Source: Nonomuraea cypriaca (GTDB lineage: Bacteria > Actinomycetota > Actinomycetes > Streptosporangiales > Streptosporangiaceae). Taken from it: a stretch of DNA of 64,000 nt. Shown in pieces: positions 1-64,000 of the stretch (the stretch's first letter is position 1; the number at the start of each line of letters is the position of its first letter). Made by a program: the position numbers and the translations under genes. The DNA lies in assembly GCF_015645445.1 (NCBI RefSeq), contig NZ_JADOGI010000010.1, forward strand, positions 1-64,000, given 5' to 3'. The notes under the pieces were generated by a model, which had not been told where the DNA came from, made no database searches, and worked only from the letters and a program-made list of their open reading frames with translations.

Positions 1-70
1 GGGCCTAGGGTGGGGGGCGGGTGTGTTGTGACGGCCGGGTTCGGGTCGCGTTCGGGGAGGTGTGGGCGGC

Positions 71-1102
71 TTGGGAGCTGAGCGGGAGTTGGTGTCGGCC
101 GCAGCCGAGGGCGATGAGCTGCAGATCGAGGCGGCGCTCCGGCCCAAGAGGCTGAGCGAGTTCATCGGCCAGGGCCGCGTGCGAGAGCAGCTGTCCCTCG
201 TACTCGAAAGCGCCCTGCGCCGGCAGCGGCCCCCTGACCACGTCCTCATGAACGGGTCCCCGGGGCTGGGCAAGACGACCCTGGCCATGATCATCGCGGC
301 CGAGCTGAACGCGCCGCTCCGGATCACCTCGGGCCCCGCGCTGGAGCGGGCCGGGGACCTCGCGTCCATCCTGTCGACGCTGGCCGAGGGCGAGGTGCTG
401 TTCATCGACGAGATCCACCGGATGGCCAGGCCCGCCGAGGAGATGCTCTACCTCGCCATGGAGGACTTCAGGGTCGACATCGTCGTCGGCAAGGGTCCGG
501 GAGCCACCGCCATCCCGCTCGACATCGCCCCGTTCACGCTGGTCGGCGCCACCACTCGGGCCGGGCTGCTGCCCGCGCCGCTGCGCGACCGGTTCGGCTT
601 CACCGCGCACATGGACTTCTACGAGGTGGGCGAGCTGGAGCAGGTGCTCAACCGCTCCGCCAAACTACTCGGCGTCACGCTGCCCGGCGAGGGCGCACAC
701 GAGATCGCCAGGCGCTCGCGCGGCACGCCCCGCATCGCGAACCGGCTGCTGAGGCGCGTACGCGACTTCGCCGACGTCCGTGCCGATGGCGTGGTCAACC
801 GGGACATCGCCTCGGCGGCGCTCAACCTCTACGAAGTCGACGCCGAAGGGCTTGACCGGCTCGACCGGGCGGTGCTGGGTGTGCTGCTGAAGAAGTTCGG
901 CGGCGGCCCGGTGGGGCTTTCCACGCTGGCGGTGGCCGTGGGCGAGGAGCCGGAGACGGTCGAAGTGGTGGCCGAGCCGTTCCTTGTCCGCCAGGGTCTG
1001 CTGGCCAGGACCCCGCGCGGCCGGGTCGCGACCGCGGCCGCGTGGAGCCACCTCGGCTTGACCCCGCCCCCAGATGCGTTCGGAGCGACACTTTTCACCT
1101 GA
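71..1102 (+). CDS. ruvB: Holliday junction branch migration helicase RuvB
   Basis: RuvB is the hexameric AAA+ motor that, with RuvA, drives branch migration of Holliday junctions during recombination and fork repair. The protein shows Walker A GSPGLGKT near residue 62, Walker B with DEIH near residue 113, the sensor motif GATTRAG, and a C-terminal winged-helix region ([12 protein letters not shown]), covering the usual length of about 340 residues. I place the start at TTG 71, ten bases after GGGGAGG (54-60). This gives an N-terminus [16 protein letters not shown] that resembles other actinobacterial RuvB proteins. GTG 62 lies only one base after that ribosome site, and GTG 92 is a further option. 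ruvA would be expected immediately upstream, outside the window. Confidence 0.95.
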
Positions 1103-1108
1103 TCACAG

Positions 1109-1124
1109 AACGGTTGCAACCGTT
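1109..1124. promoter_or_regulatory. Perfect 16-bp palindrome between ruvB and yajC
   Basis: The sequence AACGGTTGCAACCGTT is a perfect 16-bp palindrome seven bases after the ruvB stop. An overlapping stretch (1114-1128) also reads as an imperfect LacI-family-like dyad. It lies about 40 bases upstream of a candidate promoter for yajC. An operator role is inferred; a short transcript hairpin is the alternative. Confidence 0.4.
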
Positions 1125-1164
1125 TCAAAATGGGAACTTCCCCGCGCGCCGAAACGCTGCCTCG

Positions 1165-1194
1165 TTGCCGCGTTTCGCAACAAGCGCCTACACT
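1165..1194 (+). promoter_or_regulatory. Candidate sigma-70-type promoter for yajC-secD-secF
   Basis: TTGCCG (1165-1170) and TACACT (1189-1194) are separated by 18 bases, a fair match to actinobacterial housekeeping promoters. Transcription would begin near 1201, about 115 bases before yajC. This is a pattern match only. Confidence 0.4.
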
Positions 1195-1316
1195 CCGTGG
1201 CTTGGCTGGCTGTGTAGGCTGACGGGCTGAGCGGCGCGGCCCCGGACGCAACGCACGGAATTTCCGGCGCGAGGCCGGTGTCAACGTCTTGTACGACAAT
1301 TGGAAGGTCGCCCCTT

Positions 1317-1682
1317 ATGGACATGGGACAACTGGGTAGTATCCTGCCGCTGATTCTGCTGGTGGTGGTGTTCTACTTCCTGCTGATTCGCCCTCAGCGC
1401 AAGCGTCAGCAAGAGGCGGTCAAAATGCAGAACTCCCTGGCGCCCGGCGCGCGGGTCATGACCACGACGGGTCTGTTCGGCACCGTGGTCGCGGTGGAGA
1501 ATGAGGACGTGGTCCTCGAGGTCGCGCCAGGGATCGAAACCCGCTGGGTGAAGGCCGCGATCGGCCGCGTCGTCACGCCCGGCGACGCCCCTGCCGCCGG
1601 GGAAGACGAAGAGGGCGACAAGGAGTCCGAGGCCACCGTGGATCACAACGGCGACCAGGGCTCCAGCTCCAAGCAGTCCTGA
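1317..1682 (+). CDS. yajC: Sec translocon accessory protein YajC
   Basis: YajC is the small single-span membrane subunit that associates with SecD and SecF and supports proton-motive-force-driven late steps of Sec export. The 121-residue protein has a hydrophobic helix near residues 5-22 (ILPLILLVVVFYFLLI), then the family signature RPQRKRQQE, a small beta-rich cytosolic domain (GARVMTTTGLFGTVV) and an acidic tail. ATG 1317 is chosen because GGAAGG (1302-1307) lies nine bases upstream; an in-frame extension upstream lacks a ribosome site. secD follows 43 bases downstream, so yajC-secD-secF form one operon. Confidence 0.95.
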   Translation: MDMGQLGSILPLILLVVVFYFLLIRPQRKRQQEAVKMQNSLAPGARVMTTTGLFGTVVAVENEDVVLEVAPGIETRWVKAAIGRVVTPGDAPAAGEDEEGDKESEATVDHNGDQGSSSKQS

Positions 1683-1725
1683 CCAAGCTCTGCGCCCAAC
1701 CTCTATCCGAAAGAACTGACGACCA

Positions 1726-3516
1726 GTGGCCCGACCGACCAGCCGCCACAGCCGACCGGGGCGTACGCTCCTGGTGCTGCTGGCGCTCATCCTCGCCCTG
1801 GGCGGGACGATGTTCCTGCAGCAGGCGTACACGCCCAAGCTGGGGCTCGACCTCGCCGGCGGCACGACGGTGACTCTGTCGCCCGTGACTCAGAACAACG
1901 CGGCGCCGCCTGAGGAGATCCTCGACCGCGCGGTCAACATCATCCGCGACCGGGTCAACGGCACCGGCATCTCCGACGCGGAGGTCGCCAAGTCCGGCGA
2001 CAACATCATCATCTCCATTCCGGGCGTGGGGCAGAGCGAGGCAGTCAAGCTGGTCGCCACCACCGCGGAGCTGCGCTTCCGCCAGGTTCTCGCGATGGAG
2101 CCCACGCAGATCCCGCAGGAAATGGCCACCAACGCGCCGACGCCGAGCGCCTCGCCCTCGGCCTCCGCCACGGGCTCGGCCAAGCCGTCCAGCTCGCAGT
2201 CGGCCACCACGCCGGCCCCGAGCGCGTCCCCCACGGGTAAGGCGCTGTCGTCGGCGCTGACCGCGGCCTCGCCCGCGCCGTCGCCCTCGGCCACTCAGGA
2301 CGGCGGACAGCAGGACGGCAAGAAGGACCAGGACGCCAAGAAGGGACAGGACGCCAAGTCCACGCCGACGCCGACCGGCGAAACCAGCCCTCCGCCGCAG
2401 CAGGACCCCAACGCCGGCGTCAACACCGAGGGCATCGACCCCGCGGTGCTGGCCCAGTACAACAAGCTCGACTGCGCCGACCCGAAGAACCGCGGTCAGG
2501 GCGTCCAGGACGACCCCAACAAGCAGTTCGCCGGCTGTGAGACCGACGGCAGCTTCAAGTACGTCCTCGACGTCGCCAAGGTCGTCGGCACCGACATCAA
2601 CACGGCCTCCGCGGGCGTCCAGCAGGGCACCACCGAGTGGGTCGTCCAGCTCGACTTCAAGAGCAAGGGCGCGGGCGAGTGGAGCAAGCTCACCACCACC
2701 GCGTACAACTCGCCGGAGCCGCGCAACAAGGTCGCGGTCGTGCTCGACGGCGTCGTCATCACCGCGCCCAACATCATCAGCCCGATCCCCGGCGGCCGGG
2801 CCGAGATCACCGGCGGTTTCGACCAGATCAGCGCCACCAACCTGGCCGACCAGCTCAAGTACGGCGCGCTGCCGCTGAAGTTCAACCGCAGCTCGATCGA
2901 GACCGTCTCCTCGACGCTGGGCCAGGACCAGCTCCAGGGCGGCCTGATCTCGGGCGTCATCGGCCTCGCGCTCGTGGTCCTGTACAGCTTGTTCTACTAC
3001 CGGGGCCTGGGCATCGTGGCGGTGCTGAGCCTCGTGGTCGCCACGGTCATCACCTACACGTCCGTGGTCGTGCTCGGGCACAACGCCGGCTTCCGGTTGT
3101 CGCTGCCGCACATCATCGGCCTGGTGGTCTCGATCGGCATCACCGCCGACTCCTTCATCGTGTACTTCGAACGCATACGTGATGAGATGAAGGAAGGGCG
3201 GCGGTCGCTCCGCGCGGCCGTCGAGGTGGCCTGGGTCCGTGCCCGGCGCACGATCCTGATCGCCGACGCCGTCATGTTCATCGCCGCGATCGTGCTGTAC
3301 TTCCTGGCGGTGGGCGGTGTGGCCGGGTTCGCGTTCGCGATGGGCCTGACCACGCTGATCGACGTCGTGGTGGTGTTCCTGTTCACGAAGCCGTTCATCG
3401 CCATGCTGGCGAGGGTGAGGTTCTTCGCCAAGGGGCACCCGCTGTCCGGGCTCGACGCCGAGCGTATGAGCGAGGCCGGCTCGGGCGGCCGCACGACCAC
3501 TCCGCAGGAGGCCTGA
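1726..3516 (+). CDS. secD: Protein translocase subunit SecD
   Basis: SecD is a multi-span RND-like membrane protein that, with SecF, pulls exported proteins across the membrane. The 596-residue product begins with a membrane helix (residues 13-29), has the first extracytoplasmic domain with LGLDLAGGT, and ends with a block of five predicted helices from about residue 400, including the GIVAVLSLVVATVITY segment. Residues about 130-225 form an insert rich in Pro, Ser, Thr and Ala followed by Lys/Asp/Gly repeats. I do not recognise this insert as a domain; it splits the P1 region and makes the protein longer than many SecD proteins. The start is GTG 1726. secF begins one base after the stop. Confidence 0.95.
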   Translation: MARPTSRHSRPGRTLLVLLALILALGGTMFLQQAYTPKLGLDLAGGTTVTLSPVTQNNAAPPEEILDRAVNIIRDRVNGTGISDAEVAKSGDNIIISIPGVGQSEAVKLVATTAELRFRQVLAMEPTQIPQEMATNAPTPSASPSASATGSAKPSSSQSATTPAPSASPTGKALSSALTAASPAPSPSATQDGGQQDGKKDQDAKKGQDAKSTPTPTGETSPPPQQDPNAGVNTEGIDPAVLAQYNKLDCADPKNRGQGVQDDPNKQFAGCETDGSFKYVLDVAKVVGTDINTASAGVQQGTTEWVVQLDFKSKGAGEWSKLTTTAYNSPEPRNKVAVVLDGVVITAPNIISPIPGGRAEITGGFDQISATNLADQLKYGALPLKFNRSSIETVSSTLGQDQLQGGLISGVIGLALVVLYSLFYYRGLGIVAVLSLVVATVITYTSVVVLGHNAGFRLSLPHIIGLVVSIGITADSFIVYFERIRDEMKEGRRSLRAAVEVAWVRARRTILIADAVMFIAAIVLYFLAVGGVAGFAFAMGLTTLIDVVVVFLFTKPFIAMLARVRFFAKGHPLSGLDAERMSEAGSGGRTTTPQEA

Positions 3517-3517
3517 G

Positions 3518-4504
3518 ATGGGATTGGGGCGTCGCCTCTATCGGGGCGAGATCGACGTCGACTTCGTCGGCAAGTGGCGGCTCTGGTACAGCCTGTCCGG
3601 CCTGCTGCTGGTCGTGTCGCTGGCCGGCCTGCTGTTCAACGGGCTCAACCTGGGCGTGGAGTTCAAGGGCGGTTCGGTCTTCTCGTTCGCGGCGCCGAGC
3701 GCCGGCATCGAGCAGGTCCGGGAGACCTTCCAGGACGAGGGCGTGCACCAGCCGATCGTGCAGACGGCCGGCGACCGGTGGCGGGTCACCACCGAGACCC
3801 TCTCGGAAGGCACCATGAACCAGGTGCAGACCGCGATCGCCAAGGACTACAACGTCCCCGCCGACCAGGTCGACATTCAGTCGATCGGCGCGTCCTGGGG
3901 CGGTGAGGTCTCCCAGAAGGCCTGGATCGGCCTGGGCGTGTTCATGCTGGCGATCATCTTGTATCTGTCGATGGCGTTCGAGCCGAAGATGGCGCTCGCG
4001 GCCATCGTCGCGCTCGTGCACGACCTCGTCATCACGGCCGGCATCTACGCCTGGTCGGGCTTCGAGGTCACGCCCGCGACGCTGCTGGGCTTCCTGACCA
4101 TCCTCGGTTACTCGCTCTACGACGCGGTCGTGGTGTTCGACATGATCAAGGAAGTCACGTCCAAGCTGGGGCACACGTCCAAGCAGACGTACTCGATGGC
4201 GGCCAACAACGCGCTCAACCACACGCTGATCCGGTCGCTGAACACCTCGCTGGTCGCGATCCTGCCGGTGGCGGCGATCCTGTTCATCGGCACCACGCTG
4301 CTCGGCGCGGGCACGCTGAAGGACCTGTCGCTGGCCCTGTTCGTGGGCATGATCGTGGGCACGTACTCGTCGATCTGCGTGGCGACGCCGCTGCTGGTGA
4401 CGCTCAAGGAGCGGGAGCCGAAGTACCAGGCCATCGCCAGGCGGCTGGCCTCCACGGGTGGTGGCAAGAAGGGTTCCAAAAGCGCGGCCGTAGCCAAGGG
4501 GTAG
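3518..4504 (+). CDS. secF: Protein translocase subunit SecF
   Basis: SecF partners SecD in the SecDF complex that uses the proton gradient to complete protein export. The 328 residues contain a first helix near residues 20-42, the conserved LGVEFKGGSVF motif, and a second helix cluster starting at WIGLGVFMLAIILY. The segment LTILGYSLYDAVVVFDMIKE is the typical SecF TM4 motif with its conserved acidic residue. ATG 3518 follows the secD stop by one base, and AGGAGG upstream lies within secD, so the two are translationally coupled. The lysine-rich C-terminus is usual for the family. Confidence 0.96.
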   Translation: MGLGRRLYRGEIDVDFVGKWRLWYSLSGLLLVVSLAGLLFNGLNLGVEFKGGSVFSFAAPSAGIEQVRETFQDEGVHQPIVQTAGDRWRVTTETLSEGTMNQVQTAIAKDYNVPADQVDIQSIGASWGGEVSQKAWIGLGVFMLAIILYLSMAFEPKMALAAIVALVHDLVITAGIYAWSGFEVTPATLLGFLTILGYSLYDAVVVFDMIKEVTSKLGHTSKQTYSMAANNALNHTLIRSLNTSLVAILPVAAILFIGTTLLGAGTLKDLSLALFVGMIVGTYSSICVATPLLVTLKEREPKYQAIARRLASTGGGKKGSKSAAVAKG

Positions 4505-4517
4505 GCGGCGCGCCCAT

Positions 4518-4568
4518 CACGACGACGCCCCCGGCACCGCGATCACGCGGGCCGGGGGCGTCGTCGTG
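4518..4568. terminator. Long perfect hairpin after secF
   Basis: An 18-bp perfect inverted repeat (4518-4535 with 4551-4568, 15-base loop) starts 13 bases after the secF stop. It has no T tract, as is usual in high-GC actinobacteria. It most likely ends the yajC-secDF transcript before apt. Confidence 0.75.
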
Positions 4569-4664
4569 CGCCCTCAAGCACGTGCTGTGTTGTCCGGAGT
4601 GGCGGCGGGATGCACCATCATGGAGCGCGGCAGATCGCCGGTGGAGAATGCGAGGGAAAACCCC

Positions 4665-5183
4665 ATGACCGAGCTGAGCAAGATGATCCTGGACAAGATC
4701 AGGGACGTGCCCGACTACCCCAAGCCGGGAGTCCTGTTCAAGGACATCACGCCGCTCCTCGCCGACCCGGTCACGATGGCGGCCGTGGTGGACGAACTGG
4801 CCGGGCTGCACCAGGTGGACAAGATCGTGGGGATCGAGGCGCGCGGCTTCATCCTCGCCGCACCGGTGGCGTATCGGGCGGCGGCCGGGTTCGTGCCGGT
4901 GCGGAAGAAGGGAAAACTGCCCGCCGAAACCCTGGAAGAGTCCTACGATCTGGAGTACGGCTCCGCGACCATCGAGGTCCACCGTGACGCGTTCGCGCCC
5001 GGCGACCGTGTCCTCATCGTCGACGACGTGCTGGCCACCGGCGGCACGGCGAAGGCGACCGTGGACCTCGTGCAGCGGGCCGGAGCCCGGGTCGTCGCCA
5101 TCGCGGTGCTCATGGAACTGGGCTTCCTGAAGGGCCGGGACCGGGTCGAGGGAGTGGAGCTGCACTCCCTCGTGATCGTCTGA
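4665..5183 (+). CDS. apt: Adenine phosphoribosyltransferase
   Basis: This cytosolic salvage enzyme converts adenine and PRPP to AMP. The 172-residue protein has the type I phosphoribosyltransferase PRPP loop VLIVDDVLATGGTA near residues 119-132, the N-terminal DVPDYPKPGVLFKDITPLL segment, and GIEARGFILAAPVA, all typical of APRT. ATG 4665 is preferred: a GAGGGA ribosome site sits nine bases upstream and the N-terminus matches the family. An in-frame ATG at 4620 would add 15 residues. The gene sits between secF and relA, the usual actinobacterial arrangement. Confidence 0.95.
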   Translation: MTELSKMILDKIRDVPDYPKPGVLFKDITPLLADPVTMAAVVDELAGLHQVDKIVGIEARGFILAAPVAYRAAAGFVPVRKKGKLPAETLEESYDLEYGSATIEVHRDAFAPGDRVLIVDDVLATGGTAKATVDLVQRAGARVVAIAVLMELGFLKGRDRVEGVELHSLVIV

Positions 5184-5259
5184 GTCCGGCCCGCGACTGC
5201 CCAGGTTGGACGCCTGGATACACTGGTGGGATCTGGACTCGAACGTGAGGAGCAATTGC

Positions 5260-5283
5260 GTGAGGAGTCTGTGTGCCCCGTGA
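5260..5283 (+). CDS. Possible 7-codon leader peptide before relA
   Basis: GTG 5260 opens a seven-residue frame (MRSLCAP) ending in TGA 5281-5283. It has its own GAGGAG (5247-5252) seven bases upstream. The GAGGAG used by relA (5262-5267) lies inside it, and the relA start GTG 5273 lies before its stop. Translation of this frame would therefore compete with or couple to relA initiation. It may also be a chance frame. Confidence 0.25.
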
Positions 5284-7567
5284 TGCGGTCGTGCCCGACG
5301 TAACCGACGCAGCAGGCAGTGCCGAGCCGTCCGGCGTGCCGGCGGTGCGTCGCAGGCGGTTTGGGGGTGGGGCCATGAACCCGGTGCTGGAGCCGTTGTT
5401 CCGGACCGTCCGGGCCACCCATCCCAAGGCGGACCTGCGCGTCATCGAGCGTGCATACGACGTGGCCGCCTATCACCACCGTGACCAGAAGCGGAAGTCC
5501 GGCGACCCGTACATCACCCATCCGCTCGCCGTGGCGACGATCCTGGCCGAGCTCGGCACGGACGACGAGACGCTGTGCGCGGCCCTGCTCCACGACACGG
5601 TCGAGGACACCGCCTACAGCCTCGACGAGCTGCGCGGCGACTTCGGCGAGACCATCGCCTCCCTGGTCGACGGCGTGACCAAGCTGGACAAGGTGAAGTT
5701 CGGGGACGCCGCGCAGGCCGAGACGGTGCGCAAGATGGTCGTCGCCATGTCGCGCGACATCCGCGTGCTGATCATCAAGCTGGCCGACCGGCTGCACAAC
5801 ATGCGCACCATGCGCTACCTGCCTGAGCACAAGCGCCACCAGAAGTCGCGCGAGACGCTGGAGATCTTCGCCCCGCTGGCCCACCGCCTGGGCATGAACA
5901 CGATCAAGTGGGAGCTCGAGGACCTCGCGTTCGCCATGCTCTATCCCAAGCGCTACGACGAGATCGCGCGCATGGTGTCGGAGCGGGCGCCGCGCCGCGA
6001 CCTGTTCCTGCAGGAGGTCATCGAGAAGGTCTCCGGCGACCTGCGCGAGGCCAAGATCCGCGCCGTGGTCAAGGGCCGGCCGAAGCACTACTACTCGGTC
6101 TACCAGAAGATGATCGCGCGGGACGTGGCGTTCGACGACATCTACGACCTGGTGGGCATCCGCGTGCTGGTCGACAGCGTACGCGACTGCTACGCGGCGC
6201 TCGGCACCATCCACGCGCGGTGGAATCCGGTGCCCGGCCGGTTCAAGGACTACATCGCGATGCCCAAGTTCAACATGTACCAGTCGCTGCACACGACGGT
6301 GATCGGTCCCGAGGGCAAGCCGGTGGAGCTGCAGATCCGTACCCACGCGATGCACCACAGGGCCGAATACGGCGTGGCCGCGCACTGGAAGTACAAAGAG
6401 GAGGTCGGCACCCCCGGCCCCACAGGCAAGGTCAAGCCGGGCAGCGACATGGCCTGGCTGCGTCAGCTCCTCGACTGGCAGAAGGAGACCTCGGACCCCG
6501 GTGAGTTCCTGGAGTCGCTGAGGTTCGACCTGTCGGTGTCCGAGGTCTACGTGTTCACCCCGAAGGGGCAGGTCATCGCGCTGCCCGAGGGGGCCACGCC
6601 GGTCGACTTCGCCTACGCGGTGCACACCGAGGTGGGCCACCGCTGCATCGGCGCCCGGGTCAACGGCCGGCTGGTGCCACTGGAGTCACGGCTCGGCAAC
6701 GGCGACACGGTGGAGATCTTCACCTCCAAGTCGCCGGACGCGGGGCCGTCGCGCGACTGGCTGAAGTTCGTCAAGTCGGGCCGGGCCCGTAACAAGATCA
6801 GGCAGTGGTTCTCCAAGGAGCGCCGCGAGACCGCGATCGAGGCGGGCAAGGAGGCCATCGGCCGCGCCATGCGCAAGCAGGGGCTGCCGCTGCAGCGCCT
6901 GATGTCCGGCGAGGCGCTCCTGGCCCTGGCTCGCGACCTGCGCTACCCCGACGTGTCCGCGCTCTACGCGGCCGTGGGGGAGGGCCATGTCGCCGCCCAG
7001 GCCGTCGTGCAGAAGCTCGTGGCCTCCATCGGCGGCGTCGACAGCGCCGAGGAGGACATCGCCGAGACGTCGCTGCCCACGCGGCTGCGCGGCCGGCCCC
7101 GCGGCGGGGGCGGCGCCGGCGTGGTCGTGGCGGGCGACGCCGACGTGTGGGTACGCTTGTCGAAGTGCTGCACCCCCGTTCCCGGCGACGAGATCGTCGG
7201 GTTCGTCACCCGGGGCCACGGCGTGTCCGTGCACCGCGCAGACTGCACCAACGTCCAGCAGCTCAAGACGCAGCCGGACCGGCTCGTGGACGTGAGCTGG
7301 TCGCCGAGCGACGACAGCGTGTTCCTGGTGGCGATCCAGGTGGAGGCGCTGGACCGGCCGCGGCTGCTCTCCGACGTCACCCGGACCCTCTCCGACCAGC
7401 ACGTCAACATCCTGAGCGCCTCGGTCACGACCTCGCGGGACCGGGTGGCGGTCAGCAAGTTCACGTTCGAGATGGGCGACCCCAAGCACCTGGGCCACGT
7501 GCTCAAGGCCGTGCGCAGCATCCAGGGCGTCTTCGACGTCTACCGGGTGAGCGGCGCGAGCGGCTGA
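5273..7567 (+). CDS. relA: Bifunctional (p)ppGpp synthetase/hydrolase, RelA/SpoT family
   Basis: This Rel enzyme makes and degrades (p)ppGpp in the stringent response and associates with ribosomes. The 764-residue protein has an N-terminal HD hydrolase domain with the HD motif at residues 107-108 (LLHDTVEDT), followed by the synthetase domain with [11 protein letters not shown] near residue 322 and [12 protein letters not shown] domain ([14 protein letters not shown]) follows, then a zinc-finger-like segment ([14 protein letters not shown]) and a C-terminal ACT domain. HD-site residues are intact, so both activities are likely. GTG 5273 lies five bases after GAGGAG. ATG 5375 is an alternative that would remove a poorly conserved basic N-terminus. 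Confidence 0.95.
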
Positions 7568-7568
7568 G

Positions 7569-8657
7569 CTACCCGGCCAGGCTCGGGAGGTTGACCACGA
7601 TGGCCTCCTGCGTGCTGCGCGCGATCACCACGACCGCCTCGACGGACGGGTCGGGGTTCTCCTCGCGGTGCGGCACGTAGGGCGGGACGTAGACGTAGTC
7701 GCCGGGTCCCGCGTCGATCCGCGACTCCCGCCCGTCCTCCAGGAAGACGAACGACGGGGTGCCGCTGACGACGTAGATGGCCGTCTCGGAAGCCCCGTGG
7801 TGGTGGTCGGACGAGCGGGTGGCGGGGGAGACGTGCGTCTGGCCCATCCACAGCCGCTGGGAGCCCGCCGTGGCGCCGCTGATCGCGGCCAGCCTGCGCA
7901 TGCCGGAGCTCTGCGCCGTTTCGCCTGAGAGTCCTCCTGAGCCCACGTGAGCCAGCGGCCGGTGAAAAGGGTCGCCCTCCGTGCGGTAACCCTCCCAGAG
8001 GCGCCCTCCGGCCCGCTCCAGCACATCCGAGGCGACGGCCGCCAGACGCACCGGGTCGTCCTGGGCGGCGAGCAGCTCTCCTGCCAGCTTCGGGTCGTGC
8101 GCGCGCAACTCGCGCAGCAGCCACTTGCCGCTGCCCTGCCACCACCGCCCCACGCCGAGCGCCGTCGTGGCCGCCGCCTGCACGATCTCCCAGCGGATGA
8201 ACGCCTGCTCGCCCGGGTCCGTCGCCCCCGACAGGTCGTCGAGCAGGTCCGACAATACGTATCTCGCCCGCTCCGCCTGCGTGCCTGTCAGGCCCTCAGG
8301 GCCGGCCGCCAGGCGCTCGCCCAGCGCGCTCTGCAGGTCGCTGGCCCGGCCGCCGGTCCTGTCGGTCAGCACCGCGCCCTCCGCGCAGATGCGCGCCAGG
8401 ACCGGCCGCCGCCTGCCGAAGTCCTTGTCCAGGTACGCCTCCAGGCTGACCTCGCTGTGCACGAGCAGCTCGACGGGCCACTCGCGCCAGCGCAGCGACT
8501 CGCGGTAGGGGACGGCCAGGCCGTCGAGCACCACCACGACGTCGAGGTCCGAGGTGCTGGTGCGGCGCTCGGTGAGCACGCTACCGCCGACGAAGGCGTA
8601 GAGAGCTCCGGGGAACATCTCATCGACGAGGGCACGCGCGGCGCTGACGGGATCCAT
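7569..8657 (-). CDS. Nucleotidyltransferase-cupin fusion protein
   Basis: The 362-residue protein joins two unrelated domains. Residues about 15-260 resemble the aminoglycoside-adenylyltransferase-like nucleotidyltransferases: GGS at 24-26 is followed by D37-x-D39 in TSDLDVVVVL, the metal-binding pattern. Residues about 265-362 are a cupin with SSDHHHGASETAIYVVSG and GDYVYVPPYVPHREEN, matching both metal-binding cupin motifs. The reading frame is continuous and I see no ribosome site at the domain boundary. The gene is convergent with relA, one base apart. Its upstream TAGGCT lies six bases before ATG, which suggests a leaderless transcript. The substrate is unknown. Confidence 0.75.
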   Translation of the reverse strand: MDPVSAARALVDEMFPGALYAFVGGSVLTERRTSTSDLDVVVVLDGLAVPYRESLRWREWPVELLVHSEVSLEAYLDKDFGRRRPVLARICAEGAVLTDRTGGRASDLQSALGERLAAGPEGLTGTQAERARYVLSDLLDDLSGATDPGEQAFIRWEIVQAAATTALGVGRWWQGSGKWLLRELRAHDPKLAGELLAAQDDPVRLAAVASDVLERAGGRLWEGYRTEGDPFHRPLAHVGSGGLSGETAQSSGMRRLAAISGATAGSQRLWMGQTHVSPATRSSDHHHGASETAIYVVSGTPSFVFLEDGRESRIDAGPGDYVYVPPYVPHREENPDPSVEAVVVIARSTQEAIVVNLPSLAG

Positions 8658-8663
8658 GCCGCC

Positions 8664-8669
8664 AGCCTA
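8664..8669 (-). promoter_or_regulatory. Minus-10 element of a probable leaderless promoter
   Basis: On the reverse strand TAGGCT is followed by six bases and then the ATG of the nucleotidyltransferase-cupin gene, with no ribosome-binding site between. That spacing is typical of leaderless transcripts in actinobacteria. No clear minus-35 element is seen. Confidence 0.4.
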
Positions 8670-8728
8670 GATCTCCGGCCCGGCCGCCCGCGGCCCGATT
8701 GACCACGTGCGGCCGCTCCGGCGGCGGG

Positions 8729-9958
8729 TCAGCTGAACTCGGTGAGCGTGCGCTCGGCCTCCTCCAGCCACGAGCGGCGGGCGACGAGCGCCTCCTCGGT
8801 CTCCTTGATGTCCTTGGCGCGCCCGGCCGCCTGCGCCTTGACCAGGCGCTTCTCCAGCTGCTCGATCGAGGTGCGGAGCTGGTCGACCGCGCTCTGCGCG
8901 CGCGCCCTGGCCTCGGGGTTGGAGCGCTTCCACTCGGCGTCCTCGGCCTTGCGGACGGCCTCGTCGACCTTGCGCAGCCCGCCTTCGAGGCGGTCGCGCT
9001 GCTCGCGCGGCACCGGACCCGCGGCCTCCCACCGCTCCAGGATGTGCCGCAGCGCGCCCCTGGCCGTGCGTACGTCGGTGACGGGAAGGATCTTCTCGGC
9101 GTCGGCCAGCAGCTCCTCCTTGACCTCCGCGTTGGCCGCGAGCGAGGCGTCCCGCTCGGCGAACACCGCGGAGCGGGCCTGGAAGAACTGGTCCTGGGCG
9201 GCCTTGAAGCGGGCCCACAGCTCATCCTCGGCCTCGCGCGAGGCGCGCCCCGCGGTCTTCCACTGCTGCATGAGCTCACGGTAGATCGCCGCGGTGGTGC
9301 CCCAGTCCGTCGAGCCGGCGATCGCCTCGGCCTCGGCCACGATCCGCTCCTTGGCCGCTCGCACGCCCTCGCGCTGCTCGTCGAGCCCCGCGAAGTACTG
9401 CTTGCGCCGCTTGGCGAACGCCGTGCGCGCGGAAGACAGCCGCTTCCACAGCGCGGCCTCGGTCACCCGGTCGATGCGGTCGGCGGCCTTCCACTCCTCG
9501 ACGAGCTGGCGCAGCCGCTCACCGCCCGACTTCCAGTGGGTGGTCTCGTCCGCGATGCGTTCGGCCTCGGCGACGATGCGCTCCTTGACCGCCCTGGCCT
9601 CGGCTCGTGCCTGTTCGCGGGCGGCCTTGACCTCCTCGCGGCGCCGGCCCACCAGCTCGGTGAGGCCGTCGAGCCTGGCCGTCAGCGCGGCCAGGTCGCC
9701 GATGGCGTGGGCGTCGGCCACGGCTTCGCGCAGCTTGGCGATGCTCGCCTCGGCCTGCGCGGGAGCCAGGTCGGTGCCCTTGAGCCGCTGCTCGAGCAAC
9801 TGCACCTGGCCGGCCAGCTCGTCGTACTTGCGATGGAAGTAGGCCAGTGCCTCTTCGGGCTCGCCGGCCTGCCAGGAGCCGACGGCCCGCTCTCCCTCAG
9901 CCGTACGCACGTAGACGGTGCCGTCGTCGTCTACCCGGCCCCACGGGTCGGTGCTCAC
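8729..9958 (-). CDS. DUF349 domain-containing coiled-coil protein
   Basis: The 409-residue protein carries three DUF349 repeats, each with a conserved W and surrounding charged residues (WKSGGERLRQLVEEWKAA, WGTTAAIYRELMQQWKTAG, and the ILERWEAAGPVP region). Most of the chain is charged, Ala/Glu/Arg-rich and predicted helical or coiled coil. DUF349 proteins are conserved in actinobacteria; their biochemical role is not established. The GTG at 9958 is chosen because GGGAGG lies five bases upstream; an in-frame GTG at 9973 has no such site. It follows the cyclophilin gene on the same strand by 62 bases. A short hairpin (9991-10006) lies in that gap. Confidence 0.8.
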   Translation of the reverse strand: MSTDPWGRVDDDGTVYVRTAEGERAVGSWQAGEPEEALAYFHRKYDELAGQVQLLEQRLKGTDLAPAQAEASIAKLREAVADAHAIGDLAALTARLDGLTELVGRRREEVKAAREQARAEARAVKERIVAEAERIADETTHWKSGGERLRQLVEEWKAADRIDRVTEAALWKRLSSARTAFAKRRKQYFAGLDEQREGVRAAKERIVAEAEAIAGSTDWGTTAAIYRELMQQWKTAGRASREAEDELWARFKAAQDQFFQARSAVFAERDASLAANAEVKEELLADAEKILPVTDVRTARGALRHILERWEAAGPVPREQRDRLEGGLRKVDEAVRKAEDAEWKRSNPEARARAQSAVDQLRTSIEQLEKRLVKAQAAGRAKDIKETEEALVARRSWLEEAERTLTEFS

Positions 9959-10020
9959 CGTGTCCTCCCGCACTATCCATCAGACCCTTCGGGACTACTT
10001 CGTCCCTAGTTTGTATTACG

Positions 10021-10890
10021 TCAGCTCTTGCCGGCGATTGTCACGTCTTTGATTTCGACGGTTTGCTTTGGTGCTCCCGTCCCGTCTCCCATGTCGGCGA
10101 TGACGCCCGCTTTGTTCACCTTGTCCAGGATGTCGAGCCCCTTGGTGATCGTACCCACCGGTGTGTAATCGGGGGTGAGTCCGATGTCCCCGTAAACGAG
10201 GAAGAACTGACTGCCCGTGCTGCCCGGCGCGGAGGTCTTGGCCATCGCCATCACGCCGCGCGTGTACTTCGCTCCCTCGAGGTTCTCCTCGGCCATCACG
10301 TAGCCGGGGCCGCCGGAGCCGTCCTGGCTCTTGCCGTCGGCCTTGGCCGTCGGGTCGCCGCACTGCAGCATCGGGAACTGCGCGCTGCCGAGCCGGTGGC
10401 ACTTGCTGCCGTCGTAGTACTTCTTCTTCGCCAGGTGCTCCAGTGAGTTGGTCGTGCAGGGCGCCTTGGCGTTGTCGAGTTCGACCACGATGTCGCCCAG
10501 GTTCGTCTCGAACGTCATCGTCTTCTTCGCCGGCTTGGTCTCGGCCTTCTTCGGCGGCATGCCGACGTCCTTGACCTGACCGCCCGACGTGTCGGCGACG
10601 TAGTCACAGGTGCCCGTCGCCGCGTCGTACGGCTTCGGCCCCGTGCTCGGCGGCGCCGAGGCCGTGTCCTGCGCCGACGCCGTGGGCGAGGCCGCGGCGT
10701 CGGTCTGCGCGTCGCCGCCGCCCAGCAGCGCGATCGCGGTCACGATGCCGCCGACCACGATCACCACGCCCACGGTCGAGCCGATGATCGCCGTACGCTT
10801 GGTCTTCTGCTCGCGCTCGAGCCGGCGCTGCATCTGCCGCTCGTAGTGCTCGCGCGCCAGCTGCTTCTGCCGGTCCTTCCCCGTGGACAC
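10021..10890 (-). CDS. Membrane-anchored cyclophilin-type peptidyl-prolyl isomerase (copy 1)
   Basis: The protein has a basic N-terminus (about 25 residues rich in Arg, Lys and Gln), one membrane helix near residues 33-57 (TAIIGSTVGVVIVVGGIVTAIALL), a Pro/Ser/Ala linker, and a cyclophilin domain from about residue 120 to the end. Cyclophilin features include NLGDIVVELDNAKAP, KCHRL and GTGSQFFLVYGD-like sequence (GSTGSQFFLVYGD). The active domain would face outside, assisting folding of exported proteins. GTG 10890 is chosen because GGGAGG lies seven bases upstream. A paralogue lies on the other side of hisS-aspS at 15038-15934. It is divergent from the metallo-hydrolase gene. Confidence 0.88.
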   Translation of the reverse strand: MSTGKDRQKQLAREHYERQMQRRLEREQKTKRTAIIGSTVGVVIVVGGIVTAIALLGGGDAQTDAAASPTASAQDTASAPPSTGPKPYDAATGTCDYVADTSGGQVKDVGMPPKKAETKPAKKTMTFETNLGDIVVELDNAKAPCTTNSLEHLAKKKYYDGSKCHRLGSAQFPMLQCGDPTAKADGKSQDGSGGPGYVMAEENLEGAKYTRGVMAMAKTSAPGSTGSQFFLVYGDIGLTPDYTPVGTITKGLDILDKVNKAGVIADMGDGTGAPKQTVEIKDVTIAGKS

Positions 10891-10924
10891 CGCTTTGCCT
10901 CCCATAGTCAATCAACTGAGGTGG

Positions 10925-11003
10925 GCGAATCGTATCGGCCAATGGGTAATGATTCGCAGCCCGGCGACCCGCACCGGTACCCTTCGGTTACATTCCCATT
11001 GGC
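10925..11003. promoter_or_regulatory. Two interlaced inverted repeats in a divergent intergenic region
   Basis: GCGAATC (10925-10931) pairs with GATTCGC (10951-10957). GCCAATGGG (10938-10946) pairs with CCCATTGGC (10995-11003). The arms are perfect but interlaced, so the two stems exclude each other or form a pseudoknot in RNA. They lie between the divergent cyclophilin and metallo-hydrolase genes. Function is unknown. Confidence 0.35.
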
Positions 11004-11028
11004 TTTTCGACGAGATCACCTGAGGCAG

Positions 11029-11709
11029 ATGCTCATCGCCGGCTTCCCCGCAGGGGCCTTCCAGACCAATTGTTACGTTGTCGCGCCTGCCGCCGGCGAG
11101 GAGTGTGTCATCGTCGACCCAGGTCAGGACGCCACCGAGGGCGTCGAGGAGCTGGTGCGCGAGCACCGGCTCAAGCCGGTCGCGGTCCTGCTCACCCACG
11201 GCCACCTCGATCACGTCTGGTCGGTGGCCCCCGTCTGCGGCGCGCGTGACGTCCCCGCGTGGATCCACCCGGAGGACCGCCACCTGCTGAGCGACCCCGC
11301 CGCGGGCTGGTCCGACACGAGCGCCCAGCTGTTCGGCGGGCTGACCCTGAGCGAGCCCGACGACGTGCGCGAGCTGTCCGACGGCGCCGTGCTGAAGCTC
11401 GCCGGCCTGGAGCTCGTCGTCGACCACACGCCCGGCCATACCAGGGGGTCGGTGTCCTTCAGGTCGCCCGGCGACGGGGTCATGTTGGCAGGGGACCTGT
11501 TGTTCGCCGGCTCCATCGGACGCTCTGATCTTCCCGGGGGCGACTACCCGACGATTCTGCGCAGCCTGGCTACCAAGTGTCTGCCGCTGCCTGACGATAC
11601 GGTCGTCTTGCCGGGCCACGGACCACAGACAACGATCGGCCGCGAGCGTGCTACCAACCCATACTTGAAGGAAGCCGCACCGCACGCCGGTCCCACACGA
11701 GGGATCTAA
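11029..11709 (+). CDS. MBL-fold metallo-hydrolase (glyoxalase II-like)
   Basis: The 226-residue protein is a metallo-beta-lactamase-fold hydrolase with the metal site THGHLDH (HxHxDH), the later HTPGHTRGS histidine, [13 protein letters not shown] and a C-terminal GHGPQT. This motif set is that of hydroxyacylglutathione hydrolase-like enzymes. In actinobacteria, which lack glutathione, the real thioester substrate is unknown. ATG 11029 gives the typical family start [18 protein letters not shown]; a longer in-frame extension upstream runs through the divergent promoter region. The stop overlaps the hisS start by one base (TAATG), so the two genes are coupled, as commonly seen in actinobacteria. 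Confidence 0.88.
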
Positions 11710-12968
11710 TGAGCTTCCAAGCACCGAAGGGCACCTTCGACTGGCTGCCACCCCGCTCCGAGCGGGTGCTGGCCGTACGCGAGGCGCTGGCCGCGCCGCT
11801 GCGCCGGGCGGGCTACGGCTACATCGAGACACCCGTCTTCGAGGACACCCAGCTGTTCGCCAGGGGCGTAGGCGAGTCGACCGACATCGTCTCCAAGGAG
11901 ATGTACACCTTCCCCGACAAGGCGGGCCGCTCCCTGACGCTGCGCCCCGAGGGCACGGCCTCGGTGGTGCGCGCCGTGCTGCAGCACAACCTGCACACCG
12001 GCCAGCTCCCGGTGAAGCTGTGGTATTCGGGAAGTCAGTTCCGCTACGAGCGCGCGCAGAAGGGCCGCTACCGCCACTTCTGGCAGGTCGGCGCCGAGGC
12101 GCTCGGGTCCGAGGATCCGGCGCTCGACGCCGAGCTGATCCTGCTCGGCGCCCGGGGCTTCGCCTCGCTGGGCCTCAAGAACGTCACGTTGCTGCTCAAC
12201 TCGCTCGGCGACAAGTCCTGCCGTCCCGCCTACCGGGCGTCGCTGCAGGAGTTCCTGCGCGGGCTCGACCTCGACGCGGACACCAGGGCCAGAGTCGACA
12301 TCAACCCGCTGCGGGTGCTCGACGACAAGCGGCCCGAGGTGCGGGCCCAGCTGGAGGGCGCGCCGCTGGTGGTCGATCACCTGTGCGCGGCCTGCAAGGC
12401 ATACCACGAGGAGGTCCGCGCGCTGCTGAGCGCCCGCGGGATCGCGTTCGAGGACGACCCGAGGCTGGTGCGCGGGCTCGACTACTACACGCGCACCACG
12501 TTCGAGTACGTGCACGACGGGCTCGGGTCGCAGTCCGCGGTGGGAGGCGGCGGGCGCTACGACGGGCTCAGCGAGATGCTCGACGGCCCGCCGCTGCCCA
12601 GCGTCGGGTGGGCGCTCGGCGTCGACCGCGCCATCCTGGCCATGGAGGCCGAGGGCCTGCTTGACGACGCGGCACAGAGCCGCGTCCAGGTGTACGGTGT
12701 CCCGCTGGGTGACGACGCCCGCCGCCGGATGTTCCTGCTCATCGACGAGCTGCGCCAGGCGGGGGTCAGCGCCGACATGGCGTTCGGCGGCAAGGGGCTC
12801 AAAGGTGCGATGAAGGGCGCCGACCGCTCGGGCGCCGCGTACGCGCTGATCCTGGGCGAGCGTGACCTCGCGGCCGAGGCCGTGCAGGTGAAGGACCTCA
12901 GCACCGCTGAGCAGACCGAGGTGCCGCTGGCCCAGGTGGTCGATGTCTTGAAGGGAAGAGTGCGGTGA
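11709..12968 (+). CDS. hisS: Histidyl-tRNA synthetase
   Basis: This class II enzyme charges tRNA-His. The 419 residues show motif 1 region ([16 protein letters not shown]), motif 2 ([16 protein letters not shown]), the histidine-specific signature [14 protein letters not shown] near residue 253, motif 3 (GGRYDGL ... GWALGVDR), and a C-terminal anticodon-binding domain. The length is as expected. It is coupled to the upstream hydrolase gene and followed by an unusual tandem repeat leading into aspS. The last 25 bases of hisS resemble the 3' end of each repeat unit. Confidence 0.97.
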
Positions 12969-13021
12969 CCGGCACCACGTCCCCCGCCGTTCTTCCGCCA
13001 TCCGTTTGAAGGGAAGGTTCG

Positions 13022-13093
13022 GTGATCCGCGAGTCAGCACGTGCCGGGTCGTCGCCGCCCTTCCGCCATCCGTTTGAAGGGAAGGTTCGGTGA
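13022..13093 (+). CDS. Mini-ORF 1 of the hisS-aspS leader array
   Basis: A 23-codon frame starts at GTG 13022 and reads [10 protein letters not shown]...EGKVR. GAAGGGA lies upstream at ribosome-site distance, and its TGA overlaps the next unit's GTG by four bases (GTGA). Its first residues resemble the AspRS start MIRTHTAGS. Translation is possible but not shown. Confidence 0.35.
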   Translation: MIRESARAGSSPPFRHPFEGKVR

Positions 13094-13161
13094 TCCGCGA
13101 GTCAGCACGTGCCGGGTCGTCGCCGCCCTTCCGCCATCCGTTTGAAGGGAAGGTTCGGTGA
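13090..13161 (+). CDS. Mini-ORF 2 of the hisS-aspS leader array
   Basis: This is an identical copy of mini-ORF 1, coupled to it by GTGA and to mini-ORF 3 in the same way. The perfect identity indicates very recent duplication or homogenisation of the array. Confidence 0.35.
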   Translation: MIRESARAGSSPPFRHPFEGKVR

Positions 13162-13229
13162 TCCGCGAGTCAGCACGTGCCGGGTCGCCACCGCCCTTCC
13201 GCCATCCGTTTGAAGGGAAAGTTCAGTGA
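13158..13229 (+). CDS. Mini-ORF 3, overlapping the aspS start
   Basis: This third unit has four substitutions relative to units 1 and 2; it encodes SPP in place of SSPP-type sequence around residue 10 and ends EGKVQ. Its TGA (13227-13229) overlaps the aspS GTG (13226-13228), so ribosomes finishing it could restart on aspS. Confidence 0.35.
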
Positions 13230-14956
13230 TCCGCACGCATACCGCCGGGTCGCTCCGGAAGGAGCATGCCGGGCAGCAGGTGACGCTCGCAGGATGGGTG
13301 GCCCGCCGCCGTGATCACGGCGGCGTGGTCTTCATCGACCTGCGTGACGCCTCCGGCTCGGCGCAGGTGGTCTTCCGCGAGGAGGACCACGCCCACGACC
13401 TGCGCGCCGAATACTGCGTGCAGGTCGTCGGCCAGGTGAGGGTGCGCCCCGAGGGCAACGAGAACCCCGACCTGCCCACCGGCGCCATCGAGGTCGTGGC
13501 CGATCGGGTGGAGGTGCTGAGCGAGGCGGCGCCGCTGCCGTTCCCGATCGAGGGCAACGTGGGGGTGTCGGAGGAGGCGCGGCTCAAGTACCGCTACCTC
13601 GACATCCGCCGCCAGCAGGTGGCCCACGCCGTGCGCACCCGCTCCAAGGCCACCTACCTGGCCAACGAGGTGATGAACGAGCTGGGCTTCGTCTACGTCG
13701 AGACGCCGACCCTGACCCGCTCCACGCCCGAGGGCGCGCGCGACTTCCTCGTCCCCGTGCGCCTCCAGCCGGGCAGCTGGTACGCCCTGCCGCAGTCGCC
13801 CCAGCTGTTCAAGCAGCTCCTGCAGGTCGCAGGCCTGGAACGCTACTACCAGCTGGCCAAGTGCTACCGCGACGAGGACCTGCGGGCCGACAGGCAGCCG
13901 GAGTTCACCCAGATCGACGTCGAGATGTCCTTCGTGGACCAGGAGGACGTCATCGAGGTCGGCGAGAAGCTGATCGGCCGGCTGTGGAGGGAGATCGCCG
14001 GCCACGAGCTGACGACGCCGCTGCCGCGCATGACGTACGCCGACGCGATGGCACTCTACGGCTCCGACAAGCCGGACCTGCGCTTCGGCCAGGAGCTGGT
14101 CGAGATGACCGGCTACTTCGCGGACACCTCGTTCCGCGTCTTCCAGGCCGACTACGTGGGCGCCGTGGTGATGCCGGGCGGGGCCTCGCAGACCCGCAAG
14201 GAGCTCGACGGCTGGCAGGAGTGGGCCCGCTCGCGCGGCGCCAAGGGGCTGGCGTACGTGCTGGTCCAGGAGGACGGCACGCTCGGCGGCCCGGTCGCCA
14301 AGAACCTGTCGGCCGAGGAGATCGCGGGGCTGGCAGGCAAGGTCGGGGCCGGGCCGGGCGACGCGGTGTTCTTCGCCGCCGGCGCCAGGCACGCCTCGCG
14401 CGAACTGCTCGGCGCGGCCAGGCTGGAGATCGGGCGGCGCTGCGGGCTCATCGACGAGTCGAAGTGGTCGTTCCTGTGGGTCGTGGACGCGCCCATGTTC
14501 GAGGAGGACGGGGAGGGCGGCTGGACGGCCGTGCACCACCCGTTCACCGGGCCGAAGCCGGAGTGGGCCGACAACTTCCAGGACCACCCCGGTGAGGCGC
14601 TGGCTTACGCGTACGACATGGTCTGCAACGGCATGGAGATCGGCGGCGGCTCCATCCGTATCCACCGGGCCGAGATGCAGCAGCGCGTGTTCGACGTGCT
14701 CGGCATCTCCAAGGAGGAGGCGGAGAGCAAGTTCGGCTTCCTGCTGGAGGCATTCAAGTACGGTCCTCCGCCGCACGGCGGCATCGCCTACGGCTGGGAC
14801 CGGATCTGCATGCTGCTGTCGGGCGGCGAGTCGATCCGTGACGTGATCGCGTTCCCGAAGACGGCCTCCGGCTTCGACCCGCTCACGGGCGCGCCCACGC
14901 CGATCACCACCGACCAGCGCAAGGAGGCGGGCGTCGACGCGGCGCCCAAGCCGTAA
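13226..14956 (+). CDS. aspS: Aspartyl-tRNA synthetase (bacterial type)
   Basis: AspRS charges tRNA-Asp (and tRNA-Asn where the indirect amidation route exists). The 576-residue protein has an N-terminal OB-fold anticodon domain ([23 protein letters not shown]), motif 2 ([21 protein letters not shown]), the large bacterial insertion domain, and motif 3 ([13 protein letters not shown]). The ribosome site GAAGGGA and the GTG start belong to the last unit of the upstream mini-ORF array, so initiation may depend on translation of that array. A strong bidirectional terminator follows. Confidence 0.97.
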
Positions 14957-14987
14957 GGTCAGAAAAGGCCTGAAACAGCATGAAACA

Positions 14988-15024
14988 AGTGCGGCAGGCG
15001 TCCGAGAGGGACGCCTGCCGCACT
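14988..15024. terminator. Bidirectional terminator between aspS and the second cyclophilin
   Basis: A 16-bp perfect stem (14988-15003 with 15009-15024) with a five-base loop lies between two convergent genes. It can end transcription from both sides. Confidence 0.8.
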
Positions 15025-15037
15025 CATGTCCGGGGGA

Positions 15038-15934
15038 TCAGGAGAAGGTGATCTTCTTGATGATCACCGGGTTCTTGGGGGCGGTGGTGCCGCCGTCGCC
15101 GGTGATGTCGGCGTCGTTGATGATCAGGTCCTCGCCGCTGCTCGCCAGCCCGACCAGCATGTCCATGCCCTCGCTGACCATGCCGACGACCGAGTAGCCC
15201 GCGCCGATCTGGGTGTTCTCGTCCGACAGGGAGAAGGCGAACTGGCTGTTGTTCTGCCCGGCGGCGTCACCCGGCTGGGTCATGAACACCACGCCCTTGC
15301 CGAGCGGGATGTCGATGTTCTCGTCGGGGTAGACGTACCCGGCGGTGCCCTGGCCGTCGGTCGGGTTCTTGCCGTCGGCCTTGGCCTGCGGGTCGCCGCA
15401 CTGCAGCATGTGCACGCCGGCCACGTCGGGGGTGACCAGGCGGTGGCACTTCATGTCGTTGTAGAACTTCTTCTTCGCCAGGAAGCTGAGCGAGTTGATC
15501 GAGCACGGCGCCGCGTCGGTCATCAGGTCGACGACGACCTCGCCGTGGTTGGTGGAGATCGTCATCTTCTTCAGCTTCATGTTGGGCTTCTTGCCCGGCA
15601 ACCCGACGAACTTGTTCGGCACCGACGTCTCACGCTTGTAGGTGCAGTTCACCGGGGCCGCCGGCGTGGTCGGCGTGGCCGACGGCTGCGCGGACTCGGT
15701 CGGGCTGGCACTGGCACTGGCGCTGGCGGACGGGCTGCTCTGCGCCGAGGCAGTGCCGGGATCCTTGTTGACCAAGGTCGTCGCGGCGAAGATGCCGCCG
15801 GCGACCACGACGACGGCCACGCCCGCGCCGATGAAGGTGTTCCGCCTCGACTTGGCGGGCTGTTCCGCCGCGCGCCGCTCCTGCCGCTCCTTGTGCTCCC
15901 GCGCCAGCTCACTCTTGCGGTCGTCGCCGCTCAC
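15038..15934 (-). CDS. Membrane-anchored cyclophilin-type peptidyl-prolyl isomerase (copy 2)
   Basis: The 298-residue protein has the same plan as the copy at 10021-10890: a charged N-terminus, one membrane helix near residues 33-54 (TFIGAGVAVVVVAGGIFAATTL), a Ser/Ala/Pro linker with SASASASASP repeats, and a C-terminal cyclophilin domain (STNHGEVVVDLMTDAAPCSINS, KCHRL, NNSQFAFSLSD). It probably acts outside the membrane on exported proteins. GTG 15934 has GGGAGA five bases upstream. The two copies share the family KCHRL...HMLQCGDPQAKADGK-like core but differ elsewhere, so the duplication is old. Confidence 0.88.
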   Translation of the reverse strand: MSGDDRKSELAREHKERQERRAAEQPAKSRRNTFIGAGVAVVVVAGGIFAATTLVNKDPGTASAQSSPSASASASASPTESAQPSATPTTPAAPVNCTYKRETSVPNKFVGLPGKKPNMKLKKMTISTNHGEVVVDLMTDAAPCSINSLSFLAKKKFYNDMKCHRLVTPDVAGVHMLQCGDPQAKADGKNPTDGQGTAGYVYPDENIDIPLGKGVVFMTQPGDAAGQNNSQFAFSLSDENTQIGAGYSVVGMVSEGMDMLVGLASSGEDLIINDADITGDGGTTAPKNPVIIKKITFS

Positions 15935-16102
15935 CGCGTATCTCCCTCATCTTTGCCGACACATGACCAAACAACTCCGCGAATGCTACCGGCCCTGGAA
16001 TGTGCCGTGCGTAAGTGACGAAATCTGGTCAGAGTGGCGACGACGGTCGCGAACCATATGGTGCTGCCACACGTAGTTGAAATGAGCACTAAGGAGCGAC
16101 TC

Positions 16103-16582
16103 ATGTTCGACGAGATCCTGGGCCTGCCCGCCCATCCCCTGATCATCCACTTCGCCGTCGTGCTCACCCCCCTGCTCGTGGCGGTGTCGGCGGTCTACGC
16201 GGTGGTGCCGCGCTGGCGTACGTACGTGTCCTGGGCCGTGGTCCTGCTCTCCCTGGCCGGGCCGGCGGCGGTCTTCGCGGCCAGGCAGAGCGGCGAGAGC
16301 CTCAGAGCGGCCCGCTTCGCCACGGCGGACGGCCAGCTCGCGGCCCGCATCACCACGCACCAGAGCTTCGCCAACCCGCTGCTGCTGTCGGTGATCGGGC
16401 TGGCCGTGGCGGCCCTGCTGCTCGTGTACGCCACCCACCCGGCCCGCGACTCGATCGGGCGCGACAGGTTCGGCCGCCCCGCCTCGCTGGTCCTGTCCGG
16501 CTTGACGGTGGTGCTGGCCGCGGTGGCCGGCTACTACGTCTTCCGCGCGGGGGACTCCGGCGCGCGAGCCGTATGGTCGTAG
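16103..16582 (+). CDS. DUF2231-type four-helix membrane protein
   Basis: The 159-residue protein begins FDEILGLPAHPLIIHFAVVL, the hallmark of DUF2231 membrane proteins, and has four hydrophobic helices (about residues 12-32, 38-56, 92-112 and 128-148). The role of this family is not established; some members sit near haem or redox proteins. ATG 16103 is supported by AAGGAG six bases upstream; ATG 16082 would place that site inside the gene. Its stop codon TAG lies inside the first unit of a 49-bp tandem repeat. Confidence 0.8.
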   Translation: MFDEILGLPAHPLIIHFAVVLTPLLVAVSAVYAVVPRWRTYVSWAVVLLSLAGPAAVFAARQSGESLRAARFATADGQLAARITTHQSFANPLLLSVIGLAVAALLLVYATHPARDSIGRDRFGRPASLVLSGLTVVLAAVAGYYVFRAGDSGARAVWS

Positions 16583-16774
16583 GCGCACAGTCCGCTGCCT
16601 GCGGTGATCCGCTGGACGCGGCCCACCGTAGGCGCACGGTCCGCTGCCTGCGGTGATCCGCTGGACGCGGCCCACCGTAGGCGCACGGTCCGCTGCCTGC
16701 GGTGATCCGCTGGACGCGGCCCACCGTAGGCGCACAGCCGGTTATCCGCGGCGGGCATCTGGACGCGGGCCACC
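16579..16774 (+). repeat. Four 49-bp tandem repeats upstream of rarA
   Basis: Units lie at 16579-16627, 16628-16676, 16677-16725 and 16726-16774. The first three differ by a single base; the fourth keeps the exact length but is diverged in the middle. Each unit includes GCGGTGATCCGC, a small GCGG/CCGC hairpin. The array starts inside the stop codon of the DUF2231 gene and ends three bases before the minus-10 element of rarA. It could hold repeated protein-binding sites or be a simple minisatellite. Confidence 0.9.
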
Positions 16775-16777
16775 GTG

Positions 16778-16783
16778 TAATCT
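16778..16783 (+). promoter_or_regulatory. Minus-10 element of probable leaderless rarA promoter
   Basis: TAATCT ends six bases before the rarA GTG at 16790 and there is no Shine-Dalgarno sequence. This is the classic layout for leaderless transcription. The region where a minus-35 box would fall is in the fourth 49-bp repeat unit. Confidence 0.5.
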
Positions 16784-16789
16784 CGCGTT

Positions 16790-18091
16790 GTGGAGAGCCT
16801 GTTCGATTCGGCGGCTGAAGAGGCCACCCCGCAGCCCCTCGCGGTGCGGATGCGCCCGCGCACGCTCGACGAGGTGATCGGTCAGCGGCACCTGCTCGGT
16901 CCTGGCACGCCGCTGCGGCGCCTGGTCGAGAGCGAGGCGCCCATGTCGCTGTTCCTGTGGGGCCCACCGGGCACCGGCAAGACCACGCTCGCCTACGTCG
17001 TCTCCAACGTCACCAAACGCCGGTTCGTCGAGATCTCCGCCGTCTCGGCGGGGGTGAAGGACGTGCGGGCGGCCATCGACAACGCCCGGCGCGAGCTGGG
17101 CATGACCGGCCGCCAGACCGTGCTGTTCGTCGACGAGGTGCACCGCTTCAACAAGGCCCAGCAGGACGCCCTGCTGCCAGCCGTGGAGAATCGCTGGGTC
17201 ACGTTCATCGGCGCCACCACGGAAAACCCGTTCTTCTCGGTCATCTCGCCGCTGCTGTCGCGCTCGCTGCTGCTCACGCTGGAGTCCCTGTCGGACGACG
17301 ACGTGCGCGCGGTGCTGGAACGCGCCGTGTCCGACCCGCGCGGCCTGGACGGGCGCGCCACGCTGGCCCCCGAGGCCCTGGAGCAACTCGTACGCCTCGC
17401 TGGCGGCGACGCGCGCAGGTCGCTGACCTACCTGGAGGCTGCCGCACTTCTGTCCGACGACATCGCCGTCGAGGTTGTGGAAAAGGCCGTCGACAAGGCC
17501 GCCGTACGTTATGACCGGCAGGGCGACCAGCACTACGACGTGATCAGCGCGTTCATCAAGTCGATGCGCGGATCCGACGCCGACGCCGCGCTGCACTACC
17601 TGGCCCGCATGATCGAAGCGGGGGAGGACCCGCGCTTCATCGCCCGCCGCATCGTCATCTTCGCCTCCGAGGACGTCGGCCTGGCCGACCCCACCTGCCT
17701 GCAGACGGCCGTGGCCGCCGCGCAGGCCGTGCAGCTCATCGGCCTGCCAGAGGGGCAGATCAACCTGGCGCACGCGGTCATCCACTGCGCCATGGCGCCC
17801 AAGTCCAACGCCGTCGTCAAGGCCATCGGCGCGGCGATCGGCGACGTGCGGCGCGGCCTCATCGGCCAGGTGCCCGGCCACCTGCGCGACGCCCACTACC
17901 CCGGGGCGGCCAAGCTCGGCCACGGCGACGGCTACAAATACCCCCACGACTTCGACCACGGGCTGGTGCGCCAGGACTACGCGCCCGAGCAGATCCGCGA
18001 TCGGCGCTACTACGAGCCCACCCGGCACGGCGCCGAGGCCCCGGTGGCCGACCGCTGGGCCAAGATCCGGGAATTCCTGCGGGGCTCCTGA
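16790..18091 (+). CDS. rarA: Replication-associated recombination protein RarA (MgsA)
   Basis: RarA is a AAA+ ATPase related to clamp loaders that acts at stalled replication forks. The 433-residue protein has Walker [10 protein letters not shown] near residue 63, Walker [12 protein letters not shown] near residue 116, sensor 1 GATTENPFF and the C-terminal MgsA helical domain with [19 protein letters not shown] and the HxYPG-like [22 protein letters not shown] 16790 is the likely start of a leaderless mRNA. The gene is preceded by the 49-bp repeat array and followed by a DUF948 gene pair and alaS, a common actinobacterial order. Confidence 0.93.
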
Positions 18092-18337
18092 CGTCCCACC
18101 CGGGCGGGGAACGCGGACGCCCAGCCGGGGCAGGGGTGCTCATCGAGCCGGGCAACCACGGCCGGGGATCGGCTGGTGGGAGCCGGGTTCGCGGACGGTC
18201 CCCGGCTCGTGCGGGCGGGCATGGAAGTGCCGGACGCCGACGTGGCTGCCCGGCCGCGGGCGGCTTCGCCACTAACGTTGTCGTTCGAACGCGATAGGGT
18301 CATGCCGTTCCGGCCCAGGTACGAGGGAGATGAGCGG

Positions 18338-18712
18338 ATGCTTACCGCTGGAGAGGTCGCCGGGCTGATCGCCGCCACGGGCTGGATAGTCCTGGTCTGC
18401 GTTCTCGCCATGGTGCTCGTCAAGCTCGCCCGGCTGCTCACCGAGACCAGCAAGGCGGTCTCCGACCTGACCGACCGCCTGACGCCACTGCTCGACGACG
18501 TGAGCGTCACGGTCAACGAGACCAACAGGCAGTTGGTCGCCGTCGAGGCCATCGCCAAGGATGTCAAGCAGGTCAGCGCGCACGCGGCCAAGCTCAGCGC
18601 CGTGACGCAGACCATCTTCACCGGCCCGCTGATCAAGGTGTCGTCGCTCGGCTACGGCGTGCGGCGCGCCATCGAGTCGCGCAGGCCGCCCAAGGTGGGG
18701 CGGCCCAGATGA
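18338..18712 (+). CDS. DUF948 domain-containing membrane protein
   Basis: The 124-residue protein has one N-terminal membrane helix (residues about 7-30, GLIAATGWIVLVCVLAMVLV) followed by an amphipathic helical stretch (LLTETSKAVSDLTDRLTPLLDDV) typical of DUF948. The role is not known. ATG 18338 is chosen because GAGGGAG (18323-18329) lies eight bases upstream. Its TGA overlaps the next ATG by four bases, so it is coupled to the following small gene, and both precede alaS. Confidence 0.8.
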   Translation: MLTAGEVAGLIAATGWIVLVCVLAMVLVKLARLLTETSKAVSDLTDRLTPLLDDVSVTVNETNRQLVAVEAIAKDVKQVSAHAAKLSAVTQTIFTGPLIKVSSLGYGVRRAIESRRPPKVGRPR

Positions 18713-18939
18713 TCAGGCGGCTGTTCTACCTGTCGCTCGGCGCGTTCCTGACCTTCTGGGTGATGCGCAGGCTGCAGGCGCTCCACCCCGACCACCTCGC
18801 CCGCAGGACCGCACTCGGCGCGGCGGGGGTGCTCCGGCAGGTGAGAGACTTTACGCACGACGCGCTCGGCGAGGCCGCCGAGCGCGAAACGGAGTTGCGA
18901 GCACGCTTCGGGCTCGGCAACGCTGAAGACGACAACTGA
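18709..18939 (+). CDS. Small membrane-anchored protein upstream of alaS
   Basis: This 76-residue protein has one hydrophobic segment near residues 4-19 (RLFYLSLGAFLTFWVM), a basic middle and a charged C-terminus (EAAERETELRARFG). Proteins of this kind are found between DUF948 and alaS in other actinobacteria; no function is known to me. It overlaps the DUF948 gene by ATGA. Confidence 0.7.
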   Translation: MIRRLFYLSLGAFLTFWVMRRLQALHPDHLARRTALGAAGVLRQVRDFTHDALGEAAERETELRARFGLGNAEDDN

Positions 18940-18960
18940 CTAAAGCAAAGGATGGCCACC

Positions 18961-21636
<2,676 letters not shown>

Positions 21637-21646
21637 CTCGGCTGAC

Positions 21647-22126
21647 ATGAGGTTCGGTTCACGGATCGGTGTGGACGTCGGCTCCGTACGTGTCGGCGTG
21701 GCCCGCAGCGACCCTTCCGGGCTGCTGGCCACGCCCGTCGAGACCGTTCGGCGGGGCAAGGGCGACCTCGCCCGGATCGCCGCGATCGTCGCCGAGCACG
21801 AGGCGATCGAGGTCGTGGTCGGGTTGCCCACCTCGCTGTCCGGGCGCGAGGGGCAGGCGGCCACGCTGGCGCGTGAATTCGCCGTCCGCCTGGCCGCCCG
21901 GCTCGCCCCGACCCCGGTGCGGCTCTTCGACGAGCGGCTGACCACGGTCGCCGCCCAGCAGGGGCTGCGGGCCAGCGGCATGAAGGGCAAGAAGCAGCGG
22001 GGCGTCATCGACCAGGCGGCGGCGGTCGTGCTGCTGCAGGACGCGCTCGACTCGGAGCGCGTCACGGACAGACCACCAGGCAGGCCCGTCGAACCGCCCC
22101 CAGCGGCCGACGGACCTGCCTCATGA
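21647..22126 (+). CDS. ruvX: Putative pre-16S rRNA nuclease YqgF/RuvX
   Basis: The 159-residue protein is a RNase H-fold YqgF family member, implicated in 16S rRNA 5'-end maturation. It has the first catalytic aspartate in [14 protein letters not shown], the [13 protein letters not shown] loop, the second acidic site in [11 protein letters not shown], and a third at [15 protein letters not shown] proline-rich tail follows. ATG 21647 gives the standard start [13 protein letters not shown]. The stop overlaps the mltG start by four bases, the common alaS-ruvX-mltG layout. Confidence 0.92.
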
Positions 22127-23409
22127 GCCGCCCGTCCGAAGACGAGGACGACGTCGGTGACGTGATCCCGTTCGGTGCCGCCGACGACGCACCCGACCCG
22201 GCGTCGGAATCACCCGGCACGGCACACTCCGCTTCGGAACGCGCCGCACCCGGTGAGCCAGAAGGAGAGCCTGCGGGTGAGTCCGAGGCGGAGCCGGTCG
22301 ATGGAGAGCCGGCCGCAGCGGGTGAGCTCGGAGCGGAGCCGGTCGATGGGCGGGCGGAGGTCGTTCCTGTGCCCGCGCGGCGGGCGGTGCGCAAGGCCGC
22401 GCTGCTGACCGGTGGTCTGGCCATCTCGCTGCTGGCTCTCGGGGCCGGGGTGTTCGCGGTGCTCAGGCCGTACATCAGTCCTGAGGACTACGAAGGGACC
22501 GGGAGCGGCGCCGTGACGGTCAGGATCGCGCCCGGTTCGAGCGCGGAGGCCATCGGCTTCACGCTGGCCGACGCGGGGGTGGTGGCGAGCGCGCGGTCGT
22601 TCGTACGGGCGACGGAGGACCGGGCGGTGGCCGACCGGCTGCGGCCGGGCCACTACCGGCTGCGCAAGGGCATGGCGGCCGCGGCGGCGCTCGACCTGCT
22701 GCTCAAGCCCGCGTCCAAGGTCGTACGGCGGGTCACCGTGCCCGAGGGCATGCGCGTGAGCGAGGTGCTGGCACGCCTCGCCATGCAGGCCGCGCTGCCG
22801 CTCAAGGAGCTCCAGAACGTCGACAAGGCCCTCGTCGGCCTGCCTGACTACGCCCGGGGCCTCGAAGGCTTCCTGTTCCCGGCGACGTACGAGATCGAGC
22901 CGGGGGACACGGCCGTGGACGTGCTCGCGGCGATGGTGGAGCGCTTCGGCGCCGCGGCCCGGCAGATGGACCTGAAGGAACAGGCCGCGCGGGTGCGTCT
23001 GACCCCGCTGGAGGCCGTCACCGTCGCCAGCATGATCCAGGCCGAGGGCGGCACCGACGGCGACTATCCGAAGATCGCCAGAGTCATCTACAACCGGCTT
23101 CAGCGGGGCACTCCGCTGGAGATCGACAGTACCGTCTTGTACGCACAGAACCGCCGGACCCTGAGGGTTACGGAGAGCGACACAAAGGTTGACTCACCGT
23201 ACAACACCTATCGCCACAAAGGGCTGCCGCCAGGGCCTATCGCCAATCCCGGCGAGAAGGCGCTGATGGCGGCCTTGAACCCCGCAGAGGGGGATTGGCA
23301 TTGGTTTGTAACGACGGATCCGGCGCATAGAATCACCAAATTCACCAACAAAGAGAGCGAGTTCGTGAGATACCGGGAAGAGTTGAACAAGAACCTCGGG
23401 ACGAGCTGA
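22123..23409 (+). CDS. mltG: Endolytic murein transglycosylase MltG (paralogue 1)
   Basis: MltG cleaves nascent glycan strands and acts as a terminator of peptidoglycan polymerisation at the membrane. The 428-residue protein has a long acidic, Pro/Ala/Glu-rich cytosolic N-terminus (residues 1-85), a membrane helix near residues 92-112, a LysM-like region, and the YceG catalytic domain with [11 protein letters not shown] carrying the catalytic Glu, [12 protein letters not shown] and [11 protein letters not shown]. It is coupled to ruvX by ATGA. A second full-length copy starts 211 bases downstream. Confidence 0.92.
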
Positions 23410-23620
23410 TGTTCGACGGGACCACGCCTGTCCCCGCGCAAAAGCCCCAAAACGGGGCACGCGCTCTCTTTCCGTCCCCTAGCATGGCTACCCAGAGTGA
23501 TCTCCGCTGGCCATCGGAGCATGTCCGGCGGATCCCCCAGTTCCGCTCGGTAACTCCAGCCGGTTGGGCGCATTCGCTTGACGCCTGGCCGGCCGTACCG
23601 GGAGATTGGCCAGCGAACCT

Positions 23621-24778
23621 ATGAACGATCTCGATCTGAACACCCTGCTCGGCGCCGAGGACGACGAAGGTCAGACGCGGCGCCGCACCCGAGGCTCCGG
23701 TAAACGCGGCAGCGGCCGCAGGCGGCGCAGGCGCCGCAACCGGGGCGGATTCGTGGCGCCGCTGCTCGCCTTCATCATCCTGGCGGGCATCATCGGCAGC
23801 GGCGGCTACTACGGCTACCACTGGCTCAACGACGCACTCGTCCCTGACGACTTCACCGGTCAGGGCAAGGGCGAGGTCGTCATCGAGATCAAGGACGGCC
23901 AGAGCGCCTCGGACGTGGCACTGGAGCTGGAGCGGCAGGGGGTCGTGGCCAGCGCCAGAGCGTTCACCAACGCCATCGGCAACGCCGGCAAGAGCGCCTC
24001 ACTGCAGCCCGGCGAGTACAAGATGCGCAAGCAGATGTCGGCGGCCAACGCGGTGACGATGCTCAACCCCGAGAGCCGGCTGCTCGCCAAGGTGACGATC
24101 AAGGAGGGCCTGCGTCTGTCCGTCACCTTGTCCACGCTCGCGGAGGAGACAGGCAAGCCCGTCGAGGAGTTCACCGCGGCGGCCAAGGACGTCGGCGAGT
24201 TCGACCTGCCGTCCTACGCCAGGAACAAGCTGGAGGGCTACGCCTTCCCGGCCACGTACGAGTTCCAGCCCAAGACCACCCCGGCGGAGATGCTGGCGGC
24301 GATGGTCAAGCGGTTCAACCAGACGGCGGAGAGCGCGGACCTCCAGGGCGGCGCCAAGGATCTCGGCCGCACGCCGCACGAGATCATGGTCATCGCCAGC
24401 ATCGTGCAGGCTGAGGGCGGTCGGTACGAGGACATGCCGAAGATCGCCCGCGTCATCTACAACCGGCTCGACCACAAGCCGCCCATGAGGCTCAGGATGG
24501 ACAGCACGGTCTTCTACGGCCTGGGCACGTACGGCACCGCGGCCACGAACGCGGACCTGGAGAGCGACTCCAAGTACAACACGTACAAGTTCGACGGCCT
24601 GCCGCCCGGCCCGATCTCCAACCCGGGCGACCACGCCATCGAGGCCGCGCTCAACCCGGCCAAGGGCGACTGGCTCTACTTCGTCGCCACCGACCCGAAG
24701 AGCAACGTCACGAAGTTCGCCACCACCGAAGCGGAATTCCAGGTGCTCCTGAACGAGTACCGCGCCAACGGCGGGTGA
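23621..24778 (+). CDS. mltG: Endolytic murein transglycosylase MltG (paralogue 2)
   Basis: This 385-residue protein repeats the plan of its neighbour: a charged Arg/Gly-rich N-terminus (RKRGSGRRRRRRRNR-like), one membrane helix near residues 43-64, and a YceG domain with [23 protein letters not shown] and GLPPGPISNPGDHA. Catalytic and substrate-loop residues are intact in both copies. ATG 23621 gives a plausible N-terminus, but the nearest GGGAG is 16 bases away, so the start is uncertain. The 211-base gap before it suggests its own promoter. Tandem mltG genes imply subfunctionalisation, perhaps vegetative versus developmental growth (inference). Confidence 0.88.
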   Translation: MNDLDLNTLLGAEDDEGQTRRRTRGSGKRGSGRRRRRRRNRGGFVAPLLAFIILAGIIGSGGYYGYHWLNDALVPDDFTGQGKGEVVIEIKDGQSASDVALELERQGVVASARAFTNAIGNAGKSASLQPGEYKMRKQMSAANAVTMLNPESRLLAKVTIKEGLRLSVTLSTLAEETGKPVEEFTAAAKDVGEFDLPSYARNKLEGYAFPATYEFQPKTTPAEMLAAMVKRFNQTAESADLQGGAKDLGRTPHEIMVIASIVQAEGGRYEDMPKIARVIYNRLDHKPPMRLRMDSTVFYGLGTYGTAATNADLESDSKYNTYKFDGLPPGPISNPGDHAIEAALNPAKGDWLYFVATDPKSNVTKFATTEAEFQVLLNEYRANGG

Positions 24779-25154
24779 CTGTCCAGGCCGGTCCCCCTTC
24801 GGTGGTCCGGCCGGTGCGTGCCCGACCCTTTTCTCAGTTTTACGGCGGAGCACGGCGGGCACCTCCCGCCGCCGCGGGGAACCGCCTGTCCAAGGGACGC
24901 TCCTCCGGCGGCGGGCCGTCCCGCCGCGACGCGCGCACCGTGGGCCGTCCGGGTGGTGCGGTCCGTCGGCCGCGCCCGCCCCCATCGATCGTCAGCCGGA
25001 GCCGGACACGCCGCCCCTATGGGCCGGGACAGCCGTCCCGACTGGCCGAGGTTGGACGCGCGTCCATCGGGCGGCGGCGGACACGCCCCTATCGGGCGGG
25101 GTCGGATAGTTGCCGGGGTTGGCGATAGGGTCTTGCTGTTTGGAAGGAGTGCGG
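24779..25154. other. GC-rich intergenic region between mltG and aroE
   Basis: No gene is seen. Just after mltG there is a short GGCCGG/CCGGCC inverted repeat (24786-24812) that may be a weak terminator. Closer to aroE, two near-copies of GGACACGCC...CCCTAT...GGGC (starting near 25005 and 25079) form an imperfect direct repeat. GGAAGGAG (25142-25149) is the aroE ribosome site. Confidence 0.5.
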
Positions 25155-26018
25155 ATGCGGGCTGCGGTGATGGGGTCGCCCATCGCTCATTCGCTCTCGC
25201 CCTACCTGCACCGGGCCGCCTACCAGGCGATGAGGCTCGACGGGTGGAGTTACGAGGCGTTCGAGTGCGACGAGGCGCGACTGCCGGGACTGCTGGCGGA
25301 GTTGGCGCCCGTGCGCGGGCAGGCTCCCGGCGGCGATGACGACCGGGCGTGGGCGGGACTGTCACTGACCATGCCGCTCAAGCGCGCCGTGCTCCCGCTG
25401 CTCGACACCGTCTCCGAGCCGGCCGTCGAGGTCGGCGGGGCCAACACCGTGGTGTTCCGCGACGGGCTGCGCCACGGCTACAACACCGACGTCTACGGCA
25501 TCGAGCAGGCGCTGGCCGAGGCCGGGGTGCCGGCGCCGCGGTCGGCCGCCGTGCTGGGCGGCGGGGCCACGGCCGCCTCCGCGCTGGCCGCGCTGCGCGA
25601 CCTCGGGCTGTTCTCGGCGACGCTGCTGGTGCGCGATCCCAGCCGGGCGGGGGAGACGGCCGAGGTGGCCGAACGGCTGGGCATGGCACTGGCGGTGGAG
25701 ACGTTCGACGAACTCGAGGCGCTGACACGCGTGGACCTGGTGGTGTCCACGCTGCCCGGTGGGGCGGCCGACGCCTTCGCCGACCGCCTCGCCCAGGCGC
25801 CGGCGCTCTTCGACGTCATCTACTCGCCCTGGCCGACCAGCGCGGCGGCGGCCGTCCTGGCCGCGGGCGGCACCGTGGTCGGAGGGTTCGAGATGCTGCT
25901 GCACCAGGCGGTGCGTCAGGTGGAGCTGATGACCGGACGGACGGATGTGCCGGTGGAGGCCATGCGGGCGGCTGGAGAGGCCGAGATCCTCAGGCGCTCG
26001 GCCAGTCGAACGGGTTGA
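25155..26018 (+). CDS. aroE: Shikimate dehydrogenase
   Basis: AroE reduces 3-dehydroshikimate to shikimate with NADPH in aromatic amino acid synthesis. The 287-residue protein shows the substrate motif MGSPIAHSLSPYLHR, the catalytic lysine in SLTMPLKRAVLP, GGANTVVF, NTDVYGIEQAL, the nucleotide-binding AVLGGGATAASALAAL, and the C-terminal GGFEMLLHQAVRQVELMTG. ATG 25155 has GGAAGGAG five bases upstream; the GTG at 25149 lies inside that site. The 3' end overlaps the convergent vapC-like gene by 29 bases. Confidence 0.93.
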   Translation: MRAAVMGSPIAHSLSPYLHRAAYQAMRLDGWSYEAFECDEARLPGLLAELAPVRGQAPGGDDDRAWAGLSLTMPLKRAVLPLLDTVSEPAVEVGGANTVVFRDGLRHGYNTDVYGIEQALAEAGVPAPRSAAVLGGGATAASALAALRDLGLFSATLLVRDPSRAGETAEVAERLGMALAVETFDELEALTRVDLVVSTLPGGAADAFADRLAQAPALFDVIYSPWPTSAAAAVLAAGGTVVGGFEMLLHQAVRQVELMTGRTDVPVEAMRAAGEAEILRRSASRTG

Positions 26019-26409
26019 TCGTTTTCACGTCGAGCCCCGTGAAGTCCTTCACGTTGCGGGTCACGAGAATCGAGTCGTGCGCGCGGGCGGTGGCGGCGAT
26101 GAGGCCGTCGACGATCGGGAGCGGCCGCATGGCCTGCATCCGCCCCCATTCCTCGGCCACGGCGGCGGTGACGGGCAGGACCCTCGTCCGGAACTCGTGA
26201 TGGAGACGATCCAGCCAGGACTCGTAGCCGCCTGCCCGCATGGGGTCGCGGCGTCGTAGCAGCTCGACGCCCTTGCGGATCTCGCCGAACACCATGACGC
26301 TCACGTAAAGATTGGGCCCGGAGATGGTGTCGAGCCACGCCTGCACGCCGTCGTCCCTGGTGCGCTTGGTCATCTCCGACACGACGTTGGTGTCGAGAAC
26401 GTAGCTCAC
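25990..26409 (-). CDS. vapC: PIN-domain ribonuclease toxin (VapC-like)
   Basis: The 139-residue protein is a PIN-fold endoribonuclease, the toxin of a type II pair. Acidic active-site residues are visible: D6 (VLDTNVVSE), E43 (FGEIRKG), D101 (IVDGLIAATA) and D122 (RNVKDF). VapC proteins typically cut tRNA or rRNA. The start overlaps the antitoxin stop by four bases. The 3' end runs 29 bases into aroE on the opposite strand, which is unusual for a housekeeping neighbour and fits insertion of the pair next to aroE. Confidence 0.9.
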   Translation of the reverse strand: MSYVLDTNVVSEMTKRTRDDGVQAWLDTISGPNLYVSVMVFGEIRKGVELLRRRDPMRAGGYESWLDRLHHEFRTRVLPVTAAVAEEWGRMQAMRPLPIVDGLIAATARAHDSILVTRNVKDFTGLDVKTINPFDWPSA

Positions 26410-26687
26410 TCCCCGGCCTCGAAGCCGATGTCCCGCGTCTCGGTGCTCTTGTCGCGGGTGAGGTCGAGCTCGCTCAGGTCAGGGCCCGAGAGCAGGAACT
26501 CCTTGAAGTCGGGCTGCCGGCCCTTGAGCTGACGGTATTCCTCCATGTCGAGGATCACCGCCACATCATGCCCGTGCCTGGTGACGATCTGCGGTCCCTC
26601 GTCGTGGGCCCGCCGAACCACTTCGCTGAATCGCTGTTTCGCTTCCTGTAGTTGCCATTTGCTCTCTTCAACCTGTTCTACGGTCAT
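26406..26687 (-). CDS. Antitoxin of the Phd/YefM type
   Basis: The 93-residue protein has the Phd/YefM N-terminal DNA-binding fold (WQLQEAKQRFSEVVRRA, GPQIVTRHGHDVAVILDMEEY) and a variable acidic C-terminus that would wrap the PIN toxin. It lies directly upstream of the toxin with an ATGA-type overlap. AAGGAGGG lies upstream of ATG 26687. An inverted repeat over the promoter is the likely self-regulation site. Confidence 0.88.
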   Translation of the reverse strand: MTVEQVEESKWQLQEAKQRFSEVVRRAHDEGPQIVTRHGHDVAVILDMEEYRQLKGRQPDFKEFLLSGPDLSELDLTRDKSTETRDIGFEAGE

Positions 26688-26696
26688 ACGCCCTCC

Positions 26697-26717
26697 TTCT
26701 GTCTATTCTGGACAGAA
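26697..26717. promoter_or_regulatory. Inverted repeat upstream of the toxin-antitoxin operon
   Basis: TTCTGTC (26697-26703) and GACAGAA (26711-26717) form a perfect 7-bp inverted repeat with a 7-base spacer, ten bases upstream of the antitoxin gene. Antitoxins of this class repress their own operon, so this is a likely operator. Confidence 0.55.
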
Positions 26718-27015
26718 GTTTATCGGAGGGACCTTGGCCAGCGGGGATGATTCGAGGAAGCTTCGTGGTTGTGGTAATGTAGCTCTCTGATCGGTCCGGC
26801 ATGCCTTGCTGGACGCGCAAGCGGAGGTCTCCTCCCACCTGAGTCGCCGAAAGGTGGCCGGGTCCAGGATCACGCCGGACTACTCCGGGGAGCTCGAGGC
26901 CACGAAAGCCACAGAGCTCAGTGGCCCCGCATGCGCGACGTGCGGGGCTTTTCGCGTTCAGGCGCGATGCTCCCGGCACGACGAGCACGTAGGGATCGCA
27001 AACCTAGGAGGCCCC
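26718..27015 (+). promoter_or_regulatory. infC leader region
   Basis: This leader between the divergent toxin-antitoxin operon and infC carries no convincing gene. It includes a hairpin closed by two GAGCTC palindromes (26890-26895 with 26914-26919) and then an 8-bp GCCCCGCA/TGCGGGGC stem followed by TTTT (26924-26952). TAATGT (26775-26780) is a possible minus-10 box. The layout suggests transcription attenuation of the ribosomal protein operon. Confidence 0.5.
26924..26952 (+). terminator. Attenuator-like intrinsic terminator in the infC leader
   Basis: An 8-bp perfect stem GCCCCGCA/TGCGGGGC with a 9-base loop is directly followed by TTTT. It lies 64 bases before the infC start, so it would act as a conditional terminator rather than an end-of-gene terminator. 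Confidence 0.6.
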
Positions 27016-27603
27016 ATCAGCACTGAGCCCCGCATCAACGAGCGTATCCGAGTTCCCGAGGTTCGCCTCGTGGGCCCGAACGGCGAGCAGGTCGGCATCG
27101 TCTCCATTCACGACGCGCTGAAGCTCGCCCAAGAGGCCGACCTCGACCTCGTCGAGGTCGCGGCCACGGCTCGACCGCCCGTGTGCAAGCTCATGGACTA
27201 CGGCAAGTTCAAGTACGAGTCCGCGATGAAGGCGCGCGAGGCGCGCAAGAATCAGGCGCACACGATCATCAAGGAGATCAAGCTCCGGCCGAAGATCGAC
27301 CCGCACGACTACGAGACCAAGAAGGGTCACGTGGTGCGGTTCCTCAAGGCGGGGGACAAGGTCAAAGTCACGATCATGTTCCGTGGACGCGAGCAGTCCC
27401 GGCCCGAACTCGGGTTCCGGCTGCTGCAGCGGCTCGCGGACGACGTCCAGGAGCTCGGCTTCGTGGAGTCGCACGCCAAGCAGGACGGCCGTAACATGAT
27501 CATGGTGATCGGTCCGCACAAGAAGAAGGCCGAGGCCAAGGCCGAAAAGGCCGCCGCCAAGGCACAGCGTGGCGGCGAGGAGCCTTCCGAACAGGAAGCG
27601 TGA
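27016..27603 (+). CDS. infC: Translation initiation factor IF-3 with ATC start codon
   Basis: IF-3 keeps 30S subunits free and checks start-codon pairing. The predicted 195-residue protein starts [19 protein letters not shown], the usual first residues, and has the linker and C-terminal domain ([21 protein letters not shown]) plus a Lys/Ala/Glu tail. No ATG, GTG or TTG lies at the expected start; ATC 27016 follows AGGAGG (27006-27011) by four bases. Use of AUU/AUC-type starts for infC is known in bacteria and allows IF-3 to repress its own synthesis. rpmI and rplT follow. Confidence 0.93.
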
Positions 27604-27721
27604 CCCGCGGTTGGGGTTAGCCTTACAGGACCCCAGCGGCCACCGGCAGACGAAGACGCCGACCGGGCCGGCCAGCACCGGCCCGGCCATCGGCACGACC
27701 GAAACGAGGAGAGACGGCGAC

Positions 27722-27916
27722 ATGCCGAAGATGAAGACGCACAGCGGTGCGAAGAAGCGGTTCCGGGTCACCGGCTCCGGCAAGATCAAGCGCCGCCGTG
27801 CCAACCGCGCGCACTACAACGAGTGGAAGTCGTCCACGCTGACGCGCCGTCTCAAGAACGAGGTCGTCCTTTCCGACGCAGACTCAAAGAAGATCAAGAA
27901 GCTGCTCGCCAAGTAG
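27722..27916 (+). CDS. rpmI: Large ribosomal subunit protein bL35
   Basis: The 64-residue basic protein starts [14 protein letters not shown] and ends with KKIKKLLAK, matching bL35 over its full length. It binds 23S rRNA. A GAGGAGAG ribosome site lies about ten bases upstream. It sits in the conserved infC-rpmI-rplT operon, 118 bases after infC and 24 bases before rplT. Confidence 0.97.
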
Positions 27917-27940
27917 CGCGAACCCCCGGGGAGATAGAAC

Positions 27941-28324
27941 ATGGCACGCGTGAAGCGGGCGCTCAACGCCAAGAAGAAGCGCAAGGTCGTCCTCGCGAGG
28001 GCGAGCGGTTACCGTGGCCAGCGGTCGCGGCTGTACCGCAAGGCCAAGGAGCAGATGCTCCACTCGATGACGTACGCCTACCGGGACCGCAAGGACCGTA
28101 AGGGTGCGTTCCGCCGTCTGTGGATCCAGCGGATCAACGCCGCCGCCCGCCAGAACGGCATGACCTACAACCGCCTGATCCAGGGTCTGCGTCTGGCCAA
28201 CATCGAGGTCGACCGCAAGATCCTGGCCGACCTCGCGGTCAACGACAGCCAGACCTTCGCCACGCTCGTCGAGGCCGCCAAGAAGGCGCTCCCGGCGAAC
28301 GTGAACGCTCCGGCCGCGAGCTGA
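27941..28324 (+). CDS. rplT: Large ribosomal subunit protein bL20
   Basis: The 127-residue protein has the full bL20 sequence: [29 protein letters not shown], and [13 protein letters not shown]. It is an early-assembly 23S rRNA-binding protein and in some bacteria represses the infC operon. A GGGGAGA ribosome site precedes ATG 27941. A terminator follows 18 bases after the stop. Confidence 0.97.
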
Positions 28325-28343
28325 AGCACTTTGCCTTGACCGA

Positions 28344-28370
28344 GGGCCCACCGATGACGGTGGGCCCTTT
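28344..28370 (+). terminator. Intrinsic terminator of the infC-rpmI-rplT operon
   Basis: A 10-bp stem GGGCCCACCG/CGGTGGGCCC with a four-base loop (ATGA) is followed by TTT. It starts 20 bases after the rplT stop. Confidence 0.85.
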
Positions 28371-28396
28371 GCTGTATGCACCACAGGGGGACGAGG

Positions 28397-29200
28397 ATGG
28401 CCGGGTCCGAGCTGACCAACGTGAGGTCGCCGCGGGTGAAGACCGCGAGGCGGCTCACCAAACGGGCCTTCAGGGAGCAGGACCGCAGGTTCCTGGCCGA
28501 GGGGCCGCAGGCGGTGCGCGAGGCCCTCAAGCTGGACGGCGTGACCCTGGAGCTGTTCACCACGGCCGAGGCCGAGCTGCGTCACCCGGAGCTGATCACC
28601 GACGCCACGCTCAAGGGCGTCTCCGTGCACCGGGCCAGCGGCGAGGTCATGTCGGAGCTGTCCCAGACCGTGACCCCGCAGGGGCTGGTGGCGGTCTGCA
28701 CGCTCGTACACGTGCCGCTGGAGCGGGCCCTGACCGGCGCGCCGAGTCTGGTCGCGGTGCTCGCGCACGTACGCGATCCGGGCAACGCCGGCACCGTGAT
28801 GCGGGTCGCCGACGCCGCCGGGGCGGACGCGGTCGTCTTCACCGACGCCTCCGTGGACCCGTACAACGGCAAGTGCGTACGCGCCAGCGCGGGCAGTCTG
28901 TTTCACTTGCCGGTCGTCATCGGTGCACCGGTGAGCGAGGTCGTGCGTCACCTTAGAGAGCAGGGCATGCGCGTGCTGGCGGCCGACGGCGCGGGCAAGC
29001 ACACGCTCGACGATGTCGATCTGTCGGGTCCCACCGCGTGGATCTTCGGGAACGAGGCCTGGGGACTGCCGGAGGAGATACTCGCCGAGGCGGATGATGT
29101 GGTGAGAGTGCCCATCTATGGACAGGCGGAAAGCCTGAACCTGGCCGCCGCCGCGGCGGTGTGCCTTTACTCCTCCGCCAGGGCTCAGCGAGTGTCCTAG
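28397..29200 (+). CDS. TrmH/SpoU-family RNA 2'-O-methyltransferase
   Basis: The 267-residue protein is a SPOUT-class methyltransferase acting on rRNA or tRNA ribose. An N-terminal substrate-binding domain (RRFLAEGPQAVREAL) is followed by the knotted catalytic domain with motif 1 (HVRDPGNAGTVMRVADAAG), motif 2 (WIFGNEAWGLP) and motif 3 (VRVPIYGQAESLNLAAAAAV). It is usually found right after rplT in actinobacteria. ATG 28397 is chosen because the other ATG (28376) lies against the preceding terminator without a ribosome site. The exact modified nucleotide cannot be told from sequence. Confidence 0.88.
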   Translation: MAGSELTNVRSPRVKTARRLTKRAFREQDRRFLAEGPQAVREALKLDGVTLELFTTAEAELRHPELITDATLKGVSVHRASGEVMSELSQTVTPQGLVAVCTLVHVPLERALTGAPSLVAVLAHVRDPGNAGTVMRVADAAGADAVVFTDASVDPYNGKCVRASAGSLFHLPVVIGAPVSEVVRHLREQGMRVLAADGAGKHTLDDVDLSGPTAWIFGNEAWGLPEEILAEADDVVRVPIYGQAESLNLAAAAAVCLYSSARAQRVS

Positions 29201-29250
29201 GCGGTTGGAAACCCGCTATTGTCGGCGTTGTAGGCGGAGGAGGCGAGGTC

Positions 29251-31512
<2,262 letters not shown>

Positions 31513-31513
<1 letters not shown>

Positions 31514-34068
31514 TGAAGGTCCCGCTTTCCTGGCTGCGGGAGTATGTCGATCTCCCGGCGGTCACCGCCCACGAGGTGGCCGACAGGCTCACCGCGGCCG
31601 GGCTCAAGCTCGAGTCGATCAGCTCGTACGGCCATGACGTCAAGAACGTCGTCGTCGGCGAGGTGCTCGAGATCGAGGAGCTGACCGGTTTCAAGAAGCC
31701 GATCAGGCACTGCAAGGTCGAGACCGGCGAGGCGACGCCGCGCGAGATCGTCTGCGGCGCCACCAACTTCGCCGTCGGCGACCGCGTCCCCGTCGTGCTG
31801 CCCGGCGGTGTGCTGCCCGGTGGGTTCGAGGTCGGGGCGCGCAAGACGTACGGGCGGATGTCCGAGGGCATGATCTGCTCCGAGCGCGAGCTCGGTCTCG
31901 GCGACGACCACCACGGCATCATGGTGCTGCCCGCCGGCACCCCGATCGGCACCGACGTGGTCGAGCTGCTCGGGCTGCGCGACGAGGTGATCGAGCTGGA
32001 GATCACACCCGACATCGGCTATGCGCTGTCGATCAGGGGCGTGGCGCGCGAGGCGGCCACGGCGTTCGGGGTGGCCTTCCGCGACCCCGCCGACGTCGAA
32101 CTGCCCGTGGAGACCGAGCCCTCGTGGCCGGCCTCGATCGCAGACCCGACGGCGTGCGACCGGTTCGTGCTGCGCGAGGTGCGTGGCTTCGACCCGGCCG
32201 CCACGAGCCCGCTGTGGATGCGCGTACGCCTCACGCGGGCCGGCATGCGTCCCGTGTCGCTGGCCGTCGACGTCACCAACTACCTGATGCTGGAGCTCGG
32301 GCAGCCGCTGCACGCGTTCGACCGGGCCAAGCTGAGCGGCGCGATCGTCGTACGCAGGGCCGGGGCCGGCGAGCGGCTGGAGACGCTCGACCACGTGGTG
32401 CGTGAGCTCGATCCCGACGACATCCTCATCACCGACCAGTCGGGGCCGATCTCGATGGCCGGCACGATGGGCGGCCTGGAGACCGAGATCTCCGGCGACT
32501 CGACAGACATCGTCATCGAGGCCGCCCACTTCTCCGCGACCGGCATCTCCCGCGAGTCCCGTAGGCACGGGCTGGTGTCGGAGGCGTCCAAGCGGTTCGA
32601 GCGAGGCGTCGACAGGGAGCTGCCGCTGGTCGCCTCGTGGCGGGCCGTGCGGTTGCTGGCCGAGCTGGGCGGCGCCGCCGTGCAGCCCGGGGTCACGCAG
32701 GCCGAGGTCGAGGTGTCGCCCGCGCGCATCGCGATCCCGTCCGGCTATCCGGGCGCGGTGGCCGGGATCACATACTCGAAGGACACCGTGGTCGCGCGGC
32801 TGGAGCAGGTCGGCTGCGTCGTGACCGACGGCGAGGAGCCCGCCGTACGCCGGGGCGGCGTCGACCCGACCGGCGTGGTGACCGGCGGCGCGCTGGCCGC
32901 CAGGCTGGCCGTCACGGGCCCCGACATGATCACGGTGACGCCGCCGTCGTGGCGTCCCGACCTCACCGACCCCAACGACCTGGCCGAAGAGGTCATCCGG
33001 CTGGAGGGCTACGAGAGTCTGCCGTCGGTGCTGCCCTTGGCTCCGGCCGGTGCCGGGCTCACCGAGGGGCAGCGGCTGCGCCGACGGGCCGGCCGGGCGC
33101 TGGCCGAGGGCGGCCACGTCGAGGTGCTCAACTACCCGTTCATCAGCGCCGACGACTTCGACCGGCTGCTGCTGCCCGCCGATGACGCGCGGCGGCGGGC
33201 GATGCGGCTCGCCAACCCGCTGTCGGAGGACGAGCCGCTGATGCGCACGACGCTGCTGCCTGGGCTGCTCAAGGCCCTGGTACGCAACGTCGGGCGCGGC
33301 TTCGCCGACGTGGCGATCTACGAGATGGGGCCGGTCTACCGGCCGCGCGAGGGCGCTCCCGAGGTGGCGCCGGTGCTCGGGGTCGAGCGCCGGCCGACCG
33401 CCGAGGAGCTGGCCTCGATCGAGGCGGCGCTGCCCGACCAGCCGCTGCGGGTCGCGGCGGTGCTGGCCGGGGAGTTCGAGCGGTCCGGCTGGTGGGGTGG
33501 CGGGCGCCAGGCGTCGTGGGCCGACGCGGTGCAGGCCGCCCGGCTGGTGGCCGCCGAGGCTCGGGTCGAGCTGTCCATCAGCGCCGACCAGCACGAGCCG
33601 TGGCACCCCGGCCGGTGCGCGGCGCTCTACGTCGGGGACACGCTGGTGGGGCACGCGGGCGAGCTGCACCCGCGGGTCGTCGAGGCGTACGGGCTGCCGC
33701 CGCGGACCGCGGCGATGGAGCTGGAGCTGTCGCGGCTGGCGTTGTTCATGCCCGGCCCGGTGGACGCCCCGGCGGTGTCCGCCTACCCGGTGGCCACGCA
33801 GGACGTCGCGCTGATCGTGCCCGACTTCACGCCCGTGGCCGACGTGGAGGCGGCCCTGCGCGACGGGGCCGGCGAACTGCTGGAGTCGATCCGGCTGTTC
33901 GATGTCTACGCGGGGGAGCAGGTGGGCGAGGGGAACAAGTCGCTCGCCTACTCGATGCGGTTCCGGGCCGGGGACCGTACGTTGACGGTCGAGGAGACGA
34001 CGGCGGCCAGGGACGCGGCGGTGGCGATGGCGACCGATCGCGTGGGGGCTCAGCTCCGGAGCACCTGA
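31513..34068 (+). CDS. pheT: Phenylalanyl-tRNA synthetase beta subunit
   Basis: PheT carries the editing and tRNA-binding domains of PheRS. The 851-residue protein starts MKVPLSWLREYVDLP, contains the EMAP/OB-fold tRNA-binding domain (VVVGEVLEIEELTGFKKP), the B3/B4 editing region with GTMGGLETEISGDSTDIVIEAA, the B5 domain with DLTDPNDLAEEVIRLEGY, and the C-terminal FDX-ACB anticodon-binding domain (AYPVATQDVALIVPD). Length and order match the bacterial subunit. It is coupled to pheS and is followed by a convergent Uma2 gene. Confidence 0.96.
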
Positions 34069-34111
34069 TCCGCAGGATGGGGGCCGGTGCGGCGGATGCC
34101 GTGCCGGCCCC

Positions 34112-34735
34112 TTATCGGCTTCGGGCGACGTAGAGCTTGTTGAGGTCGACGTCGATGTCGAAGGGGACCGTGAGCTTCAGCCAGTCGTGATGGATGCCGG
34201 TGATCGCGTAGGACTTGGTGGCGGGGTCGATCTCATAGACGAAGACGGCCGGCCTGCCGTTGATCTCCTCGATCCGCCAGTAATGGGGGATCCCCGCCTC
34301 CGCGTAGAGGACCGGCTTACGCTCCCTGTCGCGCACCTCGGAGTCCGGCGAGACCACTTCGACGGCGAGCACGACGTCCTCTGCCTTGAAGCAGCTGATC
34401 TCGCGGCCGATGACCGCCCCGGGACCCAGGACGATGAGGTCGGGCTCCGGCCGCTGCTGGGCCTCGAGCTTGACGCTCATCTCCTGGCGCACTTCATGGC
34501 CTGCAGGCACGAGATCTTCCAGATTGACGCGCAGCCGGAAGATGACCATGTTGTGGAAGTCTCGCTGGGGGCTCACGAAGACCAAGCTTCCATCAATCAA
34601 CTCTGTGTGCGCAGGCAGATCCGGAATGTGATCGAGATCTTCTGCGACGAAGCCCTCTGGTGGTGGGAAGACCCAGTCGGGGAGCGAGGGATGGGGCGTC
34701 ATCTTGATGATCACCGCTTCGGCAGCCACGGTCAT
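34112..34735 (-). CDS. Uma2-family (DUF820) putative endonuclease, copy A
   Basis: The 207-residue protein belongs to the Uma2/DUF820 family, which has a PD-(D/E)xK nuclease fold. The active-site pattern is visible as PEPDLIVL followed by VLAVEVVSPDS and the downstream ERKPVLYAEAGIPHYW. Its role is unknown, though many such genes are scattered in multi-copy fashion in actinobacteria and cyanobacteria. ATG 34735 is chosen because the residues after it match copy B. The first 55 residues are almost identical to copy B while the rest is diverged, a mosaic pattern. TAGATT on the reverse strand 14 bases upstream is the likely minus-10 box. Confidence 0.75.
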   Translation of the reverse strand: MTVAAEAVIIKMTPHPSLPDWVFPPPEGFVAEDLDHIPDLPAHTELIDGSLVFVSPQRDFHNMVIFRLRVNLEDLVPAGHEVRQEMSVKLEAQQRPEPDLIVLGPGAVIGREISCFKAEDVVLAVEVVSPDSEVRDRERKPVLYAEAGIPHYWRIEEINGRPAVFVYEIDPATKSYAITGIHHDWLKLTVPFDIDVDLNKLYVARSR

Positions 34736-34827
34736 GGTCCAACGGTACCAATCTATTGTGCTCACGCCATGTGAACGGCCATACACGCTCGCGTACGACA
34801 TTCAGAGTATGGCCGAGACGGAACAAT

Positions 34828-34899
34828 CAGCTGCTGGTGTTCGGTGGGCGGGATGACGCGGAGGAGGTTGCCGAGACGTTGGGGGAGAGGTTTCCTCAG
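34828..34899 (+). pseudogene. Truncated copy of the 77-residue ORF at 35604
   Basis: Twenty-four codons here read QLLVFGGRDDAEEVAETLGERFP, nearly identical to residues 3-25 of the protein at 35604-35837. The start codon and ribosome site are missing: 13 bases present in the intact copy are absent just before the fragment. The rest of the gene is replaced by the 3' end of Uma2 copy B. The fragment is a scar of the tandem duplication. Confidence 0.75.
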
Positions 34900-35504
34900 A
34901 TGCGGTCGATCTCGGCGAGGTCGATGTCGAGGTCGAACGGGACCGTGAGCTTCAGCCTGTCATGGTGGAGGCCGGTGCGGGCGTAGGAGCCGGTGCCGGG
35001 GTCGAGCTCGTATACGTATATGACCGCTTTGTCCGAATGGTTTTCCACGCGCCAGAAGTGCGGGATGCCGGCCTCGGCATAGAGGACGGGCTTCCGTTTG
35101 CGGTCGCGCGTTTCGGATTCTGGGGAGACCACCTCCACCACCAGCAGGACCTCCTGCGCGCGGTAGAACGTCTGCTTGGCGTGCTGGTCGGCGTCGGCAC
35201 GGATGACGCAGAGGTCCGGCTCGGGGCGCTGATCCCTGCCGAGGATGACGCTCATTTCCCTGCGCACCCGGAGGTCCGCCGGGGCCGCACGGCGCAGCTC
35301 ACTCTCGAGAAGCGATACGACGCGCATGTGGAAGGAGGCTTGGGGGCTCACGAAGACCAAGCTTCCATCAATCAACTCTGTGTGCGCAGGCAGATCCGGA
35401 ATGTGATCGAGGTCTTCTGCGACGAAGCCCTCTGGTGGTGGGAAGACCCAGTCAGGGAGCGAGGGATGAGGCGTCATCTCAAGGATCACCGCTTCGGCAG
35501 TCAC
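34896..35504 (-). CDS. Uma2-family (DUF820) putative endonuclease, copy B
   Basis: The 202-residue protein is a second Uma2/DUF820 member with PEPDLCVI, VLLVVEVVSPESE and RKPVLYAEAGIPHFW as nuclease-fold signatures. Residues 1-53 match copy A almost exactly, while the middle (SLLESELRRAAPADLRVRR) is unlike it. GTG 35504 corresponds to the ATG of copy A. Its 3' end abuts the truncated fragment, and it is divergent from the intact 77-residue ORF. Confidence 0.75.
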   Translation of the reverse strand: MTAEAVILEMTPHPSLPDWVFPPPEGFVAEDLDHIPDLPAHTELIDGSLVFVSPQASFHMRVVSLLESELRRAAPADLRVRREMSVILGRDQRPEPDLCVIRADADQHAKQTFYRAQEVLLVVEVVSPESETRDRKRKPVLYAEAGIPHFWRVENHSDKAVIYVYELDPGTGSYARTGLHHDRLKLTVPFDLDIDLAEIDRI

Positions 35505-35603
35505 GGTCCAACGCTACCAATCTATTGTTCTCACGCTAGGTGAACGGCCATACACGCCCGTGTACGAATCCCCGGGTATGGCGGAGGCGGAACAATAGAG
35601 GTT

Positions 35604-35837
35604 ATGACGCAGCTGCTGGTGTTCGGCGAGAGGGATGACGCGGAGGAGGTCGCGGAGACGTTGGGGGAGTGGTTTCCCTCGCTTGGGGTGCCGCGGGTGG
35701 TGCGGGAGACGCTTGCCGGGGAGGACGACGCGGAGGACGCCCAGTGGCTGGTCGTCGTCGAAGGGCTGGAGAAGAGGGCGCTGGGCAAGGTGGATGAGCT
35801 GGTAGCGCGTCACGACGGGTGGCGGGAGCGGCACTGA
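35604..35837 (+). CDS. Small acidic protein of unknown function
   Basis: The 77-residue protein starts MTQLLVFGERDDAEEVAETLGEWFP and continues with an acidic, W-containing sequence (DAEDAQWLVVVEGLEKRALGKV). I do not recognise the family. AGAGG lies just upstream of ATG. It is divergent from Uma2 copy B and was duplicated with it, which hints at a functional link such as regulation or inhibition of the nuclease (inference). The fold pattern (beta strand, helix, helix, beta strand, helix) suggests a small alpha/beta protein. Confidence 0.6.
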   Translation: MTQLLVFGERDDAEEVAETLGEWFPSLGVPRVVRETLAGEDDAEDAQWLVVVEGLEKRALGKVDELVARHDGWRERH

Positions 35838-35897
35838 GGATTTCGTCCGGCGCGAACATCGTTCCCGTGGGATCCGGGCTCGGACAGAGTGGCTGGT

Positions 35898-36644
35898 ATG
35901 CGTGTAGCCGTGCTGTCCGATGTTCATGGAGTGTTGCCCGCGCTCGAAGCCGTGCTGGCCGAGCCGGACGTGGTCGCCGCTGATCTGATCGTGCTCACCG
36001 GGGACCTGGCGGCTGGGCCGATGCCGGTCGAGACGCTAGACGTGCTGGTCTCGCTGGGGGAGCGGGCGCTGTGGGTCAACGGGAACGCCGACCGGGAGCT
36101 GGTGGAGGTGGCGGCGGGCCAGGGCTCCCCCTATGCGATCTCGCGGTGGGCGGGGGAGCGGTTGCGGGCCGATCAGGTCGAGTTGCTGGCCGCCCTGCCT
36201 CATCGGCAGGTGCTCGATCTGGGGCGGTTGGGGACGGCGTTGTTCGTGCACGCCACGCCGCGCAGTGACGAGGAGATGATCCTCGTGGACAGTTCGCTGG
36301 AGCGGTGGGGTGAGGTGCTGGCCGGGGAGAGCGCCGGCACCGTGGTGCTGGGCAACACCCACATGCCGTTCGTACGGCTCGTCGACGGCGTCCTGGTGGT
36401 GAATCCCGGGTCGATCGGGATGCCCTATGGGCGATACGGGGCGCAGTGGGCGCTGCTCGACGGGGAGAGCGGGGCGGTCACCCTGCGGACGACGCCGCTC
36501 GATGCCGCTCGGGTGGGGGAACGGCTGATCGCCGGGAGCGGGTTCGACGGGATCGAGGAGTGGGTGGGTGAATACGTGACCAGCGTCTACTCCGATGCCG
36601 AGGCGTTGCGGGTGTTCGCCAAGGCCGAGCGGCGGCCCGGTTAG
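35898..36644 (+). CDS. Metallophosphoesterase (YfcE/DUF2437-like)
   Basis: The 248-residue protein is a calcineurin-like phosphoesterase with the metal-binding motifs DVHG (residues about 8-11), GDLAAGP, NGNADRE and GNTHMPF, then VVNPGSIGMP near the end of the core. Members hydrolyse phosphodiesters or phosphomonoesters; the substrate is unknown. ATG 35898 gives the family start MRVAVLSDVHG; the GTG at 35889 would add three residues. No good ribosome site is seen. Confidence 0.82.
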   Translation: MRVAVLSDVHGVLPALEAVLAEPDVVAADLIVLTGDLAAGPMPVETLDVLVSLGERALWVNGNADRELVEVAAGQGSPYAISRWAGERLRADQVELLAALPHRQVLDLGRLGTALFVHATPRSDEEMILVDSSLERWGEVLAGESAGTVVLGNTHMPFVRLVDGVLVVNPGSIGMPYGRYGAQWALLDGESGAVTLRTTPLDAARVGERLIAGSGFDGIEEWVGEYVTSVYSDAEALRVFAKAERRPG

Positions 36645-36670
36645 GCGGACGCTCCCCCACGCGGGTTTCC

Positions 36671-36752
36671 TGCGGTCAGGCGGCGGGTTCCTGGGCCGTG
36701 CGGTCAGGCGGTGGCTTTCGGGTCGTGCGGTCAGGCGGTGGCTTCCTGGGTG
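36671..36752. repeat. Three short tandem repeats at the 3' end of the MFS gene
   Basis: TGCGGTCAGGCGG recurs at 36671, 36699 and 36726 (spacing 28 and 27) with partly conserved flanks. The third copy contains the stop codon of the MFS transporter gene on the reverse strand, so two extra in-frame-like TCA stops follow it. It appears to be local slippage duplication. Confidence 0.6.
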
Positions 36753-38035
36753 GCGGCTGCTTCTCTGCGGGCCTTCTCGGCCAGGGCGTGTTCGTCCGTT
36801 CTGGCGTCGTAGCCGCGGAACTTCGGGAGCGCGGCGCTCAGTGCCAGCACCGCGCCGACGCACAGGAGGCCGCCGGCGCCGAGGGAGAAGCGGGTGCCGC
36901 CGAGGTCGGCCATGAGGCTGGCCCTGGTGTTGCCGAGCATCGGGCCGCTGGCGTACGAGAGGAGCTCGATGCCGGCCAGGCGCCCGCGGAGCTCCGGCGG
37001 GATCGTCTGGTTCCACATGGTCATGCGGAAGATTCCGCTGATCATGTCGGCGGCGCCCGCGAGGGCGATGCAGACGAACACCACCCAGACGTTGGGAGCC
37101 AGCGCGGTCGAGGCGACCGCCACGCCCCAGAGTGCGGCCGCGATGATCACGCCGAGCCCCTGGCGCTGTACGCGGGCCGCCCAGCGGCCTGTGATCGAGG
37201 CGATCAGGGCGCCCACCGCGGCGGCCGAGTAGAGCAGTCCCAGCGCCTGCGGCGCCCGCAGCTCATCGGCCAGGAACGGGAACAACGCCGTCGCCATCGC
37301 GAACACCATCGCGGCGATGTCCACCAGGTACGTGCCCATCAGATCCTTGCGGCCCACCGCGTACCGCACGCCCTCGACCAGCGACTCCAGCGACGCGGGG
37401 GCGGCGTCCTCGGCCGCCGGCAGCGACCTGATCCGCCACAGCAGGACCAGCGACAGGACGAAGGTCACCGTGTCGACGCCGTACGCGAGCGCCGCGCCGA
37501 ACACCGTCACCAGCAGACCGCCCAGCGCCGGGGCCACGATGGCGCCGAAGTTCCAGCGCAGGCTGGACAGCACCGCCGCCGCGCCCTGCTGGTCGTGCTT
37601 GACCACCTGCTGGATCACCGCCTCCAGGCTGGGGCGTTGCAGGGAGGCGATGCCGGTGGAGATGGCGCCCATCACGTACAGGACCCAGACCTGGGGGTTC
37701 GGCAGCATCGCGTTGATCATGAGTGCCGCCGAGGTCACCAGGAGGCCCAGCTCGCTCAGTACGATGATCTTGCGACGGTCGAGGGCGTCGGCGATTGCGC
37801 CGCCCCACAGCCCGCACACCACCATCGGCACGAACTCCGCCAGGCTCACCAGCCCGACCGCCAGGAAGGAGCCCGTCAGCTCCTTCATCTGGTACGGAAT
37901 CGCCACCATCGAGATCAACGTGCCGAACATCGTGATGACGCCGGACCCGAAGAGCAGACGATAGTCGCGCGAATCGCGCAGCGGACTCAGGTCCAGCGAA
38001 ACGTGGCGGAAGAGGCTTTTCACTCGATCGGGCAC
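36731..38035 (-). CDS. MFS transporter (EntS/DUF894-like exporter)
   Basis: The 434-residue protein has about twelve hydrophobic helices, starting with RLLFGSGVITMFGTLISMVAIPYQM, and the MFS loop GLWGGAIADALDRRKII. The pattern matches the MFS_3 (enterobactin-exporter-like) group, proton-driven exporters of small molecules. The start is uncertain: GTG 38035 lies eight bases after a GACAAT/TTGCCC pair (18-base spacer), fitting a leaderless transcript, and GTG 38023 is an alternative without a clear ribosome site. Cargo is unknown and no biosynthetic cluster is adjacent. Confidence 0.82.
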   Translation of the reverse strand: MPDRVKSLFRHVSLDLSPLRDSRDYRLLFGSGVITMFGTLISMVAIPYQMKELTGSFLAVGLVSLAEFVPMVVCGLWGGAIADALDRRKIIVLSELGLLVTSAALMINAMLPNPQVWVLYVMGAISTGIASLQRPSLEAVIQQVVKHDQQGAAAVLSSLRWNFGAIVAPALGGLLVTVFGAALAYGVDTVTFVLSLVLLWRIRSLPAAEDAAPASLESLVEGVRYAVGRKDLMGTYLVDIAAMVFAMATALFPFLADELRAPQALGLLYSAAAVGALIASITGRWAARVQRQGLGVIIAAALWGVAVASTALAPNVWVVFVCIALAGAADMISGIFRMTMWNQTIPPELRGRLAGIELLSYASGPMLGNTRASLMADLGGTRFSLGAGGLLCVGAVLALSAALPKFRGYDARTDEHALAEKARREAAATQEATA

Positions 38036-38043
38036 GAGTTCAG

Positions 38044-38073
38044 ATTGTCTGACATCAGGCCTGGGCAGGGCAA
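38044..38073 (-). promoter_or_regulatory. Candidate leaderless promoter of the MFS gene
   Basis: On the reverse strand TTGCCC and GACAAT are spaced 18 bases apart, and GACAAT ends eight bases before GTG 38035. Transcription would start at or next to the start codon. Confidence 0.35.
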
Positions 38074-38087
38074 ATGCTTTACACGGA

Positions 38088-38119
38088 AGAAGGCCCCGGA
38101 GAGGTGTCCGGGGCCTTCT
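38088..38119. terminator. Terminator after the SnoaL-like gene
   Basis: A 13-bp perfect stem (38088-38100 with 38107-38119) with a six-base loop lies just past the stop of the gene at 38127-38486. On that strand it is followed by TTCC. It separates the SnoaL/membrane operon from the MFS promoter. Confidence 0.75.
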
Positions 38120-38126
38120 GAGGGGG

Positions 38127-38486
38127 TCAGGCGCTGGGTGCGAGGTCCAGGAAGCCGAGTACCTTGCGGATTCTGCCGTCCTCGGCCAGTTCCACCATGT
38201 CGTATCCGGCGGCGACCGGCTCCCCGCCGGCCGGGCCCAGGTTCCAGGTGAACCTGGCGATGTGGTGGTGGGCGTCGTACACGTCGCCGGCCGTGAACAC
38301 GAGACCGGGGAACATGGCCTGCGCGCCCTCGATCGTGGCCGCGATCGCGGCGTGGCCGGTGACATCGGCCAGCGGGTCGGTGTAGGAGCTGTCCTCGGTC
38401 CAGAGGCCGGCCACCGCCTTGGCGCGGGCGTCGGGGTCGGTCTCGTTCCAGGCGGCGAGGTAGCGGTCGAGCAGGTGCTCGGTCAT
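38127..38486 (-). CDS. SnoaL/NTF2-like domain protein
   Basis: The 119-residue protein begins TEHLLDRYLAAWNETDPDARAKAVAGLW and contains YTDPLADVTGHAAIAATIEGAQAMFPGLVF, a pattern of the SnoaL-like/NTF2 cone fold. Such proteins are small-molecule-binding proteins or isomerase-like enzymes. ATG 38486 is chosen because AGGAG lies six bases upstream; the ATG two codons earlier touches that site. It is co-transcribed with the four-helix membrane protein 32 bases upstream. Confidence 0.8.
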   Translation of the reverse strand: MTEHLLDRYLAAWNETDPDARAKAVAGLWTEDSSYTDPLADVTGHAAIAATIEGAQAMFPGLVFTAGDVYDAHHHIARFTWNLGPAGGEPVAAGYDMVELAEDGRIRKVLGFLDLAPSA

Positions 38487-38517
38487 GGTCATCTCCTTCG
38501 GGTCGGTTGGTGCCGGG

Positions 38518-38925
38518 TCAGTTGGTGTGGATCTTGCGCAGGCCGGTGATCTGGAGTTCGGCGAAGACGCCGACCACCAGGGCCTGGGCGATGGTCCAGA
38601 TCGCGCCGATCGTGCTGAAGTCCGTCGCGCCGGTGACGACGGCCGCGATGCAGCCCAGGGTCCAGACGATGTTCAGGGCGATCACGGCCTTGGTTCCGGC
38701 CGGGCTGATCCGGCGGCGGGTGGCCAGGAGGCCGACGGCGATGCCGTACACGAGGAGGAAGACTCCGATGCCGCGCAGCAGGCCGGCGTCCGGGCCGAGC
38801 AGGGTGCTCACGGGCCCGGCGAAGGCCAGGTAGACCAGCCCGTTGACGCCGGTGACGACGGCGTCGGCGGCCAGAGCGAGGCGCAGGAACTTCATCCGGT
38901 CGGCGGTGACGGTCAAGGCGGTCAT
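38518..38925 (-). CDS. Four-helix integral membrane protein
   Basis: The 135-residue protein has four hydrophobic segments (about residues 12-34, 44-66, 78-99 and 105-126) with short loops. I recognise no family with certainty. GAAGGAG lies six bases upstream of ATG 38925. It forms an operon with the SnoaL-like gene, and the upstream region holds two inverted repeats that may be operators. Confidence 0.7.
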   Translation of the reverse strand: MTALTVTADRMKFLRLALAADAVVTGVNGLVYLAFAGPVSTLLGPDAGLLRGIGVFLLVYGIAVGLLATRRRISPAGTKAVIALNIVWTLGCIAAVVTGATDFSTIGAIWTIAQALVVGVFAELQITGLRKIHTN

Positions 38926-39274
38926 ATCGGGCTCCTTCGTTCGTTCCGACAGGTGAAAGATGTCAGGAACGGCATAGGGGCCGCGATTACGCGCCAGGTA
39001 ATGCGCTCCGGCGTTCGGTCCTCGACCTGCGGTGGCGCGGGTGGAAAAGGGGGCTCCGGCCGGTCGGCTCGCCCCGCCATCACAGGAGGGGCAGCGTCTC
39101 CATGAACCCGTCGTGTGTGACGAGCCGTGACGTGAGGGCGCCGTCGCCGGTGACCAAGCGCCATGACGGCGGGTGCGGCGACGGCGGCCATATGACCTGC
39201 CGCGATGAAGGCGGCGATCTTACCGAAACGGTAGCGGCTCCCCGGGGGACGGAGCGCGCGTGCCGCCGGGTGCG
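38926..39274. promoter_or_regulatory. Non-coding region with two inverted repeats
   Basis: No gene is convincing here. CGTTCCGACA (38941-38950) and TGTCAGGAACG (38960-38970) form an imperfect dyad. ATTAC (38985-38989) and GTAAT (38997-39001) form a second. On the reverse strand TTACCT and TATGCC spaced by 19 bases around the second dyad resemble a promoter with MerR-type spacing, though that is speculative. The remainder up to the acyl-CoA ligase stop at 39275 shows no structure I can name. Confidence 0.4.
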
Positions 39275-40936
39275 TCAGGTCCCAAGGATCTCCCGGCGCA
39301 GGTGCGTCTTGAGGATCTTGCCGCCGGGGTTGCGCGGCAGCTCGCCCTCACGCAACCAGACGTGTACGGGGATCTTGAACTTGGCGATCCTGCCCGTCAG
39401 GAACGACCGCAGCTCCTCGGCCGTGATCGACGCGCCGGGCGCCGGCCGGATCACCGCGCCGACCTCCTCGCCCAGCTCCTCGTGCGGCACGCCGATCACC
39501 GCGGCGTCGTCCACCGCCGGGTGCTCGAACAGGGCCGCCTCCACCTCGGCGCAGTAGACGTTCTCGCCGCCCCTGATGACCATGTCCTTGGCCCGGTCCA
39601 CGATGTAGACGAAACCCTCGTCGTCGATCTTGGCCAGGTCGCCGGTGTGCAGCCAGCCGCCGACGAACGTCTGCGCCGTCGCCTCCGGTTTGTTCCAGTA
39701 GCCCATGATGACGTTCGGGCCGCGCAGGCACAGCTCGCCCACCTCGCCGGGCGGCAGCTCGTGACCCATCGGGTCCACCACGCGCAAGTCGACCACGGCC
39801 GACGGCAGGCCGATGCTGTCGGGCTTGGCCTGGTAGTCGGCGCCGCCGTTGCCGATGGCCAGGGCGGTCGTCTCGGTCATGCCGTAGCCGTTGGAGGGGG
39901 CGCGGTTGGGGAGGTTCTCGGTGATGCGCTCCAGCAGCTTGGGCGGGGCGGGGGCGCCGCCGTAGCCCAGGGCGGTCAGGGACGACAGGTCGTACTTGCC
40001 GAAGTCGGGGTGGGACATGAGCTGCCAGGCGTTCGTCGGCACGCCGATCATCGTGCTGATCTTCTCGCGCTCGATCAGGCGCAGCGCCTGCTCGGGGTCC
40101 CACTTGTACATGAGCACCAGGCCGCCGCCGCTGAACATCGTGGTCGTCAGGCCGGAGAAGCAGCCTGTGACGTGGAACAGCGGCACGGTCAGCAGCGTCA
40201 CGCGGCGTACGCTCGCCGCCGCCGCCGGGTCCTTGCCCGACATCGTGGCCGCGCGCATGAACCCGTAGGAGACGGTCATCGGCGACTGGCCGAGGTTGCG
40301 GTGGCTGCCCAGCGCGCCCTTGGGGCTCCCGGTGGTGCCGGAGGTGTAGAAGATCGTGGCCGGGTCCTCGGGGGACAGCTCGACGTCGGGAAGCTTCACG
40401 TCGGCGACGACCTCGCCGAGCACGTCCTCGAACCTGCGCGCACCCTCCGGCGCCTCGCCCCTGGTGACGATCAGCGGCACGCCCGTCGAGGCCAGCCGCT
40501 CGGCTCGCTCGCCGTCCGCGATCAGCACCTTCGCGCCGGAGTCGCGCACGCCGTAGGCCAGCTCGGCCTCCGTCCACCAGGCGTTGAGAGGTACGGCGAT
40601 GGCCCCAGCCGCCAGCGCGGCCGAGAAGGAGACGACCCATTCCGGGTAGTTGCGCATGGCCACGGCGACGCGGTCGCCCTTGCGCACGCCGTACTCCTCG
40701 ACCAGGCGGCCGGCGAGGGTGGCGGCGCGGCGGAAGTGGTCCTCGAACGTGAGGTGCTCGTCCTCATACACGAGGAAGACCTTGTCGCCGTGGAATCTGC
40801 TCATCTCCAGCAGGGCGCGGAAGTGGGCGGGTGCGTGCTTCCATGTGCGCACGCCGGTGTCGCCGATCTCCTCTACCTCGAACAGCTGGCCTGGTCCGGT
40901 GATCTGGGCCTGGACCTGAGCGTGCGAAAGGGACAT
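39275..40936 (-). CDS. AMP-dependent acyl-CoA synthetase/ligase
   Basis: The 553-residue protein is an ANL-superfamily enzyme that activates a carboxylic acid as acyl-AMP and transfers it to CoA. It has the P-loop-like IFYTSGTTGSPKGA near residue 215, the aromatic motif NGYGMTETTA, the hinge TGDLAKIDDEGFVYIVDRAKDMVIRGGENV (split by the domain pivot), and the catalytic lysine in GGKILKTHLR at the end. The core resembles medium/long-chain fatty acyl-CoA ligases. GGGAG lies eight bases upstream of ATG. No adjacent beta-oxidation genes give the substrate. Confidence 0.88.
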   Translation of the reverse strand: MSLSHAQVQAQITGPGQLFEVEEIGDTGVRTWKHAPAHFRALLEMSRFHGDKVFLVYEDEHLTFEDHFRRAATLAGRLVEEYGVRKGDRVAVAMRNYPEWVVSFSAALAAGAIAVPLNAWWTEAELAYGVRDSGAKVLIADGERAERLASTGVPLIVTRGEAPEGARRFEDVLGEVVADVKLPDVELSPEDPATIFYTSGTTGSPKGALGSHRNLGQSPMTVSYGFMRAATMSGKDPAAAASVRRVTLLTVPLFHVTGCFSGLTTTMFSGGGLVLMYKWDPEQALRLIEREKISTMIGVPTNAWQLMSHPDFGKYDLSSLTALGYGGAPAPPKLLERITENLPNRAPSNGYGMTETTALAIGNGGADYQAKPDSIGLPSAVVDLRVVDPMGHELPPGEVGELCLRGPNVIMGYWNKPEATAQTFVGGWLHTGDLAKIDDEGFVYIVDRAKDMVIRGGENVYCAEVEAALFEHPAVDDAAVIGVPHEELGEEVGAVIRPAPGASITAEELRSFLTGRIAKFKIPVHVWLREGELPRNPGGKILKTHLRREILGT

Positions 40937-41067
40937 GCGCAGAACTCCCGCAGTGGACGATTATTCCGGATAAATCACAGTACCGACCGGTAGGTACGTC
41001 GCGCTAGAGCAGGCGAAACAGGCGCTGCCGAGCCCGATGGAGGAGCTCGATCCGGGCAAGCCGTTGT

Positions 41068-41201
41068 GAAAGTTTCATTTTCTAGCCGATAGTTTCTGCC
41101 TCCGAGCTGCCCTTTTGCGCCCGGCTTGAAGCCGCCATTGATTGTCCCCTTGCATGTAAATACCGTCTGCGGTGCGATCCGACCCGGGTCGAAAACTTTC
41201 G
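41068..41201. promoter_or_regulatory. GAAA/TTTC operator-like repeats upstream of the xylanase
   Basis: GAAAGTTTC (41068-41076) and CGAAAACTTTCG (41190-41201) are short dyads, and GATAGTTTC (41088-41096) is a near copy of the first. Inverted GAAA-TTTC elements occur upstream of xylanase genes in other actinomycetes, where they bind repressors. The last one lies 27 bases before the xylanase start. Confidence 0.5.
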
Positions 41202-41228
41202 GAACCGAGTGCCTGCCTCCGGAGGTAG

Positions 41229-42893
41229 ATGTCCGTGCATTCGTCCTCACTCGTCAGAGCCCTCACCCTGGTGGGGATACTCGTCACCTTCCTCCTGCCC
41301 GCGACCGCGGCCGAGGCCTCCGGGCCCCTGCGTACGCACGCGGCCAGCCGGGGCAAGTTCATCGGTACGGCGCTCGCCACCGGCCCGTTGTCCAATGAGA
41401 CCTCGTACCGCAACATAGCCTCCACCGAGTTCAACCAGGTCACGGCCGAGAACGCGATGAAGTGGGAGTCGACCCAGCCCAGCCAGGGGCAGTTCACGTT
41501 CTCCGGCGCCGACGCCATCGTCAACTTCGCCACCCAGAACAACCAGCAGGTCCACGGCCACACGCTCGTGTGGCACAGCCAGACGCCCGGCTGGGTGCAG
41601 AGCCTCAGCGCGACCGCGATGCGCACGGCGATGCAGACCCACATCAGCACGGTCGTCGGCCGCTATGCCGACAACCCCGCCGTGGTGTCGTGGGACGTGG
41701 TGAACGAGGTCTTCGACGACAACGGGAACATGCGCTCCTCGTTCTGGTACAACACGCTCGGCGAGAGCTTCATCGCCGACGCCTTCCGCGCCGCGCGCGC
41801 GGCGGACTCCAACGCCCGGCTCTGCATCAACGACTACAACGTCGAGGGGATCAACTCCAAGAGCACCGCGATGTACAACCTGGTGTCCAGGCTGCGCGGT
41901 CAGGGTGTGCCGATCGACTGCGTGGGCTTCCAGGGCCACCTCGCCATCCAGTACGGCTTCCCGAACGACCTGCAGCAGAACATGGAGCGCTTCGCCGCCC
42001 TCGGCGTCCAGGTCCGGGTCACCGAGCTCGACGTGCGCATGCAGATGCCCAGGAGCTCCTCCAAGGACACCACCCAGGCCACCTACTACCGCAACGTCGT
42101 GAACGCCTGCATGGCCGTCACCGCCTGCGCGGGCGTGACGATCTGGGGCTTCACCGACAGGTACTCGTGGGTGCCCGACACGTTCTCCGGTGAGGGTGCC
42201 GCGCTGATCTACGACGAGAACTACCAGCGCAAGCCGTCCTACACCGCCGTGCACGACGCGCTGGCGGGCGGAAGCAGCAGCGACACCACGGCACCGAGTG
42301 CGCCGGGAACGCCGTCGTCGAGCAACGTCACCTCGAACGCGGCCTCCCTGACGTGGACCGCCTCGACGGACACCGGCGGCAGCGGGCTGGCCGGCTACAA
42401 CGTGTACAGGGAACAGGGCGCGACGGACACCCAGCTCGGGCAGAGCACCACCAACTCGATCGCGCTGACCGGGCTGAGCCCCTCCACCCAGTACCAGGTG
42501 TACGTGCGGGCACGTGACGGTGCGGGGAACCTGTCCGCCAACTCGCCGCTGGTCACCTTCACCACCTTGAGCGGCCCCGGTGGCAGCGGTGGGTGCGGCG
42601 CCGCGGGCACCGTACAGACCCAGTGGAGCGGCGGGTACGTCGTGCAGCCCGTGACCGTCACCAACACCGGCACCTCCAGCATCAGCGGCTGGACCGTCAC
42701 CTTCACCCTGCCCGCCGGGCACACGCTGACCGGCTCGTGGAACGCCGCCGTGACCGTCAGCGGGCAGACCGTCACCGCAAGGAACGCGGGCTACAACGGC
42801 ACCCTGGCCGCGAACGCCAGCACCAGCTTCGGCTTCCAGGTCAGCCGGCCGAGCGGGAACACGCAGACGCCCTCCGGGTACACCTGCGCCTGA
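41229..42893 (+). CDS. Secreted GH10 endo-1,4-beta-xylanase with FN3 and CBM2
   Basis: The 554-residue protein has a signal peptide (residues 1-30, LVRALTLVGILVTFLLPATAAEA), a GH10 catalytic domain to about residue 345, an FN3 domain (about 355-445, APGTPSSSNVTSNAASLTW) and a C-terminal CBM2 (about 455-554, CGAAGTVQTQWSGGYVVQPVTVTNTG ending in YTCA, with paired cysteines). The acid/base E160 (WDVVNEVFDD) and nucleophile E266 (VRVTELDVR) are present. It would hydrolyse xylan outside the cell. GGAGG precedes ATG 41229 and a terminator follows. Confidence 0.93.
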   Translation: MSVHSSSLVRALTLVGILVTFLLPATAAEASGPLRTHAASRGKFIGTALATGPLSNETSYRNIASTEFNQVTAENAMKWESTQPSQGQFTFSGADAIVNFATQNNQQVHGHTLVWHSQTPGWVQSLSATAMRTAMQTHISTVVGRYADNPAVVSWDVVNEVFDDNGNMRSSFWYNTLGESFIADAFRAARAADSNARLCINDYNVEGINSKSTAMYNLVSRLRGQGVPIDCVGFQGHLAIQYGFPNDLQQNMERFAALGVQVRVTELDVRMQMPRSSSKDTTQATYYRNVVNACMAVTACAGVTIWGFTDRYSWVPDTFSGEGAALIYDENYQRKPSYTAVHDALAGGSSSDTTAPSAPGTPSSSNVTSNAASLTWTASTDTGGSGLAGYNVYREQGATDTQLGQSTTNSIALTGLSPSTQYQVYVRARDGAGNLSANSPLVTFTTLSGPGGSGGCGAAGTVQTQWSGGYVVQPVTVTNTGTSSISGWTVTFTLPAGHTLTGSWNAAVTVSGQTVTARNAGYNGTLAANASTSFGFQVSRPSGNTQTPSGYTCA

Positions 42894-42902
42894 CCTCCCC
42901 CG

Positions 42903-42934
42903 ATCCCCTGGGTCCTCGTGACCCAGGGGATTTT
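42903..42934 (+). terminator. Intrinsic terminator of the xylanase gene
   Basis: A 12-bp perfect stem (42903-42914 with 42920-42931) with a five-base loop is followed by TTTT. It begins ten bases after the stop codon. Confidence 0.85.
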
Positions 42935-42951
42935 CGCCGCTCATCGGCGGG

Positions 42952-43557
42952 TCACGGATCCAGGGTGATCCCCTCGCGGCGGAGGTCCTCGACGATGCCG
43001 TCGACGAGGCGGGTGGCGACCGTGTGGTGGAGCCGGCCGTCCTCGCGCAACTCGCGGACGGCGGGGACCGGGTCGGGGTCGGCGAAGAGGCGTTCATCGG
43101 AGTAGTCCACCGGCCTGCCGGTCGGGTCGACGGTCCACCAGGACGCCTCCAGCGCGATCCCGTTCGGGTCGCTGAAGTAGATCGACCGCAGGAATCCGTG
43201 GTCGATGACGTCGGTCACCTCGCAGTCGTGGGCCTTGAGCCGGTCGCGCAGCCGGTTGAGCGCGTCCTCGTCCGGCAGGTGCAACGACAGGTGGTCGAAC
43301 TGCGCGGCCCGCGCGTACGGCACGCCGGCGGGCTTGGCGAAGCTGTCGAGCGGCTGGTCGGTGTATTCGAAGAAGGCGACGGTGTTGCCCGGCGCCACCT
43401 CGAAGAAGTAGTGCTTGAACGCGGGGATGGCGAGCGTCGTGACCAGGCGGGCGTCGAGCACACCGTGCCAGAAGCGCACGGTGGCGTCCATGTCCGCGGT
43501 CACCAGGGCTAGGTGGTGCACACCGCGCCAGTGCACCGTTTCTGGATTGGCAGCCAT
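42952..43557 (-). CDS. VOC-family (glyoxalase/dioxygenase-like) protein
   Basis: The 201-residue protein has the vicinal-oxygen-chelate fold signature: VHHLALVTADMDATVRFWHGVL, FFEVAPGNTVAFFEY, DHLSLHLPDEDAL and YFSDPNGIALEASWW. Metal ligand candidates are the histidines of VHHLAL and FDHLSL and the Glu of ALEASW. It may be a dioxygenase or lyase of aromatic or oxidised substrates; the specific reaction is not evident. TACTGT six bases before ATG 43557, with TTAACG 17 bases further, suggests a leaderless transcript. Confidence 0.8.
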   Translation of the reverse strand: MAANPETVHWRGVHHLALVTADMDATVRFWHGVLDARLVTTLAIPAFKHYFFEVAPGNTVAFFEYTDQPLDSFAKPAGVPYARAAQFDHLSLHLPDEDALNRLRDRLKAHDCEVTDVIDHGFLRSIYFSDPNGIALEASWWTVDPTGRPVDYSDERLFADPDPVPAVRELREDGRLHHTVATRLVDGIVEDLRREGITLDP

Positions 43558-43563
43558 GCCGCA

Positions 43564-43592
43564 ACAGTACGCCTTTCAACTATCTACGTTAA
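43564..43592 (-). promoter_or_regulatory. Leaderless promoter of the VOC gene
   Basis: On the reverse strand TTAACG (43587-43592) and TACTGT (43564-43569) are 17 bases apart, and TACTGT ends six bases before the ATG. No ribosome-binding site is present. Confidence 0.45.
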
Positions 43593-43730
43593 CCCCGGGC
43601 TTCCTCCTCGTCAGGCTGGGTACGGTCTCGTTCCCGGAGCCGGACCTGGTGTGGTTCGGACTGCGGGGAGTGTCGCTCGGGTTACGCTGAGCGAACTCGT
43701 TTCCGCTGATGGTCGAAGAAGGGATCTCTC

Positions 43731-44312
43731 GTGACGGACGACCTGGCCGGACTCGCGGGCTTGCTCTATGAGTTCGGGCTGCTCAAGCGTTATAAGCGCA
43801 CAGGATGGCTGGTGGCGGGAGTACGCGATCCGGAGAGCATCGCCGACCATTCGTTCCGTGCCGCGGTCCTGGCGAGTGTGATCACCGTGCTGGAGGGCGG
43901 TAATCCGGAGCGGGCGGCGTTCATGAGCCTGTTCCACGACACGCAGGAGAGCCGCGTCACCGACATTCCCTACGTCGGCAAGCGCTATCTCCAGGCCACG
44001 CCCAACGAGCAGGTGACCGCCGACCAGACGCGCGGCCTGCCTGAGCCCGTCGGGCGGATGATGGGCGAGGCCGTCGGCGAGTACGAGCGCAACACCACCC
44101 TCGAATCCGTCTGCGCCAGGGACGCGGACAAGCTGGAGTGCCTGATCCAGGCCGTCGAATACCGCGAGCAGGGGCACCAGAACGTGCAGCCGTGGATCGA
44201 CAGCTCGCTCTCCGCGCTCAAGACCAAGTCCGCCAAGCGCATCGCCGACGACGTGCTCACCACGGGGTCGCTGGAGTGGGTGACCAAGGTGCTCAACGGC
44301 GACGAGGGGTGA
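43731..44312 (+). CDS. HD-domain phosphohydrolase (YfbR/HDDC2-like)
   Basis: The 193-residue protein has the HD-family metal motif: ADHSFRAAVLA (first His), MSLFHDTQESR (HD pair) and the later DADKLECLIQAVEY aspartate. This is the pattern of 5'-deoxynucleotidases of the YfbR/HDDC2 group, which dephosphorylate dNMPs; the precise substrate is inferred. GAAGGGA lies upstream of GTG 43731. It is convergent with the sugar permease gene, four bases apart. Confidence 0.82.
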   Translation: MTDDLAGLAGLLYEFGLLKRYKRTGWLVAGVRDPESIADHSFRAAVLASVITVLEGGNPERAAFMSLFHDTQESRVTDIPYVGKRYLQATPNEQVTADQTRGLPEPVGRMMGEAVGEYERNTTLESVCARDADKLECLIQAVEYREQGHQNVQPWIDSSLSALKTKSAKRIADDVLTTGSLEWVTKVLNGDEG

Positions 44313-44316
44313 CCGG

Positions 44317-45138
44317 TCAGCCCTTCACCGAGCCGGCGAAGTTGAAGGAGCCGGCCAGATACTTGTTCACGGCCACATAAAGGACCACCGCGGGGGCCGT
44401 GTACAGGATGGAGAAGGCGGCGAGCTGGCCGTAGGCGACCTGACCGTACTGAGAGAAGAACGTGTAGATCGTGACCGCCGCGGGCTGCTTCTCCGGGGTG
44501 TCCAGCAGGACGAACGGGGCGAAGAAGTTGCCCCACTGGCCCACGAACACGAAGATCGCCACCACGGCTATGCCGGGGGCCATCAACGGGCCGACCACGG
44601 CGGTCAGGGAGCGGATCCAGCCCGCGCCGTCCACCCAGGCCGCCTCCTCCAGGCTCACCGGCACCCCGTCCATGAAGTTCTTCATCATCCAGATCGAGAA
44701 CGGCAGCGAACTCGCGGTCAGGAACAACACCATCGCCGGCACCGAGCCGTACAGGTTGAACCGGAAGAACATCGCGTAGACCGGGACCAGGATCGCCGTC
44801 ACCGGCAGGCCGGTGGTGAAGAGCAGGCTCAGCATGAAGTGGCGGCGGTAGCGAAGCTGGTAACGCGACAGGGGGTAGGCGGCCAGGCCCGCCACGAAGA
44901 CCGTCAGGAGCGCCGTGGTGCCGGAGATCACGATGGAGTTGATCAGGGGCAGGATGATGGTCTCCCAGGTCAGGACCGCTCTGAAGTTGTCCAGGGAGAA
45001 CTCCGACCTGGGCGAGGCGTCGAGCGTCGCCTCCGGCTGGACCGAGGCGATCAGGACCCACACGAACGGGCCGAGGAAGGCCAGCGCGATGACGATGAGC
45101 GCGAGGCCCGCGGCTCCTCTGACGGCCATTCTGGTCAT
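44317..45138 (-). CDS. CUT1 ABC sugar importer permease (MalG-like), system 1
   Basis: The 273-residue protein has six hydrophobic helices and the ABC importer EAA loop with EEAAWVDGAGWIRSLTAVVGPLMAPG, which contacts the ATPase. A C-terminal FNFAGSVKG is typical of MalG-type permeases. It starts at ATG 45138, overlapping the upstream permease stop by ATGA, with GGAGG in front. The importer set (permease, permease, lipoprotein) is transcribed together and lacks an ATPase gene. Its substrate is likely an oligosaccharide, not determined. Confidence 0.9.
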   Translation of the reverse strand: MTRMAVRGAAGLALIVIALAFLGPFVWVLIASVQPEATLDASPRSEFSLDNFRAVLTWETIILPLINSIVISGTTALLTVFVAGLAAYPLSRYQLRYRRHFMLSLLFTTGLPVTAILVPVYAMFFRFNLYGSVPAMVLFLTASSLPFSIWMMKNFMDGVPVSLEEAAWVDGAGWIRSLTAVVGPLMAPGIAVVAIFVFVGQWGNFFAPFVLLDTPEKQPAAVTIYTFFSQYGQVAYGQLAAFSILYTAPAVVLYVAVNKYLAGSFNFAGSVKG

Positions 45139-46049
45139 GCGTCCTCCACCTTGATCAGGCGCAGGTAGATCAGCGAGAACAGCGCGCCGATCACCAGCAT
45201 GACCAGCGCGATCGCGGAGCCGTAGCCGATCTCGAAGTAGCGGAACGCCTGCTCGTACATGTAGAGCGGGGTCGTCTGGCTGGCCGTGCCAGGGCCGCCG
45301 CCGGTCAGGGCGTAGATGAGGCCGAAACTGGCCAGCGTCTGCAGGGTGATCAGCATGAGGTTGGCCATGATCGAGCGGCGGATCAGCGGGAGCGTGATGT
45401 GCGCGAGGCGGCGGACCGGTCCTGCCCCGTCCACCGCGGCGGCCTCCACCAGGTCGGCGGGCACCTCGGAGAGGGCCGCCGAGTACACCAGCATCGAGAA
45501 GGCCGTGCCGCGCCAGATATTGGCCAGGATGACGGCCACCATCGGGGCCGTGTAGAGCCATTCCTGGGAGATGCCGAGCACCACGTTCAGGGTGCCCTCC
45601 TCGGCCAGGAAGGAGAACCAGCAGGCGGCCGCAACCACCTCGGGCACCACCCAGGCGGCGATGACGATCCCGTTGACCACGCTGCGGGTGACGCGGCCGC
45701 GGCCGCGCTGGAGCAGGGCGATGATCAGGCCGAGGGTGTTCTGGCCGATGACGGCCGAGCCGATGACGAAGACGAAGGTGAGGAGGAAGGAGTTGAGGAA
45801 GTTCGGGTCGCCGAAGAGCCTGACGAAGTTGCCGAAGCCGACGAACTGCGAGTTCACCGAGGCCGAGCCGGTCAGGGTCTCGTTGGTGAAGGCGATGTAG
45901 AGGCTCCACAGGATGGGGCCGGCGAGGAACAGGACGAGCAGGACGAGCGCGGGGCCCAGGGGGATGAGCCAGCGCAGCGCCCCGCGCCGTGCCGGGCCGC
46001 GGGAAGGCGGGCGCGTCACGGGCGGGGCAGGCGCGGTGGCGACCGTCAT
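45135..46049 (-). CDS. CUT1 ABC sugar importer permease (MalF-like), system 1
   Basis: The 304-residue protein has a basic, proline-rich N-terminus and six hydrophobic helices, the first at about residues 29-50. The EAA loop is VEAAAVDGAGPVRRLAHITLPLIRRS. It pairs with the MalG-like permease downstream. Both ends overlap neighbours by four bases (46046-46049 with the binding protein, 45135-45138 with the second permease), so translation is tightly coupled. Confidence 0.9.
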   Translation of the reverse strand: MTVATAPAPPVTRPPSRGPARRGALRWLIPLGPALVLLVLFLAGPILWSLYIAFTNETLTGSASVNSQFVGFGNFVRLFGDPNFLNSFLLTFVFVIGSAVIGQNTLGLIIALLQRGRGRVTRSVVNGIVIAAWVVPEVVAAACWFSFLAEEGTLNVVLGISQEWLYTAPMVAVILANIWRGTAFSMLVYSAALSEVPADLVEAAAVDGAGPVRRLAHITLPLIRRSIMANLMLITLQTLASFGLIYALTGGGPGTASQTTPLYMYEQAFRYFEIGYGSAIALVMLVIGALFSLIYLRLIKVEDA

Positions 46050-47401
46050 CGGGCCAGGACCTTGTCGGCGCCTCCCACGGCCGTGGGCAGGGCCTGCACG
46101 TACGCCGCCGTCGCCTCCTCAGGCGTCCGCGCTCCCGTCGTGACCGCCTCCATGGCCTCCTGGACCTGGGCGGACACCTTCGGGTACGCCTCGTAGGCCG
46201 GTCGGTAACGGGTGACCGCGGCCAGGTCGGTGAAGAACTTGACGCTCGGGTTGCCGGCGCTGTACTTCGGGTCGGCGGCCACGTCCTTGCGGGGCGCGAG
46301 GTCGCCGGTTCCGACCGAGTACGTCATCGAGTTCTCCTTGTTGGTGGCCACCGCGATGAAGTCGAACGCCTCCTGCTTGTTCTTCGTGTAGGCGCTCATT
46401 GCGATCACCCAGCCGCCCGACATGCTGACCGCGCCCGGCTCCTCGCCGTTCTGCGTCGGCATGGCCGTCCAGCCGACCTTGTCCTGCCACTCCGGCCACG
46501 GTTTGGTGCTGGTCGGCTTCCAGGCCGCGGCGGTCCACGCGCCGTCGAGCGAGATGCCGATCCGGGCGGCGGGGAACCACTCGAGGTTGACCTTGTCGGC
46601 GAGCTTGGCGTTGTGCGCGTCGGCCTGCCTGGGGCCGAGGTCCTCACGGTAGACGGTGTTGACGAAGGTCAGGGCGTCGGTGAAGTTCTTGCCGCCGGCC
46701 ACCCACTTCTGCTGCGTGTCGTCGTAGAGGGTGCCGCCGGGGGTGCCGTACAGGAGCATCTCGAAGCCCTGCATGGTCGACGCCTCGCCGTGGATCTTCG
46801 TGGAGTACATGCTGAACGGGATGACGTCGGGCAGCTTCTGCTTGATCGTACGGGCGGCGGTCAGGACGTCGTTCCAGGTCTTCGGCTCCCACGGGACGGG
46901 GAGGCCGGCCTTGGCGAAGACGTCCTTGTGGTACCAGAGGCCGCGGGTGTCCGTGCTGATCGGGACGCCGTAGATCTTGCCGTCCCCGCCCTTGGCAGCC
47001 TCCTTGACCGAGTCGGGGAACTGGGTGTTCCAGTCGGGCCACTTGGTCAGGTAGTCGTCGAGCGGGGCCAGCTTGCCCGCCGCGACGTCCGCGTTGACCT
47101 GGAACGTGTCGTGGTAGTAGAGGTCGGGAGCCGAGTCGGGGGACCGGTTCAGCAGCGCCAGCTTCGTGTAGTAGGCCTCGGAGTTGCCCTGGACCGGGGT
47201 CAGCTTGATCGTGACGCCGGGGTGGGCGGTTTCGTACTGCTGTTTCGCGTTCGTGAGCATCTTCTCCAGATGCGGCCACGTCCGCTCGACTCTGTAGAGG
47301 ACTTCGAGCTCCTTGCCGCCGGAGGGATCCTGCGCGGTGTCGGCGCCGCAGCCTGCGACGGCTGTCAGCAGCAGGAGTGAACCGGCCAGCGTCCGTTTCA
47401 T
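46046..47401 (-). CDS. Extracellular solute-binding lipoprotein, system 1
   Basis: The 451-residue protein has a lipoprotein signal (MKRTLAGSLLLLTAVAGCG) with the lipobox cysteine near residue 18. The mature part is a family 1 sugar-binding protein (LEVLYRVERTWPHLEKML, WYHKDVFAKAGLPVPWEPKTW). It would be tethered outside and deliver a sugar to the two permeases. ATG 47401 is chosen because GGGGAGG lies five bases upstream; the preceding GTG is too close. A perfect operator-like repeat lies in the gap to the divergent ROK gene. Confidence 0.9.
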   Translation of the reverse strand: MKRTLAGSLLLLTAVAGCGADTAQDPSGGKELEVLYRVERTWPHLEKMLTNAKQQYETAHPGVTIKLTPVQGNSEAYYTKLALLNRSPDSAPDLYYHDTFQVNADVAAGKLAPLDDYLTKWPDWNTQFPDSVKEAAKGGDGKIYGVPISTDTRGLWYHKDVFAKAGLPVPWEPKTWNDVLTAARTIKQKLPDVIPFSMYSTKIHGEASTMQGFEMLLYGTPGGTLYDDTQQKWVAGGKNFTDALTFVNTVYREDLGPRQADAHNAKLADKVNLEWFPAARIGISLDGAWTAAAWKPTSTKPWPEWQDKVGWTAMPTQNGEEPGAVSMSGGWVIAMSAYTKNKQEAFDFIAVATNKENSMTYSVGTGDLAPRKDVAADPKYSAGNPSVKFFTDLAAVTRYRPAYEAYPKVSAQVQEAMEAVTTGARTPEEATAAYVQALPTAVGGADKVLAR

Positions 47402-47437
47402 CACGGCCTCCCCGTCCTTCCGTGGGATGCCGCGAAG

Positions 47438-47456
47438 GTAAATCTTTTTGATTTAC
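47438..47456. promoter_or_regulatory. Perfect inverted repeat between SBP and ROK genes
   Basis: GTAAATC (47438-47444) and GATTTAC (47450-47456) are separated by TTTTT. This AT-rich dyad stands out in the GC-rich background and sits midway in the 86-base divergent region. It is the probable operator of the ROK repressor for both itself and the importer operon. Confidence 0.65.
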
Positions 47457-47487
47457 TAAGTCAACACTCTGTGGTGACATTGCTGAC

Positions 47488-48675
47488 ATGCAACTGGGCA
47501 CGAACCTGCCCAAGGTCGGCAGCTACAACCGCGCCGTGGTGCTGGAGGCCATCCAGGCCTCGGACGGGATCAGCCGGGTGCAGATCGCCGCCCGCACCCG
47601 CCTGACCGCGCAGACCGTGTCGGTGATCGTCCGCAGGTTGCTGGAGGACGGGCTGGTCGTCGAGGACGGGTCCGAGCCGTCGAGCGGGGGCAAGCCGCGC
47701 AGGATCCTGCGGGTCGACGCGCGCGCCGGATACGCCGTCGGCGTGCACTTCGATCCCGGCGAGATCTCGTGTGTGCTCGCCGACCTGGCGGGGCGCCCGG
47801 TCACGCGGCTGCACCTGCCGGTGCGGGCGGGGCTGCCGCCCGACACCGTCGTCAAGCAGATGGCCAGGGCCGCGCGGCGGATGCTCAAGGCCGCGGGGGT
47901 GCCGGACGAGAAGGTGCTGGGGGTCGGGCTGGCCTGCCCCGGGCCGCTGGACGCGGATGGGGTGATGGTCTCGCCGCCGCGGCTGCCCGGCTGGGACCAG
48001 GTGCCGATCAGGAGCCTGCTGCGCGAGCACACCCAATTCCCGGTGACCGTGGACAACGACGCGACGGCCGCGGCCATCGGGGAACGGTGGGCGGGGATCG
48101 CGCGGTCCACGCCGAGTTTCGCGTACCTGTACCTGGGGACCGGGATCGGCGGGGGGATATTTCTGGATAACCAGGTGTATCGGGGGCGGTCGTTGAATGC
48201 CGCCGAGTTCGGGCACATCACGGTCGAGCCCGACGGGCCCGCGTGCTACTGCGGTAACCGGGGATGCGTGGAGGCCGTCTGCTGCCCGAGCGCGATCGAG
48301 GCGGCGATGAGCGACGTGAGCCCCGGAGGGCCGGCCGGCCACGCCGCCATCTGCGCGGCGGCCGCGTGCGGGGAGCCCGTGGCCCGCGCGGTGATCGAAC
48401 GGGTGGCCGGGCGGCTGGCCGACGCCGCGGTGAGCGTGGTGAACATGCTGGACATCGACCTGCTCGTACTCGGCGGGCCCGCGCTCAGGGACGTCGGGGA
48501 GATCTACCGCGAGGTGATCGCGCGGGCCGTGTCGAGCAGGTCGCTGGCCAGGCGGCTGCACGCGGTGCGGGTGGAGACCTCGCCGATCGCGGCCGACGCC
48601 GCCGCCATCGGCGCCGCCACGCTGGTCTTCCACGCCACGTACGCGCCCCGCCTGGGGGCCCTGCTCAGCGGCTAG
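47488..48675 (+). CDS. ROK-family transcriptional regulator
   Basis: The 395-residue protein has an N-terminal winged helix (VGSYNRAVVLEAIQASDGISRVQIAARTRLTAQTVSVIV split over residues 11-50) and a C-terminal ROK sugar-kinase-like domain with LGVGLACPGPL, VDNDATAAAIGE, YLGTGIGGGIF and the zinc motif GHITVEP...CYCGNRGCVEA. It is divergent from the binding-protein operon and presumably represses it until its sugar is present. ATG 47488 lacks a strong ribosome site. It is convergent with the GntR gene, overlapping by four bases. Confidence 0.9.
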   Translation: MQLGTNLPKVGSYNRAVVLEAIQASDGISRVQIAARTRLTAQTVSVIVRRLLEDGLVVEDGSEPSSGGKPRRILRVDARAGYAVGVHFDPGEISCVLADLAGRPVTRLHLPVRAGLPPDTVVKQMARAARRMLKAAGVPDEKVLGVGLACPGPLDADGVMVSPPRLPGWDQVPIRSLLREHTQFPVTVDNDATAAAIGERWAGIARSTPSFAYLYLGTGIGGGIFLDNQVYRGRSLNAAEFGHITVEPDGPACYCGNRGCVEAVCCPSAIEAAMSDVSPGGPAGHAAICAAAACGEPVARAVIERVAGRLADAAVSVVNMLDIDLLVLGGPALRDVGEIYREVIARAVSSRSLARRLHAVRVETSPIAADAAAIGAATLVFHATYAPRLGALLSG

Positions 48676-49358
48676 AGACCGGCCTCATCCCGCCCCGCCT
48701 GGGCCAGGAGGTCCCGCATGGCCTTCTCCGCCGCGTCCGGATCGCCCTGCCGCACCGCGTCGAGGACCGCTCGGTGCGTGGCGGCGAACCCCGGGCGTTC
48801 GCCGCTCGAATGCACCAGGCGGTCCCGCGCGGACAACGCCGCGGCGATGACCACCTCCAGGCATTCCAGCAACTCGTTGCGGGAGGCGGCGAGCAGCGCG
48901 CGGTGGAAGGTGACGTCCGCCTCGGTGTGCGCGACGGGGTCGGCCACGGTGGCCGCCATCTCGCGCAGCGCCGCCTCAAGAGCCGCCACGTCCTCGTCCG
49001 TACGCCGCGCCGCCGCGAACCGGGCGCCGGCCGGCTCCACCACGGCCCGTACCTCGGCCAGGTCGCGCAGCATGTCCGCGTCACCTCGCTCCTCGAAGCG
49101 CCAGCGCAGCACGTCGGGATCCAGCAGCGACCACTCGCCCCGCGGCCGGACGAACGTGCCCCGCTTGGGCCGGGCGTCCACCAGACCCTTGGCGGCGAGG
49201 GTTTTGAGCGCCTCCCTGACCACGGTATGACTGACCTGATAACGGCGGCCCAACTCGGCGGGGTCGAGGTGCCGGGTGGCCTCGGGATCGCCGCTCACAA
49301 TACGTCGTCCGAGGTCTTCCACAACTTCACCATGCATCCCTCGCCTCGGATAGCTCAT
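48672..49358 (-). CDS. GntR-family regulator with FCD domain
   Basis: The 228-residue protein has an N-terminal winged helix (LDPAELGRRYQVSHTVVREALKTLAAKGLVDARPKRGTFV region, residues about 31-70) and a C-terminal FCD ligand-binding domain (DPDVLRWRFEERGDAD onwards). The FCD domain carries the metal-type pattern FHRALLAASRN and the later TH. It is divergent from the second sugar importer. GGGGAGG six bases before ATG 49358 is a strong ribosome site. It likely represses the importer and GH38 module in response to a sugar acid or similar ligand. Confidence 0.88.
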   Translation of the reverse strand: MSYPRRGMHGEVVEDLGRRIVSGDPEATRHLDPAELGRRYQVSHTVVREALKTLAAKGLVDARPKRGTFVRPRGEWSLLDPDVLRWRFEERGDADMLRDLAEVRAVVEPAGARFAAARRTDEDVAALEAALREMAATVADPVAHTEADVTFHRALLAASRNELLECLEVVIAAALSARDRLVHSSGERPGFAATHRAVLDAVRQGDPDAAEKAMRDLLAQAGRDEAGL

Positions 49359-49393
49359 GCGGCGCCTCCCCTTCCATCCGTCTACTGATAGTG

Positions 49394-49409
49394 ATAAATC
49401 ATATTTTAT
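49394..49409. promoter_or_regulatory. AT-rich dyad before the second binding-protein gene
   Basis: ATAAA (49394-49398) and TTTAT (49405-49409) flank TCATAT-like sequence, touching the ATG of the lipoprotein gene at 49408. The 49-base divergent gap is unusually AT-rich and has no ribosome site on this strand. It may be the GntR operator and promoter. Confidence 0.4.
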
Positions 49410-50703
49410 GAAAATACGGCCACATCGTCTGAGGGCCCCCCTCCTCGGCCTGGCCGCGGTGGTGACGTTGCTACTCAGCGCCTGCGGAAGCGGAGCGGGG
49501 CCACAACCCGTCCGGCTGACGTTCTGGGCCTGGGTCCCCGGTATGGATCAGGCGGTCGACCTGTTCAACCGGACCCACAAGGACATCCAGATCAAGCTCG
49601 ACAACATCCCGCCCGGAAACGTGGGCGGATATGGCAAGATGCACGCCGCTGTCATGTCCGGAGACGCCCCCTGCCTGGCTCAGATGGAGTTCCAGGAGTT
49701 GCCATCCTTCCTGCTGAACAGCGAGCTCGCCGACCTGAACCCCTATCTCACACAGGCCGACCGGGCGGACTTCCAGCAGGGCACCTGGGACCTGGTGACG
49801 TTCGAGGGCGGCACCTACGCGGTGCCGCAGGCGACCGGGCCCATGGCGCTCTACTACCGGGATGATCTGCTCAAGAAGTGGGACATCAAGGTTCCCACGA
49901 CCTGGCAGGAATATCGCGAGGCGGCGGTCAAGATCCGGCAGGCCGATCCGAACGCGTACATCGCGACGTTCGCCGCGAACGACGCCGCGCAGTTCATCAG
50001 CCTCGCCTGGCAGGCGGGCACGCCGTGGATGAACGTAAAGGGCGACGTCTGGCGCGCCGAGCTGACCAGCCCGGCCTCGGCCAAGGTCGCCCAGTTCTGG
50101 CACGACATGATCAAGGACGACCTGGTCAAGGTGGCACCCCTGTTCACGCCGAGCTGGTACAAGGACCTCAACGACGGCCGCCTGGTGGCGTTCCCCGTCG
50201 CGCAGTGGGGCGAGGCGATCATGGCGGCCAACGCCCCCGCATCGACGGGCAAGTGGCGGGCCGCGCCGCTGCCGCAGTGGGAGCCCGGTGGCAAGGCGTC
50301 GTCCACCAACGGCGGCTCGGCCACGTCGGTGCTGCGCGGCTGCGAGCATCCCGAGGAGGCGGTGGAGTTCGCGCTGTGGATCAACCGTGACCCGCGCAGC
50401 GTGGGGATGCTGATCAAGAGCGGCTACGGCTGGCCCGCGGCCATCTCCGGCATGTCCAACCCGCAGCTCACCCAGCCGTCGGAGTTCCTGGGCGGGCAGC
50501 GGACGGCGCAGCTCTTCACCGACTCCTCCAACCAGGTGCCGCCCGGCTGGGTGTGGTGGCCGACGTTCGACGACACGGTGAAGATTCTCAGCGACCGCTT
50601 CGAGCAGGCGCTCGGCGGCGGGGGCACGCTGGTGGACGCGCTCAAGGCCGCGGAGACGCGGACGGTTGAGCAGATCAGGACGAAGGGGTTGAGGGCCGAA
50701 TGA
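49408..50703 (+). CDS. Extracellular solute-binding lipoprotein, system 2
   Basis: The 431-residue protein begins with a lipoprotein signal (RLRAPLLGLAAVVTLLLSACG, lipobox cysteine near residue 25). The rest is a family 1 sugar-binding protein (VRLTFWAWVPGMDQAVDLFNRTH, MALYYRDDLLKKWDIKVPTTWQEY, FTPSWYKDLNDGRLVAFPVAQWGE). No Shine-Dalgarno is present, so it may be leaderless. The stop overlaps the permease start by four bases. The GH38 gene nearby suggests mannosides as cargo (inference). Confidence 0.9.
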   Translation: MKIRPHRLRAPLLGLAAVVTLLLSACGSGAGPQPVRLTFWAWVPGMDQAVDLFNRTHKDIQIKLDNIPPGNVGGYGKMHAAVMSGDAPCLAQMEFQELPSFLLNSELADLNPYLTQADRADFQQGTWDLVTFEGGTYAVPQATGPMALYYRDDLLKKWDIKVPTTWQEYREAAVKIRQADPNAYIATFAANDAAQFISLAWQAGTPWMNVKGDVWRAELTSPASAKVAQFWHDMIKDDLVKVAPLFTPSWYKDLNDGRLVAFPVAQWGEAIMAANAPASTGKWRAAPLPQWEPGGKASSTNGGSATSVLRGCEHPEEAVEFALWINRDPRSVGMLIKSGYGWPAAISGMSNPQLTQPSEFLGGQRTAQLFTDSSNQVPPGWVWWPTFDDTVKILSDRFEQALGGGGTLVDALKAAETRTVEQIRTKGLRAE

Positions 50704-50996
50704 GCAAGCGTGCCGCGGCGGTGTTCCTCGCCCCGTTCCTGGTGCTGTTCGCCGCGTTCTTCGTGGCGCCGATCGGACACGCCCTGGTGCAGAGCTTCAC
50801 CACGGTGCAGCGGTCCGGACTGCTCGGGCTGCACGGCACGCGCTCGGAGTTCGCCGGGCTGGCCAACTACGGCACCGCGCTGTCCGACGCCGACTACATG
50901 GGCAGCATCGGGCGGATCCTGCTGTTCGCGCTGATCATGGTCCCGCTGATGGTGGTCATGTCGACCATCCTCGCGCTGGTGCTCGAAGCCGGGTGA
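50700..50996 (+). CDS. N-terminal part of a split CUT1 permease, system 2
   Basis: The 98-residue product covers the start of a MalF-type permease: a first helix (VFLAPFLVLFAAFFVAPIGHAL), the family periplasmic segment (FAGLANYGTALSDADY) and a second helix ending LALVLEAG. It then stops at TGA 50994-50996. Its continuation begins in the -1 frame at GTG 50993. A single-base deletion near GCCGGGTGACG would explain this; so would a sequencing error. If real, the importer may be impaired or built from two pieces. Confidence 0.8.
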   Translation: MSKRAAAVFLAPFLVLFAAFFVAPIGHALVQSFTTVQRSGLLGLHGTRSEFAGLANYGTALSDADYMGSIGRILLFALIMVPLMVVMSTILALVLEAG

Positions 50997-51574
50997 CGCG
51001 GTGGCCGAGGTTCTTCCGGACCGCGTTCTTCCTGCCGTACGGCATCCCAGGCGTGATCGCCTCGATCATGTGGGGCTTCCTGTACGCGCCCGGCACCTCG
51101 CCGTTCACCCCGGTGTTCACCGCCCTGGGCGCCGAGGCGGACCTGCTGGGGCCGGGCACGGTCTTCTGGTCGATCATGAACATCGTGCTGTGGCAGTTCA
51201 TCGGCTACAACATGCTGATCGTGGTGGCGCAGTTGCAGTCGATCCCGCAGGTGCTCTACGAGGCCGCCAGGATGGACGGGGCCAGCAGGTGGACGATCGC
51301 GCGCAACGTGCAGCTGCCGCTGATCAGGCCGGCGCTCGTGCTGATCACGGTGTTCACGATCATCGGGTCGCTGCAGCTGTTCAATGAGCCGCAGGTGCTC
51401 CACCTGCTGTCGACCGGGATCTCGAGCACGTACACGCCGACGCTGACCGCGTTCAAGGAGGCGTTCAACAGCAACAACCTGAGCCTGGCCGCGGCCGAGT
51501 CGATCATCCTGGCGCTGGTGATCTCCGTGCTGTCGTTCGGGTTCCTGCGGCTCGTGCAGAGGGGACGCCGATGA
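50993..51574 (+). CDS. C-terminal part of the split CUT1 permease, system 2
   Basis: The 193-residue product begins at GTG 50993 (overlapping the TGA stop of the N-terminal piece) with TRWPRFFRTAFFLPYGIPG, where an intact permease would simply continue after LEAG. It has the remaining helices and the EAA loop YEAARMDGASRWTIARNVQLPLIRP. The two parts add up to the expected length of about 290 residues. GTGA coupling means both could still be translated. Confidence 0.8.
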   Translation: MTRWPRFFRTAFFLPYGIPGVIASIMWGFLYAPGTSPFTPVFTALGAEADLLGPGTVFWSIMNIVLWQFIGYNMLIVVAQLQSIPQVLYEAARMDGASRWTIARNVQLPLIRPALVLITVFTIIGSLQLFNEPQVLHLLSTGISSTYTPTLTAFKEAFNSNNLSLAAAESIILALVISVLSFGFLRLVQRGRR

Positions 51575-52407
51575 GGACCGTCAGAACGCGGTGGCTGGTC
51601 ACGGTGCTGCTCGCCGTGCTGGCGGCGTACTTCCTGATGCCGCTCTACTGGCTGATCGTGGCGGGCACCAAGAGCACCGGCGATCTGATCAACTCGGCGC
51701 CGCTGTGGTTCGCCAATCCGCAGCTGTTCACGAATCTGTCGGATCTCGTCACGTTCGGCGACGGCATCTTCGGGCGGTGGATGCTCAACTCGGTGCTCTA
51801 CGCAGGGGTGGGCGCGCTCGGGGCCACGTTCATCTCGGCGTGCGCCGGTTACGCGCTGGCCAAGTGCGAGTTCCGGGGGCGGGAGGCGCTGTTCAACGTC
51901 GTCCTGGCCGGCGTGCTGCTGCCCATGACGGCACTGGGCCTGCCGCTCTTCCTGCTGATGTCGAAGCTGGGGCTGGCCAACACCTACTGGGCGGTCCTGC
52001 TGCCGAGCCTGGTGAGCCCGTTCGGCGTCTACCTGTCCAGGGTGTACGCCGCCACCGTGCCTGACGACGTGCTCGACGCGGCCAGGTCGGACGGCGCGGG
52101 GGAGTGGCGGATCTTCATGAAGATCGTGCTGCGGATCATGTCGCCGGCGCTGGTGACGATCTTCCTGTTCCAGTTCGTGGCGATCTGGAACAACTACTTC
52201 CTGCCCCTGGTGATGCTGTCCGACAACGAGCTCTACCCGATCACGCTGGGACTGACGAGCTGGCAGGGCTTCGCCGACCGGCAGCCGATCCTGCAGACGC
52301 TCACCGTGGTGGGCGCGCTGGTGTCGGTGATCCCGCTGATCGTGCTGTCCGGCGCGCTGCAGCGGTTCTGGCGCGCCGGACTCACGGAAGGGAGCGTGCG
52401 GGAGTAG
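51571..52407 (+). CDS. CUT1 ABC sugar importer permease (MalG-like), system 2
   Basis: The 278-residue protein has six hydrophobic helices and the EAA loop DAARSDGAGEWRIFMKIVLRIMSP. It overlaps the split permease by ATGA. It is the second membrane subunit of the importer whose binding protein is at 49408-50703. It ends one base before the convergent GH38 alpha-mannosidase gene. Confidence 0.9.
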   Translation: MRTVRTRWLVTVLLAVLAAYFLMPLYWLIVAGTKSTGDLINSAPLWFANPQLFTNLSDLVTFGDGIFGRWMLNSVLYAGVGALGATFISACAGYALAKCEFRGREALFNVVLAGVLLPMTALGLPLFLLMSKLGLANTYWAVLLPSLVSPFGVYLSRVYAATVPDDVLDAARSDGAGEWRIFMKIVLRIMSPALVTIFLFQFVAIWNNYFLPLVMLSDNELYPITLGLTSWQGFADRQPILQTLTVVGALVSVIPLIVLSGALQRFWRAGLTEGSVRE

Positions 52408-55401
52408 CTAAGCCCGCTTCATGCGCAGCGTGACCAGCTCGAACGGCCGCAGCGTCAGGGACACCGCGCCTCCCTGGCGCCGCGGCTCTCCCGTGGGGCG
52501 TTCGAGCAGGTCCGTGGTGACGACCTCGGCGACGGGGAAGCGCGGCGTCAGCGTGGCGCGGGCGCGGCCGCCACGGGACTCGTGGAAGCGTGCGATCACG
52601 TCGCCGCTCTCGTCGTCGGCCAGCTTGACCGCGGTCACCACCACCGCCTCGTCGTCCACCGTCACCAGCGGCTCCACCGCGGCGTCGCCGGGGACACGGC
52701 GCTCGGGGAGGTTGATGAAGTGGCCCTCGCGGACCGCGTCGCCGATCGTCGCGCCCGGCACGAGCGCGTGCCGGAAGTGGTGCACACCCTGGTCGGTCTC
52801 CGGGTCGGGGAAGCGCGGGGCGCGCAGCAGGGAGACGCGCAGCGTCGTGGTCGTGCCGGACTCGCTCACGGTACGGGTGACGTCGTGCCCGTAGGTCGAG
52901 TCGTTGACCACCGCGACGCCCCAGCCGGGCTCGGCCACGTGCACGAAACGGTGGTTGCACGCCTCGAACTTGGCGGCCTCCCAGCTCGTGTTGGTGTGGG
53001 TGGGGCGGAAGGTGTGGCCGTACTGGCTCTCCGAGGCGTACCTGTCGGCGTGCACGTCGAGCGGGAACGCCAGCTTGAGGAACTTCTCCGTCTCGTGCCA
53101 GTCGACCTCGGTGTCGAGGTCGAGCCGGCCGCCGGCGAGCGTGAGCACCTGGGCCACGGACGACGACCCGAACGAGCGCGTGACGCGCACGGAGGAGCCG
53201 TCGAGGCTCACGTCGTCGGCCTCGGTCAGGTCGGTGACGGTGTTGCGGTAGAACTCGTCCACGTCCCACGCGTCCCACTTGTTGGGGAAGTCGGGGTGGA
53301 GTTGCAGCAGTCCGGCCGCCTGGCCGGGCGGGATCGTCTCCCTGCCGGCCGCGCGGTCGTAGGCGGAGACGATCAGTCCGCGGCCGTCGATCGCCACGCT
53401 GAGCAGGTCGTTCTCCAGCACGTAGCCGCCCTCGTCACGGGGGCGCGCGGTGGCCGGCGCGTCCGGCGTGGCGCTCGCGGCGGCGCCGGCCCGGACCCCG
53501 TGGCGGGTGTGCGGGGCGCCGTTGAAGACCAGCGTGCCCGCGCCGGGAGCGCCGGCCAGGGCGCGCTGGGCCGTGTCGATGACGGCGTTCAGCTCCTCCG
53601 CCACCGCCGCGTACGTCCTGCGCGCCTCGCGGTGCACCCAGGAGATCGACGAGCCGGGCAGGATGTCGTGGAACTGGTGCAGCAGCACGGTCTTCCAGAG
53701 CCGGTCCAGCCGCTCGTACGGATAGGGCACGCCGGCGCGGACCGCCGCCGTCGCCGACCACAGCTCGGCCTCCCGCAGCAGTGACTCGCTGCGGCGGTTG
53801 CCCTGCTTGGTCTTGGCCTGGCTGGTGAGCGTGGCCCGGTGCAGCTCCAGGTAGAGCTCACCGGCCCAGACCGGCGGATTCGGGTATTCCGCCTCCGCCT
53901 TGGCGAAGAAGGCGGCCGGCGGCTCCCACGTGACGGCGGCCGAGCCCTCCAGGTCACGCAGCCTGGCCGCCTTGGCGACCATCTCCCGCGTCGTCCCCCC
54001 GCCTCCGTCGCCCCAGCCCGTCGGCGCCAGTGAATGCCGCGCGCGGCCCTTGTCCTTGAAGTTGCGGGCCGCGTGCGCGATCTCGCGGCCCTGCATCGAG
54101 CAGTTGTAGGTGTCCACAGGCGGGAAGTGCGTGAAGATCCGCGTCCCGTCGATGCCCTCCCACAGGAACGTGTGGTGCGGGAACGTGTTCGTCTGGCTCC
54201 ACGAGATCTTCTGCGTGAGCAGCCGCTTCGACCCCGCCGCCTTGATGATCTGCGGCAGCCCGGCCGCGAACCCGAACGTGTCCGGCAGCCACACCTCCTC
54301 GTTGTCGATGCCGAACTCGTCGATGAAGAACCGCTTGCCGTGCACGAACTGCCTGGCCATCGCCTCGGAGCCGGGCATGTTCGTGTCGGACTCCACCCAC
54401 ATGCCGCCCGAAGGGACGAACCTGCCGCCGGCCACCGCCTTGGTGACCCGCGCCCACACCTCGGGCCGGTGCTCCTTGACCCACGCCCACTGCTGGGCCT
54501 GCGACATCGCGAAGACGAAGTCCGGCTCGTCCTCCAGCAGGGCCGTCATGTTGGCGGCGGTGCGGGCCACCTTGCGCACGGTCTCGCGCAGCGGCCACAA
54601 CCAGGCCGAGTCGATGTGCGCGTGGCCGACCGCGCTGATCCGGTGCGCCGACGGCACGGCGGGGGACGACAGCACGCCGGTCAGCTCGGCCCGGGCGGCG
54701 GCCGCCGTGCCGTTCACGTCCTGCAGGTCCACGGCGTCCAGCGCCCGGCTCAGCGCCCGCAGCAGCTCCCAGCGGCGGGCGCCCTCCACGGGCAGCTCAA
54801 GCATCAGCTCGCCGAGCACCTCCAGGTCCATCACGAGCTGCCACACGGTCTCGTCGAACACGGCCAGGTCCATGCGCGCCAGCCGGTACAAGGGGTCGGT
54901 GCCGGCCGTCTCCTTGTCGCCCAGGGGCGTCGGCTGGAAGGCGGGGCGGCCCAGGATGACGGGGTTGGAGGCGGCCTCGATGTGCAGGCGGACCCGCTCG
55001 CCGCCCGCTGCGGGGGAGCCGACGCGTACCCACTGGTTGCGCGGGTTGAGCCCCTTCACCGGGGAGCCGTCGGGGCGGTAGACCAGCCCCTCGCACTGGA
55101 AGCCCGGGGACGCCTCCTTGAAGCCCAGGTCGAGCAGGGCCTCGACGGTCCTGCCCGCCCACCGTCCCGGCACCGTCCCGGTGACCGTGAACCAGCTCGT
55201 GCCCCACGGCGCGCCCCACGCCTCGCCCGCCGCGATGGGCCGCGGCGTGGCGGCCAGCCCCTCGGCGACCGGCACGGGCTCGCCGGGCGCGTGCCAGACG
55301 GCCACCTCCAGCGGCACGGACTCGGGGTAGACGGCCGGGCGGATGCGCTCGTCCAGCACGCGCCGGAGACGGGCCTCGACCAGGTTGCGGTCGTCATGCA
55401 T
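52408..55401 (-). CDS. GH38-family alpha-mannosidase
   Basis: The 997-residue protein is a cytosolic-type glycoside hydrolase family 38 alpha-mannosidase; no signal peptide is present. The zinc site motif GHAHIDSAWLWPLRET lies near residue 256, the nucleophile aspartate in VWLPDTFGFAAGLPQI near residue 373, and HQFHDILPGSSISWVH further on. The C-terminal half is beta-rich, as expected. It would release mannose from imported mannosides. ATG 55401 has GGAG seven bases upstream. It is convergent with the second importer, consistent with one functional module. Confidence 0.92.
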   Translation of the reverse strand: MHDDRNLVEARLRRVLDERIRPAVYPESVPLEVAVWHAPGEPVPVAEGLAATPRPIAAGEAWGAPWGTSWFTVTGTVPGRWAGRTVEALLDLGFKEASPGFQCEGLVYRPDGSPVKGLNPRNQWVRVGSPAAGGERVRLHIEAASNPVILGRPAFQPTPLGDKETAGTDPLYRLARMDLAVFDETVWQLVMDLEVLGELMLELPVEGARRWELLRALSRALDAVDLQDVNGTAAAARAELTGVLSSPAVPSAHRISAVGHAHIDSAWLWPLRETVRKVARTAANMTALLEDEPDFVFAMSQAQQWAWVKEHRPEVWARVTKAVAGGRFVPSGGMWVESDTNMPGSEAMARQFVHGKRFFIDEFGIDNEEVWLPDTFGFAAGLPQIIKAAGSKRLLTQKISWSQTNTFPHHTFLWEGIDGTRIFTHFPPVDTYNCSMQGREIAHAARNFKDKGRARHSLAPTGWGDGGGGTTREMVAKAARLRDLEGSAAVTWEPPAAFFAKAEAEYPNPPVWAGELYLELHRATLTSQAKTKQGNRRSESLLREAELWSATAAVRAGVPYPYERLDRLWKTVLLHQFHDILPGSSISWVHREARRTYAAVAEELNAVIDTAQRALAGAPGAGTLVFNGAPHTRHGVRAGAAASATPDAPATARPRDEGGYVLENDLLSVAIDGRGLIVSAYDRAAGRETIPPGQAAGLLQLHPDFPNKWDAWDVDEFYRNTVTDLTEADDVSLDGSSVRVTRSFGSSSVAQVLTLAGGRLDLDTEVDWHETEKFLKLAFPLDVHADRYASESQYGHTFRPTHTNTSWEAAKFEACNHRFVHVAEPGWGVAVVNDSTYGHDVTRTVSESGTTTTLRVSLLRAPRFPDPETDQGVHHFRHALVPGATIGDAVREGHFINLPERRVPGDAAVEPLVTVDDEAVVVTAVKLADDESGDVIARFHESRGGRARATLTPRFPVAEVVTTDLLERPTGEPRRQGGAVSLTLRPFELVTLRMKRA

Positions 55402-55487
55402 CAAGGAACTCCAAGCAACGAAGGTGACGGAACATCAGCCTTTAGCACGTTAGGCAACGCGGCCGCGATCTGCTACCTCCGGCCCAG

Positions 55488-56294
55488 TCAGGTCAGCAGG
55501 TCGTGCAGGGCGGCCGCGAACTCGGCCGGGCTCCTGAGGTAGCCCACGTAGTCGCCGGGCAGCTCCACCGGTGTCACGCCGAGGTGCTCCGCGACGGCCA
55601 CCGTGCAGCGGTGCATCGGCCCGCCTTTCGTCAGCATGCCACTGGCCAGGACCAACGGGGCACCGCGCAGCGCCTCGGCGTCGGGGACGTATCTGCAGAA
55701 GGAGCGCAGCTCGTAGAGCAGGCTCGTCTCCATGTTGACGGCCATCCTGGCCAGCATGTCGCGCAGCCACGGCGGCAGGTTCGGGTCGGGCTCAGGCGCC
55801 GCTGTCACGCCGGTCTCGGCGCCGAGCCTGTGCAGGGCGGGCCCGATCCCGTCGCTCCGGTGGATCCGCACCACCTCCTGCTCCAGCCGCCGCCAGCGGC
55901 CCGCGTCTGGAAGCAGGTCGAACGCGGGTGGCTCGTGCGCGACCAGCCGCCGCACCCGCTCCGGGTGGCGGGCCAGCAGGTCCAGCGCGATCAGGGCGCC
56001 GGAGTGGGTGGCGAACACGTACGCGGGGTCCGCGCCCAGTTCGCCGAGCAGGCGGCGGGCGTCGTCGGCGTGCTCCTCGATCCGCTGCTCCGCCAGCGGG
56101 CCGGTGAGGGGGCTGCGGACCGAGGCGCGGCGGTCGTAGGTGATGACCGTGTAGCGGCCGGCGAGGGCGTCGGCCAGCGGGGCGGCCATCGCCGCGTCGG
56201 CGCCGCCGCCGAGGATCGTCAGCAGGGCTGGTCCGCGGCCGCGCACTTCGAAGGAGAGGCGCGCGCCTGGGACGTCGAGCGTTCCGGTGTCCAT
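55488..56294 (-). CDS. Alpha/beta hydrolase-fold protein lacking the usual catalytic His
   Basis: The 268-residue protein has an alpha/beta-hydrolase core: LLTILGGGADAAMAAPLADAL (oxyanion region), ITYDRRASVRSP, and the nucleophile elbow ATHSGALIAL with Ser near residue 97. The place where related hydrolases carry PGGHVGY reads LPGDYVGYLRSP, so the catalytic histidine appears to be tyrosine. It may be inactive, use another residue, or have a binding role. TAGATT nine bases upstream of ATG suggests a short-leader transcript. Confidence 0.75.
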   Translation of the reverse strand: MDTGTLDVPGARLSFEVRGRGPALLTILGGGADAAMAAPLADALAGRYTVITYDRRASVRSPLTGPLAEQRIEEHADDARRLLGELGADPAYVFATHSGALIALDLLARHPERVRRLVAHEPPAFDLLPDAGRWRRLEQEVVRIHRSDGIGPALHRLGAETGVTAAPEPDPNLPPWLRDMLARMAVNMETSLLYELRSFCRYVPDAEALRGAPLVLASGMLTKGGPMHRCTVAVAEHLGVTPVELPGDYVGYLRSPAEFAAALHDLLT

Positions 56295-56408
56295 GGTGCG
56301 CTCAATCTAGGACGGCGCGCGGCGGAGGTCGAACTGGCGGATGTACGACAAGTCAGGATTTAGCCACATAAACCTCATAGACAACGCCTGATCAGCGGCA
56401 CTAGGAAG

Positions 56409-56428
56409 TCGGTAGTCCTGATTACCGA
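56409..56428. promoter_or_regulatory. Inverted repeat before the S8 peptidase gene
   Basis: TCGGTA (56409-56414) and TACCGA (56423-56428) are perfect arms with an eight-base spacer, ending just before the TGGAGGT ribosome site (56432-56438). It may be an operator or an RNA hairpin that controls access to the ribosome site. Confidence 0.45.
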
Positions 56429-56444
56429 TTTCTGGAGGTCGTAC

Positions 56445-59400
56445 ATGGGGGACGGGTTGAGATTAGTGAGGCGGGGGACGGCGGTGGCCGCATCCCTGGC
56501 CGTCGCCGCCTCGCTGCTCTTGGTTCCCGGCGCGCAGGCGGCGGTCACGCCGCCCGCCGCGTTCACGGGCGGCACGAGCGCCGCGGCCGGAGACGAGATC
56601 ACGCTGATCACCGGTGACAGAGTGCAGGTGCGGGCACTGGACGGAGAGCACCGTACGGTCACCGTCACGCCCGCGCCGCGGGCGGACGGCTCCGTGCCGA
56701 ACTTCCAGGTGCTGGAGGCGGACGGCGGGACGACCGTCATCCCCGACGACATCGCCACTCTGGTCCCCGAACGGCTCGACGCCGCGCTGTTCAACGTGAC
56801 CGAGCTGGCCGAGCAGGGGTACGGCGCCGCCATCCCGCTCATCCTGACCTACGCGGGGAACGCCGCCAAGGCCGCCATCCCGGCCGCCAGGCAGGTCCGC
56901 ACGCTGGAGAGCATCGGCGGCACGGGCGTGACCGTGGCCACGGCGGACGCGCCGGCGTTCGGGGCGGAGCTGGCCAAGCTGGCCGCCCCGCACGCCCGCG
57001 CCGCCGGACCGCTGGCCGGCGTGTCGAAGATCTGGCTGGACCGCAAGGTGACGGCCGCGCTGGAGACCAGCGTGCCGCGGATCGGCGCGCCCGAGGCGTG
57101 GGCGGCCGGATACGACGGCACCGGCATGACCGTCGCCGTGCTCGACACCGGCGTGGACGCCGCGCACCCCGCCCTCACAGGCAAGGTCGCCGACCAGCGC
57201 GACTTCACCGGCGAGGACGAGAAGGGCGACCCGCACGGCCACGGTACCCATGTGGCGAGCACGATCGCGGGTGTGGGCGCCGAGGGCGTCGGCAAGGGCG
57301 TCGCGCCCGGCGCGAAGGTGCTCAACGGCCGGGTCCTGGACACGGCCGGCAACGGCCTGCTGTCGTGGATCATCGACGGCATGGAGTGGGCGGCCGGCGA
57401 GAAGCACGCCGAGATCGTCAACATGAGCCTGGGCGCCGACGGGGCGGGCGGCCCGATGACCACGGCCGTGTCGCAGCTCACCAAGCAGTACGGCACGCTG
57501 TTCGTGATCGCCGCGGGCAACTCCGGCTGCGACGCCTGCGTGGGCTCGCCAGGCGACGCCCCCGAGGCGCTGACCGTGGGAGCGGTGGACCGGCAGGACA
57601 AGCTGGCCCCCTTCTCCAGCAAGGGCCCGATCGCGATCGACGACTCCGTCAAGCCCGACGTGACCGCGCCCGGCGTGGACATCGTCGCCGCCAGGACGGG
57701 CGGCGGCCAGGCCACGATGTCCGGCACCTCCATGGCCACACCGCACGTGGCCGGCGCGGCCGCGCTGCTGCGGCAGGCGCGGCCCGGCATCACCGGCGGC
57801 GAGCTGAAGTCGCTGCTCATGGCCACCGCCGAGCCGGGTGACATCCCGGTGGACGCGCAGGGCGCGGGCCGGATCGACGTGGCCGCCGCGCTCAAGGGCA
57901 CGGTCGTGGCGTCGGCGGGCTCGGTCAACTTCGGTGAGCTGCCCCCGGGCGAGGAGAAGAGCCTCACCGTCGGTTACCACAACCTCGGGCAGGCGCCGGC
58001 CGAGCTGACCCTGTCCACCGGCGACTCCTTCACCGTCGAGCCCGCCGCGCTCACCGTGCCCGCCTCGGGGGCGGCCGAGGTCAAGGTGACGTTCAAGGCC
58101 GGCGACGCGGGGCTGGTGCGGCAGGAGCTGACGGCCGCGACCGCCGGCGGGCCCGTACGCACGCTGCTCACGGGCAGCGGCGAGGAGAAGCTGGTCGAGC
58201 TGCGCGTACGCGGCATCGCCAGGGACGGCCGTGACGGCCGCGGCGGCTTCACCGTGCTCAACCTCGACGAGGGCACCCTGGTCGGCCGCACGCTGCCGGG
58301 CAACCCGGCCCTGGAGTGCACCGACCAGAAGTACGGCTCAGGCACCTGCCTGCTCGTCAAGCCCGGCACCTACTCCGTGCTCGGCCACATCTTCACCATG
58401 CCCGCCACCCAGAGCAGCACCACCGGCGGCAAGCCGCTGAACGAGAGCCTGCTCGGCGACCCGGAGATGAAGATCACCGAGAACACCGAGGTCGTGCTGG
58501 ACGCCCGCGAGGCCGTCGAGATCGAGATCGAGACGCCCGACCACACGACCAAGCGGAACACGGGAGCCGCCGCGGCGCTCATGTGGTACCGCTCAGGAGA
58601 GACCGGCACCGCGCTGCGCGGCGGCACCACCATCTCGTCCGGCGGGCAGATCGAGGAGCGGCTGTTCGTCCAGCCCACGAAGAAGGTCACCAAGGGCATC
58701 TTCACCGTCGGCTCCCGCTGGCGGCTGACGGCCCCCGATATCACCCTCTCCACGCTCGGCCTGAAGCTGGAGCCGGAGTACGTCGACCCGGTCCAGTTCA
58801 GCGACTACCCGGACGAGTACCCCCGCCTGGACGGCACCAAGCTGCTCCTGGCGGTGGACGCCGGCCGCGGTAGCGCCGAGGAGATCAAGGCCCGCGACCT
58901 GCGCGGCAAGCTGGCGGTCATCCGCCGCACCGACGGCGTGCCGGTCTCCACGCAGTCCAATGCGGCCGCGGCCGCCGGGGCGAAGATGGTGGCCGTCTAC
59001 AGCGACGACCCCGGGTCCGACGTCACCACGGGTGGCAACGGGGTCAAGCTCACCGTCCCGACCGTGCGCCTCTCCCACGAGGAGGGCATGAAGCTGGTCG
59101 AGCGGCTGCGCCGCCTGCCGGTGCTGCTCGTGGCCAAGGGCATCACGGCCAGCCCGTACGCCTACGACCTGTACCTGCGCGAGCAGGGCCAGGTGCGTGA
59201 CTCGCTCAAGTACGTGGTCCGCGCGAAGTCGCAGGCCAGGTTCGAGACCGACTACCACAGCCAGCTCGCCGACGACGTGACCGTCAACGAGGCCAGGTTC
59301 GTGTTCGAGCCGTGGGACAGCTTGGCGTACTCCACGAATCGCCCCATGTACAAGACGCCGCGCACCCGGATCGACTACGTCACTCCTGGATCCGACCTGC

Positions 59401-60194
59401 GGTGGTCCACGTCGGCGAGCACGCCGGCGCGCTCCTACAACAACATGTGGCCGCACCCGGACGCGGTGCAGGTCGGGATGTCGTCGCCCGAGTTCCGGCC
59501 CTACGAGAAGGGGGAGCGGGTCAGCGCGAGCGTGTTCAAGCAGCCGATGCTGCCCGGCACCAGCCCGCGCAACCCGGTGCGCAGGGAGGGCGACAAGCTG
59601 CTGATCTCGTTCAAGGGGTTCGTGGACTCCGGCGGCAACTCCAGCGACGCCTACACCAGCAAGTTCGAGAAGGGCCTGAAGACCGATTTCCGGCTCTACC
59701 AGGGCGACACGCTGCTGTGGCAGACGAACTACCTGCCGAGCGGGTCGGGGACGGTCGTGCCCGAGCAGGCCGACTACCGCCTCGAGTACGACATGACCAA
59801 CGACGCCGAGTGGGCGAAGATGTCCACGCGTACCAAGGCCGCGTGGACGTTCACCTCGGCGCGTGCCGCGGAGACGGCCGTGATCCCGCTGCTCATGGCC
59901 ACGTTCGACGCGCCGGTGGACCTGAAGAACCAGGCGAGGTCGCGCAAGCTGGGCCTGTCCCTCTACCACCAGAAGGGCGCGGAGCAGAGCGCGGTCAAGG
60001 ACGTCTCGCTGGAGGTGTCGTACGACGACGGCGCCACCTGGAAGCCCGCCCGCCTGCGTGACAAGGGCGAGCGCTCCTACGAGACGACGCTCGACCGGTC
60101 GCCGTCCGGGTTCGTCTCGCTGCGGCTGAAGGCCTCCGACGTCAACGGCAACACGCTGTCGCAGGAGGTGATCCGCGCCTACGCCACGCGCTGA
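56445..60194 (+). CDS. Large secreted S8-family subtilisin-like peptidase
   Basis: The 1249-residue protein has a signal peptide (residues about 8-33, ending GAQA), an N-terminal prodomain, and a subtilase domain with D234 (AVLDTGVDAAHP), H266 (HGHGTHVAS), an Asn in AAGNSGC and S429 (SGTSMATPHVAG). A region about residues 500-580 is a beta-sandwich (SVNFGELPPGEEKSLTVGYHNLGQ), followed by a PA-like domain near residues 820-890 and a large C-terminal region I do not recognise. It is an extracellular protease, probably autoprocessed. Neighbouring genes give no clue to its substrate. Confidence 0.9.
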   Translation: MGDGLRLVRRGTAVAASLAVAASLLLVPGAQAAVTPPAAFTGGTSAAAGDEITLITGDRVQVRALDGEHRTVTVTPAPRADGSVPNFQVLEADGGTTVIPDDIATLVPERLDAALFNVTELAEQGYGAAIPLILTYAGNAAKAAIPAARQVRTLESIGGTGVTVATADAPAFGAELAKLAAPHARAAGPLAGVSKIWLDRKVTAALETSVPRIGAPEAWAAGYDGTGMTVAVLDTGVDAAHPALTGKVADQRDFTGEDEKGDPHGHGTHVASTIAGVGAEGVGKGVAPGAKVLNGRVLDTAGNGLLSWIIDGMEWAAGEKHAEIVNMSLGADGAGGPMTTAVSQLTKQYGTLFVIAAGNSGCDACVGSPGDAPEALTVGAVDRQDKLAPFSSKGPIAIDDSVKPDVTAPGVDIVAARTGGGQATMSGTSMATPHVAGAAALLRQARPGITGGELKSLLMATAEPGDIPVDAQGAGRIDVAAALKGTVVASAGSVNFGELPPGEEKSLTVGYHNLGQAPAELTLSTGDSFTVEPAALTVPASGAAEVKVTFKAGDAGLVRQELTAATAGGPVRTLLTGSGEEKLVELRVRGIARDGRDGRGGFTVLNLDEGTLVGRTLPGNPALECTDQKYGSGTCLLVKPGTYSVLGHIFTMPATQSSTTGGKPLNESLLGDPEMKITENTEVVLDAREAVEIEIETPDHTTKRNTGAAAALMWYRSGETGTALRGGTTISSGGQIEERLFVQPTKKVTKGIFTVGSRWRLTAPDITLSTLGLKLEPEYVDPVQFSDYPDEYPRLDGTKLLLAVDAGRGSAEEIKARDLRGKLAVIRRTDGVPVSTQSNAAAAAGAKMVAVYSDDPGSDVTTGGNGVKLTVPTVRLSHEEGMKLVERLRRLPVLLVAKGITASPYAYDLYLREQGQVRDSLKYVVRAKSQARFETDYHSQLADDVTVNEARFVFEPWDSLAYSTNRPMYKTPRTRIDYVTPGSDLRWSTSASTPARSYNNMWPHPDAVQVGMSSPEFRPYEKGERVSASVFKQPMLPGTSPRNPVRREGDKLLISFKGFVDSGGNSSDAYTSKFEKGLKTDFRLYQGDTLLWQTNYLPSGSGTVVPEQADYRLEYDMTNDAEWAKMSTRTKAAWTFTSARAAETAVIPLLMATFDAPVDLKNQARSRKLGLSLYHQKGAEQSAVKDVSLEVSYDDGATWKPARLRDKGERSYETTLDRSPSGFVSLRLKASDVNGNTLSQEVIRAYATR

Positions 60195-60251
60195 CCGCCG
60201 TACCTGATCATCGGGCCTGGGGGAGTGCCGCGCGCGGCCTCCCCCACGCTC

Positions 60252-63200
60252 TCATGCCGGGCGCAGGGCGCCCCTGCTCTTCTCCATGACCTCCTCCGTG
60301 GTCAGCGGCGCCTTGGGGTGCCTGGACAAGCACATGGGTGTACGCACCTTGACGAACGCCTCCCCCTCCAGCGCCACGTAGAACTCGCCCGTGCTCAGCC
60401 GCGACACGTCGGGGACGTCGCCGCCCTTGGAGCGCGCCATCTCCCTGGCCGCGGTGATCTGGATGGGAGCGTTCAGCAGGCCGAAGAACTGCGTGGCGGC
60501 GTTGCCGGGGATCTGGTTGTGCAGGCTCTTGGGCGCCTGCGTGGCGAAGACGAGGCCGAGGCCGTACTTGCGGGCCTGGGAGGCGAGCAGCACGGTGCTC
60601 CGGGTCGCGGCGGCCGGGCCGGTGGCCGGCGCGAACGTCTGCGCCTCGTCCATCACCAGCAGCGCGCCCAGCGGCCGATCCTGCACCGGGTGCCGCTTGA
60701 ACCAGACGAACAGCTCCATCTGCAGCCGGCTCACGAAGCTCTGCCGCTGCTCCAGCCCGGGAAGCCCGGCCAGGCTGATCACCGATACCCTGGCCCGCCG
60801 ACCCGGGGCCGGCGTCAGCAGCAGCCCGGGATCCACCGGCTCGCCCACCCCGCCGAACAGGGGATCGTTGTCCATGGCCGCGGTCAGCGACTGGGCCAGG
60901 TCGGCGGCGATGCGCGGCGCGCCGGCCAGCTCGCTCACCCCGTCCGGCAGGTCGGACAGCAGGGCCGCGAACCCCTTCAGGCTCGTCGCGCCCCTCCGGC
61001 CGTAGTACGCCAGCGCCTTGCGCAGCACGGCCTGCCCGAGCTGTGCCTTGTTCGTGTTGGCGTCGAGCCTGACGCGCGGCACGATGAACCCCACCGCCGC
61101 CTCCACCGCCTCGGCGAACTCGTCGGGGTCGCCGGCCAGCCCTGTGAAGTCCGGCAGCGGGTGGAAGCTCAGGGGCCTGCCGCCCGACCGGCCCGGGGTC
61201 CAGACCACCACGTCGGTGCCCGCCAGGTAGTCGTCGGCTTTGCGCGCGTCGCCGTCCTCCCAGGCGGGTGGCGGTTCCGGCCAGCGTTCGCCCAGCCTGG
61301 CCAGGTCGTTGTTCGGGTCGAGCACGATGGCGGAGACGCCGAGCAGCGCGCACTCCTCGACCAGGCGCCGGATGAGCACCGTCTTGCCGGAACCGGACCC
61401 CGCGAAGATCGTCACATGTTTCCTGAGCGCCTCCAGCGCCACGCTCACGGGCGCGCCGTCCCCGAGCCGCCGCCCCACCGAGAGGTACGGCATCCGCGCC
61501 GCCGTCACACCGGACCCGCGAGCATGCGCACTCCCGGCGACGACCGGCTGCGTACTTTCCGCGTCGCCCGCCTGCGCGCTCCCGGGGCCGACGGGCTGCG
61601 GGCTCCCCGCGTCGCCTGACTGCGGGCTCGCCGGATCGCCTGACTGCGGGCGCGCCGGATCGCCTGACTGCGGGCGCGCCGGATCGTCCGCCACGCCGGC
61701 CGCGGGGAGCGGAACGCTCCAGGCGCCGGTGAGTGCCTCGCTCAGGAAGCCGATCTCGGCGGTCGGCCGGCGTGCCACCAGCCACGCGGCCAGGTCGGAA
61801 GGGTTCTCGGCGAGCAGCGCTCTGAGCGCGGCCAGCACCCGGAGATCGTTCTCGCTCACCCGTAACGTCCGCCCACCGGCCCGCTCGAAGGCGATGATCG
61901 CCGCCTGCGTCGCGCCCCCCTTCGACCACGGCCTGTTGCGGAGCAGGAAGAGCCGCCGCTTCGGCACCTCCACGTCCAGCCCGGCCGCCACGGAGGCCCG
62001 CCGGATCCGGTTCAGAGCGGCGTTGCCGTGCTCCGCGCTGACCGCGCGGAAGGCCCAGTGGATCTCGTCCTCCCTGGCCTCGTCGAGGGTGCGCCGCAGC
62101 CGCGCGTGCAGGGGCGGCTTGGCGCTCGGCGGCGAGTCCACGCCGAACGACATGCCCGCCTCGCCCTGCTCCGTGATCCACGCGGTCAGCCCGGCCGCCA
62201 GCAGCGGCGGCATCAGGGCGTCCTCGCTGACCTGGTCGATCACCGGCGGCAGCGCCTCACGCAACTCCTTGAACCGGACGTCGAGCGCACGGAGATCGGC
62301 GGCGGCGGGGTGGTGCGCCTGGACCTCGGCGGCCCGCACGGACGCGGGCGCCTGAGGCACGGACGGGGTGAGGCCGAGGTCGTCGAGTTCCGTGACCTCG
62401 CCGTCCAGCAGGCACGCGTGGACGTGCCGGTCGATCCGGATGAGCAACTGCCGTGGCGTGTAGCCGGGCGCCTGCTCGAAAGCCTCGGGCCGCACCGGCC
62501 ACGTCGGGTACGGCGGCTTGATCCCGGCCGCCCCGTACTGGACCTCGAACCGCCTGACGACCAGCGTACGGGCGGTGTCCGCGTCGGGGATCGTCTTGAG
62601 CTGGACCGCCTGCCTGAACCGGTCGCGCACCGTGTCCACCGCCACGTCCTCGACGAGCGTCCAGGTGGCCGGGATGCAGGTCACGACGGTCAGCGTCCGG
62701 CGGGTCACCTCGCGCAGCGCCATCAGGCCCCCGGCGATCCGCTCGATCATGAGCGTCTCGCCCGGCGTGCGGGCCCCGCCCTGCGTCGGGACCGAGGACT
62801 GGGCGACGAGCGGGTCGATCTGGTCCACGGCGATGATGGTGGGGCCGGTGAGCGCCATCAGGCGCGAGATGTCCCTGACGATCTCCTGCGGTGTCCTGCC
62901 GACCTGGCGGATGCCCCACTGGGCCCGCTCGCCCGGCTGCCCCTCCGGCGCCGAGGACAGGAACGCCTCACCCAGGTCCTGCAGGCCCAGGTCGTCGCCG
63001 GCCAGCAGGACCAGGGCCCGCGCCGTGTCCTGCGACTCCCTGCCGACCTGTGCGTCGAACCGCCGCAGCGCCGCGACGAACGTCTCCAGCTCGTCCCTGG
63101 TCACGGCGCGCTTGCCGATGATCGCCCGGCGTACCATGCGGGTCACGCCGACCTGCGAGGCCAGGCGGTCGAGCAGCCGCGCGAGCTGGACCTGCCCGTC

Positions 63201-63548
63201 CTCGCACGGCCGCGACAGGCTGTCCAGGATGGACACCACCATGCTCTCCCAGAAGCCCTTGGCGTCCAGGAGACCGGCCAGCACGAAGTAGCCGCCCTGC
63301 CGCTGCGCCGTCTCGCGCACCCAGCCGAGCAGGTGCGTCTTGCCGGTGCCGCGCTGGCCCTGCACGACCACGCCGACGGGGCTGGCGTCCGGCCGGCTCG
63401 CGGCCTCGGCCAGGCCGTCGAGGACGATGTTCGTGGCCGGGCCGTGCAACCCTTCCACGTGGTACGCCGACGGCCGCCACACGTCGTCGGCGCTCTCGGT
63501 GTAGTTGAACGTGAGCGCGGCCAGATCCTGTACGTCTGCGCCGGTCAT
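60252..63548 (-). CDS. Two-P-loop ATPase: AAA-like domain fused to HerA-like translocase
   Basis: The 1098-residue protein has a Walker A GQRGTGKT at residues 64-71 and a first Walker B (IIAVDQIDPLV) near residue 240. A long middle region is followed by a Pro/Gln/Ser repeat linker (residues about 620-680). A second ATPase of the HerA/FtsK-like class starts near residue 690: Walker A GSGSGKT near residue 718, Walker B LLVMDEAQTF near 966, and FATQAPKSLHNQIPGNAATQF. The start ATG 63548 is in good register with MTGADVQDLAALTF. It overlaps the upstream partner's stop by ATGA. HerA-like ATPases often work in DNA translocation or defence. I recognise no known system. Confidence 0.75.
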   Translation of the reverse strand: MTGADVQDLAALTFNYTESADDVWRPSAYHVEGLHGPATNIVLDGLAEAASRPDASPVGVVVQGQRGTGKTHLLGWVRETAQRQGGYFVLAGLLDAKGFWESMVVSILDSLSRPCEDGQVQLARLLDRLASQVGVTRMVRRAIIGKRAVTRDELETFVAALRRFDAQVGRESQDTARALVLLAGDDLGLQDLGEAFLSSAPEGQPGERAQWGIRQVGRTPQEIVRDISRLMALTGPTIIAVDQIDPLVAQSSVPTQGGARTPGETLMIERIAGGLMALREVTRRTLTVVTCIPATWTLVEDVAVDTVRDRFRQAVQLKTIPDADTARTLVVRRFEVQYGAAGIKPPYPTWPVRPEAFEQAPGYTPRQLLIRIDRHVHACLLDGEVTELDDLGLTPSVPQAPASVRAAEVQAHHPAAADLRALDVRFKELREALPPVIDQVSEDALMPPLLAAGLTAWITEQGEAGMSFGVDSPPSAKPPLHARLRRTLDEAREDEIHWAFRAVSAEHGNAALNRIRRASVAAGLDVEVPKRRLFLLRNRPWSKGGATQAAIIAFERAGGRTLRVSENDLRVLAALRALLAENPSDLAAWLVARRPTAEIGFLSEALTGAWSVPLPAAGVADDPARPQSGDPARPQSGDPASPQSGDAGSPQPVGPGSAQAGDAESTQPVVAGSAHARGSGVTAARMPYLSVGRRLGDGAPVSVALEALRKHVTIFAGSGSGKTVLIRRLVEECALLGVSAIVLDPNNDLARLGERWPEPPPAWEDGDARKADDYLAGTDVVVWTPGRSGGRPLSFHPLPDFTGLAGDPDEFAEAVEAAVGFIVPRVRLDANTNKAQLGQAVLRKALAYYGRRGATSLKGFAALLSDLPDGVSELAGAPRIAADLAQSLTAAMDNDPLFGGVGEPVDPGLLLTPAPGRRARVSVISLAGLPGLEQRQSFVSRLQMELFVWFKRHPVQDRPLGALLVMDEAQTFAPATGPAAATRSTVLLASQARKYGLGLVFATQAPKSLHNQIPGNAATQFFGLLNAPIQITAAREMARSKGGDVPDVSRLSTGEFYVALEGEAFVKVRTPMCLSRHPKAPLTTEEVMEKSRGALRPA
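61588..61685 (-). repeat. 24-bp tandem repeats encoding the Pro-rich linker
   Basis: Units 61614-61637, 61638-61661 and 61662-61685 are almost identical, and a degenerate copy lies at about 61588-61613. They keep the ATPase frame and encode repeated GDPARPQS-like octapeptides. Copy-number change would alter the linker length without breaking the frame. Confidence 0.8.
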
Positions 63549-64000
63549 GGCCTGCCGATCCACAGCAGGTGCTTGGCCTGCGCCCCGATGATCACCGCCG
63601 CCTCCCGGTCCTCGGGCGTGAGCGTCTTCTGGTTCGACTCGGGGACGAGGTTCACGTCGGGGAGGCGTTCCATGCGAACGAGCGCCTCGTCCACGCGGTC
63701 CTTCGGCGCCTCGCCCAGCACCCGGCGCAGCTCCGTCAGGGTCACCCACGTGCCCGGCTCGGCGGCCACGCGGGAGTAGGCGGCCCGGATCCGCGCCTCC
63801 AGATCGTCGGACGGGTCACCGGGCCCTGCCTCGTCCTCGTCTGGCTGGAACACCTCGGACAGCCGCAGGTCGTTGCGCTCCATGAACCTCGGCAGCCAGC
63901 CGAGCAGGGCGCCCGCCATCGCCCCCGACGAGCCGCTCTGCGGTGGGATCCGGCCCGCGCGCAGGTCCTCGGCCAGGCGCACCCACCCGGCGTCCGTCAG
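63545..64000 (-). CDS. Partner protein of the ATPase, 5' end outside the window
   Basis: Only the last 151 residues are present; the frame stays open through 64000, reading LTDAGWVRLAEDLRAGRIPPQ. A basic-acidic linker (FQPDEDEAGPGDPSDD) is followed by a winged-helix-like segment (RAAYSRVAAEPGTWVTLTELRRVL) and a C-terminal region ending AQAKHLLWIGRP. No enzyme motif is visible. The stop overlaps the ATPase start by four bases, so the two proteins are probably made together. I do not recognise the family. Confidence 0.65.
   Translation of the reverse strand: MTDAGWVRLAEDLRAGRIPPQSGSSGAMAGALLGWLPRFMERNDLRLSEVFQPDEDEAGPGDPSDDLEARIRAAYSRVAAEPGTWVTLTELRRVLGEAPKDRVDEALVRMERLPDVNLVPESNQKTLTPEDREAAVIIGAQAKHLLWIGRP

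Follow-up and report, generated by a model that had tools for sequence, protein, structure and literature searches.

The hisS and aspS genes of Nonomuraea cypriaca are separated by a tandem array of mini-ORFs, which in our best reading probably arose by frame-conserving duplications of the hisS–aspS junction that kept stop–start coupling of the two genes intact. The array was found in the window, i.e. the whole stretch of 64,000 nucleotides of N. cypriaca DNA that was analysed, from an assembly of 587 contigs. Both genes and the array lie on the forward strand. The hisS gene (11709–12968; Pfam tRNA-synt_His) encodes a HisRS of 419 amino acids and ends with the TGA at 12966–12968. Downstream of the array, aspS (13226–14956; Pfam tRNA-synt_2, tRNA_anti-codon and GAD) starts with GTG and encodes an AspRS of 576 amino acids.

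TRF detected one 68-bp tandem array (12985–13234, 3.7 copies, 96% matches). It contains unit 1 (13022–13089), unit 2 (13090–13157) and unit 3 (13158–13225), each with a mini-ORF of 23 codons (13022–13093, 13090–13161 and 13158–13229). The TGA of every mini-ORF overlaps the following GTG, and that of the last one lies on the aspS GTG at 13226. Units 1 and 2 are identical at 68/68 positions and unit 3 matches them at 64/68. The Shine–Dalgarno-like motif GAAGGGA occurs within the hisS tail (12950–12956) and again at 13008–13014, 13076–13082, 13144–13150 and 13212–13218, the latter four with a spacing of 7 nt to the GTGs at 13022, 13090, 13158 and 13226, respectively. This confirms the first-pass annotation, which had described three such units, the first two of them identical, and a last mini-ORF overlapping the aspS start. 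What it had missed is a degenerate unit 0 of 57 bp (12965–13021), which joins hisS to the array. The 14-codon frame of unit 0 (12965–13009) opens at the GTG at 12965 overlapping the hisS stop and closes at the TGA at 13007–13009, leaving a gap of 12 nt, not an overlap, to the GTG at 13022. The chain of overlaps thus holds for units 1–3, whereas the first link is a gap. Two things lift the array above chance: the repeat is almost exact, and 17 of the 18 other species with an insert also have the chain from GTGA to GTGA.

A second self-overlapping chain runs in another frame, with TTG starts at TTTGA; it enters aspS out of frame, and no ribosome site was seen upstream of these starts. The string GGTGATCC at the unit starts (13021–13028 and its repeats) is presumably complementary to the 3′ end of 16S rRNA. 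Scans of the array revealed no promoter (sigma-70-like sites being the only ones sought), no terminator-like site and no known regulatory RNA at the Rfam gathering score, the three sub-threshold matches all lying within aspS.

We compared the junction in the window genome (G000) and 53 other Nonomuraea genomes. In all 54, hisS adjoins aspS; 35 show the direct 4-nt overlap (GTGA) with no insert and 19 carry an insert. In 17 of the 18 other carriers an unbroken chain of one or two overlapping mini-ORFs leads from the hisS stop and ends exactly at the aspS GTG, and the aspS of the carriers has retained a GAAGGGA and GTG of its own. The 18th (G042) has a frameshift in hisS that removes the hisS stop, so that hisS continues in frame across the insert and its end again shares 4 nt with aspS. 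After the frameshift, its HisRS (L019) is about 20 residues longer by way of the former insert. The sequence of the mini-ORFs is not conserved between species. A PP dipeptide recurs in the peptides of many carriers, e.g. SSPPF, SLPPF and PLPPL; it might be a pause site or simply reflect high G+C.

Unit lengths in the carriers are 47, 59, 62, 68, 71 and 74 bp, all of them 2 mod 3, and G013 has an additional 63-bp unit that is read in frame into the following unit. With G042 left out, 23 of 25 units are 2 mod 3; the two exceptions, both 0 mod 3, are unit 0 of the window genome (57 bp) and unit 1 of G013 (63 bp). A length of 0 mod 3 would fuse the units, 1 mod 3 would uncouple them and 2 mod 3 keeps the chain. 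The earlier proposal that a length of 68 bp, not being a multiple of 3, prevents fusion and keeps coupling was therefore half right: units of 0 mod 3 would indeed fuse but do exist, and the decisive property is 2 mod 3, not merely a non-multiple of 3. In all 18 carriers considered, including the window genome but not G042, the last unit is 2 mod 3. Parsimony on one aspS tree requires at least seven changes of last-unit length; the chance that all seven keep the frame is (1/3)^7 = 0.0005, a figure that assumes even odds for each remainder and treats parsimony changes on an imperfect aspS tree as independent.

On the hisS+aspS tree, five changes account for the presence of the insert, and on the aspS tree six, with carriers and non-carriers intermingled on both. 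A single clean origin was rejected by the AU test (p 0.0003 for hisS+aspS, p 0.016 for aspS). Losses by direct-repeat collapse, recombination and repeated gain are indistinguishable on these trees. The identity of the HisRS C-terminus to that of the window falls into two bands of about 79–90% and 68–76% (L005–L061), which suggests recombined hisS alleles within the genus; the two-gene tree may thus be a mosaic, and the AU test mixes loss, recombination and gain.

Outside the genus, we took 27 loci from 27 other genera of the family, out of 67 other genera sampled. In 25 of these loci hisS was found beside aspS, with a 4-nt overlap in 24. One other genus (G078) has an independent insert of 89 bp, which is again 2 mod 3 and whose frame opens at the hisS stop and reaches the aspS start. 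Both genes fell within the stretch in 26 of 80 named loci (overlap in 20, insert in five, another gap in one), while in the remaining 54, nearly all of them from Streptomyces, the stretch was without aspS. The named insert carriers are Nonomuraea maritima, N. jiangxiensis, N. solani, N. candida and [Actinomadura] parvosata; since their insert strings match those of genus genomes, they have probably been counted among the genus carriers already. The four Nonomuraea species each have a single unit. Sphaerisporangium perillae (L276) has a hisS–aspS gap of another kind, 274 nt long.

The ends of the units point to where they came from. The head of the unit aligns to the head of aspS in the same genome and its tail to the tail of hisS, as the first-pass annotation had seen. 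G006 is the best case: head and tail alignments cover nearly the whole unit, where some 35 nt can be traced to the head of aspS and some 40 nt to the tail of hisS (p 0.003 each, the floor of 300 shuffles). Among the 18 last units, the head match beyond the shared GTGA reached p <0.05 in seven (G000, G006, G013, G023, G050, G004 and G048), all of at least 68 bp and none of 47 to 62 bp, and the head match beyond codon 3 reached p ≤0.05 in eight. The tail match had p <0.05 in 14 of 18, where the tail includes the ribosome site and is possibly kept alike by function alone; all these p values are uncorrected. On these alignments, the longer units are of junction origin. The simplest origin would be a tandem duplication across the junction, which places the head of the downstream gene before the tail of the upstream one, and for this reason a mini-ORF would begin like AspRS and end like HisRS. 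The two identical units of G006, like units 1 and 2 of the window genome, fit the suggestion that the array is young or kept uniform; the other two multi-unit arrays, in G013 and G024, do not.

Elsewhere in its own genome the unit was not found: all 23 candidates were scored, and the four matches all lie in this array. Scoring the best 17 candidates per genome across the genus gave 19 matches in 15 of 54 genomes, all of them at hisS–aspS. With matches confined to this junction, a dispersed repeat family was rejected at that sensitivity.

We suggest the following course of events. Ancestral hisS and aspS would have shared a GTGA overlap, probably read by termination–reinitiation, in which a ribosome terminating at a −4 overlap restarts on the next frame. 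A tandem duplication across the junction would have placed a second stop–start overlap between the two genes. Where the duplicated length was 2 mod 3, the aspS head would come to lie in frame with the hisS tail, yielding a chimeric mini-ORF that could take over the ribosome at the hisS stop and deliver it to the aspS start. Copy number may then have shifted by more rounds of unequal exchange, and unit length by indels; nearly all of the forms seen keep the chain. The copied junction would bring its own Shine–Dalgarno site, stop and start, by which the chain would be kept.

Huber et al. (2019, PMC6728339; 2023, PMC10666635) describe termination–reinitiation at 4-nt overlaps. Reinitiation falls by roughly 40–80% at gaps of 13–14 nt in E. 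coli and Haloferax and is nearly abolished in Haloferax at about 20 nt from stop to start (PMC10666635), the distance given for E. coli being 38 nt; a review (PMC12548453) cites other work with less distance dependence. From this loss with distance, an insert of about 45–260 nt lacking a reading frame would tend to uncouple aspS. PMC10666635 also states that the final 15 nt of the upstream gene are enough for coupling, so that a copied junction could carry coupling along. The hisS–aspS pair resembles such systems in its same-strand GTGA overlap, present in the 35 insert-free genus genomes and the 24 loci of other genera, and in the GAAGGGA of the upstream tail that precedes each GTG of the window array. 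It differs in that the overlap itself is present several times, so that reinitiation would occur more than once on the way from hisS to aspS. There is also a likeness to short uORFs and bicistronic designs, in which, as described in PMC12548453, a short frame brings the ribosome to the next start: here too, the role of the frame would be ribosome delivery. The hisS–aspS units are, in contrast, natural, chimeric and tandem, and lie between two genes and not in a 5′ leader.

At the sequence level, the frame rule, copy-number variation and recurrence at other operons are established. We infer that ribosomes use the mini-ORF chain, and the frame is presumably kept because selection favours coupling; the peptide would not be its target, and regulation need not be. 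With its 12-nt gap, the first link of the window genome probably couples less well than an overlap would, so some aspS translation may begin anew at one of the repeated GAAGGGA/GTG sites. A hairpin sequestering the Shine–Dalgarno site (CCCTTC...GAAGGG) and opened by the translating ribosome was rejected as a general feature, as p was >0.1 in 19 of 26 units. Low values were obtained for G026 (0.002), the last unit of G013 (0.014), G048 (0.018) and G004 (0.026), and the three 68-bp units of the window gave 0.066–0.070.

A pattern search over 341 genomes of the family matched 10 genomes, eight of them at hisS–aspS. One match lay inside an open frame (G231) and was taken as chance. The remaining one (G032, L095) consists of two 29-bp units, encoding MIRTASNGVR-stop and MIRTVSKGAR-stop, between a histidine kinase and a response regulator gene. 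For this gene pair 54 genomes matched and 30 loci were taken, of which 24 show a plain 4-nt overlap and one a 1-nt overlap. G018 (L206) has its own independent insert of 47 bp with a chained mini-ORF. Three further loci (L190, L196 and L214) have a 10-nt gap, where a 5-codon frame of 14 nt, again 2 mod 3 (VIGVR-stop, MNGVR-stop), chains the kinase stop to the regulator start; perhaps these frames are just the shifted kinase tail.

In addition, we scanned 2.06 Mb for stop–start repeats, namely the window, 800 kb more of G000 and 400 kb each of G049, G036 and G030. Eight pairs at seven sites had an identity of at least 19/28, compared with 0.54 expected from shuffled pairing. Six of the seven sites are 2 mod 3: after a solute-binding (modA-like) gene in G000, after mreC, after a glycosyltransferase gene and at hisS–aspS in G049, after an ABC ATPase gene in G036 and after a 4Fe–4S protein gene in G030. 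The seventh (L116 in G000) is 1 mod 3 and its downstream gene is doubtful. The upstream genes were named by Pfam; 80-residue pieces of the downstream genes had no Pfam match, so that the names modB and mreD for these are our own reading. The hisS–aspS array of the window itself was missed by the scan because unit 0 is too degenerate.

Among candidate pairs of any similarity, 198 of 751 (26%) were 2 mod 3, and 17 other duplications over gene stops, used as a control, were distributed 6:6:5 over 0, 1 and 2 mod 3. The difference between 6/7 sites and 5/17 controls gave a Fisher p of 0.018 (0.035 without hisS–aspS, 0.003 when the three sites found outside the scan are added), figures that treat sites as independent and rest on a control set with a different identity threshold, some repeats inside coding sequence and one array counted on both strands. 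Another genus (G190) yielded a single candidate over 400 kb, with a length of 0 mod 3.

At a junction of a glycosyltransferase and an unassigned membrane protein gene (L155:6280) a hypervariable insert of net 26 to 82 nt is present in 19 of 54 genomes. Of these inserts, all >20 nt, 13 are 2 mod 3, four are 1 mod 3 (70, 76, 76 and 82, lengths that two units would give) and two are 0 mod 3; counted as 14 distinct lengths, nine are 2 mod 3, three 1 mod 3 and two 0 mod 3 (binomial p 0.017), all lengths being alignment spans and not insert sequences. The other 35 genomes differ by multiples of 3 except for +5 and +11, both 2 mod 3. The array after the modA-like gene (L108:5167–5298 in G000) has units of 30, 30, 38 and 30 bp. 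Of 30 loci taken, both ends could be located in 26 relatives; none of these has the array, their upstream stop reading CTGA in 22, ATGA or GTGA in four and TTGA in none; the array is thus peculiar to G000 and a weaker example. At the mreC junction the spans in relatives were mixed and left uncounted. Tentatively, we propose that tandem duplication of stop–start overlaps may be a general, recurrent source of chimeric ribosome-passing mini-ORFs, filtered for 2 mod 3, in these actinobacterial operons.

The first-pass annotation had suggested that a translational relay could set the aspS/hisS ratio. The frame needed for a relay has been kept through several length changes, although unit 0 of the window genome breaks the strict chain. 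In its regulatory form, in which unit number is selected and each link loses or adds a share of the ribosomes, we consider the relay unlikely. Each unit has its own GAAGGGA and GTG, and copy number varies as it might in a tuning device: comparison with relatives, which the annotation had called for, showed that the 17 other chain carriers have between one and three units each and that 35 genomes have no insert. Such variable presence and copy number fit tolerated variation at least as well as regulation. The majority of genomes manage without units, carriers being scattered among non-carriers on the trees, and the array holds no known regulatory RNA that we could find. Moreover, junctions built in this way are also present in unrelated operons, and this suggests a mode of mutation.

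Slightly less credit is due to the view that the array is a neutral minisatellite, in which aspS translation uses only the last GAAGGGA/GTG and the frames are accidental. Open frames are cheap at high G+C and hence common, array expansion is typical of minisatellites, and the start signals retained by aspS in carriers would allow such a bypass. A neutral array is, however, difficult to reconcile with last units that stayed 2 mod 3 in 18 of 18 carriers through at least seven changes, or with junction duplications elsewhere mostly obeying the same rule while other gene-end duplications do not.

Mycobacterial interspersed repetitive units (MIRUs), reportedly first described at senX3–regX3 by Supply et al. 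in 1997, are recognized by homologous copies dispersed over many loci of a genome. PMC12548453 presents them as apparently mobile elements inserted at start codons, where they probably disturb the gene little, with an ORF coupled at −4 nt. At senX3–regX3 the MIRUs measure 77 and 53 bp, in a region reported to have promoter activity (PMC4213456). The hisS–aspS units are MIRU-like in lying between operon genes, in a length of 2 mod 3, shared with both senX3–regX3 elements, and in the 4-nt overlap of their ORF with its neighbours, seen in units 1–3 of the window and in all but one of the 18 other carriers, but not at the 3′ side of unit 0. Insertion of such a mobile element at the GTGA site is nevertheless very improbable. 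Dispersed copies were found neither in the window genome nor, among the best 17 candidates per genome, in the genus, and the unit ends match the two genes that they separate, just as the units at other operons, unrelated to these, match the ends of those operons. Since it was not found dispersed and resembles the genes at hand, we do not file the array as a MIRU. Least credible of all, to the point of being nearly dismissible, are attenuation-like leader peptides that sense tRNA charging: short ORFs, many with a PP pair as a possible pause site, do precede a tRNA synthetase gene, but each 23-codon frame of the window has one His and no Asp codon instead of a run of cognate codons, the sequence is not conserved between species, and neither a terminator-like site nor an Rfam match at gathering score was found.

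Frame-conserving duplication of the junction, the reading that we prefer, was not met in the literature searched (titles and abstract openings, with subscription journals mostly outside), neither as duplication of a stop–start junction nor as an origin by local duplication, filtered by length mod 3, that recurs across several operons within one genus. One model (PMC3887535) derives overlaps by point mutation and leaves indels out. If duplication of stop–start overlaps is indeed general, MIRU-type elements and some small operon proteins could originate in this way. Our reading also provides MIRU-like mini-ORFs with an origin that is local and non-mobile, and small proteins and C-terminal extensions in operons, such as that of the G042 HisRS, with a possible route. 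The junctions would also represent a natural experiment on translational coupling, in which tens to hundreds of bases were inserted and mostly lengths that keep the hand-over are found, and they make selection on coupling at 4-nt overlaps testable gene by gene.

A further tandem array of the window (16578–16776; 49 bp, 3.2 copies) extends from the stop of a DUF2231 gene up to a gene for an MgsA/RarA-type ATPase and also contains GGTGATCC. Unlike the hisS–aspS unit, it has relatives elsewhere, another one in the window genome and numerous ones across the genus. Among the 13 matches listed for G006, 11 fall in the repeat part.
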